DNA of 40,694 bases from Paracoccaceae bacterium. Its GTDB lineage: Bacteria > Pseudomonadota > Alphaproteobacteria > Rhodobacterales > Rhodobacteraceae. The stretch's first letter is position 1; each line of letters opens with the position of its first letter. The stretch covers positions 1-40,694 of the forward strand of contig JACIYW010000008.1 in assembly GCA_014359745.1 (NCBI GenBank), in the 5' to 3' direction. The position numbers and the translations under genes were made by a program. The notes below the pieces were generated by a model. It searched no databases. It saw only the letters and a program-made list of their open reading frames with translations, and was not told the DNA's origin. Positions 1-40,694 of this stretch are shown here, one piece after another.

Positions 1-990
1 GAAACCGTGGCCGCGCTGCATCTGCCCGCGCTGCGGGCGGGATTTGCGGCGCAGGGCATTGCCGTCAGCAGCCTGGCGCTGACCCCCGGCGAGGCGACCA
101 AGGGCTGGGCCGGGCTGACGCGGGCGGTGGAATGGCTGCTGGATGAAAAGGTGGAACGCCGCGACATGGTGGTGGCCTTTGGCGGCGGGGTAATCGGCGA
201 TCTGGCCGGGTTTGCCGCCGCGATCCTGCGGCGCGGGGTGCGGTTCGTGCAGGTGCCGACCACGCTTCTGGCGCAGGTTGACAGTTCGGTGGGCGGCAAG
301 ACCGGCATCAACACCCGCCATGGCAAGAACCTGGTGGGGGCGTTTCATCAGCCGGTGCTGGTGTTGGCCGATATCGATGTGCTGTCCACCTTGCCTGCGC
401 GCGATTTCCTGGCGGGGTATGGCGAGGTTGTGAAATACGGGCTGCTGGGCGATCCGGGGTTCTTCGAATGGCTGGAAGGGCATGCGCCCGAGATGGCGGC
501 GGGAAGTGCTGCGCTGCGCGCCGATGCGGTGCGCCGGTCGGTGGCGATGAAGGCCGCCATCGTCGGGCGCGATGAAACCGAAGAGGGAGAGCGCGCGCTT
601 TTGAACCTTGGCCACACGTTCTGCCATGCGCTGGAGGCTGCGACCGGCTATGACGGCGCGCGGCTTTTGCATGGCGAGGGGGTGGCGATCGGCTGCGCGC
701 TGGCCTTTGATCTGTCGGCGCGGCTGGGGCTGTGTGCGCAGGAAGATCCGTCGCGGGTGCGCGCCCATCTGCGGGCCATGGGGCTGAAGACCGATCTGGC
801 CGATATTGACGGCGATCTGCCCGATGATGCGGGGCTGCTGGCGCTGATGGCGCAGGACAAGAAGGTGGTTGACGGGCGCTTGCGGTTCATCCTGGCGCGC
901 GGGATCGGCGAGGCCTTTGTCGCCGATGACGTGCCCGCCGGGGCGGTTCTGGCCAGCCTTGCCGCCGCCCGGTATCCGGGCGGGCGGTAG
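1..990 (+). CDS. aroB: 3-dehydroquinate synthase (3' part)
   Basis: Second enzyme of the shikimate pathway. It converts DAHP to 3-dehydroquinate in the cytoplasm using NAD and a metal ion. The frame is open from the first base of the window, so the start and roughly 40 N-terminal residues lie upstream; a GTG at position 7 is only an internal codon. Hallmarks are the NAD-binding run FGGGVIGDLAGF, the QVPTTLLAQVDSSVGGKTGIN block, the GAFHQP segment, and the metal-ligand region with E in GYGEVVKYG and H in NLGHTFCHALE and LLHGEGVAIG. The C-terminal QDKKVVDGRLRFIL is also typical. It ends 9 bp before the stop of the convergent helicase gene, with no room for separate terminators. In related genomes aroK lies just upstream, but that is outside the window. 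Confidence 0.95.
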   Translation, partial: ETVAALHLPALRAGFAAQGIAVSSLALTPGEATKGWAGLTRAVEWLLDEKVERRDMVVAFGGGVIGDLAGFAAAILRRGVRFVQVPTTLLAQVDSSVGGKTGINTRHGKNLVGAFHQPVLVLADIDVLSTLPARDFLAGYGEVVKYGLLGDPGFFEWLEGHAPEMAAGSAALRADAVRRSVAMKAAIVGRDETEEGERALLNLGHTFCHALEAATGYDGARLLHGEGVAIGCALAFDLSARLGLCAQEDPSRVRAHLRAMGLKTDLADIDGDLPDDAGLLALMAQDKKVVDGRLRFILARGIGEAFVADDVPAGAVLASLAAARYPGGR

Positions 991-999
991 GCCGCAACA

Positions 1000-3189
1000 T
1001 CAGGGTTTCGGTTTGCCCCGGTGGGGTTTGGCGGGGCCACGGGGCGGGCCGGCTGGCCGGGTGCGCTGGGCATAGCCGCCGCCGGGGGCCGCGCCGCCAT
1101 GTGCCGCGCCTTTGCCGCCCGGCCCGCGCGGTTTGGCGGGGCCGTCATTGCCGGGACGTTTGCGCGGCGCCCCCGAAGCGCCCGGTTTGCCGGGCGGAAC
1201 GAAGCGTTTTGAGGGGTCGCGCGCATCGCCCGCAGGGGCGGCAGGGGCTGCCGGGCGTTCGGACGTGCCCGCATAGGGTTTGCCGCGCGGTTTGGCATCG
1301 GCGGGGGCATAGGGCTTTTTATCAAAGGGTTTGGCGTATTTCGGCCGTGGCGCATCGGCGCGGTCGGGGCGGTCGGGTTGCCATTTGGGTTTGGCGGGCC
1401 GGTCTTGGGGAGTTTTGGCGTCCGGGGTTTTGGCATCCTGGGTTTTGGCGGCGTGGCGCGGTTTGCGCGGTGCCTCGGGCGCGGTGTCGGCAGCGGGCAC
1501 AACGGGGGCCGCAACAGGGTCCGGGGTGGCCGCTGGCGTTGGCGCTTCGGTGCGGTCGCGCGGGGCGCGTTTGGCCGCGAAGGCGGGGCGTTCGGGGCGG
1601 GGTGAGGGGGTCAGATCCGGCTCACCCGCCAGTTGTTTCACGCTGATGCCATCTTCCAGCGCCATGGCCGGGCCAAGGGCCGCGACGAATTTCGCGGTGC
1701 TGGCATCGAGGATCTGCACAAGGCTTTCCTCTTCGCGGATGCGGATCGCGCCGATATCGTCACGGGTGATGTTGCCCGCGCGGCACAGCATCGGCAACAG
1801 CCACCGCGCCTCGGCGTTGCGGTTGCGCCCCAATGAGACGGAAAACCATGTGCTGCTGCCAAAGTCGGAGTGGCGGCGCGGCGCAGGATCGGCGCCTGAG
1901 GATGACAGTTCTTCCGGGGCCGACTGGCGCGCGCGCGACAGGCGCACAAAGGCGGCGGCAAGCTGTTCGGCGCTGAAGCGGTCGGTCAGGGTGGCGACAA
2001 GGCCGCTTTCCGCCCCGGTCACCGGTTCTTGCCAGATCGGATCGGTCAGCAGGCGTTCTTCATCGCGCGCGATCACCTCATCGGCCGAGGGCGGTTCGGC
2101 CCAGACCGGCGTCACCTTGGCGCCCCTGAGCAGCATTTCAGCCTTGCGCCGCGCCTTGGCGGGCACGATCAGCGCGCTGACCCCCTTGCGCCCGGCGCGC
2201 CCGGTGCGGCCCGAACGGTGCAGCAGGGTTTCGGAATTCGACGGCAATTCGGCGTGGATCACCAGTTCAAGGTTGGGCAGGTCGATGCCGCGCGCGGCCA
2301 CATCCGTGGCCACACAGACCCGCGCGCGCCCGTCGCGCATCGCTTGCAGGGCGTGGGTGCGTTCGGTCTGTGTCAACTCGCCCGACAGGGCCACCACCGA
2401 AAACCCACGGTTGGAAAACCGCGTGGTCAGCCGGTTGACCATGGCGCGGGTGTTGCAGAACACCAGCGCATTCGGCGCCTCGTAGAAGCGCAGAACGTTG
2501 ATCAGCGCGTTTTCGGCGTCGTGCTGCGCGACGGTAAGGGCGCGATATTCGATATCGGCGTGCTGGCTGGTGTCAGAGCGCACGGTGACGCGGCGCGAGT
2601 CTTTCTGGTAGTGCTGCGCAAGCGTGGCGATGGCCTTGGGCACGGTGGCCGAGAACATCAGCGTGCGGCGGTTGGCCGGCGCCTCGCCCAGGATGAATTC
2701 CAGATCCTCGCGAAAGCCGAGATCAAGCATCTCGTCGGCCTCATCCAGCACCACGGCGCGCACCGCGCCCATGTCAAGCGACCCGCGCTGGATATGGTCG
2801 CGCAACCGGCCGGGGGTGGCGACAACGATATGGGCGCCACGATCCAGGGCGCGGCGTTCGTCGCGCATGTCCATGCCGCCGACGCAAGACACCACGACCG
2901 CACCGGCCACCTGATAAAGCCACGACAATTCGCGTTTGACCTGAAGCGCCAGTTCGCGCGTCGGTGCGATGATCAGGGCCAGCGGCACCCCCGCCGGGCC
3001 GAAATGCGCCGCGTCATCCAGAAGCGTCGGCGCGATGGCAAGGCCAAAGCCCACCGTCTTGCCCGACCCGGTCTGGGCCGACACAAGCAGGTCTGCCCCG
3101 GTCAGGTCGGGGTCGGTCACCGCCTGCTGCACGGGGGTCAGCGCGGTATAGCCGCGGGTTTCAAGGGCTTGGGCAAGGGTATGGATCAC
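1000..3189 (-). CDS. DEAD-box ATP-dependent RNA helicase with long basic tail
   Basis: ATP-dependent RNA helicase of the DeaD/DbpA type, expected to act in ribosome assembly or cold-related RNA remodelling. The 729-residue product starts at a GTG. The Q-motif region LTPVQQA is near residue 18, motif I AQTGSGKT at about 38-45, PTREL near 76-80, TPGR near 125-128, DEAD at 149-152 and SAT at 180-182. The second RecA domain has the HRSGRTGRAGRKG motif VI near 327-339. A small domain resembling the DbpA RNA-binding domain occupies about 440-530. The last roughly 190 residues are low-complexity Pro/Ala/Lys/Arg with DAKTP repeats, an RNA-binding-type disordered tail. The gene is convergent with aroB. 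I do not give a symbol because DeaD and DbpA cannot be separated by eye. Confidence 0.92.
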   Translation of the reverse strand: MIHTLAQALETRGYTALTPVQQAVTDPDLTGADLLVSAQTGSGKTVGFGLAIAPTLLDDAAHFGPAGVPLALIIAPTRELALQVKRELSWLYQVAGAVVVSCVGGMDMRDERRALDRGAHIVVATPGRLRDHIQRGSLDMGAVRAVVLDEADEMLDLGFREDLEFILGEAPANRRTLMFSATVPKAIATLAQHYQKDSRRVTVRSDTSQHADIEYRALTVAQHDAENALINVLRFYEAPNALVFCNTRAMVNRLTTRFSNRGFSVVALSGELTQTERTHALQAMRDGRARVCVATDVAARGIDLPNLELVIHAELPSNSETLLHRSGRTGRAGRKGVSALIVPAKARRKAEMLLRGAKVTPVWAEPPSADEVIARDEERLLTDPIWQEPVTGAESGLVATLTDRFSAEQLAAAFVRLSRARQSAPEELSSSGADPAPRRHSDFGSSTWFSVSLGRNRNAEARWLLPMLCRAGNITRDDIGAIRIREEESLVQILDASTAKFVAALGPAMALEDGISVKQLAGEPDLTPSPRPERPAFAAKRAPRDRTEAPTPAATPDPVAAPVVPAADTAPEAPRKPRHAAKTQDAKTPDAKTPQDRPAKPKWQPDRPDRADAPRPKYAKPFDKKPYAPADAKPRGKPYAGTSERPAAPAAPAGDARDPSKRFVPPGKPGASGAPRKRPGNDGPAKPRGPGGKGAAHGGAAPGGGYAQRTRPAGPPRGPAKPHRGKPKP

Positions 3190-3307
3190 GGCGCAAACTT
3201 TTCAGGCTGGGGGGGCGCATTGCCGGTGGGTGCGGCCAACGCAAAGCGACCACCTAATGCCATTGGGCCCAAGTGTATAGGGCAAACTCGCCCCCCTGCC
3301 GGATTTC

Positions 3308-3367
3308 CGCCGTCCCGCCCGCCGTCCCGCCCGCCGTCCCGCCCGCCGTCTCACCCGCAGTCTCGTC
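3308..3367. repeat. 12-bp tandem repeat, five copies
   Basis: Five back-to-back 12-bp units with consensus CGCCGTCCCGCC; the last two units carry substitutions. They lie between the stop of ssb (3387) and the start of the helicase (3189). The following CGGCGGGCGGG at 3368-3378 is complementary to the repeat, so any of several copies can form a strong GC stem. On the minus strand this would act at the 3' end of ssb. There is no T-run, so a classical terminator is not supported. Confidence 0.8.
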
Positions 3368-3386
3368 CGGCGGGCGGGTTGGCCGG

Positions 3387-3878
3387 TCAGAACGGGATTT
3401 CGTCATCCATGTCATTGCGCGCGTCCACCGGTGTGCCACGGGCATCCCTGCCCCCCGACCTGTCGCCATATATGGCATCATCGGGGGTGCTGCGGTCATT
3501 ACCGGGGTAGCCGCCCTGTGTATCGCCACGGCTGTCAAGCAGGGTCAGTTCGCCCTTGTAGGGGCGCAGCACCACTTCGGTCGAATATCGGTCCTGGCCG
3601 GATTGATCCTGCCATTTGCGGGTTTCCAACTGCCCCTCGATATAAACCTTGGAGCCTTTCTTGAGATATTGTTCGGCGATCCTGGCCAGCGGTTCGCTGA
3701 AAATCGCCACCGAATGCCATTCGGTTTTTTCGCGGCGTTCGCCGGTTGCCTTGTCGCGCCAGTTTTCCGAGGTCGCGATGCGCAGGTTGCACACCTTGCC
3801 GCCATTGGCAAAGCTGCGCACCTCGGGATCGCGCCCCAGATTTCCGACGATGATCACCTTGTTGACCGATCCTGCCAT
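3387..3878 (-). CDS. ssb: Single-stranded DNA-binding protein
   Basis: Tetrameric OB-fold protein that coats single-stranded DNA in replication, repair and recombination. The start at 3878 ([15 protein letters not shown]) is preceded by a good AAGGAGG site; the frame stays open further upstream but without family similarity. The product is 163 residues. The OB fold covers about 1-110 with the conserved [21 protein letters not shown] strand region and [15 protein letters not shown] Gly/Asp-rich linker follows, then the acidic tip DDEIPF, which recruits partner proteins in known SSBs. The gene is divergent from the lytic transglycosylase across 186 bp. Confidence 0.96.
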
Positions 3879-4010
3879 CGCACCCTCCTTCGAATCCCTT
3901 GTTGCGTTCCTAGCATCCCGCAACAGGGTTATCACGCTGTTAATGCGCGCGGGCCGTCTGGCAGTTCCTTGCCAACCGGCGGCGCGGGCCGTGCGGGGTC
4001 GGTCGCCGGG

Positions 4011-4039
4011 CTGGATTTTTGCCGGGCGTCGCGTATAAA
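4011..4039 (+). promoter_or_regulatory. Candidate sigma70 promoter of the transglycosylase gene
   Basis: A TATAAA -10 element at 4034-4039 lies 17 bp from a weak -35 (CTGGAT, 4011-4016). This would place the transcript start about 20 bp before the ATG at 4065. The -10 is good and the -35 poor, so this is a suggestion only. Confidence 0.35.
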
Positions 4040-4064
4040 GGCTCAAACTGCGGGGGCAGGTGGA

Positions 4065-4685
4065 ATGTGGATGAGGGCGGGTCTGGTTGCCGGGCTTTGG
4101 GCTGTGGGCATCGGGATGGCGGGCATCGGGTTGGGCGTACCCGATCCGGCCGCGGCCGAAGGGCTGCGGTTTTCAAACGATCGCGCCACGCGCACCAAGA
4201 TGTTTCGCAGCCAGACGCAGTTTCTGGATACGCGGCTGGCGCGGCAATACGAGAATTCGGCGCGGCTGCTGCCGGGCTCGGCGCGGATTGGCGCGATGAT
4301 CCCGGCCTATAGCGGGCGCTACAGTGGTCCGCATCTGGAAACGGCGCGCAAGGCCGCGCGGCGGCGCGCGGTGCCAGAGGATCTGTTCCTGCGGCTTGTA
4401 CAACAGGAGTCCGGGTGGAACCCGCACGCGGTATCGCCAAAGGGCGCGCGGGGGCTGGCGCAACTGATGCCCGACACCGCGCGGATGCTGGGGGTCAATC
4501 CGGCCGATCCGGTGCAGAACCTGGAAGGCGGCGCGCGTTATTTGCGCCAGATGTATGATCGATTCGGCAGTTGGCGGCTGGCGCTGGCGGCCTATAACGC
4601 CGGGCCGGAGGCGGTTGAGGCCAATGGCGGCGTGCCGCCCTATGCCGAAACGCGGGCCTATGTGAAGGCGATCCTGGGGTCGTGA
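4065..4685 (+). CDS. Secreted lytic transglycosylase (SLT domain)
   Basis: Periplasmic muramidase-like enzyme that cleaves peptidoglycan glycan strands with formation of anhydro-MurNAc. The start at 4065 ([12 protein letters not shown]) follows a GCAGGTGGA site; a second ATG at 4071 is equally possible. The 206-residue product begins with a signal peptide, a hydrophobic run to about residue 27 ending in PAAAEG. The SLT domain covers about 100-206: catalytic Glu in [14 protein letters not shown], then [25 protein letters not shown] and [10 protein letters not shown]. The length fits the short single-domain transglycosylases of this family. It is divergent from ssb and convergent with the HNH gene. 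Confidence 0.9.
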
Positions 4686-4693
4686 CCGACGCC

Positions 4694-4740
4694 GGGCTGC
4701 GGTAGGGGGCCGAGGTTACGGGGCTGCGGTAGGGGGGCCG
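4694..4740. repeat. Two 19-20 bp direct repeats, 27 bp apart
   Basis: GGGCTGCGGTAGGGGGCCG at 4694-4712 is repeated with one extra G at 4721-4740, directly downstream of the transglycosylase stop. It looks like a local duplication. No function is visible. Confidence 0.7.
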
Positions 4741-4766
4741 GGGTCTGTGATGATCCGCAGGCCGGA

Positions 4767-5366
4767 TCAGGCATCAAGTTCGGCGTCCCAATACAGATAA
4801 TCCAGCCAGCTTTGATGCAGGTGGTTGGGCGGAAACTTGCGCCCGGCGTTGCGCAATTCCTCGGTGCCGGGCTGGCGCGGCGGTTTGCGCAGGTTCATGC
4901 GCGCGTCCCGGAGCGACCGCGCACCCTTGCGCAGATTGCAGGGCGCACAGGCGGCAACGACATTTTCCCAGCTTGTCACCCCACCACGCGCGCGGGGAAC
5001 GACGTGATCAAAGGTCAGATCGCCCGCGGCCCCGCAATACTGGCAGGAAAATTCATCCCGCAAGAAAAGATTGAAGCGCGTGAAGGCCACGCGCTTCTGG
5101 GGTTTCACATATTCCTTGAGCACCACGACCGAGGGTATTCGTATCTCGGTGGTCGGGCTTCGCACGATCGTGTCATATTCGGCGACGATCATCACCCGGT
5201 CCAGAAACGCGGCCTTGACCGCCTCCTGCCAGGGCCACAGCGACAGCGGGTAATAGGACAGCGGCCGGTAATCGGCGTTCAGCACCAGCGCCGGATGGTT
5301 TTTCAGCGCGGCAGGTTCACGCACGAAGGCGGTTCTGAAATCCGCCTGAAGCAAAGAGGCGTTCAT
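4767..5366 (-). CDS. HNH endonuclease domain protein
   Basis: Small HNH-type nuclease of a family that is widespread in Alphaproteobacteria. The zinc and catalytic region is clear: CQYCG, then LTFDHVVPRARGG, then a second CAPC pair in a typical beta-beta-alpha metal finger. The N-terminal half (HPALVLNADYRPLSYYPLSLWPW) is the conserved leader of this family. I chose the ATG at 5366 (MNASLLQ), with GGAAG nine bases upstream; an in-frame ATG at 5375 (MATMNAS) is an alternative, giving 199 versus 202 residues. Its role is unknown; chromosomal stand-alone members are not tied to a restriction system. The gene has a long 5' region with a candidate promoter and a palindrome. Confidence 0.88.
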   Translation of the reverse strand: MNASLLQADFRTAFVREPAALKNHPALVLNADYRPLSYYPLSLWPWQEAVKAAFLDRVMIVAEYDTIVRSPTTEIRIPSVVVLKEYVKPQKRVAFTRFNLFLRDEFSCQYCGAAGDLTFDHVVPRARGGVTSWENVVAACAPCNLRKGARSLRDARMNLRKPPRQPGTEELRNAGRKFPPNHLHQSWLDYLYWDAELDA

Positions 5367-5454
5367 CGTTGCCATCTTCCCCTTTTCAGCGGGGCATCGC
5401 CCCGGTGCCCAAGGCCGGGTGCGCCCAGACGGGCGCGCCGCCCCCGATGTATCC

Positions 5455-5482
5455 ACTATATATGGCGTTGAACGCCGCGCAA
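5455..5482 (-). promoter_or_regulatory. Candidate sigma70 promoter of the HNH gene
   Basis: Read on the minus strand, a TTGCGC -35 (5477-5482) lies 16 bp from a TATAGT -10 (5455-5460, five of six consensus bases). It would give a leader of about 80 nt before the HNH start. Confidence 0.45.
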
Positions 5483-5507
5483 GCACCGAAATTCAGGTGT
5501 CCTGCAA

Positions 5508-5521
5508 ACACTATGTAGTGT
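5508..5521. promoter_or_regulatory. Perfect 14-bp palindrome upstream of the HNH promoter
   Basis: ACACTA-TG-TAGTGT is a perfect inverted repeat lying 26 bp upstream of the candidate -35 element. CAAACA and TGTTTG arms flank it asymmetrically. It also lies just past the stop of the esterase gene, so it could instead be a weak hairpin. An operator for a small dimeric regulator is an inference. Confidence 0.45.
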
Positions 5522-5552
5522 GATTGTTTGACAGGTACATGACGAAGTTGGA

Positions 5553-6215
5553 TCAGCCGGGGATATGATCCTTCAGGAAGGAAAGCGCCAGCGCCAGGCC
5601 ATCGGGGGCGATGCCATGGGCGGTGCCGCGCGACACATGGCTGTGCACCTCGACGCCGGCCTCCATCATCACGGTCGTGGCCTCTCGCATCGCGGCAAGC
5701 GGCACCAACGGATCCTGATCGCCGTGGATCAGTTGGGTGGGGGGGGCGCAGACCATTTCGGCGGCAAATGTTTCGGGATGCAGCAGACGGCCGGAAAACC
5801 CCACGACCGCGGCCACCGGGGCTGCGCGGCGCGGCGCCACATGCAGGGCCATCATCGTGCCTTGCGAAAAGCCCACAAGCGCGGTTTGCGCCAGCGTCAT
5901 TCCCTCTTCGGCCATGCGCGCATCAAGGAAGGCATTCAGATCCTCGGCGGCACGCGCGAGGCCGGCCTCGGCCTCTGCCACGGTCGATCCGCCCATGGAG
6001 GGGATCGGGAACCATTGATACCCGAAGGGGTTGGCGGTGCAGTCCTCGGGCGCGTTGGGGGCGATGAACACCGTATCGGGCAGGTGCATCGCCAGCGGGT
6101 CGGCCAAGCCCAGCAGATCGTTGCCGTCGGCGCCATAGCCGTGCAGGAACACGACCAGCGATCTTGGGTTACCTGATGCGGCCGCGCGCCGCCCGAATGT
6201 CAATTCCCGTGTCAT
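5553..6215 (-). CDS. Alpha/beta-hydrolase carboxylesterase (phospholipase/carboxylesterase family)
   Basis: Serine esterase of the YpfH/Est family, hydrolysing short carboxylic esters or lysophospholipids in the cytoplasm. The start at 6215 (MTRELTFGRR) has a GGGAAGGGA site and overlaps the stop of the upstream glycosylase gene by ATGA, so translation is coupled. The 220-residue product has the oxyanion region FLHGYGADG, the nucleophile S117 in GFSQG, D168 in HGDQDPLVP and H200 in RGTAHGI, which is a complete triad at the usual spacing. No signal peptide is present. The physiological substrate cannot be read from sequence. Confidence 0.9.
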   Translation of the reverse strand: MTRELTFGRRAAASGNPRSLVVFLHGYGADGNDLLGLADPLAMHLPDTVFIAPNAPEDCTANPFGYQWFPIPSMGGSTVAEAEAGLARAAEDLNAFLDARMAEEGMTLAQTALVGFSQGTMMALHVAPRRAAPVAAVVGFSGRLLHPETFAAEMVCAPPTQLIHGDQDPLVPLAAMREATTVMMEAGVEVHSHVSRGTAHGIAPDGLALALSFLKDHIPG

Positions 6216-6841
6216 CTGATCCCTTCCCGTTCCTTTGCCACCCTGTAATAGGCCCAGAGCAGGCGGGCCGCAACGCCCCGCCACGGCGCCCAAGGTTCGG
6301 CAAGGGCGCGCAGGCCCTTTTCAGAGGGGCGCCCATCCAGCGTGAACAGCATCCTTGCCGCCTCTTGCAGGGCCAGGTCGCCTGCGGGCAGTATATCGGC
6401 GCGGCCCAGCGAGAACAGCGCATAAATCTCGGCGGTCCAGCGGCCGATGCCGGGCACGGCCGTCAGCCGCGCGATCACCCCGGCGTCGGGGGTGTGGCGC
6501 AGGGCCGGGTAATCGATAGCGGCCCCGGCCAGCGCCCTGGCATAACGGATTTTCTGGCGGCTGAGGCCGCAGGCGCGCAGATCCTCATCCGGGGCGCGGG
6601 CCACCGTGTCGGGCGCGAACAGATCCGCGCGTTCAAGGCGCGCCCGGATCGCGTCGCCTGCGGCCACGCTGACCTGCTGGCTGACGATCGCATCAAAGAG
6701 GGCGGCAAACCCTTCGGGGCGGCGGCGCAGCGGCAGCGGCCCGGTGCGCGCAAGGGCGGCGCCAAAGCGCGGTTCGACCGATCGCAGCCAGGCCGCCCCT
6801 TCGGCGACACAGGTTTCGGTTTCGATGACACGCCCGATCAT
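6212..6841 (-). CDS. alkA: DNA-3-methyladenine glycosylase II (HhH-GPD)
   Basis: Base-excision repair enzyme that removes alkylated purines. The 209-residue product has the helix-hairpin-helix LTAVPGIGRWTAEIY at about 126-140, followed by catalytic Asp155 in ILPAGDLALQ. The N-terminal half has AIVSQQVSVAAGDAIRARL, typical of AlkA and MAG proteins without the extra N-terminal domain of E. coli AlkA. It lacks the four-cysteine iron-sulphur cluster of the Nth/MutY branch. It forms a two-gene unit with the downstream esterase (4-bp overlap). Confidence 0.9.
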   Translation of the reverse strand: MIGRVIETETCVAEGAAWLRSVEPRFGAALARTGPLPLRRRPEGFAALFDAIVSQQVSVAAGDAIRARLERADLFAPDTVARAPDEDLRACGLSRQKIRYARALAGAAIDYPALRHTPDAGVIARLTAVPGIGRWTAEIYALFSLGRADILPAGDLALQEAARMLFTLDGRPSEKGLRALAEPWAPWRGVAARLLWAYYRVAKEREGIR

Positions 6842-6862
6842 GCGCGGCCTTTCCCACCGCCT

Positions 6863-7081
6863 TCAGGCGATGATATCCGGGGTCAGATCATCTTCGAGGC
6901 GCGCGATTTCATCTTTCAGCGCCAGTTTCTGCTTTTTCAGGCGTCGCAGGCGCAACTGATCGCCGCGCCCCGAGGTTTCAAGGACATGAATCGCCTCGTC
7001 CAGATCGCGGTGTTCACGTTTGAGCACCTCAAGCCGCACGCGCTTGACGGCCAGATTGTCCATTTCCATCGGCACATTCAT
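6863..7081 (-). CDS. YdcH-like small helical protein (DUF465)
   Basis: Small 72-residue, charged, two-helix protein. The core KREHRDLDEAIHVLE and LRRLKKQKLALKDEIARLEDDL matches the DUF465/YdcH pattern of a helical hairpin with a conserved H-x-x-LD start. No enzyme motif is present, and the function of the family is unknown. I placed the start at 7081 (MNVPMEMDNL) because residues upstream in the open frame are not family-like. No strong ribosome binding site is visible. It lies 21 bp from the start of alkA on the same strand, so it may head that unit. Confidence 0.8.
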   Translation of the reverse strand: MNVPMEMDNLAVKRVRLEVLKREHRDLDEAIHVLETSGRGDQLRLRRLKKQKLALKDEIARLEDDLTPDIIA

Positions 7082-7202
7082 GTTTTGCTTTCGGTGAGTC
7101 GCGCTGCCTGCGGTGCTTTCAGCATAGCGATTTGTGGTGCAAAGGCAAAGTTTGCCGCGCTGCGCCAGGCGACAGGCTGCGCCAGGGGAATCGCTTGCAG
7201 GA

Positions 7203-7340
7203 TCATGAGGCGCATCGGAGTGATTTTTCGAGGTAGCGGCCATCCCATGCGAAGATTTTGCGGCCAACCTTCAGGCTGGTTTCATCGGGGATAACTTTTG
7301 TGATGTTGGGGGCGACGGGGCGCGCCGCGTCCCGATCCAT
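7203..7340 (-). CDS. Possible 45-residue small protein or gene remnant
   Basis: A minus-strand frame from ATG 7340 to TGA 7203 encodes a product containing NITKVIPDETSLKVGRKIF and AWDGRYLEKS. Its third-codon positions are mostly C or A and its amino-acid mix is protein-like, unlike the shadow frames around it. No ribosome binding site is visible upstream and I recognise no family. It may be a leftover of a disrupted gene. Confidence 0.25.
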   Translation of the reverse strand: MDRDAARPVAPNITKVIPDETSLKVGRKIFAWDGRYLEKSLRCAS

Positions 7341-7560
7341 CCGTGGCCGGCATCGATGGCCTTGTGGGTGTCGGGGCCTGGGGCTTCTGTCCCGAAGAAG
7401 AGGGCCGATTCGGCGTGAAGCGATTACTGGCTGGCCTTGAGGGGACTATCCTGAATTTTGTGCCCTGGCGCATTTTGTTGCCGACCCGGTCGAAGGAACG
7501 GCGCGCCGTTCGCAAAGGGCAGGAAACGGCGCAGAAGGTTGAGAGCTTGCTCAGCGAACC

Positions 7561-7590
7561 GGGCCAGAACTGGGCCAGAACTGGGCCATG
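7561..7590. repeat. 11-bp tandem repeat, 2.6 copies
   Basis: GGGCCAGAACT at 7561-7571 and 7572-7582, followed by the partial copy GGGCCATG. It sits inside the unexplained intergenic region. Confidence 0.75.
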
Positions 7591-7860
7591 CCGACCCAAC
7601 CATGCGGCGCCGCACACAAGGTCGAAAGCAGAACCTCGTCGAGAGCGGATAACGCACCTTCCCGGATTGGCGCGGGTCATCCAGCGCCGCAAGATGTTCA
7701 AGAAAATCAAGCTTCCCGCCCAGCCCCTTCCGGACCGTCCTGACAGATCGGCGCCCTTCCTGTCCGAATCAAACAGGAAGCCGCCGGATCACAATTCTCT
7801 CCTCCGCGCTACACAAACCTCATTCGATTGCCCTGTATCTGTCCCGGCATCTGTGCCGAC

Positions 7861-7892
7861 CATATATTCGGCCATATATTCAGGCCATATAT

Positions 7893-7898
<6 letters not shown>
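7861..7898. repeat. Three CATATATTC direct repeats at the 3' end of tkt
   Basis: CATATATTC starts at 7861, 7873 and 7886, each followed by (A)GGC. The third copy contains the stop codon of tkt (TCA, 7893-7895 on the plus strand). On the minus strand each copy reads GAATATATGG, so in-register TGA codons can recur if copies are gained or lost. The AT-rich core stands out in this GC-rich DNA. Confidence 0.75.
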
Positions 7899-9914
<2,016 letters not shown>

Positions 9915-10070
9915 GGCGGTGTTCCTTATGCCGGTGGATCGCGTATGGCAGGGTGATAACAGCCTGCCGGGCAAGTTCAAGCGCACCGCGTAAGCCCTTG
10001 GCGCAAAAGGGGCGCACTGGACAGTGTATTTGCGTTAGGATTGACTTTGGGTGAAAAGGGGTGATTCGCG

Positions 10071-10580
10071 ATGAACGAGATCACGGAACTGGAACACCGT
10101 ATCGCGGCCGCGCTGGAGCGGATCGGGGCGGGGCTGGATGCGATAGGTTCGGCGGGTTCGGCGGCCAAGGCGCCGGATGGGGCCAAGGATGCTTCTGGCG
10201 ACGAGGTGGCGCGCCTGCGCGAGGCGCTGGAGGCGGAGCGCGCGGCCAATGCGCAGTTGAATGAACGGGTGCGCGCGATCCGCGAGCGTCAGGAGACCAC
10301 CGTCGCCGGGCTGGAACGCAAGCTGGAGCGCATGACCCGGCAACTGGATGCGCAGGGGATCGAATTGCAGCGGATGAAAAAGGCCGGCATCGGGTTGCGC
10401 GAGGCGCAGCGCGCCCTGCGCGAGGCGCATGAGGCCGGCCTGTCAGAGCCGCATCTGATCAACAAATCCATGCTGGCCGAACTTGAATCGCTGCGCGCGG
10501 CGCGGCAGGCCGAGGCGGTGGAAATCGCTGAAATCCTTGAAGAACTTTCGCCGCTGATCAGGGAGGATATCAATGCCTGA
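10071..10580 (+). CDS. Coiled-coil protein of unknown function upstream of zapA
   Basis: The 169-residue product is almost all charged helix: about residues 55-160 carry Glu/Arg/Leu heptads such as RLREALEAERAANAQLNERVRAIRE (only partly quoted here as motif RLREALEAERA). It has no signal peptide, membrane segment or enzyme motif. The start at 10071 has an AAAAGGGGTGA site. Its last 8 bp overlap the start of zapA, so the two are co-translated. In this context a role with the division protein is likely, but that is inference; I do not recognise a named family. Confidence 0.82.
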   Translation: MNEITELEHRIAAALERIGAGLDAIGSAGSAAKAPDGAKDASGDEVARLREALEAERAANAQLNERVRAIRERQETTVAGLERKLERMTRQLDAQGIELQRMKKAGIGLREAQRALREAHEAGLSEPHLINKSMLAELESLRAARQAEAVEIAEILEELSPLIREDINA

Positions 10581-10971
10581 CATCACGATTTCGGTTGGTG
10601 GCCGCGATTACACCGTCGCCTGCCAGGACGGGGAGGAGCATTTCCTGCAAGCCGCCGCCAGGTTGCTGGATGGGGAGGCGTCGGAACTGTTAGGCCAGAT
10701 CGGGCGCCTGACCGAGGCGCGACTGCTGTTGATGGCGGGGTTGCTGCTGGCCGACAAGACCGCCGGGATCGAGGATCAGTTGCGCGCGGCACAGCAAACG
10801 GTCGAGGTGCAGGCGGCCGAGCTGGCGACGCTGCGAAAGCGCCCCGCGCCCGCGCCGCAACGCATCGAGGTGCCGGTGATCCCCGCCGAAGTGACCGAGA
10901 CGATGGCCGAACTGGCCGCCCGCGCCGAGGCGCTGGCCGCGCGCATGGAAGAGGCGGCGGCGGTAAAATAA
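10573..10971 (+). CDS. zapA: Cell division protein ZapA
   Basis: Z-ring-associated protein that cross-links FtsZ filaments at midcell. The 132-residue product begins MPDITISVGGRDYTVAC, followed by GEEHFLQAAARLLDGEASEL and a long C-terminal helix, which is the ZapA arrangement of a beta-rich head and a tetramerising coiled coil. An Ala/Glu-rich extension (residues 85-132) is longer than in enterobacterial ZapA, as is usual in Rhodobacteraceae. The ribosome binding site GGAGG lies inside the preceding gene. The last codons are followed at once by a hairpin and repeat region. Confidence 0.88.
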   Translation: MPDITISVGGRDYTVACQDGEEHFLQAAARLLDGEASELLGQIGRLTEARLLLMAGLLLADKTAGIEDQLRAAQQTVEVQAAELATLRKRPAPAPQRIEVPVIPAEVTETMAELAARAEALAARMEEAAAVK

Positions 10972-11049
10972 CCGCCCCGAACCCGCGTCTGACACGCGTA
11001 CATATCGCGTACATCTTGCGTACATACACTGTGCGCCGCGTTCGGGCGG
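10972..11049. repeat. Hairpin arms enclosing three 11-bp GCGTACAT repeats
   Basis: GCGTACAT occurs at 10996-11003, 11007-11014 and 11018-11025, exactly 11 bp apart, that is, one helical turn each. The block is enclosed by imperfect inverted arms: CCGCCCCGAACCCGCG at 10972-10987 and CGCGTTCGGGCGG at 11037-11049. It lies in the convergent space between zapA and the two-gene insert. It could be a terminator-like structure for zapA, or a phased protein-binding site or insertion boundary. Confidence 0.7.
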
Positions 11050-11095
11050 GTGGCCGGGGGTCTTCTAACCTCCAACTATTTGGTAATCGACAACA

Positions 11096-11854
11096 TCAAG
11101 ACACCTTCGCATATTCCATAATCTGCTGATCGCTTGCCGAGATTGAGAGTATGTTTGCAACATCTCCGATCATCTGGCCCTTCTCATCAAGCGCGCCAAC
11201 ATCCCTGACCATCGCGTTAAGCGAGATGTCCTGTTCTGAATACCTAATGTCACTGAACATTAGAAACTTGGTCGAAACCGATGTCGTGTGTGCCGTCATG
11301 TGTTCGAATATCGCCCTATGACGATTCGGGAAGACCACAACGTTGTGCGCCTCCCAATGTGCGTGCTTACCAACGATATCAGCGGACCTTGCCACCAGTC
11401 TCTCGCCAAAAACGGATTTTACCCGTTCGAAAATTTTCTCGTTTTGCCTCCGGTTTTTTGCTTCGGATGCCTGAAAGATCGCTTCTGAACACGCGCGATT
11501 GGATGCGTTGGCGATGCAAATGATGGCGGACTCCAGGCGAGCGCTTGGCACCCAAAGGGCAAACATCGCGTTTCCGTCAAATCCAACACCAAAGTCATCA
11601 GCAACGCGCGCGGCAATCTTTCCGTAGAATGTATGCGCGCCAGATATCTGTGCCTCTACCAGCCCATACCCCATGTCAGATACCCAGAAGTTGTCACCGT
11701 TGCGCTCAACCTCAACGACGGTCGTGGCGCCGCTTGGATACATAACAGGAACATCGACCGCAGTCTTGCTGTCAAGATCGCGCACGGAAGCAATCCGTCG
11801 CAGCGCTTCGCGCACTCGCTCAAGCGTCTGTGTATCTTCATGCGCCACGATCAA
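11096..11854 (-). CDS. Accessory protein of unknown function, DUF1828-like N-terminus
   Basis: The 252-residue product begins at a TTG (11854) that overlaps the stop of the upstream partner, so it is translationally coupled. The N-terminal part (about 30-110) has DVPVMYPSGATTVVEVERNG, then FWVSDMGYGLVEAQ, then a GVGFDGNAMF segment and a helix LESAIICIANAS. This order of strand, SD-x-GY turn, strand and helix resembles DUF1828 as I remember it; the match is weak and unverified. No catalytic motif, signal peptide or membrane segment is seen. Base composition is clearly less GC-rich than neighbouring genes, which suggests acquisition. With the 177-residue protein it forms a two-gene cassette between zapA and grxD. 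Confidence 0.7.
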   Translation of the reverse strand: MIVAHEDTQTLERVREALRRIASVRDLDSKTAVDVPVMYPSGATTVVEVERNGDNFWVSDMGYGLVEAQISGAHTFYGKIAARVADDFGVGFDGNAMFALWVPSARLESAIICIANASNRACSEAIFQASEAKNRRQNEKIFERVKSVFGERLVARSADIVGKHAHWEAHNVVVFPNRHRAIFEHMTAHTTSVSTKFLMFSDIRYSEQDISLNAMVRDVGALDEKGQMIGDVANILSISASDQQIMEYAKVS

Positions 11855-12384
11855 ATCAAGATGCCCTGCTTCTCCAATGGCGGCACGTCTCCGCCGTTGA
11901 CGATATTGATTCTACTACAAACATACATGAATGCGGTAGCAAAATCTGAGGGTGGGTTCGCTACTATCCGCCCCTGCTCATCTGGTCTCGCCCGAAGCTC
12001 ACCGTCGCCCTTAAGGCTGTCGTAGAACATATGTTCGTGCGGTACACCAGCATCGATAAAGACGCCAGCAACATCCTCAGGACCATACATCTTATTTGTG
12101 TGTGCGCGGGCAGGATTCAATTCAAAACGATAAAGTACTGGTTTGAAGCGGACCGCGTTAAGATCAACCTCCAGCTGGAAGGTAACACGAGTCAGGGAGC
12201 CGGGGTGGGCCACGATACGAAAGAAGACCCCGCGCGGCACCACGCCCGCGATTTCAAAGCGGGCCTCAAGGCTCGTTCTGGTGTCGGCATTTTTTTGTCC
12301 TCTCAACTGATCCCATCTCAGTGGCTTGAGAAGGCGTTTCGAAGCACGAAAGATGTAGTCAGCTTCCGAAAAAGGGATTGGCAT
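11851..12384 (-). CDS. Accessory protein of unknown function, first gene of a two-gene insert
   Basis: The 177-residue product starts at ATG 12384 (MPIPFSEADYIFR) without a clear ribosome binding site. Visible pieces are a basic N-terminal helix (ASKRLLKPLRWDQLRGQK), a beta-rich middle (FEIAGVVPRGVFFRIVAH and RVTFQLEVDL), then RFELNPARAHTNK and a His-containing GVPHEHMFYDS. The middle recalls small DUF6978-type proteins, but this is recollection, not a search result. The stop overlaps the start codon of the 252-residue partner. GC content is lower than in the flanking genes. Toxin-antitoxin or defence function is possible from size, pairing and composition, but no motif proves it. Confidence 0.7.
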   Translation of the reverse strand: MPIPFSEADYIFRASKRLLKPLRWDQLRGQKNADTRTSLEARFEIAGVVPRGVFFRIVAHPGSLTRVTFQLEVDLNAVRFKPVLYRFELNPARAHTNKMYGPEDVAGVFIDAGVPHEHMFYDSLKGDGELRARPDEQGRIVANPPSDFATAFMYVCSRINIVNGGDVPPLEKQGILI

Positions 12385-12459
12385 CCCATAGCGTTAGCGC
12401 AGTGATTGTGCGAAGGCGAGTCTAAACTTACCTCAAGGCGACATCCCCAAACGCCACGA

Positions 12460-12487
12460 AAAACGCCGGGCGCTGGCCCGGCGTTTT
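12460..12487 (-). terminator. Rho-independent terminator of the bolA-grxD unit
   Basis: An 11-bp perfect stem (AAAACGCCGGG/CCCGGCGTTTT) has a 6-nt loop. On the minus strand it ends in a run of five T. It lies 36 bp past the grxD stop and isolates grxD from the downstream two-gene insert, so the insert needs its own promoter. Confidence 0.85.
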
Positions 12488-12522
12488 GGTCATTCGGGGG
12501 TGCCCGGTTGGTGGTGTGCCGG

Positions 12523-12885
12523 TCAGGCGTTGGCTTCGCGGATCTTGTCGGCGGCGGCCTTGTCATAGGTGACGCCGCTGGCCTCGAACAACTGATCGAG
12601 TTCGCCCGACAGGGTCATTTCGGTGATGATGTCGCAGCCGCCGACGAATTCGCCCTTGACGTAAAGCTGCGGGATGGTCGGCCAGTCGGAATAATCCTTG
12701 ATGCCCTGGCGGATCTCTTCATCGGCGAGCACGTTCACATCGGCGAAATCCACGCCCATGAAATTCAGCACCCCCGCCACGCGCGAGGAAAAGCCGCATT
12801 GCGGCATGGATTTGGTGCCCTTCATGAACAGCACCACGTCATTGGCCGTCACGGTTTCCTTGATCCTGGTGGTTGCGTCGGTCAT
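12523..12885 (-). CDS. grxD: Monothiol glutaredoxin, Grx4/GrxD family
   Basis: CGFS-type glutaredoxin that carries [2Fe-2S] clusters and works with BolA proteins in iron-sulphur trafficking. The 120-residue product has VVLFMKGTKSMPQCGFSSR with the single active Cys30 (CGFS 30-33), WPTIPQLYVKGEFVGGCDI and the GEL...L helix, which are all glutathione-binding landmarks. The start at 12885 has a GGAG site. It lies 5 bp downstream of bolA, consistent with a BolA-Grx heterocomplex made from one mRNA, and is followed by a clear terminator. Confidence 0.96.
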   Translation of the reverse strand: MTDATTRIKETVTANDVVLFMKGTKSMPQCGFSSRVAGVLNFMGVDFADVNVLADEEIRQGIKDYSDWPTIPQLYVKGEFVGGCDIITEMTLSGELDQLFEASGVTYDKAAADKIREANA

Positions 12886-12890
12886 GGTCG

Positions 12891-13133
12891 CTACTCCGGT
12901 ACTTTGGTGGTGAGGGCCAGCGCGTGCAATTCGCCCGCCGGGCCGTCCATTTTACCCTTGAGCGCGGCATAGACCGCGCGCTGCTGCTGAACGCGGTTCT
13001 GGCCGCGAAAGCTTTCGTCGATCACCTCGGCCGCCCAATGGTTTCCGTCGCCCGCAAGATCGGTGATGGTTATCTGCGCCTGCGGGAATTTTTCCCGGAT
13101 CAGGTTTTCGATATCCTGCGCCTGCATGGCCAT
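12891..13133 (-). CDS. bolA: BolA family protein
   Basis: Small partner of monothiol glutaredoxin. The 80-residue product has the class II KH-like BolA fold: IENLIREKFPQAQITITDLAGDG, then HWAAEVIDESFRGQNRVQQQRAVY, and ELHALALTTK with the C-terminal conserved His that ligates the shared cluster. The start at 13133 is chosen for its GAGGAAG site; an ATG two codons downstream is also possible. It is closest to the short IbaG/BolA-like branch. It is co-directional with grxD, but separated from purL by the cupredoxin gene. Confidence 0.92.
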   Translation of the reverse strand: MAMQAQDIENLIREKFPQAQITITDLAGDGNHWAAEVIDESFRGQNRVQQQRAVYAALKGKMDGPAGELHALALTTKVPE

Positions 13134-13199
13134 GGGCTTCCTCTCTTTGTTCCAACGCCATATCTAGGACAGCGCGGGGTGGCCTGCAAGGGCGGCTGC

Positions 13200-13826
13200 C
13201 TATTGGTCGATATGCACCGGGCCGACCATGCCGGATGCGTAGTGGCCGGGAACGGTGCAGGCGAATTCGATCTGCGAAGCTGGATCGGATTTGGGAAATG
13301 TCCAGATCATTTCGGCGCTGTCACCGGGGTTGACGAGGATGGCGCCCGCGCCGGTGTGCGGTTCGGTCGCTTCGGTTGCAGGACCGGCCGCCAGACCCAT
13401 ATGATTGCCGCCCATGTGACCGCCGCCCATGTAATTGCCGCCCATGTAATTGCCGCCCATGTGATTGTCCGTGGCACCCGTGCCCATCATCGAAAGCGCG
13501 CCGCTGGCAAACATTTCCGCCATCTCCGCCTCGTGTTCGTGGTGTTCCTGCGGGGTGTTGATCGCGAATTCGTGCAGGAAATGCCCCCGGTTGTGCAGGA
13601 CAAAGCGGATGGTTTCGCCCGGTTTCACATCAAGGTCGGGGATGGAAAAGGCGTTGTCGGTCATCATGACGTCGACGGTGCGCCCGACGTCGGCGGCCAT
13701 GCCGGGATGCCCCACATTTGCGCCATGATCGCCGTCGTGGCTTCCTGCGGCAAGCAACGGCGTGGTTGAGAGGGCAAGGAGGGCCGCGCCAAGCAGGACG
13801 CGGAAGGGGGTGCGAAGGTCTGTCAT
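13200..13826 (-). CDS. Secreted cupredoxin with Met/His/Asn-rich repeat
   Basis: Periplasmic blue-copper-type protein, probably in copper handling. The start at 13826 (MTDLRTPFRVLLG) has an AAAGGACA site. The 208-residue precursor has a signal peptide to about residue 27 (LLAAGS). The type 1 copper ligands are all visible: H85 in FLHEFAIN, then C190, H195 and M200 in FACTVPGHYASGM. Between the first ligand and the C-terminal loop lies a 5-residue repeat (NHMGG/NYMGG, about 121-144) rich in Met and His, plus a HHEHE cluster. Such motifs bind Cu(I)/Cu(II) in CopC-like and other copper proteins. It sits between purL and bolA as an addition to a usually tight cluster. Confidence 0.88.
   Translation of the reverse strand: MTDLRTPFRVLLGAALLALSTTPLLAAGSHDGDHGANVGHPGMAADVGRTVDVMMTDNAFSIPDLDVKPGETIRFVLHNRGHFLHEFAINTPQEHHEHEAEMAEMFASGALSMMGTGATDNHMGGNYMGGNYMGGGHMGGNHMGLAAGPATEATEPHTGAGAILVNPGDSAEMIWTFPKSDPASQIEFACTVPGHYASGMVGPVHIDQ
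13396..13470. repeat. 15-bp in-frame tandem repeat, five copies, in the cupredoxin gene
   Basis: CCCAT occurs at 13396, 13411, 13426, 13441 and 13456, exactly every 15 bp, within units close to GCCGCCCATGTAATT. The unit length keeps the frame and encodes one MGG(N/G)(H/Y) pentapeptide per copy, so copy number can change metal-site number without breaking the gene. Confidence 0.9.
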
Positions 13827-13995
13827 GGGGTGTCCTTTCACGATGTTACCGCTTTTGCAGGGGTGACAGCCTGCACCCTAAACATTTATCCCACGCAATG
13901 AAACCGGTGTTGACCCCGCGCGCCGCGCTTAGGGCGGAGTTGCTTCAGCCGGGTTCGGTTTCCGGACCGGCGCGCGCGGGGTGGGGGCGGGAGAT

Positions 13996-14016
13996 GCGTA
14001 TTTGGGCCAAGATGAA
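13996..14016 (+). repeat. Dispersed motif, GCGTATTTGGGCCAAGATGAA
   Basis: This intergenic copy lies between the cupredoxin start and the purL stop, and is preceded by a G-rich run. It is closely related to the copies at 32905-32925 and, on the minus strand, 24361-24385. The shared pattern is G-x-GTATTT, a variable centre, then CAAGATG(A/G)A. Confidence 0.6.
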
Positions 14017-14075
14017 ATGAGCGGGCGTTTTCTTGTGCGGTGAGGGTGCGGACCGGATTGATGGCCACGCGCGCG

Positions 14076-16253
14076 TCAGGGGGCGATCGCTGCGGCAAAG
14101 GCGGTGCGATAAAGGGTGGAGAGATCGGCCATCGCGGCCTCATGTGGGCCGAATTTCACCGTCTCGCCGCCAAAGCGCCCGACGGAGGCTGCGGGCACGC
14201 CCGCGGCATGGGCCGCGACCATCAGCGCCTCGGCCTGGTCGAAGGTACAGGCGATGAGATAGCGGGCCTGATCCTCGGCGAAAAGGGTGGGGGTGTCGGC
14301 GGCGTCAAGGGTGATGCCGATGCCCGCCCCCTCGGCCATCTCGAAGGCGGCAAGGGCGAGGCCGCCGTCGGAAAGATCGGTGGCGGCACCGATCAGCGCC
14401 CGGTTGGCGCGCACAAAATCGCCGTTGCGGCGTTCGGCGGCCAGATCCACCGGGGGGGCATCGCCATCGGTGCGGTTGAACACCTCGGCCAGGAGCGCGG
14501 ATTGGCCAAGGTGGCCGTGCGAGTCGCCGATGAGGATTGCCACGTCGCCCGCGTTGGGCGTGCCCGCGATCATTTCGTCAAGGGTGTCGAGCAGGCCGAC
14601 CGCGCCGATGGTGGGGGTGGGCAGGATCGGCACGCCATCGGTTTCATTGTAAAGCGAGACATTGCCCGAGACGATCGGCATATCGAGCGCGAGACAGGCC
14701 GCGCCGATACCCTTGATGGCGCCGACGATCTGGCCCATGATTTCGGGCTTTTCGGGATTGCCGAAATTGAGGTTGTCGGTGGCGGCCAGCGGGCGGGCGC
14801 CGACCGCGCAGAGGTTGCGAAACGCCTCGGCCACCGCCTGTTTGCCGCCCTCAAAGGGGTTGGCGCGCACATAGCGCGGCGTGACATCCGAGGTGAAGGC
14901 CAGCGCCTTGGCCGTGCCATGCACCCGCACCACGCCCGCGCCAAGGCCGGGCACGCGCACCGTGTCGCCCATCACCTGGTAGTCGTATTGTTCCCAGACC
15001 CAGGCCTTGTGGGCGTAGTTGGGGCTGGAGATCAGGGCGCGCAGCGCGTCGATGGGGTCGATGCCGGGCACATCGGCCAGCGGGGCGGCGGCGGGGGTTT
15101 CAACCCAGGGGCGATCATATTCGGGGGCGGTGCCCGACAGCGCCTTGAGCGGCAGATCGGCCTTGGTTTCACCGTTGTGGAGGACGAGAAAGCGATCCTC
15201 GGCAATGGTTTCGCCGACGACGGCGAAATCGAGATCCCATTTGTCGAAGATGGCGCGGGCCACGGCCTCGCGTTCGGGTTTGAGGACCATGAGCATGCGT
15301 TCCTGGGATTCGGACAGCATCATTTCATAGGCGGTCATGTTTTCTTCGCGCACCGGCACGCGATCAAGATCAAGGCGGATGCCCAGATTGCCCTTGTCGC
15401 CCATTTCCACCGCCGAACAGGTGAGGCCGGCCGCGCCCATGTCCTGAATGGAGATGACGGCGCCAGAAGCCATGAGTTCCAGGCACGCCTCCATCAGGCG
15501 TTTTTCGGTGAAAGGGTCGCCGACCTGCACGGTGGGGCGCTTTTCCTCTATAGTGTCGTCGAATTCGGCCGATGCCATGGTGGCGCCGCCCACACCGTCG
15601 CGCCCGGTCTTGGCGCCCAGATAGACGACGGGCATGCCGACGCCCGAGGCCGCGGAATAGAAGATCGCATCGGCATCGGCGAGGCCCGCGGCAAAGGCGT
15701 TGACCAGGCAGTTGCCGTTATAGGCGGGATCGAAGCGCACCTCTCCCCCCACGTTGGGCACGCCGAAACAGTTGCCGTAGCCGCCGATGCCTTCAACCAC
15801 GCCCTGCACGAGATGGGGGGTTTTGGGATGCGACGTTTCGCCGAAGGAAAGCGCGTTCATCGCGGCAATGGGGCGCGCGCCCATGGTGAACACATCGCGC
15901 AGGATGCCGCCGACGCCGGTGGCAGCCCCCTGATAGGGTTCGATATAGGAAGGGTGGTTGTGGCTTTCCATCTTGAAGACCACGGCCAGTTTGCGGCCAT
16001 CGGGCCCATCGCCGATATCGACCACGCCGGCATTCTCGCCGGGGCCGCAGATCACCTGCGGGCCGGTGGTGGGCAGGGTGCGCAGCCATTTCTTCGAGGA
16101 TTTGTAGGAACAATGTTCGTTCCACATCGCCGAAAAGATGCCCAGTTCGGTGAAGCTGGGGGTGCGGCCGATCGTGTCAAGAAGCCGCGCGTATTCGTCG
16201 GCAGTGATTCCGTGGGCTTTGATCAGGGCTTGGGTGATCTCTGGCTCGGTCAT
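14076..16253 (-). CDS. purL: Phosphoribosylformylglycinamidine synthase, large subunit (small PurL)
   Basis: Fourth step of purine synthesis: ATP-dependent conversion of FGAR to FGAM, working with PurS and PurQ. The 725-residue length is that of the small PurL used with separate PurQ and PurS. It begins with the typical linker [15 protein letters not shown], then [26 protein letters not shown] and GVAEALCGAR-like repeats such as [28 protein letters not shown] (first half of that block seen at about 480). The two ATP-binding halves (roughly 60-400 and 420-720) are complete. The start at 16253 has a GGGAAAC site. PurS and PurQ are not in the window. Confidence 0.96.
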
Positions 16254-16400
16254 CGATGTTTCCCGGATGGTTGCAGGCCCCTTCTAGGGCATGGCGCGGG
16301 GCGGGAAAAGGGCGGTTCGGGGGGGCGGGGCGGGTGGATCGGCCAGAACCGCGGGTTTTCGATGTGCCGATGCAGGGCGCACCCAGATGATCAGGCGCCC

Positions 16401-16429
16401 AAAAAAAAGGCCGAGCAAACGCTCGGCCC
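16401..16429 (-). terminator. Strong rho-independent terminator
   Basis: On the minus strand, a perfect 8-bp stem GGCCGAGC/GCTCGGCC with a 4-nt loop is followed by eight T. It lies 141 bp past the LysR stop and 148 bp before the purL start, so it separates the two. Confidence 0.85.
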
Positions 16430-16525
16430 TAGTCCAACAGGGAGGTGAAGATAAAACGGTCATCCCGTCATCGTCTTCGATGAATAACTAGGCGTCGCGC
16501 AGACCCGTATCAAGGGTTATCGCCC
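16401..16525 (-). ncRNA. Possible small RNA or long 3' UTR ending in the strong terminator
   Basis: The roughly 140-bp stretch between the LysR stop and the terminator has no reading frame. It ends in CACCTCCCTG just before the terminator stem. C-rich anti-Shine-Dalgarno-like loops of this kind occur in alphaproteobacterial small RNAs. A TTGATA element near 16512-16517 could be a -35, but the matching -10 is poor. A processed 3' UTR of the LysR mRNA is equally likely. Confidence 0.3.
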
Positions 16526-16569
16526 CGCGCCGATGCATGGCCGCTATGCGTATGGTGCATGGCTGCCGC

Positions 16570-17460
16570 TCAACCAGAGCGGTGGCGGCGGGCAAAGATT
16601 TCTTCCACGACGAAATCGCGGAAAGCGGCGATGCGTTTGGAATGGCGCAATTCTTCGGGGTAGGCCAGAAACACCGGCACCTCGGCACTTTCGACATCGG
16701 GCAGGACGCGGACGATTTCGGGGAAATCCTCTATCACATAATCGGGCAGCACACCGATGCCGAGGTGGTTGAGCACCGCCTGCAAGACCCCGAAGTAATT
16801 GTTCACCGTCAGGGTGGAGCGCACATCATGGGTGAGGAGTTCCTGCACCAGACGCGCACCGGCGGCAACCTGTGGGGTGCTGGTGTTCTGGCTGATCAGG
16901 CGGTGGCCCGACATGTCTTCCATCCGGGTGGGGTTGCCGTTTTCGGCAAGATAGGCGGGTGTGGCATAAAGGCGCATGTTGATGTTCATCAGGCGTTTTC
17001 GGATCAGATCGGCCTGGCTTGGTTCCTTCATGCGGATGGCCACGTCGGCTTCGCGCATCGGCAGATCCATCACCCGCTCTTCCAGCATCAGGTCGATTTT
17101 CAGTTCAGGAAAGCGCGCGTAAAGCGCCGACAGGCGGGGGGCCAGCCAGATCGTGCCAAAGCCGGTGGTGGTGGTGACGCGCAATTCGCCGAACACCTCA
17201 TCCTCGCTGTCGCGGATGCGCGCGGCGGCGGTGTCAAGCCGTTTGGCCATGGCGGAGGTGGCATCGAACAGCAATTCGCCCTGTTCGGTGAGAATCAGCC
17301 CCCGCGCGTGGCGGTGGAAAAGCGTGGTATCGAGGCTTTCCTCGAGCGCGCGTATCTGGCGCGAGACGGCCGATTGCGACAGGCGCAGCGTATCGCCCGC
17401 ATGGGTCAGGCTGCCCGCATCGGCCACCGCGTGAAATATTCTGAGCTTGTCCCAATCCAT
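16570..17460 (-). CDS. LysR-family transcriptional regulator
   Basis: The 296-residue product has the N-terminal winged helix (MDWDKLRIFHAVADAGSLTHAG, with LSQSAVSRQIRALEESL as recognition helix, about 1-60) and a periplasmic-binding-like effector domain (about 90-290). Its effector region FGVLQAVLNHLGIGVLPDYV and the GFGTIWLAPRLSALYARFPEL segment are typical. It is divergent from the indolepyruvate oxidoreductase gene; the 155-bp gap carries a perfect T-N11-A dyad, so it likely controls that gene and itself. The effector is unknown; an aromatic or branched 2-oxo acid is a guess from the neighbour. Confidence 0.92.
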   Translation of the reverse strand: MDWDKLRIFHAVADAGSLTHAGDTLRLSQSAVSRQIRALEESLDTTLFHRHARGLILTEQGELLFDATSAMAKRLDTAAARIRDSEDEVFGELRVTTTTGFGTIWLAPRLSALYARFPELKIDLMLEERVMDLPMREADVAIRMKEPSQADLIRKRLMNINMRLYATPAYLAENGNPTRMEDMSGHRLISQNTSTPQVAAGARLVQELLTHDVRSTLTVNNYFGVLQAVLNHLGIGVLPDYVIEDFPEIVRVLPDVESAEVPVFLAYPEELRHSKRIAAFRDFVVEEIFARRHRSG

Positions 17461-17557
17461 CCCGCAACTCTCTGTCAGATCTACCCGCGATTGCGCGCGG
17501 TTCGTACTTCATGATTAAAACACATGGCAATGAACACATAACGAAATTCTGTATATC

Positions 17558-17578
17558 TAGGTCATGTATTTTGACCTA
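17558..17578. promoter_or_regulatory. LysR-type operator dyad
   Basis: TAGGTCA (17558-17564) and TGACCTA (17572-17578) form a perfect 7-bp inverted repeat with a 7-bp spacer. This includes a TCA-N7-TGA core, the T-N11-A rule for LysR regulators. A TATACT -10-like element follows at 17588-17593, 22 bp before the ATG at 17616, so the dyad overlaps the -35 position of the oxidoreductase promoter. Confidence 0.75.
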
Positions 17579-17615
17579 TTGTCATGTTATACTCGATTTC
17601 AGTGAAGGGGGCACC

Positions 17616-20600
17616 ATGACGCAGCACGATGTGAAGCTTAGCGACCGATTCGACCTTGGGAAGGGCACGGTCTTGCTTAATGGCACCCAGGCTTTGGTGC
17701 GGCTGATGCTGATGCAGGCGGCGCGCGACCGGGCGGCGGGGCTGAACACGGCGGGATTCGTTACGGGCTATCGCGGATCGCCGGTGGCGGCGGTGGACAG
17801 CAACATGATGCAGGCCGAAAAGATCCTGACGGCGGCGGGGGTGAAATTTCAGCCCGGACTGAACGAGGATCTGGCCGCCACCGCCGTCTGGGGCACCCAA
17901 CAGGCCGAATTGCGCGGTGAGGGGCTGTATGACGGGGTGTTCGCGCTTTGGTATGGCAAGGGGCCGGGTGTGGACCGGTCGGGCGATGTGATGCGGCACG
18001 CCAATTTCGCGGGCACCGCGCCCCATGGCGGGGTGCTGATGGTGATGGGCGATGACCACACCGCCGAAAGTTCGACCACGCTGCACCAATCCGACTGGGC
18101 GATGATCGATGCCTATATGCCGATCGTGTCGCCCGCCGGTGTGCAGGAGATGCTGGATTACGGGCTTTACGGCTATGCGCTGTCGCGGTTTTCCGGGCTT
18201 TGGGTGGGGTTGAAGGCGGTCAAGGACACGGTTGAGGCGACGGCGGTCGTGGATGGCCGGCCCGACCGGATGGCCTTTGTGACCCCCGATTTCAAGATGC
18301 CCGAGGGCGGGCTGAACATTCGTCTGGGCGACACGCCGGTGGCGCAGGAAACCCGGATGATCGATTACAAACGCTTTGCCGCCGAGGCGTTCAGCCATGC
18401 CAACAAGATGGACAAGCGGGTATGGGGCAAGCCCGGCGCGAAGATCGGGCTGGTGGCGGCGGGCAAGAACTGGCTTGATCTGGTGCATGCGCTGGATCTG
18501 CTGGGGCTGGACAGCGCCGAGGCGGAGCGGCTGGGCATCACCACCTACAAGATCGGGCAGCCCTGGCCGCTGGACATGAAGGGCTTTCACGACTGGGCCG
18601 AGGGGCTGGACCTGATCGTGGTGGTCGAGGAAAAGCGCAAGCTGATCGAGGTGCAGGTGAAAGAGGCGATCTTTCACGACCGGCGCGGGCGGCGGGTGTT
18701 CGGCTGGCACAATGACCGGGACGAGGAACTGTTCCCGACGCGCGGCGCGCTGGACCCGGTGTGGATCGCCGAAAAGCTGGGCGGTATCCTGATCGACGAG
18801 GGGCGCGGCACGGATCGCGTGAAAGCCGCGCTGCAAGCCATTGATCAGATGAACAAAGCCGATAACGGCCCCGAGATCGCCGCCCGCACCCCGTGGTTCT
18901 GTTCGGGCTGCCCGCACAATTCATCGACCAAGGTGCCCGAGGGCAGCCGCGCCTATGCCGGGATCGGGTGCCATTACATGGTGCAGTGGATGGACCGCGC
19001 CACCTCTGGCTTCACGCATATGGGGGGGGAGGGCGCCAACTGGATGGGCGAGGCGCTTTTTTCCAGCCGGGATCATGTGTTTCAGAACCTCGGCGACGGT
19101 ACCTACAACCATTCGGGGGTGATGGCGATTCGCGCGGCGATCGCGGCGGGAACCAACATCACCTACAAGATCCTTTATAACGATGCCGTGGCGATGACCG
19201 GCGGCCAGCAGACCGAGGGCGACCTGCCCCCCGAACGCATCGTGCGCGAATTGCAGGCGATGGGGGTGGAACATATCGCCGTGGTGCACGATCCCAAGGA
19301 AGAGGTGGATTTTGCGCTGTTCCCCGGCGGGATCGAAAAGCATCCGCGCGAAGACCTGATGGAGGTTCAGAAGAAATTCCGCCAATACAAGGGTGTATCG
19401 GCGATTGTTTACATACAGACCTGCGCGGCCGAAAAGCGCCGCCGCCGCAAGCGCGGCACCTTCCCCGACCCCGACCGCCGGGTGTTCATCAACACCGATG
19501 TCTGCGAGGGCTGCGGCGATTGCGGGGTGCAATCGAACTGCGTTTCCATCGTGCCGGTGGAAACCGAACTGGGGCGCAAGCGGGCGATCGATCAATCCTC
19601 GTGCAACAAGGATTATAGTTGCGTCAATGGGTTCTGCCCGTCTTTTGTCACGCTTTCGGGCGCGACGGTGAAGAAATCGGCAACCGCGAGCGTTGATCTG
19701 CCCAACCTGCCGATGCCCGATCTGCCCGCGATCCATGGCACCCATAACGTGGTGGTCACCGGGGTTGGCGGCACCGGGGTGGTGACGGTAGGGGCGATTC
19801 TGGCGATGGCCGCCCATGTCGATGGCAAGGGGGCGGCGATGATGGAAATGGCCGGGCTTGCGCAAAAGGGCGGGGCCGTGCACATCCACTGCCGGATCGC
19901 CGAGACGCCCGGCGATATCAATGCGATCCGGGTTGCCACCGGCGAGGCCGATTGCCTGATCGGCGGCGATCTGGTGGTGAGCGCGGGCACCAAGACGCTG
20001 GCGCTGATGCGGACCGGGCGCACCGGCGCGGTGGTCAACGCGCATGATATCGTCACCGGGGAATTCACCCGCAACACCGAATTTCGATTGCCTGTCGGGC
20101 GGTTGCAGCTTGCTCTTGAAGCGCGGCTTCAGGATCGGTTGCGCATGTTCGATGCCTCGGACCTGGCGCGCCGGGTGATGGGGGATTCGATCTATTCCAA
20201 CATGATGGTGTTTGGCGCGGCGTGGCAGATGGGGCTGATCCCGATCTCGCACGGGGCGATCGTTGCGGCGATCGCGCTGAACGGTGCGGCGGTGGAGCGC
20301 AATCAGCAGGCGTTCGAATTTGGCCGCTGGGCGGTGCTGCATCCCGAGGATGCGGCGCGGGCGGGCGCGGTTGCGGCGGCGCCGGATCTGTCGCTGGAAG
20401 AGCGTATCGCGCTGCGGGCCGATCATCTGGCGGCCTATCAGTCGGGGGCGCTGGCCGCGAAATATCGCGCGATGGTGGATCGCGCGGCTGATGCGCGGCT
20501 GCGCGAGGCGGTGGCAAAGGGCTATCACAAGGTGCTGGCCTACAAGGATGAATACGAAGTGGCGCGCCTGCATCTGGACACCGCGACCAAGGCGCGGGCG

Positions 20601-21017
20601 GAATTTGACGGCGATTTTCGCATGACATTCCACCTTGCGCCGCCGTTTCTGCCGGGCAAGGACGGCGACGGGCGCCCCAAAAAGCGCGCTTTTGGCCCGT
20701 GGATGGAGAAGGTGTTCGGGGTTCTGGCGCGGGGCAAGGCGCTGCGCGGCACGATGTTCGATCCCTTTGGCTATGGCGCCGAACGGCGGATGGAACGCGC
20801 GCTGATCAGCCAATACGAGGCGGATATGGCCGAGGTGCTGGCTGCGGTCACGCCCGAAACGATGGATGCCGCCGTGGCGTTGGCCGAATTGCCGATCCAG
20901 ATCAAGGGGTTCGGCCCGGTCAAGGCCGCGAATGAGCGCGCCGCCGCCAAGCGGCGCGAAGAGCTTCTGGCGGCGTTTCGCGCCGGGGGGGCGGGGGTGC
21001 GGCAGGCCGCTGAATAG
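17616..21017 (+). CDS. Fused indolepyruvate:ferredoxin oxidoreductase (IorA-IorB type)
   Basis: Large 2-oxo acid oxidoreductase that decarboxylates aryl (or branched) pyruvates to acyl-CoA with reduction of ferredoxin. The start at 17616 ([18 protein letters not shown]) has a GAAGGGGG site, giving 1133 residues. The pyruvate-type pyrimidine domain comes first ([15 protein letters not shown]). The TPP-binding region [11 protein letters not shown]...[10 protein letters not shown]...[12 protein letters not shown] spans about 467-535. A reduced cysteine cluster [13 protein letters not shown] starts near 630. The IorB-like gamma domain ([19 protein letters not shown] and [15 protein letters not shown]) is at about 715-770. 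The divergent LysR gene is its likely regulator. It would serve aromatic amino-acid breakdown; substrate range is inferred. Confidence 0.92.
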
Positions 21018-21114
21018 GGCGCCCTGGCGATGGATTTCCGAATGGATTCCGCATGGATTTCTGCGGCGTGACGCGCTAACCCTGTCGGCGGAACGCGGGC
21101 AGGGTGGGTGCGGC

Positions 21115-21927
21115 ATGGCGGTAGGAATGTTCGACAGTGGCCTTGGCGGGCTGACGGTGCTGGACGCGGCGATGCGGCGGCTGCCCGAGGTGCCGTTCGT
21201 CTATTATGGCGACAATGCCCACACGCCTTACGGGGTGCGCGATGCCGAGGATATCTATGCGCTGACCTGTCAGGGCGTGGAACGGCTGTGGCGCGAGGGC
21301 TGCGATCTGGTGATCATCGCCTGCAACACCGCCAGCGCCGTGGCGGTCAAGCGCATGCAGGAACGCTGGGTGCCCGAAGACAAGCGGGTGCTGGGCGTGT
21401 TCGTGCCGCTGATCGAGGCGCTGACCGAACGGCAATGGGGCGACAGTTCGCCGCCCCGCGAGGTGGCGGTGAAACATGTGGCGCTGTTTGCGACGCCGGC
21501 CACGGTCTCCAGCCGGGCGTTTCAGCGCGAACTGGCGTACCGCGCGATTGGCGTCGATGTCGAGGCGCAGCCCTGCGGCGGCGTGGTCGATGCCATCGAG
21601 CAGGGCGATATCATCCTGGCCGAGGCGCTGGTGCGCAGCCATGTCGAGGCGCTGAAACGCCGGATGCCCCGGCCTGAGGCGGCGATCCTGGGCTGCACGC
21701 ATTATCCGCTGCTGGAACATGTGTTCGCCGAGGCGCTGGGGCCGGATGTGGCGGTCTACAGCCAGCCACGGCTGGTGGCCGACAGCCTGGCCGATTATCT
21801 GGCGCGGCGCCCGGAGATGCTGGGATCGGGGACCGCGACGAAGTTTCTGACCACCGGAACACCGCGGGCGGTGTCGGATCACGCGACGCATTTCCTGCGC
21901 CGGGGGATCAGTTTTGAGGCGGCGTGA
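21115..21927 (+). CDS. murI: Glutamate racemase
   Basis: Makes D-glutamate for peptidoglycan by cofactor-independent two-cysteine racemisation. The start at 21115 ([18 protein letters not shown]) gives 270 residues, normal for the family, with AGGGTGGG as a weak binding site. The catalytic cysteines are in [13 protein letters not shown] and [12 protein letters not shown]; the acidic residue in FDSGLGG and the PYG of NAHTPYGVR complete the site. It lies 97 bp after the oxidoreductase on the same strand and its 3' end overlaps the convergent lipoprotein gene by 20 bp. Confidence 0.95.
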
Positions 21928-22600
21928 GAGGCCCCACCACATCGACGACGCGGCAGCGATCATAGCCCTTGTTCCGCACGACCTGTTGGGCCGATGGCGA
22001 AAACCTAGCCATTTCAGCCTTGACGAAAGCCTCACAATTGGCAGCCGCCAGCGCCTCGGCCGCCGCACGATCGGGTTGATCCAACGCGATACCCGATGCC
22101 GAAAGCGCCGCATACGCGAATGCCCCCCATTGGCCGCGCCGGGCGTGCTGCGACCGATAGATCAGGCGATACCGATGGAGCGTCGACACGCCGAAACCCT
22201 CCGCCGAGGTGGTTTCCGGTCGAAGTCGGGCGGGCACGACGGTTGCCGCAAGGATGCAGCGTCCCCGTGTGCTGACGTCCTCGCATTGCGCGCGGGTCAC
22301 ATCGATCGCGGCGGCGAGAGAGTTCCAGTTCCTCGCATAAAAATATCTGTCGGTCTCAGGATTTATATGTATTGCGCCAAAATAGACCGCGCCGCGCGTT
22401 GCCTCGTTGAACCCGCGGGTCAGTTCGCGCGAGAGAGGAACGGAGGCCTGCCGGATAACCCGACCTTCGCCTTCCCATCCATGAGGATCGGAGGCCAGAT
22501 CCTCACCGATGTGGGTCGCACCGCATGCAGACAGGGCCAGCGGGATGAGAAGCGCCCGAGCGATCCGTGAAAATGACTCCACGAAGGTGTGTGTGTCCAT
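21908..22600 (-). CDS. Predicted lipoprotein of unknown function
   Basis: The 230-residue product begins [20 protein letters not shown], followed by the lipobox LSAC with acylated Cys26, so it should be an outer or inner membrane lipoprotein facing the periplasm. After the lipobox the mature chain contains two cysteine pairs ([10 protein letters not shown] and NCEAF...YDRCRVV) likely to form disulphides, and a [18 protein letters not shown] helix. This repetitive NxxxAAxxxxxxxCE pattern recalls small secreted Cys-containing domains such as DUF4189, but I would not assign it. Its frame extends upstream without a better start. It converges on murI with a 20-bp overlap. Confidence 0.75.
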
Positions 22601-22803
22601 GATTTGGCTTTCTGCAAATGACCTGTCAGATGCACCCTGCCATAAACGGCGCTCGCGGATTACGAAAAATTGCGATAGGCGACACCAACACACCGGGCGC
22701 GGCACCTGACACCGGGCGCGGCACTTGGGTCCGCGCGCAAAATTCGGTTGAAACATCCGCCCCGCTCCGGCATCACTTCGGCGATTCCTGAAGGGAAACC
22801 GTG

Positions 22804-23832
22804 ATGACCCATTCCATAGCGATACTCGGCGCGAGCGGCTACACCGGGGCCGAACTGGTCCGCATCCTGGCCACCCACCCGGGGATGAAGATTGCCGCGC
22901 TGTCGGGCGAACGCAAGGCCGGGTTGGCGATGGCCGAGGTGTTCGCGCATCTGGCGCATCTTGATCTGCCGGTGTTGCAAAGGATCGAAGAGATCGATCT
23001 GGGCCGCGTCGATCTGGCGTTCTGCGCGCTGCCGCATGCCACCAGCCAGGCGGTGATCGCCGATCTGCCGCGCGATCTGAAAGTGGTCGATCTGTCCGCC
23101 GATTTCCGGCTGCGCGATCCGGCGGCCTATGAAAAATGGTATGGCAAGCCGCACGCCGCCCTCGATCTGCAGGCCGAGGCGGTTTACGGGCTGACCGAAT
23201 TCTACCGCGACAAGATCCGCGCGGCGCGGCTGGTGGCGGGCACCGGGTGCAATGCCGCGACCGGGCAATACGCGCTTTGCCCGCTGATAGAGGCGGGCGT
23301 GATCGACCTTGACGAGATCGTGATCGATCTGAAGGCCGGGGTGTCGGGGGCGGGGCGCAGCCTTAAGGAAAACCTGCTGCATGCGGAATTGTCCGAAGGC
23401 ACGCATCCCTATTCGGCGGGGGGCACGCACCGGCATCTGGGCGAATTCGATCAGGAATTCAGCGCCTTGGCGGGCCGTCCGGTACAGGTGCAGTTCACGC
23501 CGCACCTGTTGCCGATGAATCGCGGCATCCTGGCCACCGTCTATGTGCGCGGCGATGCGCGGGCGGTGCACGCGGTGTTGGCGGCGCGCTATGCGTCCGA
23601 GCCGTTCCTGCATGTGCTGCCTTTTGGCGCACCCCCCTCGACTCGCAGTGTGCGGGGGTCCAATTTCGTGCATATCGGTGTGGTTGGCGACCGGGTGCCG
23701 GGGCGCGCGGTGGTGTTTGCGGCGCTTGACAACCTGACCAAGGGGTCAAGCGGGCAGGCGATACAGAACGCCAACCTGATGCTGGGGCTGGAAGAAACCA
23801 CGGGGCTGATGGCGGCCCCGGTTTTCCCCTGA
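22804..23832 (+). CDS. argC: N-acetyl-gamma-glutamyl-phosphate reductase
   Basis: Third step of arginine synthesis, an NADPH-dependent reduction to N-acetylglutamate semialdehyde. The 342-residue product has the Rossmann start [19 protein letters not shown], the [10 protein letters not shown] loop, catalytic Cys149 in [11 protein letters not shown], and the substrate region [17 protein letters not shown]...[17 protein letters not shown]. This is the long type-1 ArgC form. The GTG at 22801 directly before the ATG could also be used; GAAGGGAA is the binding site. It runs 10 bp into ccmE, so argC and ccmE are probably co-transcribed. Confidence 0.96.
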
Positions 23833-23842
23833 GAGGGTGCGC

Positions 23843-24289
23843 ATGCGCGGGCTGAAGAAAAAGCGGCGGATACAGGTGATCGCGGTGGCAGTGGTGGCGC
23901 TGGCGCTGTCAACGGGGCTGATCGGGTATGCGATGCGCGACGGGATCAGTTTCTTCATGTCGCCCGCGCAGATCGTGGCCGCCCCCCCCGCGCCCGATCA
24001 GGTGATCCGCATCGGCGGGCTGGTCGAGGCGGGATCGGTGCAACGCGGGCAGGGCGAGGAGATCCGGTTTTCGGTGACCGATGGCGGCGCCTCGGTGCCG
24101 GTGGTGTTCCGGGGGATACTGCCCGATCTGTTTTCCGAGAACGAGGGGGTCGTGGGCATGGGGAGCTATGTGAACGGCGTCTTTGAAGCCACGGAAATCC
24201 TTGCCAAACATGATGAAACCTACATGCCAAGGGAAGTGATCGACGCGCTGAAGGAACAGGGCGTCTATGTAAAGCCCGACGCAAGCTGA
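23843..24289 (+). CDS. ccmE: Cytochrome c maturation haem chaperone CcmE
   Basis: Periplasmic, membrane-anchored haem chaperone that receives haem from CcmABCD and hands it to CcmF/CcmH. The ATG at 23843 (MRGLKKKRRIQVIAVAVVA) has GAGAGG upstream; the GTG six bases earlier is too close to it. The 148-residue product has one N-terminal membrane segment (about 10-30), the OB-fold domain, and the haem-binding His123 in ILAKHDETYMP with Tyr127. It follows argC by 10 bp. In this genome the next ccm genes are 1.4 kb away because the lysin-holin pair intervenes. Confidence 0.96.
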   Translation: MRGLKKKRRIQVIAVAVVALALSTGLIGYAMRDGISFFMSPAQIVAAPPAPDQVIRIGGLVEAGSVQRGQGEEIRFSVTDGGASVPVVFRGILPDLFSENEGVVGMGSYVNGVFEATEILAKHDETYMPREVIDALKEQGVYVKPDAS

Positions 24290-24360
24290 CGCCGGGGTCC
24301 GCAGGCGTACCGGGCTGACGCGCGTTGCGCCCGATAAGATCCGCAGAAGAAAACCTTCTT

Positions 24361-24385
24361 TTCCATCCTCTCGAAAAAAATACTC
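24361..24385 (-). repeat. Dispersed motif, GAGTATTTTTTTCGAG-AGGATGGAA form
   Basis: Minus-strand copy of the motif also seen at 32905-32925 and 13996-14016, with a longer T run. It lies in the 230-bp gap between ccmE and the endolysin, flanked by a G-rich run on its 5' side (24386-24419). Confidence 0.55.
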
Positions 24386-24519
24386 AATTCCCGCCCCCGC
24401 CACACGCGCGCCGGGCGGGGCTGTGCACGCATCGCGACAACAGACCCACCGCGCGGTGGGGCAGGAAGATATTTACCCGCTGACGGCAGCCTTTGCGCAG
24501 GTGCAAGCGGGGTATCTTG

Positions 24520-25131
24520 ATGCAGACGGTGGAAGAGATAGCCGAGGCGATCGTGGCGCGCGAGGGGGGATATGTGAACGATCCCGACGATCCTGGCGGG
24601 GCCACGCATTTCGGGGTGACGATCGGGACGATGCGGCGGCTGGGGCTGGATCTGACCGGGGATGGCGGGGTGGACGTGGCCGATGTGCGGGCGCTGAGCC
24701 GGGCGCAGGCGGTGTCGATCTTTGTCGAGGAATATTTCCGGCGCCCCGGTCTGGGGGGGCTGCCCGAGTCGGTGCAGGCGCCGGTGTTCGACATGTATGT
24801 CAATGCCGGATCGGCGGCGGTGAAGATCCTGCAACGGCTGTTGGGGCAGATCGGGCATGATCTGGCGGTTGACGGGGTGATCGGGCCGCTGACGATCCGC
24901 GCCGCCCATGCCGCCGACCGGGCGGCGCCGGGGCATCTGGCCGATGCTTACGGCATCGCGCGGCGCAATTATTATTACGCCCTGGCCGACCGCCGCCCGC
25001 AAAGCCGCAAATATGCCCGCAGGCGCGATGGCGGCAAGGGCGGCTGGATCGCGCGGGCCGAGGAATTCATCTCTCCGAAATTTCATCTCAGCGCCGCGGC
25101 GCATATGGAAAGGACACGCGCATGGGGTTGA
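24520..25131 (+). CDS. Holin-associated endolysin, GH108 muramidase
   Basis: Peptidoglycan-cleaving enzyme of glycoside hydrolase family 108 with a C-terminal peptidoglycan-binding domain. The 203-residue product has catalytic Glu15 in AREGGYVNDPDDPGGATHFGVT, the YFRRPGLGGLPESVQAPVFDMYVN middle and a VDGVIGPLTIRAA binding motif. No signal peptide is seen, as expected for an enzyme released through a holin. Its last 10 bp overlap the holin start. In Rhodobacter capsulatus a like pair (rcc00555/rcc00556) lyses cells to release the gene transfer agent, so a GTA role is the best inference; a prophage remnant is the alternative. Rhodobacteraceae codon use suggests long residence. Confidence 0.88.
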   Translation: MQTVEEIAEAIVAREGGYVNDPDDPGGATHFGVTIGTMRRLGLDLTGDGGVDVADVRALSRAQAVSIFVEEYFRRPGLGGLPESVQAPVFDMYVNAGSAAVKILQRLLGQIGHDLAVDGVIGPLTIRAAHAADRAAPGHLADAYGIARRNYYYALADRRPQSRKYARRRDGGKGGWIARAEEFISPKFHLSAAAHMERTRAWG

Positions 25132-25616
25132 TTTCGCGCATTATTGGCGGCGGTGCGGTTCAGGCGCTGGGCAACGCGGTTGAAGGGGTGTCGGAGGTGT
25201 TCACCGCCAACGCCACCCGGCGGATGGAGCTGTCTCATGACGCCTATGTCGCGGCGCTGGGGGCGGCGGGGGCGGAATTTGCGCAGCCGCGTTCGGGGTG
25301 GTTTGACGGGTTCGTGAACGGGCTGAACCGATTGCCGCGGCCGATGCTGGCGTTGGGAACGCTGGGGTTGTTTGTTTACGCGATGGCCGCGCCAGACGGG
25401 TTTGCGCTGCGCATGCAGGGGCTGGCTTTTGTGCCCGAACCTTTGTGGTGGCTGCTGGGGGCGGTTGTGTCGTTCTATTTCGGCGCGCGCGAGGCGCATC
25501 ATTTCCGCATGACGCGCCCGCAGGTTTCGCGCGCGCCCGCAGCCAAGCCCGCAGCCGGGCCGGGTATCGACGAGAACCCCGCCCTTGCTGCCTGGCGCGA
25601 GGAGGGGCGCGAATAA
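25122..25616 (+). CDS. GTA-type 3TM holin
   Basis: Membrane pore former that lets the endolysin reach peptidoglycan. The 164-residue product starts at 25122 with an AAAGGACA site inside the endolysin gene. N-terminal residues form an amphipathic helix (GGGAVQALGNAVEGVSEVF), the conserved NRLPRPMLALGTLGLFVYAM segment and PLWWLLGAVVSFYFGAREAHH are membrane segments, and the tail is Pro/Ala-rich and cytosolic. This is the layout of the GTA_holin_3TM family. It is translationally coupled to the GH108 gene, making a complete lysis cassette with no capsid genes nearby in the window. Confidence 0.85.
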   Translation: MGLISRIIGGGAVQALGNAVEGVSEVFTANATRRMELSHDAYVAALGAAGAEFAQPRSGWFDGFVNGLNRLPRPMLALGTLGLFVYAMAAPDGFALRMQGLAFVPEPLWWLLGAVVSFYFGAREAHHFRMTRPQVSRAPAAKPAAGPGIDENPALAAWREEGRE

Positions 25617-25703
25617 GCGCGCGCCGCTAATCGTGATTGACCGGGGCGTGGCATCGGCGCGCAGGGCCTTGGCGCGGGGGGGCGCAGGCGCTATTGATAT
25701 CCC

Positions 25704-27686
25704 ATGTTTATCGAACTGGGACATTTCGCGCTGATCCTTGCCCTGATGGTGGCGGTGATACAGATGGTGGTGCCGCTGATCGGCGCGCAACAGGGCTGGG
25801 CCGGGTGGATGGCGGCGGGGGATGCGGCGGCGGGGACGCAATTTCTGCTGATCGGGTTTTCCTTTGCGGCGCTGACCTATGCGTTCGTGACATCGGATTT
25901 TTCGGTGGCGCTGGTGGTGGCCAATTCGCATACGGCCAAGCCGCTGATCTACAAGGTCGCCGGGGTCTGGGGCAATCATGAAGGATCGATGCTGCTCTGG
26001 GTGTTGATCCTGTCGGCCTATGGCGCGGCGGCGGCGTTGTTTGGCAACAATCTGCCGCCGAGGTTGCGGGCGCGGGTTCTGGCGGTGCAGGGGGCGATCG
26101 GGGTGGCGTTTCTGGCGTTCATCCTGTTCACCTCCAACCCGTTTTTGCGGCTGGAGGTGCCGCCTTTCAACGGCAAGGATCTGAACCCGCTGTTGCAAGA
26201 CCCCGGTCTGGCCTTTCACCCGCCGTTTCTGTACCTTGGCTATGTCGGGCTGAGCATGGCGTTTTCATTCGCCGTTGCCGCCCTGATCGAGGGGCGGGTG
26301 GATGCCGCATGGGGGCGCTGGGTGCGGCCCTGGACGCTGGCTGCGTGGATTTTCCTGACCATCGGTATCGCGCTGGGATCGTGGTGGGCCTATTACGAAC
26401 TGGGCTGGGGCGGGTTCTGGTTCTGGGATCCGGTGGAAAATGCGTCATTCATGCCCTGGTTGATCGCGGCGGCGTTGCTGCATTCGGCAATCGTGGTGGA
26501 AAAGCGCGAGGCGCTGAAAAGCTGGACGATCCTTCTGGCGATTCTGGCGTTCGGATTTTCGATGATCGGCACGTTCATCGTGCGGTCGGGCGTGCTGACA
26601 TCGGTGCATGCCTTTGCCACCGATCCGACGCGCGGGGTATTCGTTCTGGCAATCCTTGCGGTGTTCACCGGCGGCGCGCTGATGCTTTATGCGGCGCGGG
26701 CGGGCACGATGGAGGCGCGCGGCGTCTTCGCGCCGGTCAGCCGCGAGTCGGCGCTGGTGCTGAACAACGTGTTGCTGGCGGTGGCGGCGTTCGTGGTTTT
26801 TGTCGGCACCATCTGGCCCCTGGTGGCGGAACTGGCGTTCGCGCGCAAGCTGTCGGTGGGGGCGCCGTTTTTCAATGCGGCCTTCACGCCGTTCATGGTG
26901 GCGCTGGCGATCATTCTGCCGCTGGGCGCGGTGATCCCGTGGAAGCGGGCGCGTGCGGGCCGGGCGATGCGGCCGCTGTGGCCGTTTCTGGTGCTGGCGG
27001 TGGCCTTTGGCGCGCTGATCTGGGCGATGCAGACCGGGCGCAGCGCGCTGGGCCCGGTGGGCGCGGCGCTGGGGGTCTGGCTGATGCTGGGGGCTGCCTT
27101 CGATCTGGTGCAGCGGACCGGGCGCGGGGCCTTGCGGGCACGGCTGGGGCGGCTGTTGCGGCTGCCGCGCGCCGATTGGGGCAAGGCGGTGGCGCATGGC
27201 GGGCTGGGGATCACGTTCATCGGGATTTCGGCGATGCTGGCCTGGCAGCAAGAGGTGATCCGTGTCGTCAAGGTGGGCGAGACATTCGCGTTGGGCGCCT
27301 ATGAGGTGCGGCTAAGCGATGTTCAGCGTCTTGAGGGGCCGAATTACCTGACCACCATGGCGTTCATGGACATATCGCGCGACGGCAGCCCGGTGGCGCG
27401 GCTGACGCCGGAAAAGCGGGTCTATCCGGTGGCCGGGATGCCGACCACGGAGGCGGCGATTGATAACGGCCTGTTTCGCGATTTGTATCTGGTGATCGGC
27501 GATCCGCAGGCGGATGGCGGCTGGGCGGTGCGCGGCTATGTCAAGCCGATGGCCAACTGGATCTGGGGCGGGGCGATCATCATGTGTCTTGGCGGGTTCC
27601 TGTCGTTGAGCGACCGGCGGTATCGCATCGCGGCGGGCGCGCGCCCGGCCACCCAAGCGCCTGCCAGCCGGGTTCCGGCGGAATGA
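25704..27686 (+). CDS. ccmF: Haem lyase CcmF
   Basis: Integral membrane subunit of the cytochrome c haem lyase, taking haem from CcmE to apocytochrome c. The 660-residue product has about 15 hydrophobic segments. The WWD haem-handling domain is intact: WWAYYELGWGGFWFWDPVEN at about 233-252. The signature GVWGNHEGSMLLWV near 90 and FHPPFLYLGYVGLSMAFSF near 172 carry the histidines that ligate haem b. The start at 25704 (MFIELGHFALIL) lacks a strong binding site. Its stop overlaps the ccmH start as ATGA. Confidence 0.96.
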   Translation: MFIELGHFALILALMVAVIQMVVPLIGAQQGWAGWMAAGDAAAGTQFLLIGFSFAALTYAFVTSDFSVALVVANSHTAKPLIYKVAGVWGNHEGSMLLWVLILSAYGAAAALFGNNLPPRLRARVLAVQGAIGVAFLAFILFTSNPFLRLEVPPFNGKDLNPLLQDPGLAFHPPFLYLGYVGLSMAFSFAVAALIEGRVDAAWGRWVRPWTLAAWIFLTIGIALGSWWAYYELGWGGFWFWDPVENASFMPWLIAAALLHSAIVVEKREALKSWTILLAILAFGFSMIGTFIVRSGVLTSVHAFATDPTRGVFVLAILAVFTGGALMLYAARAGTMEARGVFAPVSRESALVLNNVLLAVAAFVVFVGTIWPLVAELAFARKLSVGAPFFNAAFTPFMVALAIILPLGAVIPWKRARAGRAMRPLWPFLVLAVAFGALIWAMQTGRSALGPVGAALGVWLMLGAAFDLVQRTGRGALRARLGRLLRLPRADWGKAVAHGGLGITFIGISAMLAWQQEVIRVVKVGETFALGAYEVRLSDVQRLEGPNYLTTMAFMDISRDGSPVARLTPEKRVYPVAGMPTTEAAIDNGLFRDLYLVIGDPQADGGWAVRGYVKPMANWIWGGAIIMCLGGFLSLSDRRYRIAAGARPATQAPASRVPAE

Positions 27687-28144
27687 GGCGGGCGTTCGCC
27701 ATCGCGGCGCTTGGCGTGATGCTGGCGGGGCCGGTGTTCGCGGTTCTGCCCGACGAGATATTGCCTGACCCCGCGCTTGAGGCACGGGCGCGCGAGTTGT
27801 CCAAGGGGCTGCGCTGTCTGGTGTGCCGCAACGAATCCATCGACGAATCGAATGCCGATCTGGCGCGCGATCTGCGCATTCTGGTGCGTGAGCGGATCGT
27901 GGCGGGCGACACCGATGCCGAAGTGGTGGCCTGGCTGGTGGATCGGTATGGCGAATATGTGCTGCTGAACCCGCCTGCGACGGGATCGACGCTGATTCTG
28001 TGGATCGCCGGGCCAATGATGCTGGTTTTCGGTCTGGGCGGGGCGGCGGTTTACCTGCGGCGGCGGCGCGGGGCGCGCGATGCGGGGGATATGGCCCTGT
28101 CGGATGCGGAACAGGCGCGGGTGGACGAAATATTGCGGTCGTAA
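27683..28144 (+). CDS. ccmH: Cytochrome c maturation thiol reductant CcmH (CcmL type)
   Basis: Membrane-anchored thioredoxin-like partner of CcmF that keeps apocytochrome haem-binding cysteines reduced. The 153-residue product has a signal peptide (to AVLPDE, about residue 21), the LRCLVCRNESIDESNADLA motif with Cys45 and Cys48, the GEYVLLNPP segment, and one C-terminal membrane helix near residues 105-125. It is the short form; the TPR domain (CcmI) is absent and would be a separate gene. It overlaps ccmF by 4 bp. Confidence 0.95.
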   Translation: MRRAFAIAALGVMLAGPVFAVLPDEILPDPALEARARELSKGLRCLVCRNESIDESNADLARDLRILVRERIVAGDTDAEVVAWLVDRYGEYVLLNPPATGSTLILWIAGPMMLVFGLGGAAVYLRRRRGARDAGDMALSDAEQARVDEILRS

Positions 28145-28506
28145 CGCCGCGTTTCGCTTTTGGTACTTGCTGCCATTCCTTCCTTGAAACGGGCCTTCCT
28201 TGAAACGGGCCTTCCTTGAAACGGGGAGGGTGGCATGATCATCAGACCATTCCCTGTCAGCAGGCTGCGGGCGTCGGGCAGACCCGCGATTTTCGCGGCG
28301 GGGTGTTGGCCTTTTTGGGATAAGCGCGCGGTGGAGTTCGGGGGGCGATAGGGCAGGGGGGGCAGGGGGCGCCGCCAGATCCGTGCAAAATCATCACGTT
28401 TTGCCGGGCAACCGCCCGATCATGCAGCGTTTTTGTGGACCCGGCGCAAATCTTTGGTTATCGTCGGGCCAAACGGGGCGCAATGATCCCGGTGATGAGG
28501 CAGTAC
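28145..28506. other. Intergenic region between ccmH and the aminotransferase
   Basis: 362 bp with no supported gene. It holds a 16-bp tandem repeat at 28180-28227 and several G-rich runs (28340-28375). No convincing terminator with a T-run after ccmH, and no clear -10/-35 pair, is visible. Confidence 0.6.
28180..28227. repeat. 16-bp tandem repeat, three copies
   Basis: TTCCTTGAAACGGGCC at 28180-28195 and 28196-28211 is perfect. The third copy (28212-28227) differs only at its end, where it reads GGGGA. It starts about 35 bp past the ccmH stop. Confidence 0.9.
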
Positions 28507-29688
28507 ATGGCGTTTCCACAGCGGTTTTCGAACCTGCCGGAGTATGCGTTTCCGCGTTTGCGGGGGCTTCTTGGCGCGTATCCCGCGGGCGGGCCGGTTA
28601 TCGACATGACCATCGGCGAGCCGAAACACGCGATGCCGGATTTCGTGGGCGCGGTGCTGGCCGAACACATCAAGGGGTTCGGGGTGTATCCGCCCAATGA
28701 CGGCACGCCCGAATTGCTGGCGGCGATGGCGGCCTGGGTCGGGCGGCGCTATGGCGTGGCGCTGGACCCCGCGCGCCAGATCATGGCGCTGAACGGCAGC
28801 CGCGAGGGGCTTTTTGGCGCGACGCTGGCGCTGTGCCCCGAGGAAAAGGCGGGCGGGCGGCCGGTGGTGCTGATCCCCAACCCGTTTTATCAGGTCTATG
28901 CCGTGGGCGCGCTAAGCGCGGGGGCCGAGCCGGTGTTTCTGCCCGCGACCGCCGAGACCGGCTTTTTGCCCGATTTCGGCGCGGTGCCGGATGCGGTGCT
29001 GGATCGGGTGGCGATTGCGTTCTTGTGTTCGCCGTCCAACCCGCAGGGCGCGGTGGCCGGTCGCGCCTATTGGGCCGGGCTGATCGCGCTGGCGGAAAAG
29101 CATGATTTCCTGATCTTCGCCGATGAATGTTATGGCGAGGTGTACCGCGATACGCCGCCCGTCGGCGCCTTGCAGGTGGCGGCCGAGATGGGCGCGCATC
29201 CCGACCGGGTGGTCAGCTTTTTCTCGCTGTCCAAGCGATCGAACCTGCCGGGCCTGCGGTCGGGCTTTGTTGCGGGCGGTGCCGGGGCTTTGGCGCGGAT
29301 CAAGCAGTTGCGCGCCTATGCCGGGGCGCCGCTGCCCTTGCCGGTGCAGCGGGTGTCGGAACGGGTCTGGGCGGATGAGGCGCATGTGGAGGCCAGCCGC
29401 GCGCTTTATCAGGAGAAATTCGCGCTGGTTGACCGGATCATGGCCGGGGTTCCGGGCTATGCCGGGCCGGGGGGCGGGTTTTTCCTGTGGCTGCCGGTGG
29501 AAAATGACGAGGCGGCGGCGCTGCGGCTGTGGCGCGAAACCGGGGTGCGGGTGTTGCCCGGCGGCTATCTTGGCCGCGAGGTGGGCGGGATCAATCCCGG
29601 CCAGACCTATATCAGGGTGGCGCTGGTCGCCCCAGGTGAAGAGGTGCAGCGTGGGATCACCCTGATCCGCGACTGCCTGTACAGGTAA
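28507..29688 (+). CDS. PLP aminotransferase class I/II, DapC-like
   Basis: Pyridoxal-phosphate aminotransferase of the AspC/DapC superfamily. The 393-residue product from ATG 28507 (GATGAGG upstream) has the N-terminal TIGEPKHAMPDFV, the NGSREGLFGATLAL cofactor loop, the CSPSNPQGAV and FADECYGEVY segments, Schiff-base Lys243 in FSLSKRSNLPGLRSGF and a C-terminal substrate Arg in TYIRVAL. In Rhodobacteraceae such proteins next to ftsK are usually called succinyldiaminopimelate aminotransferases (lysine synthesis), but the substrate cannot be fixed from sequence. The ATGs at 28483 and 28495 are alternative starts. ftsK starts 12 bp downstream. Confidence 0.9.
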   Translation: MAFPQRFSNLPEYAFPRLRGLLGAYPAGGPVIDMTIGEPKHAMPDFVGAVLAEHIKGFGVYPPNDGTPELLAAMAAWVGRRYGVALDPARQIMALNGSREGLFGATLALCPEEKAGGRPVVLIPNPFYQVYAVGALSAGAEPVFLPATAETGFLPDFGAVPDAVLDRVAIAFLCSPSNPQGAVAGRAYWAGLIALAEKHDFLIFADECYGEVYRDTPPVGALQVAAEMGAHPDRVVSFFSLSKRSNLPGLRSGFVAGGAGALARIKQLRAYAGAPLPLPVQRVSERVWADEAHVEASRALYQEKFALVDRIMAGVPGYAGPGGGFFLWLPVENDEAAALRLWRETGVRVLPGGYLGREVGGINPGQTYIRVALVAPGEEVQRGITLIRDCLYR

Positions 29689-29700
29689 GGACAAGGCACG

Positions 29701-32700
29701 ATGGCATCTTATCAGATCAGACAGCGCGACCCCCTGCTTGACGGCAAGATGCAGGCGGTGATGCAACGGCGTGGCCGCGAGATGATCGGCCTTGGTCTGA
29801 TGGCGCTGGGGGGGATGCTGGCGCTGATCCTGCTGAGTTATGCGCCCGCCGATCCAAGCTGGATGTCGGCGACCGAGGCGCCGGTGCATAATGCGCTGGG
29901 GCTGTTCGGGGCGGCGGTGGCGGCACCCCTGATGATCATCGCGGGCTATGGTTCCTGGGCGCTGCCACTGGTGGTGATGATCTGGGGCGGGCGGCTGATG
30001 ACGCATCGGGGGGCGGAACGCGCGCTGTCGCGGATGGTGTTCGTGCCGATCGCGGTGGCGGTGGCCTCGGTCTATGCTGCGACGCTGTTGCCGTCGGATG
30101 GATGGGTGCATCCGTTCGGGATGGGGGGGCTGTTTGGCGATACCGTGCTGGGCGCGGTGCTGGGGGTGGTGCCGATCAGCGCGACCTTCGGGTTGAAGGT
30201 GCTGTCGCTGGTGTTTGCGGTGCTGATGCTGGCCGGTGTGGCCTTTGCCGCGGGCTATGACAGCGCCGAGGTCAACGCGATCGGGCGGCTGATCGTGCTG
30301 GGGCTGGTGATGGCCTATGCCGGGATATTGGCGGCGCTGCGCCATGGGCTGCGGGGATGTCTGCGGGCGGCGCAGGCCGGGGTTGAGCGGCACCGCGCGG
30401 CGCGCGCGCGGCGCGCGGATGCGGGCGCCGTTCCTGCGGCCGGGGCGCCCGACGCGCGGCGCTTTGCGCCCGCCGGGTTTGCGCCCGACATGACGGCGGT
30501 GCGCGTGCCGTCGCGCGCGGCGCAGACCGCGGGGCTTGCGGGCGACAGGGCTGGCGACAGGGCTGGCGACAGGGGCGATACCGCCCGGCGGCCGGTGCCG
30601 GTGCTGCGCGCCGAGCCGCCGATTTTTGCATCCGCGCCCGGCCCGGCCAGTGCCGGGGCGGGGATTGGGGGTGCGGTGGCCGCGCCCGTTGTGCAACCGG
30701 CCCGGCCCGCAACACTGCCCGCGGCGCTGTCCGCAACACTGCCCGCAACACTGCCGGATGAACAGCCGCGCGCACGGTTGGGCCTGCTGGCCCGGATGCC
30801 GGGGCTGATGAAACGGGTGGCCCGGCCGCATCCGGGGGGCGCGCCCGAGGCCGATTCGGCCGGGCCCGCTGCCCCCCGCCCCGAGGAGATGACCGGCGAT
30901 GACCGCATCAAGGCGCGCATTGCCGATGTGATCCGCGCGCGGGCGCCGACCCCTCCGCCGCCCGTGACCCGCGCGGAGATGGTGCAGGAAGTGTTGCGCC
31001 GCCGTAGCCCGCTGCCGCTGATGGCCGATCTGCGCCGCGCGGTGCCGCCCTCCCCCCTGCTGGCCGAACCGCCGCTGACACAACCGCACCCCGCCGAGGT
31101 GCAGCCCGCCGAGGCGGCGCCGTTCGATCTGTTTGCAGATATCGATACCGACGCGGGCGACGATCCCGGCCCCGATCTGACCGATCCCGAGGCGCTGATC
31201 GAGGCGCCCGCGCCCTGTGCGCCAGAGCCGCGCCGCCCCCTGGTGACCAATATCCAGCGCCGCGCCGCGCCGCCGTCGCGCCAGGCGCAGGCCGAGGTGC
31301 AGCCACGCCTGCCTCTGGAACCCAAGGCGCCGGTCGCCTATGAGGCGCCGCCGCTGACGCTGTTGACCAGCCCGGCGATGGTGCAGCGCATGCCGCTGTC
31401 GGACGAGGCGCTGGAGGAAAACGCGCGGATGCTGGAATCGGTGCTGGATGATTACGGTGTCAAGGGCGAGATCGTTTCGGTGCGCCCCGGCCCGGTGGTC
31501 ACGATGTACGAACTGGAACCGGCGCCGGGGCTGAAGGCCAGCCGGGTGATCGGGCTGGCCGACGATATCGCGCGGTCGATGTCGGCGCTGTCGGCGCGGG
31601 TGTCCACGGTGCCGGGGCGGTCGGTGATCGGTATCGAACTGCCCAATGAGCACCGCGAGAAGGTGGTGTTGCGCGAGATCCTGTCGGCGCGCGATTTTGG
31701 CGACAGTGCCATGCGCCTGCCGCTGGCGCTGGGCAAGGATATCGGCGGCGATGCGGTGGTGGCCAACCTTGCCAAGATGCCGCATCTCTTGATCGCGGGC
31801 ACCACCGGGTCGGGGAAATCGGTGGCGATCAACACCATGATCCTGTCGCTGCTTTACAAGCTGAGCCCAGAAGAATGCCGGATGATCATGATCGATCCCA
31901 AGATGCTGGAGCTGAGCGTTTATGACGGCATCCCACATCTTCTTTCGCCAGTTGTCACCGATCCCAAGAAGGCGGTGGTGGCGCTGAAATGGGTGGTGGC
32001 GGAAATGGAAGACCGCTATCGCAAGATGTCCAAGATGGGGGTGCGCAACATCGAGGGCTATAACGGCCGGGTGCGCGAAGCGCTGGCCAGGGGCGAGATG
32101 TTCAAGCGCACCGTGCAGACCGGGTTCGACGATGAAACCGGCGATCCGGTGTTCGAGACCGAGGAATTCGCCCCCGAGGTGATCCCGTTCATCGTGGTGG
32201 TCGTCGATGAGATGGCCGACCTGATGATGGTCGCGGGCAAGGAGATCGAGGCCTGTATCCAGCGCCTGGCGCAGATGGCGCGCGCCTCGGGCATCCATCT
32301 GATCATGGCCACGCAGCGCCCGTCGGTCGATGTGATCACCGGCACCATCAAGGCCAACTTCCCGACCCGGATCAGCTTTCAGGTGACATCCAAGATCGAC
32401 AGCCGCACCATTCTGGGCGAACAGGGGGCCGAGCAACTGCTGGGCATGGGCGATATGCTTTATATGGCCGGGGGCGCGCGCATCACCCGTATTCACGGGC
32501 CGTTCGTGTCGGATGAGGAGGTGGAGGAGATCGTCAACCACCTGAAATCCTTTGGGCCGCCGTCTTATAAATCGGGTGTGGTCGACGGGCCGGACGAGGA
32601 AAACGCCGCAGAGATCGACGCGGTGCTGGGCCTTGGCGGCGGCGATGGCGATGATGCGCTTTATGATCAGGCCGTCGCGGTGGTGATCAAGGATCGCAAA

Positions 32701-32844
32701 TGTTCGACATCCTATATCCAGCGCAAGCTGGCGATCGGCTATAACAAGGCGGCGCGGCTGGTCGAGCAGATGGAAGATCAGGGCATCGTGACCCCGGCCA
32801 ACCATGTGGGCAAGCGCGATATTCTGGTGCCCGAAGCGGGATGA
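29701..32844 (+). CDS. ftsK: DNA translocase FtsK
   Basis: Septum-located DNA pump that segregates terminal chromosome regions and activates XerCD. The 1047-residue product has four N-terminal membrane segments within about 27-215, a long Pro/Ala/Arg-rich linker (about 220-560), the motor with Walker [12 protein letters not shown] (G700-S707) and Walker [15 protein letters not shown] (about 828-841), [17 protein letters not shown], and the C-terminal winged-helix FtsK-gamma ([17 protein letters not shown]) that reads KOPS sites. The linker contains coding tandem repeats at about 281-291 and 337-355. AAGGACAAGG precedes the ATG. Confidence 0.97.
30541..30576. repeat. 12-bp in-frame tandem repeat in the ftsK linker
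   Basis: GGCGACAGGGCT is repeated at 30541 and 30553, with a diverged copy at 30565, giving [12 protein letters not shown] in the disordered linker. A second coding repeat with a CGCAACACTGCC unit follows near 30710-30755. Both are in multiples of three. Confidence 0.75.
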
Positions 32845-32904
32845 GGGGGCGGGGGGCGTGACAAGGGGGCTTTCCGCCCCCTCGGCCTGCGGCCTCACCC
32901 CCGA

Positions 32905-32925
32905 GAGTATTTTCGCCAAGATGGA
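32905..32925 (+). repeat. Dispersed motif, GAGTATTTTCGCCAAGATGGA
   Basis: Best-formed copy of the dispersed motif in this window. It is preceded by the GC hairpin AGGGGGC/GCCCCCT (about 32862-32881) and the GGCCTGCGGCC palindrome, and lies in the gap after ftsK. Confidence 0.6.
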
Positions 32926-32940
32926 TGGGCGGGGTTGGGC

Positions 32941-32968
32941 TTGACGAATTCGTTTTGGGTGCAATGAT
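32941..32968 (+). promoter_or_regulatory. Candidate promoter giving a leaderless MarR transcript
   Basis: TTGACG (32941-32946) and AATGAT (32963-32968) are spaced by 16 bp. The expected start point falls on the ATG at 32974, and no Shine-Dalgarno sequence is seen before that ATG, which fits leaderless translation. Confidence 0.35.
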
Positions 32969-32973
32969 CAGCC

Positions 32974-33402
32974 ATGGCCGATAGTTTCGATCTGAATGCG
33001 TTTTTGCCCTATCAGCTTGCGGCCGCCTCGGCGCGGGTCAGCCGCATGTTTGCCGATCATTACCGGGCGGAATTCGGCATCGGCATCGCCGAATGGCGGG
33101 TGCTGGCGCATCTGGCGCAATCGGGCACGGTCAGCGTGCGCGAGATCTGCGCGCAGGTGGATATGGACAAGCCGCGCGTCAGCCGCGCCGCTGCGCGGCT
33201 GGAGGCGGCGGGATATCTGACCAAGGCCGCCAATGCCGGGGATCGGCGGCTTGTCGATCTGACGCTGACGCCCGGCGGGCGGGATCTGTTGTGCCGGATC
33301 CTGCCGATGGCGCATCGGTTTCAGGCGGAGATGATCACCCGGCTTGGCGAGGATGCGCCGGGCCTGCGCCGCGCGTTGACGCGGCTGATTTCGGAGGAAT
33401 GA
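32974..33402 (+). CDS. MarR-family transcriptional regulator
   Basis: The 142-residue product is a typical MarR dimeric winged-helix repressor: ARVSRMFADHYRAEFGIGIAEWRVLAHLA, then recognition helix DKPRVSRAAARLEAAGYL, and the wing ANAGDRRLVDLTLTPGG. The ligand is unknown. Its stop overlaps the start region of the glutathione-transferase gene (ATGATGA), and that gene precedes a thiolase, so it probably heads and controls this three-gene unit. Confidence 0.92.
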   Translation: MADSFDLNAFLPYQLAAASARVSRMFADHYRAEFGIGIAEWRVLAHLAQSGTVSVREICAQVDMDKPRVSRAAARLEAAGYLTKAANAGDRRLVDLTLTPGGRDLLCRILPMAHRFQAEMITRLGEDAPGLRRALTRLISEE

Positions 33403-34037
33403 TGACGGTAACGCTTTATGATTTCTGGCGCTCTTCTGCGGCCTATCGGCTGCGGGTGGCGTTTGGCCTGCTGGGGATCGACTATCAGTCGGTGGTGGTG
33501 GATCTGCCCAGCGAACAGAATCGCTCTCCCGCGCATCTGGCGCGCAATCCTCAGGGCCTTGTGCCCGCGGTCGAGATCGACGGGATGATGATGACGCAAT
33601 CGCTGGCCATCCTTGAATATCTTGACGAGACGCGGGGGGCGGGGTTTCTGCCATCGGATGCGGTGGGGCGGGCGCGGGTGCGCACCCTGTCCTATGCGAT
33701 CGCGATGGAAATCCATCCGGTGTGCAATGTGTCGGTGGCGAAATTCGCGGTGGCGCATTCGGGCGGCGGGATCACCATGGACTCGTGGATGGAGACCTTT
33801 GTGGGGCGCGGGTTGGCGGCCTATGAGGCGCTGCTGGATCATCCCGCGACGGGGCGGTTTTGCCATGGCGATCAGGTGACGATGGCCGATATCTGCCTGA
33901 TCCCGCAGGTGTACAATGCGCGGCGCTGGGGGGTGGATATTTCCTTGCATCGCCGGATCAATGCGATCATGGCTGAACTGGAGGAGATTCCGGCGGTGGC
34001 CGCCGCCCATCCCGACAGGCACAATTCGAAAGGTTGA
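33402..34037 (+). CDS. maiA: Maleylacetoacetate isomerase / zeta-class glutathione transferase
   Basis: Glutathione-dependent cis-trans isomerase of tyrosine/homogentisate breakdown. The 211-residue product has the zeta-class SSAAYRLRVAFGLLGI motif at about residues 9-24 with the SSxxxR signature, the NPQGLVPAVEID and QSLAILEYLDE thioredoxin-fold segments, then the helical C-terminal domain with DQVTMADICLIPQVYNARRW. I chose the ATG at 33402, four bases after GGAGG; the ATG at 33399 is an alternative. It overlaps the MarR stop and precedes the thiolase by 4 bp. No homogentisate dioxygenase is in the window. Confidence 0.9.
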   Translation: MTVTLYDFWRSSAAYRLRVAFGLLGIDYQSVVVDLPSEQNRSPAHLARNPQGLVPAVEIDGMMMTQSLAILEYLDETRGAGFLPSDAVGRARVRTLSYAIAMEIHPVCNVSVAKFAVAHSGGGITMDSWMETFVGRGLAAYEALLDHPATGRFCHGDQVTMADICLIPQVYNARRWGVDISLHRRINAIMAELEEIPAVAAAHPDRHNSKG

Positions 34038-34041
34038 GAAC

Positions 34042-35217
34042 ATGGATGACATCGTTATTCTGAGCGGGGCCCGTACCGCGATCGGCACGTTTGGTGGCGG
34101 ATTGGCCGCGGTGCCGCCGATCACCCTGGCAGAGACGGTCGCGCGCGCGGCGCTTGAGCGGGCCGGGGTGGCGGGGGCGCAGGTGGGGCATGTGATGTTT
34201 GGTCATGTGATCAACACCGAACCGCGCGACATGTATCTGAGCCGGGTTGCGGCGATCGGCGCGGGGGTGCCCGATGTGGTTCCGGCGATGAACGTCAACC
34301 GGTTGTGCGGTTCGGGGGCGCAGGCGATCGTATCCGCGGTGCAGGCGCTGGCGCTGGGGGATGCGGAATTCGCGCTGGCAGGCGGGGCCGAAAGCATGAG
34401 CCGCGCGCCCTATATCCTGCCCGCGGCCCGTTGGGGGCAGAAGATGGGCGATGCGGGGGCGCAGGACATGATGCTTGGCGCGCTCAACTGTCCGTTCGGA
34501 ACCGGGCATATGGGGGTGACGGCCGAGAATGTCGCCGCCGAGAACGGGGTGAGCCGCGAGGATCAGGACGCGTTCGCGCTGGAAAGTCAGCGGCGCGCGG
34601 CGGCGGCGATCGCGGCGGGGCATTTTGCCGGGCAGATCGTGCCGGTCGAGGTGCCATCGCGCAAGGGGCCGGTGGTGTTCGAGGTGGACGAGCACCCCAA
34701 GGCCACCAGCGCCGAGGCGCTGGCCGGGTTGCGCCCGGTGTTTCAGAAGGGCGGATCGGTGACGGCGGGCAATTCCAGCGGCATCAACGATGGCGCGGCG
34801 GCGCTGGTGCTGGCGCGCGCCGATGCGGCGGCGCGGGCCGGGCTGGTGGCGCGTGCGCGTATCCTTGGCTATGCCCATGCCGGGGTGCGCCCCGAGGTGA
34901 TGGGGATCGGGCCGGTGCCCGCGGTGCAGGCCTTGCTGGCGCGGACCGGGTTGCAGGTGTCGGATTTCGATCTGATCGAATCGAACGAGGCCTTTGCCGC
35001 GCAGGCGGTTGCGGTGAACCGGGCGCTGGGGTTCGATCCGGCGCGGGTCAATCCCAATGGCGGCGCGATTGCGCTGGGCCATCCGGTGGGGGCCACGGGG
35101 GCGATCCTGACGGTGAAGGCGTTGTACGAGCTGGAGCGCACCGGCGGACGGCGCGCGATCATCACCATGTGCATCGGCGGCGGGCAGGGGATTGCCCTGG
35201 CGATCGAGCGGATCTGA
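34042..35217 (+). CDS. Acetyl-CoA acetyltransferase (thiolase)
   Basis: Cytoplasmic thiolase that condenses or cleaves acyl-CoA at the beta-keto position. The 391-residue product has the catalytic Cys89 in NRLCGSGAQAI, His347 in ALGHPVGATGA and Cys377 in CIGGGQGIALAIERI. The start at 34042 follows AAAGGTTGAGA. Either a biosynthetic PhaA-like or a degradative FadA/PcaF-like role is possible; the neighbourhood with maiA and MarR favours an aromatic or fatty acid breakdown role. It converges on comEC with a 14-bp gap. Confidence 0.94.
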   Translation: MDDIVILSGARTAIGTFGGGLAAVPPITLAETVARAALERAGVAGAQVGHVMFGHVINTEPRDMYLSRVAAIGAGVPDVVPAMNVNRLCGSGAQAIVSAVQALALGDAEFALAGGAESMSRAPYILPAARWGQKMGDAGAQDMMLGALNCPFGTGHMGVTAENVAAENGVSREDQDAFALESQRRAAAAIAAGHFAGQIVPVEVPSRKGPVVFEVDEHPKATSAEALAGLRPVFQKGGSVTAGNSSGINDGAAALVLARADAAARAGLVARARILGYAHAGVRPEVMGIGPVPAVQALLARTGLQVSDFDLIESNEAFAAQAVAVNRALGFDPARVNPNGGAIALGHPVGATGAILTVKALYELERTGGRRAIITMCIGGGQGIALAIERI

Positions 35218-35231
35218 GGCGGGATCTGCGT

Positions 35232-36863
35232 TCAGCGTGACCAGAGCCGGGTTCCCGCCGTGTCCTGCGCGCGGCGCACGCGGGGGCCGTTCGGGCCGGG
35301 ATCTATGGCAAGGGCGCCGCTTTTGCGCAGATAATCCGCGTCGATCAGCAGGCAGGGGCCTGGCGGGGTTTTCGCGGCCTTGTCATAGATGACCAGGGTT
35401 CCCGGCTGGCAGGCGGCGGGCAGCGCCGCCTCTGCCCCCTTGCCGAACAGATGCACGGCGCGGGTGGTGCCAAGGCGAAAGCCCAGCGCGCCCGTGACAG
35501 CGCCAAGGCCGGGGCGGGTGGCGGCGACGGCGGGCAGGGCAGGATCGCCGTCGTTTTCCAGCCAGCTGCGGGTGGCGAACCCGTCGCCGCGCGGCTTCGA
35601 GAGGGCGCGGCCGTGATCGGTCATCAGCCCGACCATCTTGCCCGAGGACGCGACCAGCAGCGTCGGGCGATCTGCGCTGGCCCAAAGGCCAAGCGCGGCC
35701 AGCATCATTACCGCCCCCGCCAGCCGCGCGCGCCCCGGCCAGATCACCAGCCAGAGCGCGCCAAGTGCCAGGATCGGCAGCACCGCGCCGGGGGGGGCGG
35801 GCACCGGCGTGACCGCGCCGTCAAGCGCCGCCACCCAGCCTGCGACGAACAGAATCCAGCGCGTACCCTGTTCCATCATCCACAGCGCCGGGGTGGCAAG
35901 GCCCAGGGGGCTGACAAGGCCCGCGATCACGGCGGCGGGCATCACCACCGCGCCCATCAAGGGCACCGAGGCCAGATTGGCGATCAGCCCGTAATCGGCG
36001 ATCCGGTTGAAATGCGCGGCGGCGATCGGCGCGGTTGCCGCACCCGCCACCGCAGAGGTAAAGATCACCGTCAGGATCGGTTGCGCCCAGCGGGGGCCGC
36101 GCCGGTTCCGGGGCAGTCTGGTCAGCGCGTTGAACGCGGTCACCAGCGCCACGGTTGCCGCGAAAGACATCTGGAACCCCGCCTCTGTCAGGCTTTCGGG
36201 GCGAAACACCAGAAGGATCGTGGCGGCGATCGCGACAGAGCGCAGGCTGATCGCCCGGCGATCCACCAGCACCGCGACCAGCATCACCGCAACCATGGTA
36301 AAGGCGCGCTGTGTTGCGACATTGCCCCCCGAAAGCGCCAGATAGAAACCCGCCGCCGCCAGTGCCACCGCCGCGGCAATCTTGTGCACCGGCAGGCGCA
36401 GCGCCAGCGGCGGGATCAGCGCCAGCCCGTAGCGCAGCGCCGCAAAGACGAAACCGGTCAGCAACCCCATGTGCAGCCCCGAGATGGCCAGCAGATGCGA
36501 CAGATTGGCCGCGCGCAGATCATCAAGCGTCTTGCGGCTGATCCCCGACCGGTCGCCGGTCAGGATGGCGGCGGCAAAGGCCCCCGGATCGCCGGGAATG
36601 CGCGCCTGCACCGCCTTTGATATGCGCAGGCGCAGACGGGTAACGGCCAGGGCCGTCCCCGCCGCCGCCGGTTCCAGCACCAGAACCGGGCTGCGCGTAT
36701 AGCCGACCGCGCCGATCCCGCTGAACCAGGCATGGCGGCGAAAATCAAAGCCGCCCGGTTCCACCGGCCCCTCGGGCGGGGCCAGATGGCCGGTCATCAT
36801 CACCACCATGCCCGGAACCGGATCGAGCCCCTGATCGCCATGCATCGACACCCGCACCCAGGC
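35232..36863 (-). pseudogene. comEC: ComEC/Rec2 DNA uptake channel, 5'-truncated
   Basis: Inner-membrane channel for transforming DNA. The retained part runs from VRVSMHGDQGLDPVPGMVV to the stop, about 540 residues: HLAPPEGPVEPGGFDFRRHAWF, the competence domain with HLLAISGLHMGLLTGFVF and many membrane segments, and a C-terminal metallo-beta-lactamase-like remnant (about the last 120 residues). The first roughly 130-150 residues expected in the family are missing. At about 36861 the frame passes into suhB sequence read out of frame. An internal ATG at 36845 could start a shortened protein, but without the N-terminal OB-type region. It is either a true truncation or an assembly join. Confidence 0.85.
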
Positions 36864-37339
36864 ACACCGGTCGCGAAGATCGACTCGATCATCCGGTTGC
36901 GGCCCGAGACGCGCAGGCGGGTCTCGTTCATGTAAGCGCCCAAGCCCTTCTCGGCGTAATACATCTCGTCTTTCGCCGCATCGAAGATCACGCCGGCGAT
37001 AACCTCGCCCTTGTGCTCGAGCGCGATCGAGATCGCCCAATGCGGCAGACCGTGCAGGAAGTTCGTGGTGCCGTCGAGCGGGTCGACGATCCAGCGGCGC
37101 GTCGGATCTTCACCGTCTTCCTCGCCGGTTTCCTCACCGATCCAGCCATAGGAGGGACGCGCCGTGCGCAGTTCTTCCTTGATGATGCGCTCGGCCTCGC
37201 GATCGGCTTTCGACACGAAGTCACCCGGCCCCTTGGACGAGACCTGAAGGTTCTCGACCTCGCGGAAATCCTTGACCAGCGAGCGGCCTGCCTTGCGGGC
37301 GGCCTTGATCATCAGGTTGAGGTTTGCGCTGCCTTGCAT
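36800..37339 (-). pseudogene. suhB: Inositol monophosphatase family protein, 3'-truncated
   Basis: Mg-dependent inositol monophosphatase (also a ribosome-biogenesis partner of NusA/NusG in E. coli). The start at 37339 (MQGSANLNLMIKAARKAGR) has GAAGGAG. The metal site residues are visible: GEETGEE and WIVDPLDGTTNF with D86 and D89. Family similarity ends at SIFATGVP (residue 160, position 36860); the last 19 residues are comEC sequence read in another frame. The full gene should have about 260 residues and the missing part includes the second metal-site Asp of the WDxAAG motif, so the product cannot be active. Its GGC/GGT glycine codons differ from genes to the left. Confidence 0.88.
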
Positions 37340-37399
37340 CTGGGGGCTCCTTCGCGTTTCAAGCGGCTGCCTTACAGGGGTTGGAGGGAAAATCCAAGG

Positions 37400-37480
37400 C
37401 CTTTGGCGCAGGGTGACGCCCGCGGAGGGGCTCTGCCCCGCTCCCTGCGGGAGTCCCCGCTATATTTCAGCCAATTCGAG
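37400..37480. repeat. GC hairpins with a weak copy of the dispersed motif
   Basis: In the gap between suhB and metR, GGGGCTCTGCCCC and CCCTGCGGG hairpins are followed by GCTATATTTCAGCCAATTCGA (37459-37479). This aligns loosely with the GAGTATTTTCGCCAAGATGGA motif, and the hairpin-then-motif order matches that after ftsK. Confidence 0.4.
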
Positions 37481-37483
37481 AGC

Positions 37484-38389
37484 TCAGGCGCGTTGCAGCT
37501 TCACCGGCTCGGTGCGCGCGAGGCGCAGGAAATGCGCCATGAAGGGCTGGATGGCGTCCTCGGTGCGGGTCGCCGCATAGAGCCGCTTGGTCAGGCCATG
37601 TTCGGTGACGGGACGTGTGATGTAATCGGGCTGATATTTCACCTCGCGCAGCACCCAGTCGGGCAGCACCGCCACACCGCGATTCGAGGCGACCAGCATC
37701 AGGATCACCGCCGTCAGTTCCACCTGCCGCACAGCTTTCGGCTCGACCCGCGCGGGCGTGAGCAACTGGGTGAAAATGTCCGAGCGGCCCCGGTCGATCG
37801 GATAGGTGATCAGCGTCTGATCGGCGAAATCCTCGGCCTCGATAAAGGGTTTCGCGGCCAGCGGAGAATTGGCGGCGGCGATGAAGGTCGGCGCATAATC
37901 GAAGAGCGGGTTGAAAGTGACGCCCTCGATCTCTTCGGGATCCGAGGAGATCACCAGATCCACCTCTTCGCGCGCAAGCGCGGGCAGCGCCTTGAAGGCC
38001 AGTCCGGGGCGGATATCCACGTCGATATCGGGCCAGGCATGGCGGAAACGCTCCAGCACCGGGAAGAGCCAGTCGAAACAGGCATGGCACTCGATCGCGA
38101 TATGCAGGCGGCCCGCGCGGCCCGAGCGCAGCGCCTCGAACTCGGCCTCGGTCGCGGCGATCTCGGGCAGGATACGCTCGGCCAGCCGCAACAGCTTCAT
38201 CCCCGCCGCCGACAGTTTCAAGGGCTTCGAGCGGCGCACGAACAGCTCCACCCCCGCCTGATCTTCCAGCCCCTTGATTTGATGCGACAGCGCCGATTGT
38301 GTTATGTGCAGAACATCCGCCGCCTTCGCGAGCCCGCCCGCATCGTGAATCGCCTTGATCGTGCGCAGGTGCCGGAACTCGAGATGCAT
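37484..38389 (-). CDS. metR: LysR-type regulator of methionine synthesis
   Basis: The 301-residue product (start 38389, MHLEFRHLRTIKAIHDAGG) has the helix-turn-helix AADVLHITQSALSHQIKGLEDQAG, followed by the MetR-like effector domain (HIAIECHACFDWLFPVLERFRHAWP), which in MetR binds homocysteine. It lies back-to-back with metF, the classic MetR target, with a dyad in the 93-bp gap, so I assign it with fair confidence. No clear Shine-Dalgarno sequence is seen. Codon use matches metF and suhB, not the genes left of 36.86 kb. Confidence 0.9.
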   Translation of the reverse strand: MHLEFRHLRTIKAIHDAGGLAKAADVLHITQSALSHQIKGLEDQAGVELFVRRSKPLKLSAAGMKLLRLAERILPEIAATEAEFEALRSGRAGRLHIAIECHACFDWLFPVLERFRHAWPDIDVDIRPGLAFKALPALAREEVDLVISSDPEEIEGVTFNPLFDYAPTFIAAANSPLAAKPFIEAEDFADQTLITYPIDRGRSDIFTQLLTPARVEPKAVRQVELTAVILMLVASNRGVAVLPDWVLREVKYQPDYITRPVTEHGLTKRLYAATRTEDAIQPFMAHFLRLARTEPVKLQRA

Positions 38390-38402
38390 CTTGTAGTTAC
38401 GC

Positions 38403-38426
38403 TCATAACCATTTTGAGGATTATGA
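38403..38426. promoter_or_regulatory. Dyad between metR and metF
   Basis: TCATAA (38403-38408) and TTATGA (38421-38426) form a perfect 6-bp inverted repeat with a 12-bp spacer in the divergent promoter region. This is the expected position of a MetR operator, although the half-sites differ from the E. coli TGAA/TTCA pattern. Confidence 0.6.
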
Positions 38427-38482
38427 GTTTGTCTCACAAAGCCCGATCTGGCACAAGAGAGCGAACGAAAGGACATATTCCC

Positions 38483-39349
38483 ATGACGACGCCCAAGGTC
38501 AGCTTCGAATTCTTCCCGCCCCAGACGCTCGATGCGTCCTTCCGGCTGTGGGAAACCGCGCAGGTCCTGGCGCCGCTCCAGCCGGAATTCGTCTCGGTGA
38601 CCTATGGCGCGGGCGGCACGACGCGCAAGCTGACCCATGAAGCGGTCGGCACGATCCACAAGAATTACGGGCTAAACGTGGCCGCGCACCTGACCTGCGT
38701 GGAGGCGACCCGCGCCGAGACGATGGAGATCGTGAACTCCTATGCCGAGGTGGGCGTGACCGAGATCGTGGCGCTGCGGGGCGATCCGCCGAAAGGCGCC
38801 AAGGGCTTCGTTCCGCATCCCGAAGGCTTTGCGTCGTCGGTCGAGCTGATCGAGGCGCTGGCCGAGGATGGCCGCTTCACGATCCGCGCAGGCGCCTATC
38901 CTGAGCCCCACCCCGAAGCCGCCGATCCGCTGGCCGACGTGCGCTGGCTCAAGCGCAAGGTCGAGGCGGGCGCGACCTCGGCGATCACCCAGTTCTTCTT
39001 CGAGGCCGAGACCTTCTTCCGCTTTCGCGACGCCTGCGAGCGCGAAGGGATCACCGCCAAGATCATCCCCGGCATCCTGCCGATCCAGTCCTGGAAAGGC
39101 GCGAAGAACTTCGCCCAGCGTTGCGGCACCTCCATCCCCGCCTGGGTCGAGGAAGCCTTCGAGGCCGCGATCCGCGACGACCGCGAGCAGCTGCTGGCCA
39201 CCGCGCTGTGCACCGAGCTTTGCGACAAGCTGATCGAGGGTGGCGTGGAGGATCTGCATTTCTACACGCTCAACCGCCCCGGCCTGACCCGCGACGTCTG
39301 CCACGCGCTAGGTGTGACGCCCGAAGCGGTGCTGGAAAACGTCGCCTGA
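38483..39349 (+). CDS. metF: Methylenetetrahydrofolate reductase
   Basis: FAD enzyme that reduces 5,10-methylene-THF to 5-methyl-THF for methionine synthesis. The 288-residue product (ATG 38483, AAAGGACA nine bases upstream) shows SFEFFPPQTLDASFRLWET with the catalytic Glu, FVSVTYGAGGTTRKLTHE, AHLTCVEATRAE, ALRGDPP, AGAYPEPHPEA, ITQFFFEAETFFRF and LHFYTLNRPGLT. Length and motifs are normal. It is divergent from metR and ends 27 bp before a terminator. Glycine codons by hand count are 17 GGC, 2 GGG and 2 GGT, unlike the GGG-rich thiolase at 34-35 kb. Confidence 0.96.
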   Translation: MTTPKVSFEFFPPQTLDASFRLWETAQVLAPLQPEFVSVTYGAGGTTRKLTHEAVGTIHKNYGLNVAAHLTCVEATRAETMEIVNSYAEVGVTEIVALRGDPPKGAKGFVPHPEGFASSVELIEALAEDGRFTIRAGAYPEPHPEAADPLADVRWLKRKVEAGATSAITQFFFEAETFFRFRDACEREGITAKIIPGILPIQSWKGAKNFAQRCGTSIPAWVEEAFEAAIRDDREQLLATALCTELCDKLIEGGVEDLHFYTLNRPGLTRDVCHALGVTPEAVLENVA

Positions 39350-39375
39350 AAGGGCGGTGGAACGGAGTGACTGAA

Positions 39376-39403
39376 GGGGGCCCGGCTGGGTCCTTTTTCT
39401 TTG
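39376..39403 (+). terminator. Rho-independent terminator of metF
   Basis: The stem GGGCCC (39378-39383) pairs with GGGTCC (39388-39393), including one G-U, across a GGCT loop. It is followed by TTTTTCTTT. Confidence 0.75.
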
Positions 39404-39520
39404 TGGGTAGACGAATGGGTGATGTCAGCTTTGCGGACCAATTAGGCGTCAATATCTGCCAACTTAAAATTTGCTTTTAGTCAGCTACTCAAAGCCGCAT
39501 GGGGTCAGAGACATGCTGTG

Positions 39521-40585
39521 TTAGCCGCTTAGTTCCCAGTTCCGACGAAGATAGTCGTCGAACATTGGGACAGTAAAATCTATGTCGCCATACTGAGGGC
39601 TATAAATCATACCTTTTGCGATGATTTGCGCCCGACGAGGTCCTAACTTGGAAGGAGGTTCCCCAAGCCTCTCAGCGACTTCAGAAGACCGGTAAGGTCC
39701 CTTGCCGAGTTCTGCCATCGCGATCACATATTCGCGTTCCTTTGGCGTTAGTCGATCAAAGCGAACTTGGAAGAACCCTTCATCCAATCGCCGCAAAGCA
39801 TTCTCAGTAGCTTTTTCAATATCGAGGTCACTAATAGGAGATTCGTTTGCGGTATTCCAAGATTGGAACCCCCATTCCTGCAGAAAATAAGGATAACCCT
39901 CTGTGATTTCGCGAATTTTTTCCGGCGCGCTAGACCTGATTTCTTCTCCCTCGTCATTTATTGGTTCGCGAATCGCTTTTAAGGCAGCTTCTTCGTCCAG
40001 CGCTCCGACTTTTGGGTATGAAAAGAGTCGCTCCGCATATGATTTGGCATCTCCCGAAAGACCAGCCAGCTGCGGAAGACCCGCGCCGAAAAAGATGACT
40101 GGAAGCTGTTTTTGGCCGATTTTATGAATAGCGACAATGAGAGCCGCGAGCTCCTCTGAATCCAAGTATTGAACTTCATCGATTAGGAGGCACCAACCTT
40201 TTCCAGCTGCTTTCGCGGCACTTCCAATCGCAACAAACATATCCGCAAGATCATATTCTAAGTTTCCACTATCTGCCACGCCAGGCTCTGGATCGACGGA
40301 AAGTGACCAGTCACCGATCTGAACCTTGAATACACTTGCGAAGCTTCTCAGCGCCTTCATCGCATCGTGCGTTTTCGTTTTCGCCGCCTCTATCAGCGAG
40401 AGCTTTCGAAGCACTTGTTGCATTTTGGGGTACAAAAGTTCCGCGAGCGGCTTGTCCTCTGGAGCCTCGATAACAGAGGTTAAATAGCCAGATTTTTCGG
40501 CTTCATTTTCGATAGTGTTCAGCAAGACGGTCTTGCCAGTTCCGCGTAACCCTAAGAGCATTTGTGATCTAGGGTCAGGATTCAT
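39521..40585 (-). pseudogene. AAA/STAND-like ATPase, 5' end removed by an insertion sequence
   Basis: The product has Walker A GLRGTGKT, Walker B WCLLIDEVQYLDSEE with the ATP-sensing Asp-Glu, and a C-terminal winged-helix region (ERLGEPPSKLGPRRAQIIAKGMI). It belongs to stand-alone 'ATP-binding protein' ATPases of the AAA_16/Orc1-like group. In that family about 40 residues (RPPVLVGRD-like) precede Walker A; here they are replaced by the end of an IS element. A frame can begin at the ATG 40585 (MNPDPRSQ) that overlaps the transposase stop, giving 354 residues, so a shortened protein might be made. Base composition is far lower in GC than the rest of the window, marking recent acquisition. Confidence 0.75.
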
Positions 40586-40694
40586 AACCAGAACATGACG
40601 ACGGCAGCGAGGGCGCAGGCTGAGAGGAAGACCTTGGGGCATCTGTCGTAGCGGGTGGCGACGCGGCGCCAGTCCTTGAGGCGGGCAAAGCTGT
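40571..40694 (-). mobile_element. IS5-family (IS427-like) element, end only
   Basis: The end of an insertion sequence reaching beyond the window. The transposase 3' end (see next entry) is followed by AATCCTGACCCTAG, which I take as the terminal inverted repeat, abutting a CTAG tetranucleotide at 40569-40572. IS427-type elements often target such sites with a TA duplication. The other end is not visible, so target duplication and inverted repeat cannot be checked. Confidence 0.65.
40582..40694 (-). CDS. IS5-family transposase, C-terminal fragment
   Basis: The last 36 codons of the transposase run into the window end and read SFARLKDWRRVATRYDR, then CPKVFLSACALAAVVMFWL and stop. The RYD..P...LSA-x-x-LAA pattern is the C-terminal end of IS427-group DDE transposases. 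The DDE residues lie outside the window. It is incomplete only because the window ends. Confidence 0.88.
   Translation of the reverse strand, partial: SFARLKDWRRVATRYDRCPKVFLSACALAAVVMFWL

Follow-up and report, generated by a model that had tools for sequence, protein, structure and literature searches.

A diverged PDC-M24-like gene pair with the mark of an IS1595-family transposon end between zapA and grxD of a Paracoccaceae bacterium

The window analysed here is a stretch of 40,694 nucleotides from a Paracoccaceae bacterium, and between its zapA and grxD genes lie two overlapping genes on the reverse strand. The original prediction had described such a pair, coding for 177 and 252 residues with the TTG start of the second gene inside the stop of the first, and both the coordinates and the TTGA overlap are confirmed. 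The features of the locus are as follows:

11851 to 12384, minus strand: ORF1, ATG start, 177 residues, assigned by profile comparison as a diverged DUF6978 / PDC-M24A-like protein
11096 to 11854, minus strand: ORF2, TTG start, 252 residues, assigned likewise as a diverged DUF1828-DUF1829 / PDC-M24B-like protein
11851 to 11854, minus strand: TTGA overlap of the ORF1 stop and the ORF2 start, 4 nt shared, with predicted translational coupling
12416 to 12448, minus strand: putative relic of an IS1595-family left inverted repeat with an inner GACTCGC motif, GGGGATGTCGCCTTGAGGTAAGTTTAGACTCGC

The GC content is 0.52 in ORF1 and ORF2 alike, and the pair stands below its neighbours, as had been noticed before: GC3 is 0.55 and 0.58 in the pair against 0.75-0.84 in tkt, zapA, grxD, bolA, purL and other neighbouring genes, and a codon-adaptation-like index gives 0.35 for the pair against 0.59-0.80 around it. 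The flanking structures were also found as described, namely a perfect 12-bp stem towards grxD (12460-12487) and, towards zapA, an inverted repeat, imperfect and of 15 bp with 51 nt in its loop, within which three copies of GCGTACATN lie. The grxD terminator had been taken as one bound of the pair, but the edge of the insert on that side lies at about 12448, at the transposon-end relic. The three GCGTACATN copies, just past zapA at 10996-11026, are direct and spaced by exactly 11 bp, and are a candidate helical-phase operator or iteron-like array. Further along, the window has a cupredoxin-like open reading frame (13200-13841) that contains MGGNYMGGNYMGGGHMGGNHMG, a repeated short insert with much Met, His and Gly.

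We consider ORF1 and ORF2 to be real genes, since the pair recurs in 26 loci, the nearest homologues of both proteins are 59-61% identical, and the homologues are under purifying selection, with dN/dS between loci L033 and L042 of 0.36 (ORF1) and 0.29 (ORF2). Their accessory nature, as described earlier, and their horizontal acquisition are confirmed, and the comparison of the zapA-grxD gap in relatives that had been proposed shows the gap empty or differently filled. grxD is present in 60 of 61 sampled genomes of the family. Of the 29 relatives in which the locus was read, 21 have zapA and grxD side by side and convergent, the pair being absent between them, and the gap mostly measures less than 500 bp. 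ORF2 had no match in any of the 60 family genomes G001-G060; therefore the pair was inserted in the lineage of the window. The arrangement named at the outset as speaking against the prediction, in which every relative would have the pair at this place and with normal codon use, was looked for and not observed. Three relatives carry other genes in the gap (L074 1860-3152, L098 1935-2696 and L101 644-1342), among them one for a 430-aa PAS-like protein, and for this reason insertions may be tolerated in the gap.

The search for conserved pairing used a three-sequence profile that was widened stepwise, and recovered ORF2 relatives in 10 of 385 genomes of the class, 7 of 296 of the family and 11 of 398 of the phylum (~2-3%), the window's own genome being counted in each. 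Counting the window, 26 loci have an ORF1 homologue immediately 5' of ORF2 and on the same strand, and the two genes overlap by 1-37 nt in most of the other intact loci. Departures from this arrangement are found at contig ends, in truncated copies and, in L039, in a degenerate tandem repeat. Over 21 pairs, the pairwise distances calculated for ORF1 correlate with those for ORF2 (Mantel r=0.85, reached in 0 of 5000 permutations) and, given this correlation and the fixed gene order, the two genes move as a single inherited unit. Many copies in the family stand alone at unrelated housekeeping sites where a carrier is absent, and the pair has been retained alone repeatedly, as in L033 and L055. 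A scan of viral contigs with close-pair patterns found no relative. Two loci depart from the common arrangement. In L040 (934-2202), the gene of a DUF1828 protein comes after a short one of 115 aa that ends in RFEHHGSHPGLHAHAH and is perhaps a minimal analogue of ORF1, which would make this a further subtype of the pair. L039 (5663-8703) holds ORF2 homologues in tandem, with the ORF1 between them short or missing, and reads from its gene arrangement as a decaying or duplicated module.

Neither window protein passes any Pfam, NCBIfam or PADLOC model. Direct HMM scans against these collections and PHROGs gave sub-threshold matches only (for ORF1, phrog_2017 at E=0.0011), and matches to PF22398, PF08861, PF08862, PDC-M24A and PDC-M24B were absent for both proteins. 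Two further candidates, PDC-M38B (E=0.017) and PepQ_N, were set aside as chance matches which the relatives do not support. The resemblance to DUF6978 and DUF1828 named in the original prediction proved right at family level. In profile-profile comparison with hhalign, the ORF1 family aligned with a canonical DUF6978 set with a probability of 89.9% (E 1.7e-6, 135 columns), superposing the RxD, HxN and HxH motifs, and the ORF2 family aligned with the corresponding DUF1828-1829 set at 98.2% (E 3.4e-14, 220 columns), while the crossed control reached 0.2%. For reference, the canonical pair of genome G548 was joined by five more, taken from plasmids and phages; all were checked against Pfam and PADLOC except both L107 proteins and, in L109, the ORF1 part. 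Homologues of the window proteins also reach the published models themselves: the L061 homologue of ORF2 matches Pfam DUF1828 above cut-off (27 bits), outlying family members also touch DUF1829 and DUF6978, two ORF1 homologues match PF22398 (best 6e-5), and PADLOC PDC-M24B is matched by 11 of 17 ORF2 homologues (best 4.3e-13). The PDC-M24A model found a strong match in one of the 16 pair-bearing genomes, G548, at a separate canonical locus.

The window clade and DUF6978 share in ORF1 the signature R-x-[DE]...H-x-N...H-x-H, and the A-then-B gene order, adjacent or overlapping, holds in the window pair as in the canonical pairs. By profile comparison, then, the window pair belongs with the PDC-M24 kind (PDC-M24A corresponding to DUF6978 and PDC-M24B to DUF1828-DUF1829), with which it shares both proteins, the gene order, comparable sizes and a direct overlap or short gap. 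It is best described as a diverged variant and not as a model-defined member, because both proteins are too diverged to match the Pfam and PADLOC models. Moreover, ORF1 of the window clade has an extra or longer loop between HxN and HxH, and several relatives in the clade ride IS1595 transposons. The suggestion of an undescribed system is thus not upheld, since this kind of module is already catalogued, as the PADLOC candidate PDC-M24 and as Pfam DUFs; a description of the diverged clade or of its carriage by IS1595 was not found in the literature.

An IS1595-family transposase is the neighbouring gene in eight loci, one of them verified with PF12762 (E=7.5e-41), when the 27 IS1595 genes present in 18 genomes (~71 Mb) would give about 0.03 such neighbours by chance. 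Seven loci (L023, L026/L032, L028, L035, L057 and L058) have matching terminal inverted repeats that enclose the pair together with a PF12762/PF12760 transposase. Genome G438 contains two copies of the element, with pair and transposase (L026 7364-9814, and L032), and because these 2451-bp copies are 99.8% identical within one genome they indicate a recent transposition of the module. Their ends are AAGGGG(A/T)TTATCCCCTTGACGCAAGT-type inverted repeats, bordered by imperfect 8-bp direct repeats with 7/8 and 6/8 matches; similar ends occur in L028, L035, L057 and L058, and L023 has a different end sequence. The L057 element also contains a tRNA-Gly with an unusual ACC anticodon (8667-8741, minus strand), in the space from the left inverted repeat to ORF1.

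In the window, the relic 40 bp upstream of ORF1 scored 17.2 against at most 9.3 when the region was shuffled 40 times. The end motif alone gives the second-best score over the whole window and is not unusual, and together with the inner GACTCGC it is matched once where 0 are expected. L033 has an identical relic at an equal distance from ORF1, and the motif is found also in L049/L058. A right-end inverted repeat was not found within 1.6 kb, and a search for a DDE transposase of the IS1595 family found none near the pair and no intact one in the window's genome. Read from these sequence remains, the window pair seems to have arrived on an IS1595-family transposon, as its cargo, and the right end and transposase of that element to have been lost afterwards; the other seven loci keep both ends and transposase, whereas the window keeps the left-end relic only. 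With its transposase lost and its codons little adapted, the window copy may be decaying. What a transposon carries may be an addiction module or a neutral passenger. The missing transposase and right end would suit a neutral leftover of insertion, inert transposon debris, but both frames are intact, the homologues are under purifying selection with dN/dS of 0.29-0.36, and the pair alone has been kept recurrently elsewhere, which makes this explanation extremely improbable.

The pair has other carriers as well. In a Pseudochrobactrum prophage, a member of the clade adjoins an S24 repressor, and both Staphylococcus phage 37 (ORF031-ORF014) and Latilactobacillus phage TMW 1.1365 P3 have a canonical pair with an integrase gene after it. 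The pairs of these two temperate phages are likewise tandem, DUF6978 and then DUF1828-1829, but differ from the window pair in the adjoining integrase and in being canonical by Pfam; no function has been reported for them. In a Staphylococcus delphini plasmid-prophage, the canonical pair also precedes an integrase, and an S24 repressor is visible there as well. A conjugative IncP plasmid and a plasmid of Acetobacter carry further canonical pairs. At L106 of G548 (3167-7478), the canonical pair lies directly 3' of hsdM-/hsdS-like genes in a type I restriction-modification operon, with an HTH/ImmA-like gene nearby (9530-10684), and the same genome carries L033, a close relative of the window pair. 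Lysogeny modules are a known home of superinfection-exclusion genes such as ltp (PMC3952083).

Adjoining phage repressors, and lying within transposon ends with the inner GACTCGC motif just upstream of ORF1, the pair could regulate its carrier, with a DNA-binding pseudo-nuclease and a small partner modulating transposition or lysogeny. We find this very unlikely, given that the carriers (phages, IS1595, plasmids) are mutually unrelated and that many genomes hold the pair at unrelated housekeeping sites and without any carrier. The presence on IS1595 elements, plasmids and prophages, and the architecture of two overlapping genes, would also be expected of an addiction module that stabilises these elements and has no direct antiphage role. 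However, addiction of the plasmid type would be of little gain to small transposons, one canonical pair is located within a restriction-modification operon, and the position in lysogeny modules resembles that of exclusion genes, so that a purely maintenance role appears unlikely.

AlphaFold models of both proteins, which had been proposed as a check, were made and are confident (AlphaFold2, pLDDT 91 for each). ORF1 carries the motif R-F-E...H95-T-N97...H116-E-H118, with K16, W24, N97, H116 and H118 invariant or nearly so across the family. It has no clear solved counterpart: its best structural match (VIA-align) reached Z 4.5, and Foldseek against the PDB and viral models returned nothing above noise. 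We therefore leave its fold unassigned and do not call it new. PDB sequence searches with the ORF1 and ORF2 family profiles found nothing either. In ORF2, where D60, G162 and D202 are invariant, the N-terminal domain (~8-129) resembles type III secretion chaperones with Z scores near or under 8 (8q8o, Z 8.8, 110 aligned, 3.9 A; ExsC, 7.4, 113, 3.5 A; SicP, 7.0, 108, 3.6 A), and the C-terminal domain (~130-252) matches the PDDEXK fold, with BstEII (Z 9.6), AF1548 (9.5), Can2 (9.5) and XisH (7.7-8.0) among its counterparts.

Together with likenesses to Card1 and BspD6I, which fall within the same nuclease range (Z 7.6-9.6), this fold could mean that ORF2 is the effector and acts on DNA, with ORF1 as its inhibitor or specificity factor. 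Against such a reversal of roles, the catalytic residues of PDDEXK enzymes are lost: at the Lys position of the [DE]xK motif, 23 of 26 sequences have V or M and none has K, and the beta-2 Asp is kept in 12 of 26 and is absent in the window. The C-domain is for these reasons probably not a nuclease, and its PDDEXK likeness is at fold level only. Furthermore, in HipAD/DS-6 (DefensePredictor), a validated defence system, DUF1829 lies in DS-6B, the antitoxin-like partner (PMC13092281). We hold ORF2 as effector to be decidedly unlikely.

The reading that we prefer, to which we give about an even chance, makes the pair a toxin-antitoxin-like module for abortive infection or superinfection exclusion, in which ORF1 would be the effector and ORF2 its restraint and the sensor. 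The overlap of the genes, their strict co-inheritance, the mobile carriage, the lysogeny-module and restriction-modification contexts, the invariant H-x-H of ORF1 and the place of DUF1829 on the antitoxin side of HipAD/DS-6 jointly favour this reading. ORF1, for which conserved residues are the whole basis of an effector role, would act through its H-x-N...H-x-H cluster, perhaps on RNA; the chaperone-like N-domain of ORF2 would keep it inactive, and the pseudo-nuclease C-domain would sense infection or bind DNA. We infer the identity of the effector, its target, its trigger and any antiphage effect. The toxin-antitoxin or defence pair of the original prediction is favoured by the co-inheritance, by the mobile setting and by the relationship to a candidate system of PADLOC. 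PADLOC lists PDC-M24 as a candidate only, and the literature searched gives no published activity for members of either family. More tentatively, and with the balance leaning somewhat against it, the module could be a transposon-borne antiphage system in which a chaperone-like antitoxin fused to a dead PDDEXK domain restrains an effector unmatched in the PDB, and IS1595 spreads this self-contained ~2.5-kb immune cargo.

Two known systems help to place this preferred module. HipAD/DS-6 likewise has two genes, a toxin-antitoxin-like design and a partner with DUF1829, but its effector is a HipA-family kinase, whereas ORF1 and its homologues have no kinase match in Pfam or PADLOC, and the N-domain of ORF2 is DUF1828-like and not DUF3037. 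TumE-TumA (DUF6516, PMC10584680) also consists of a small beta-rich protein with the order R-x-D...H-x-H and a bicistronic partner; that partner and the gene order are different from those of the window pair, and the relation of ORF1 to TumE/DUF6516 suggested by the shared motif order received an hhalign probability of 0.1-0.4% with a 6-sequence template.

The analysis joins in one two-gene module the families DUF6978, DUF1828 and DUF1829 and a clade that has no name and escapes current models. The module occurs across Bacillota and Pseudomonadota, in phages of Staphylococcus and of lactobacilli, in plasmids, in a type I restriction operon and in IS1595 transposons. It also points to residues predicted to matter, N97, H116 and H118 in ORF1 and D60, G162 and D202 in ORF2. 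If the antiphage reading is true, small IS1595 elements would be vehicles for complete immune modules of ~2.5 kb, and searches for defence islands would miss such modules because many of their copies stand alone among housekeeping genes.
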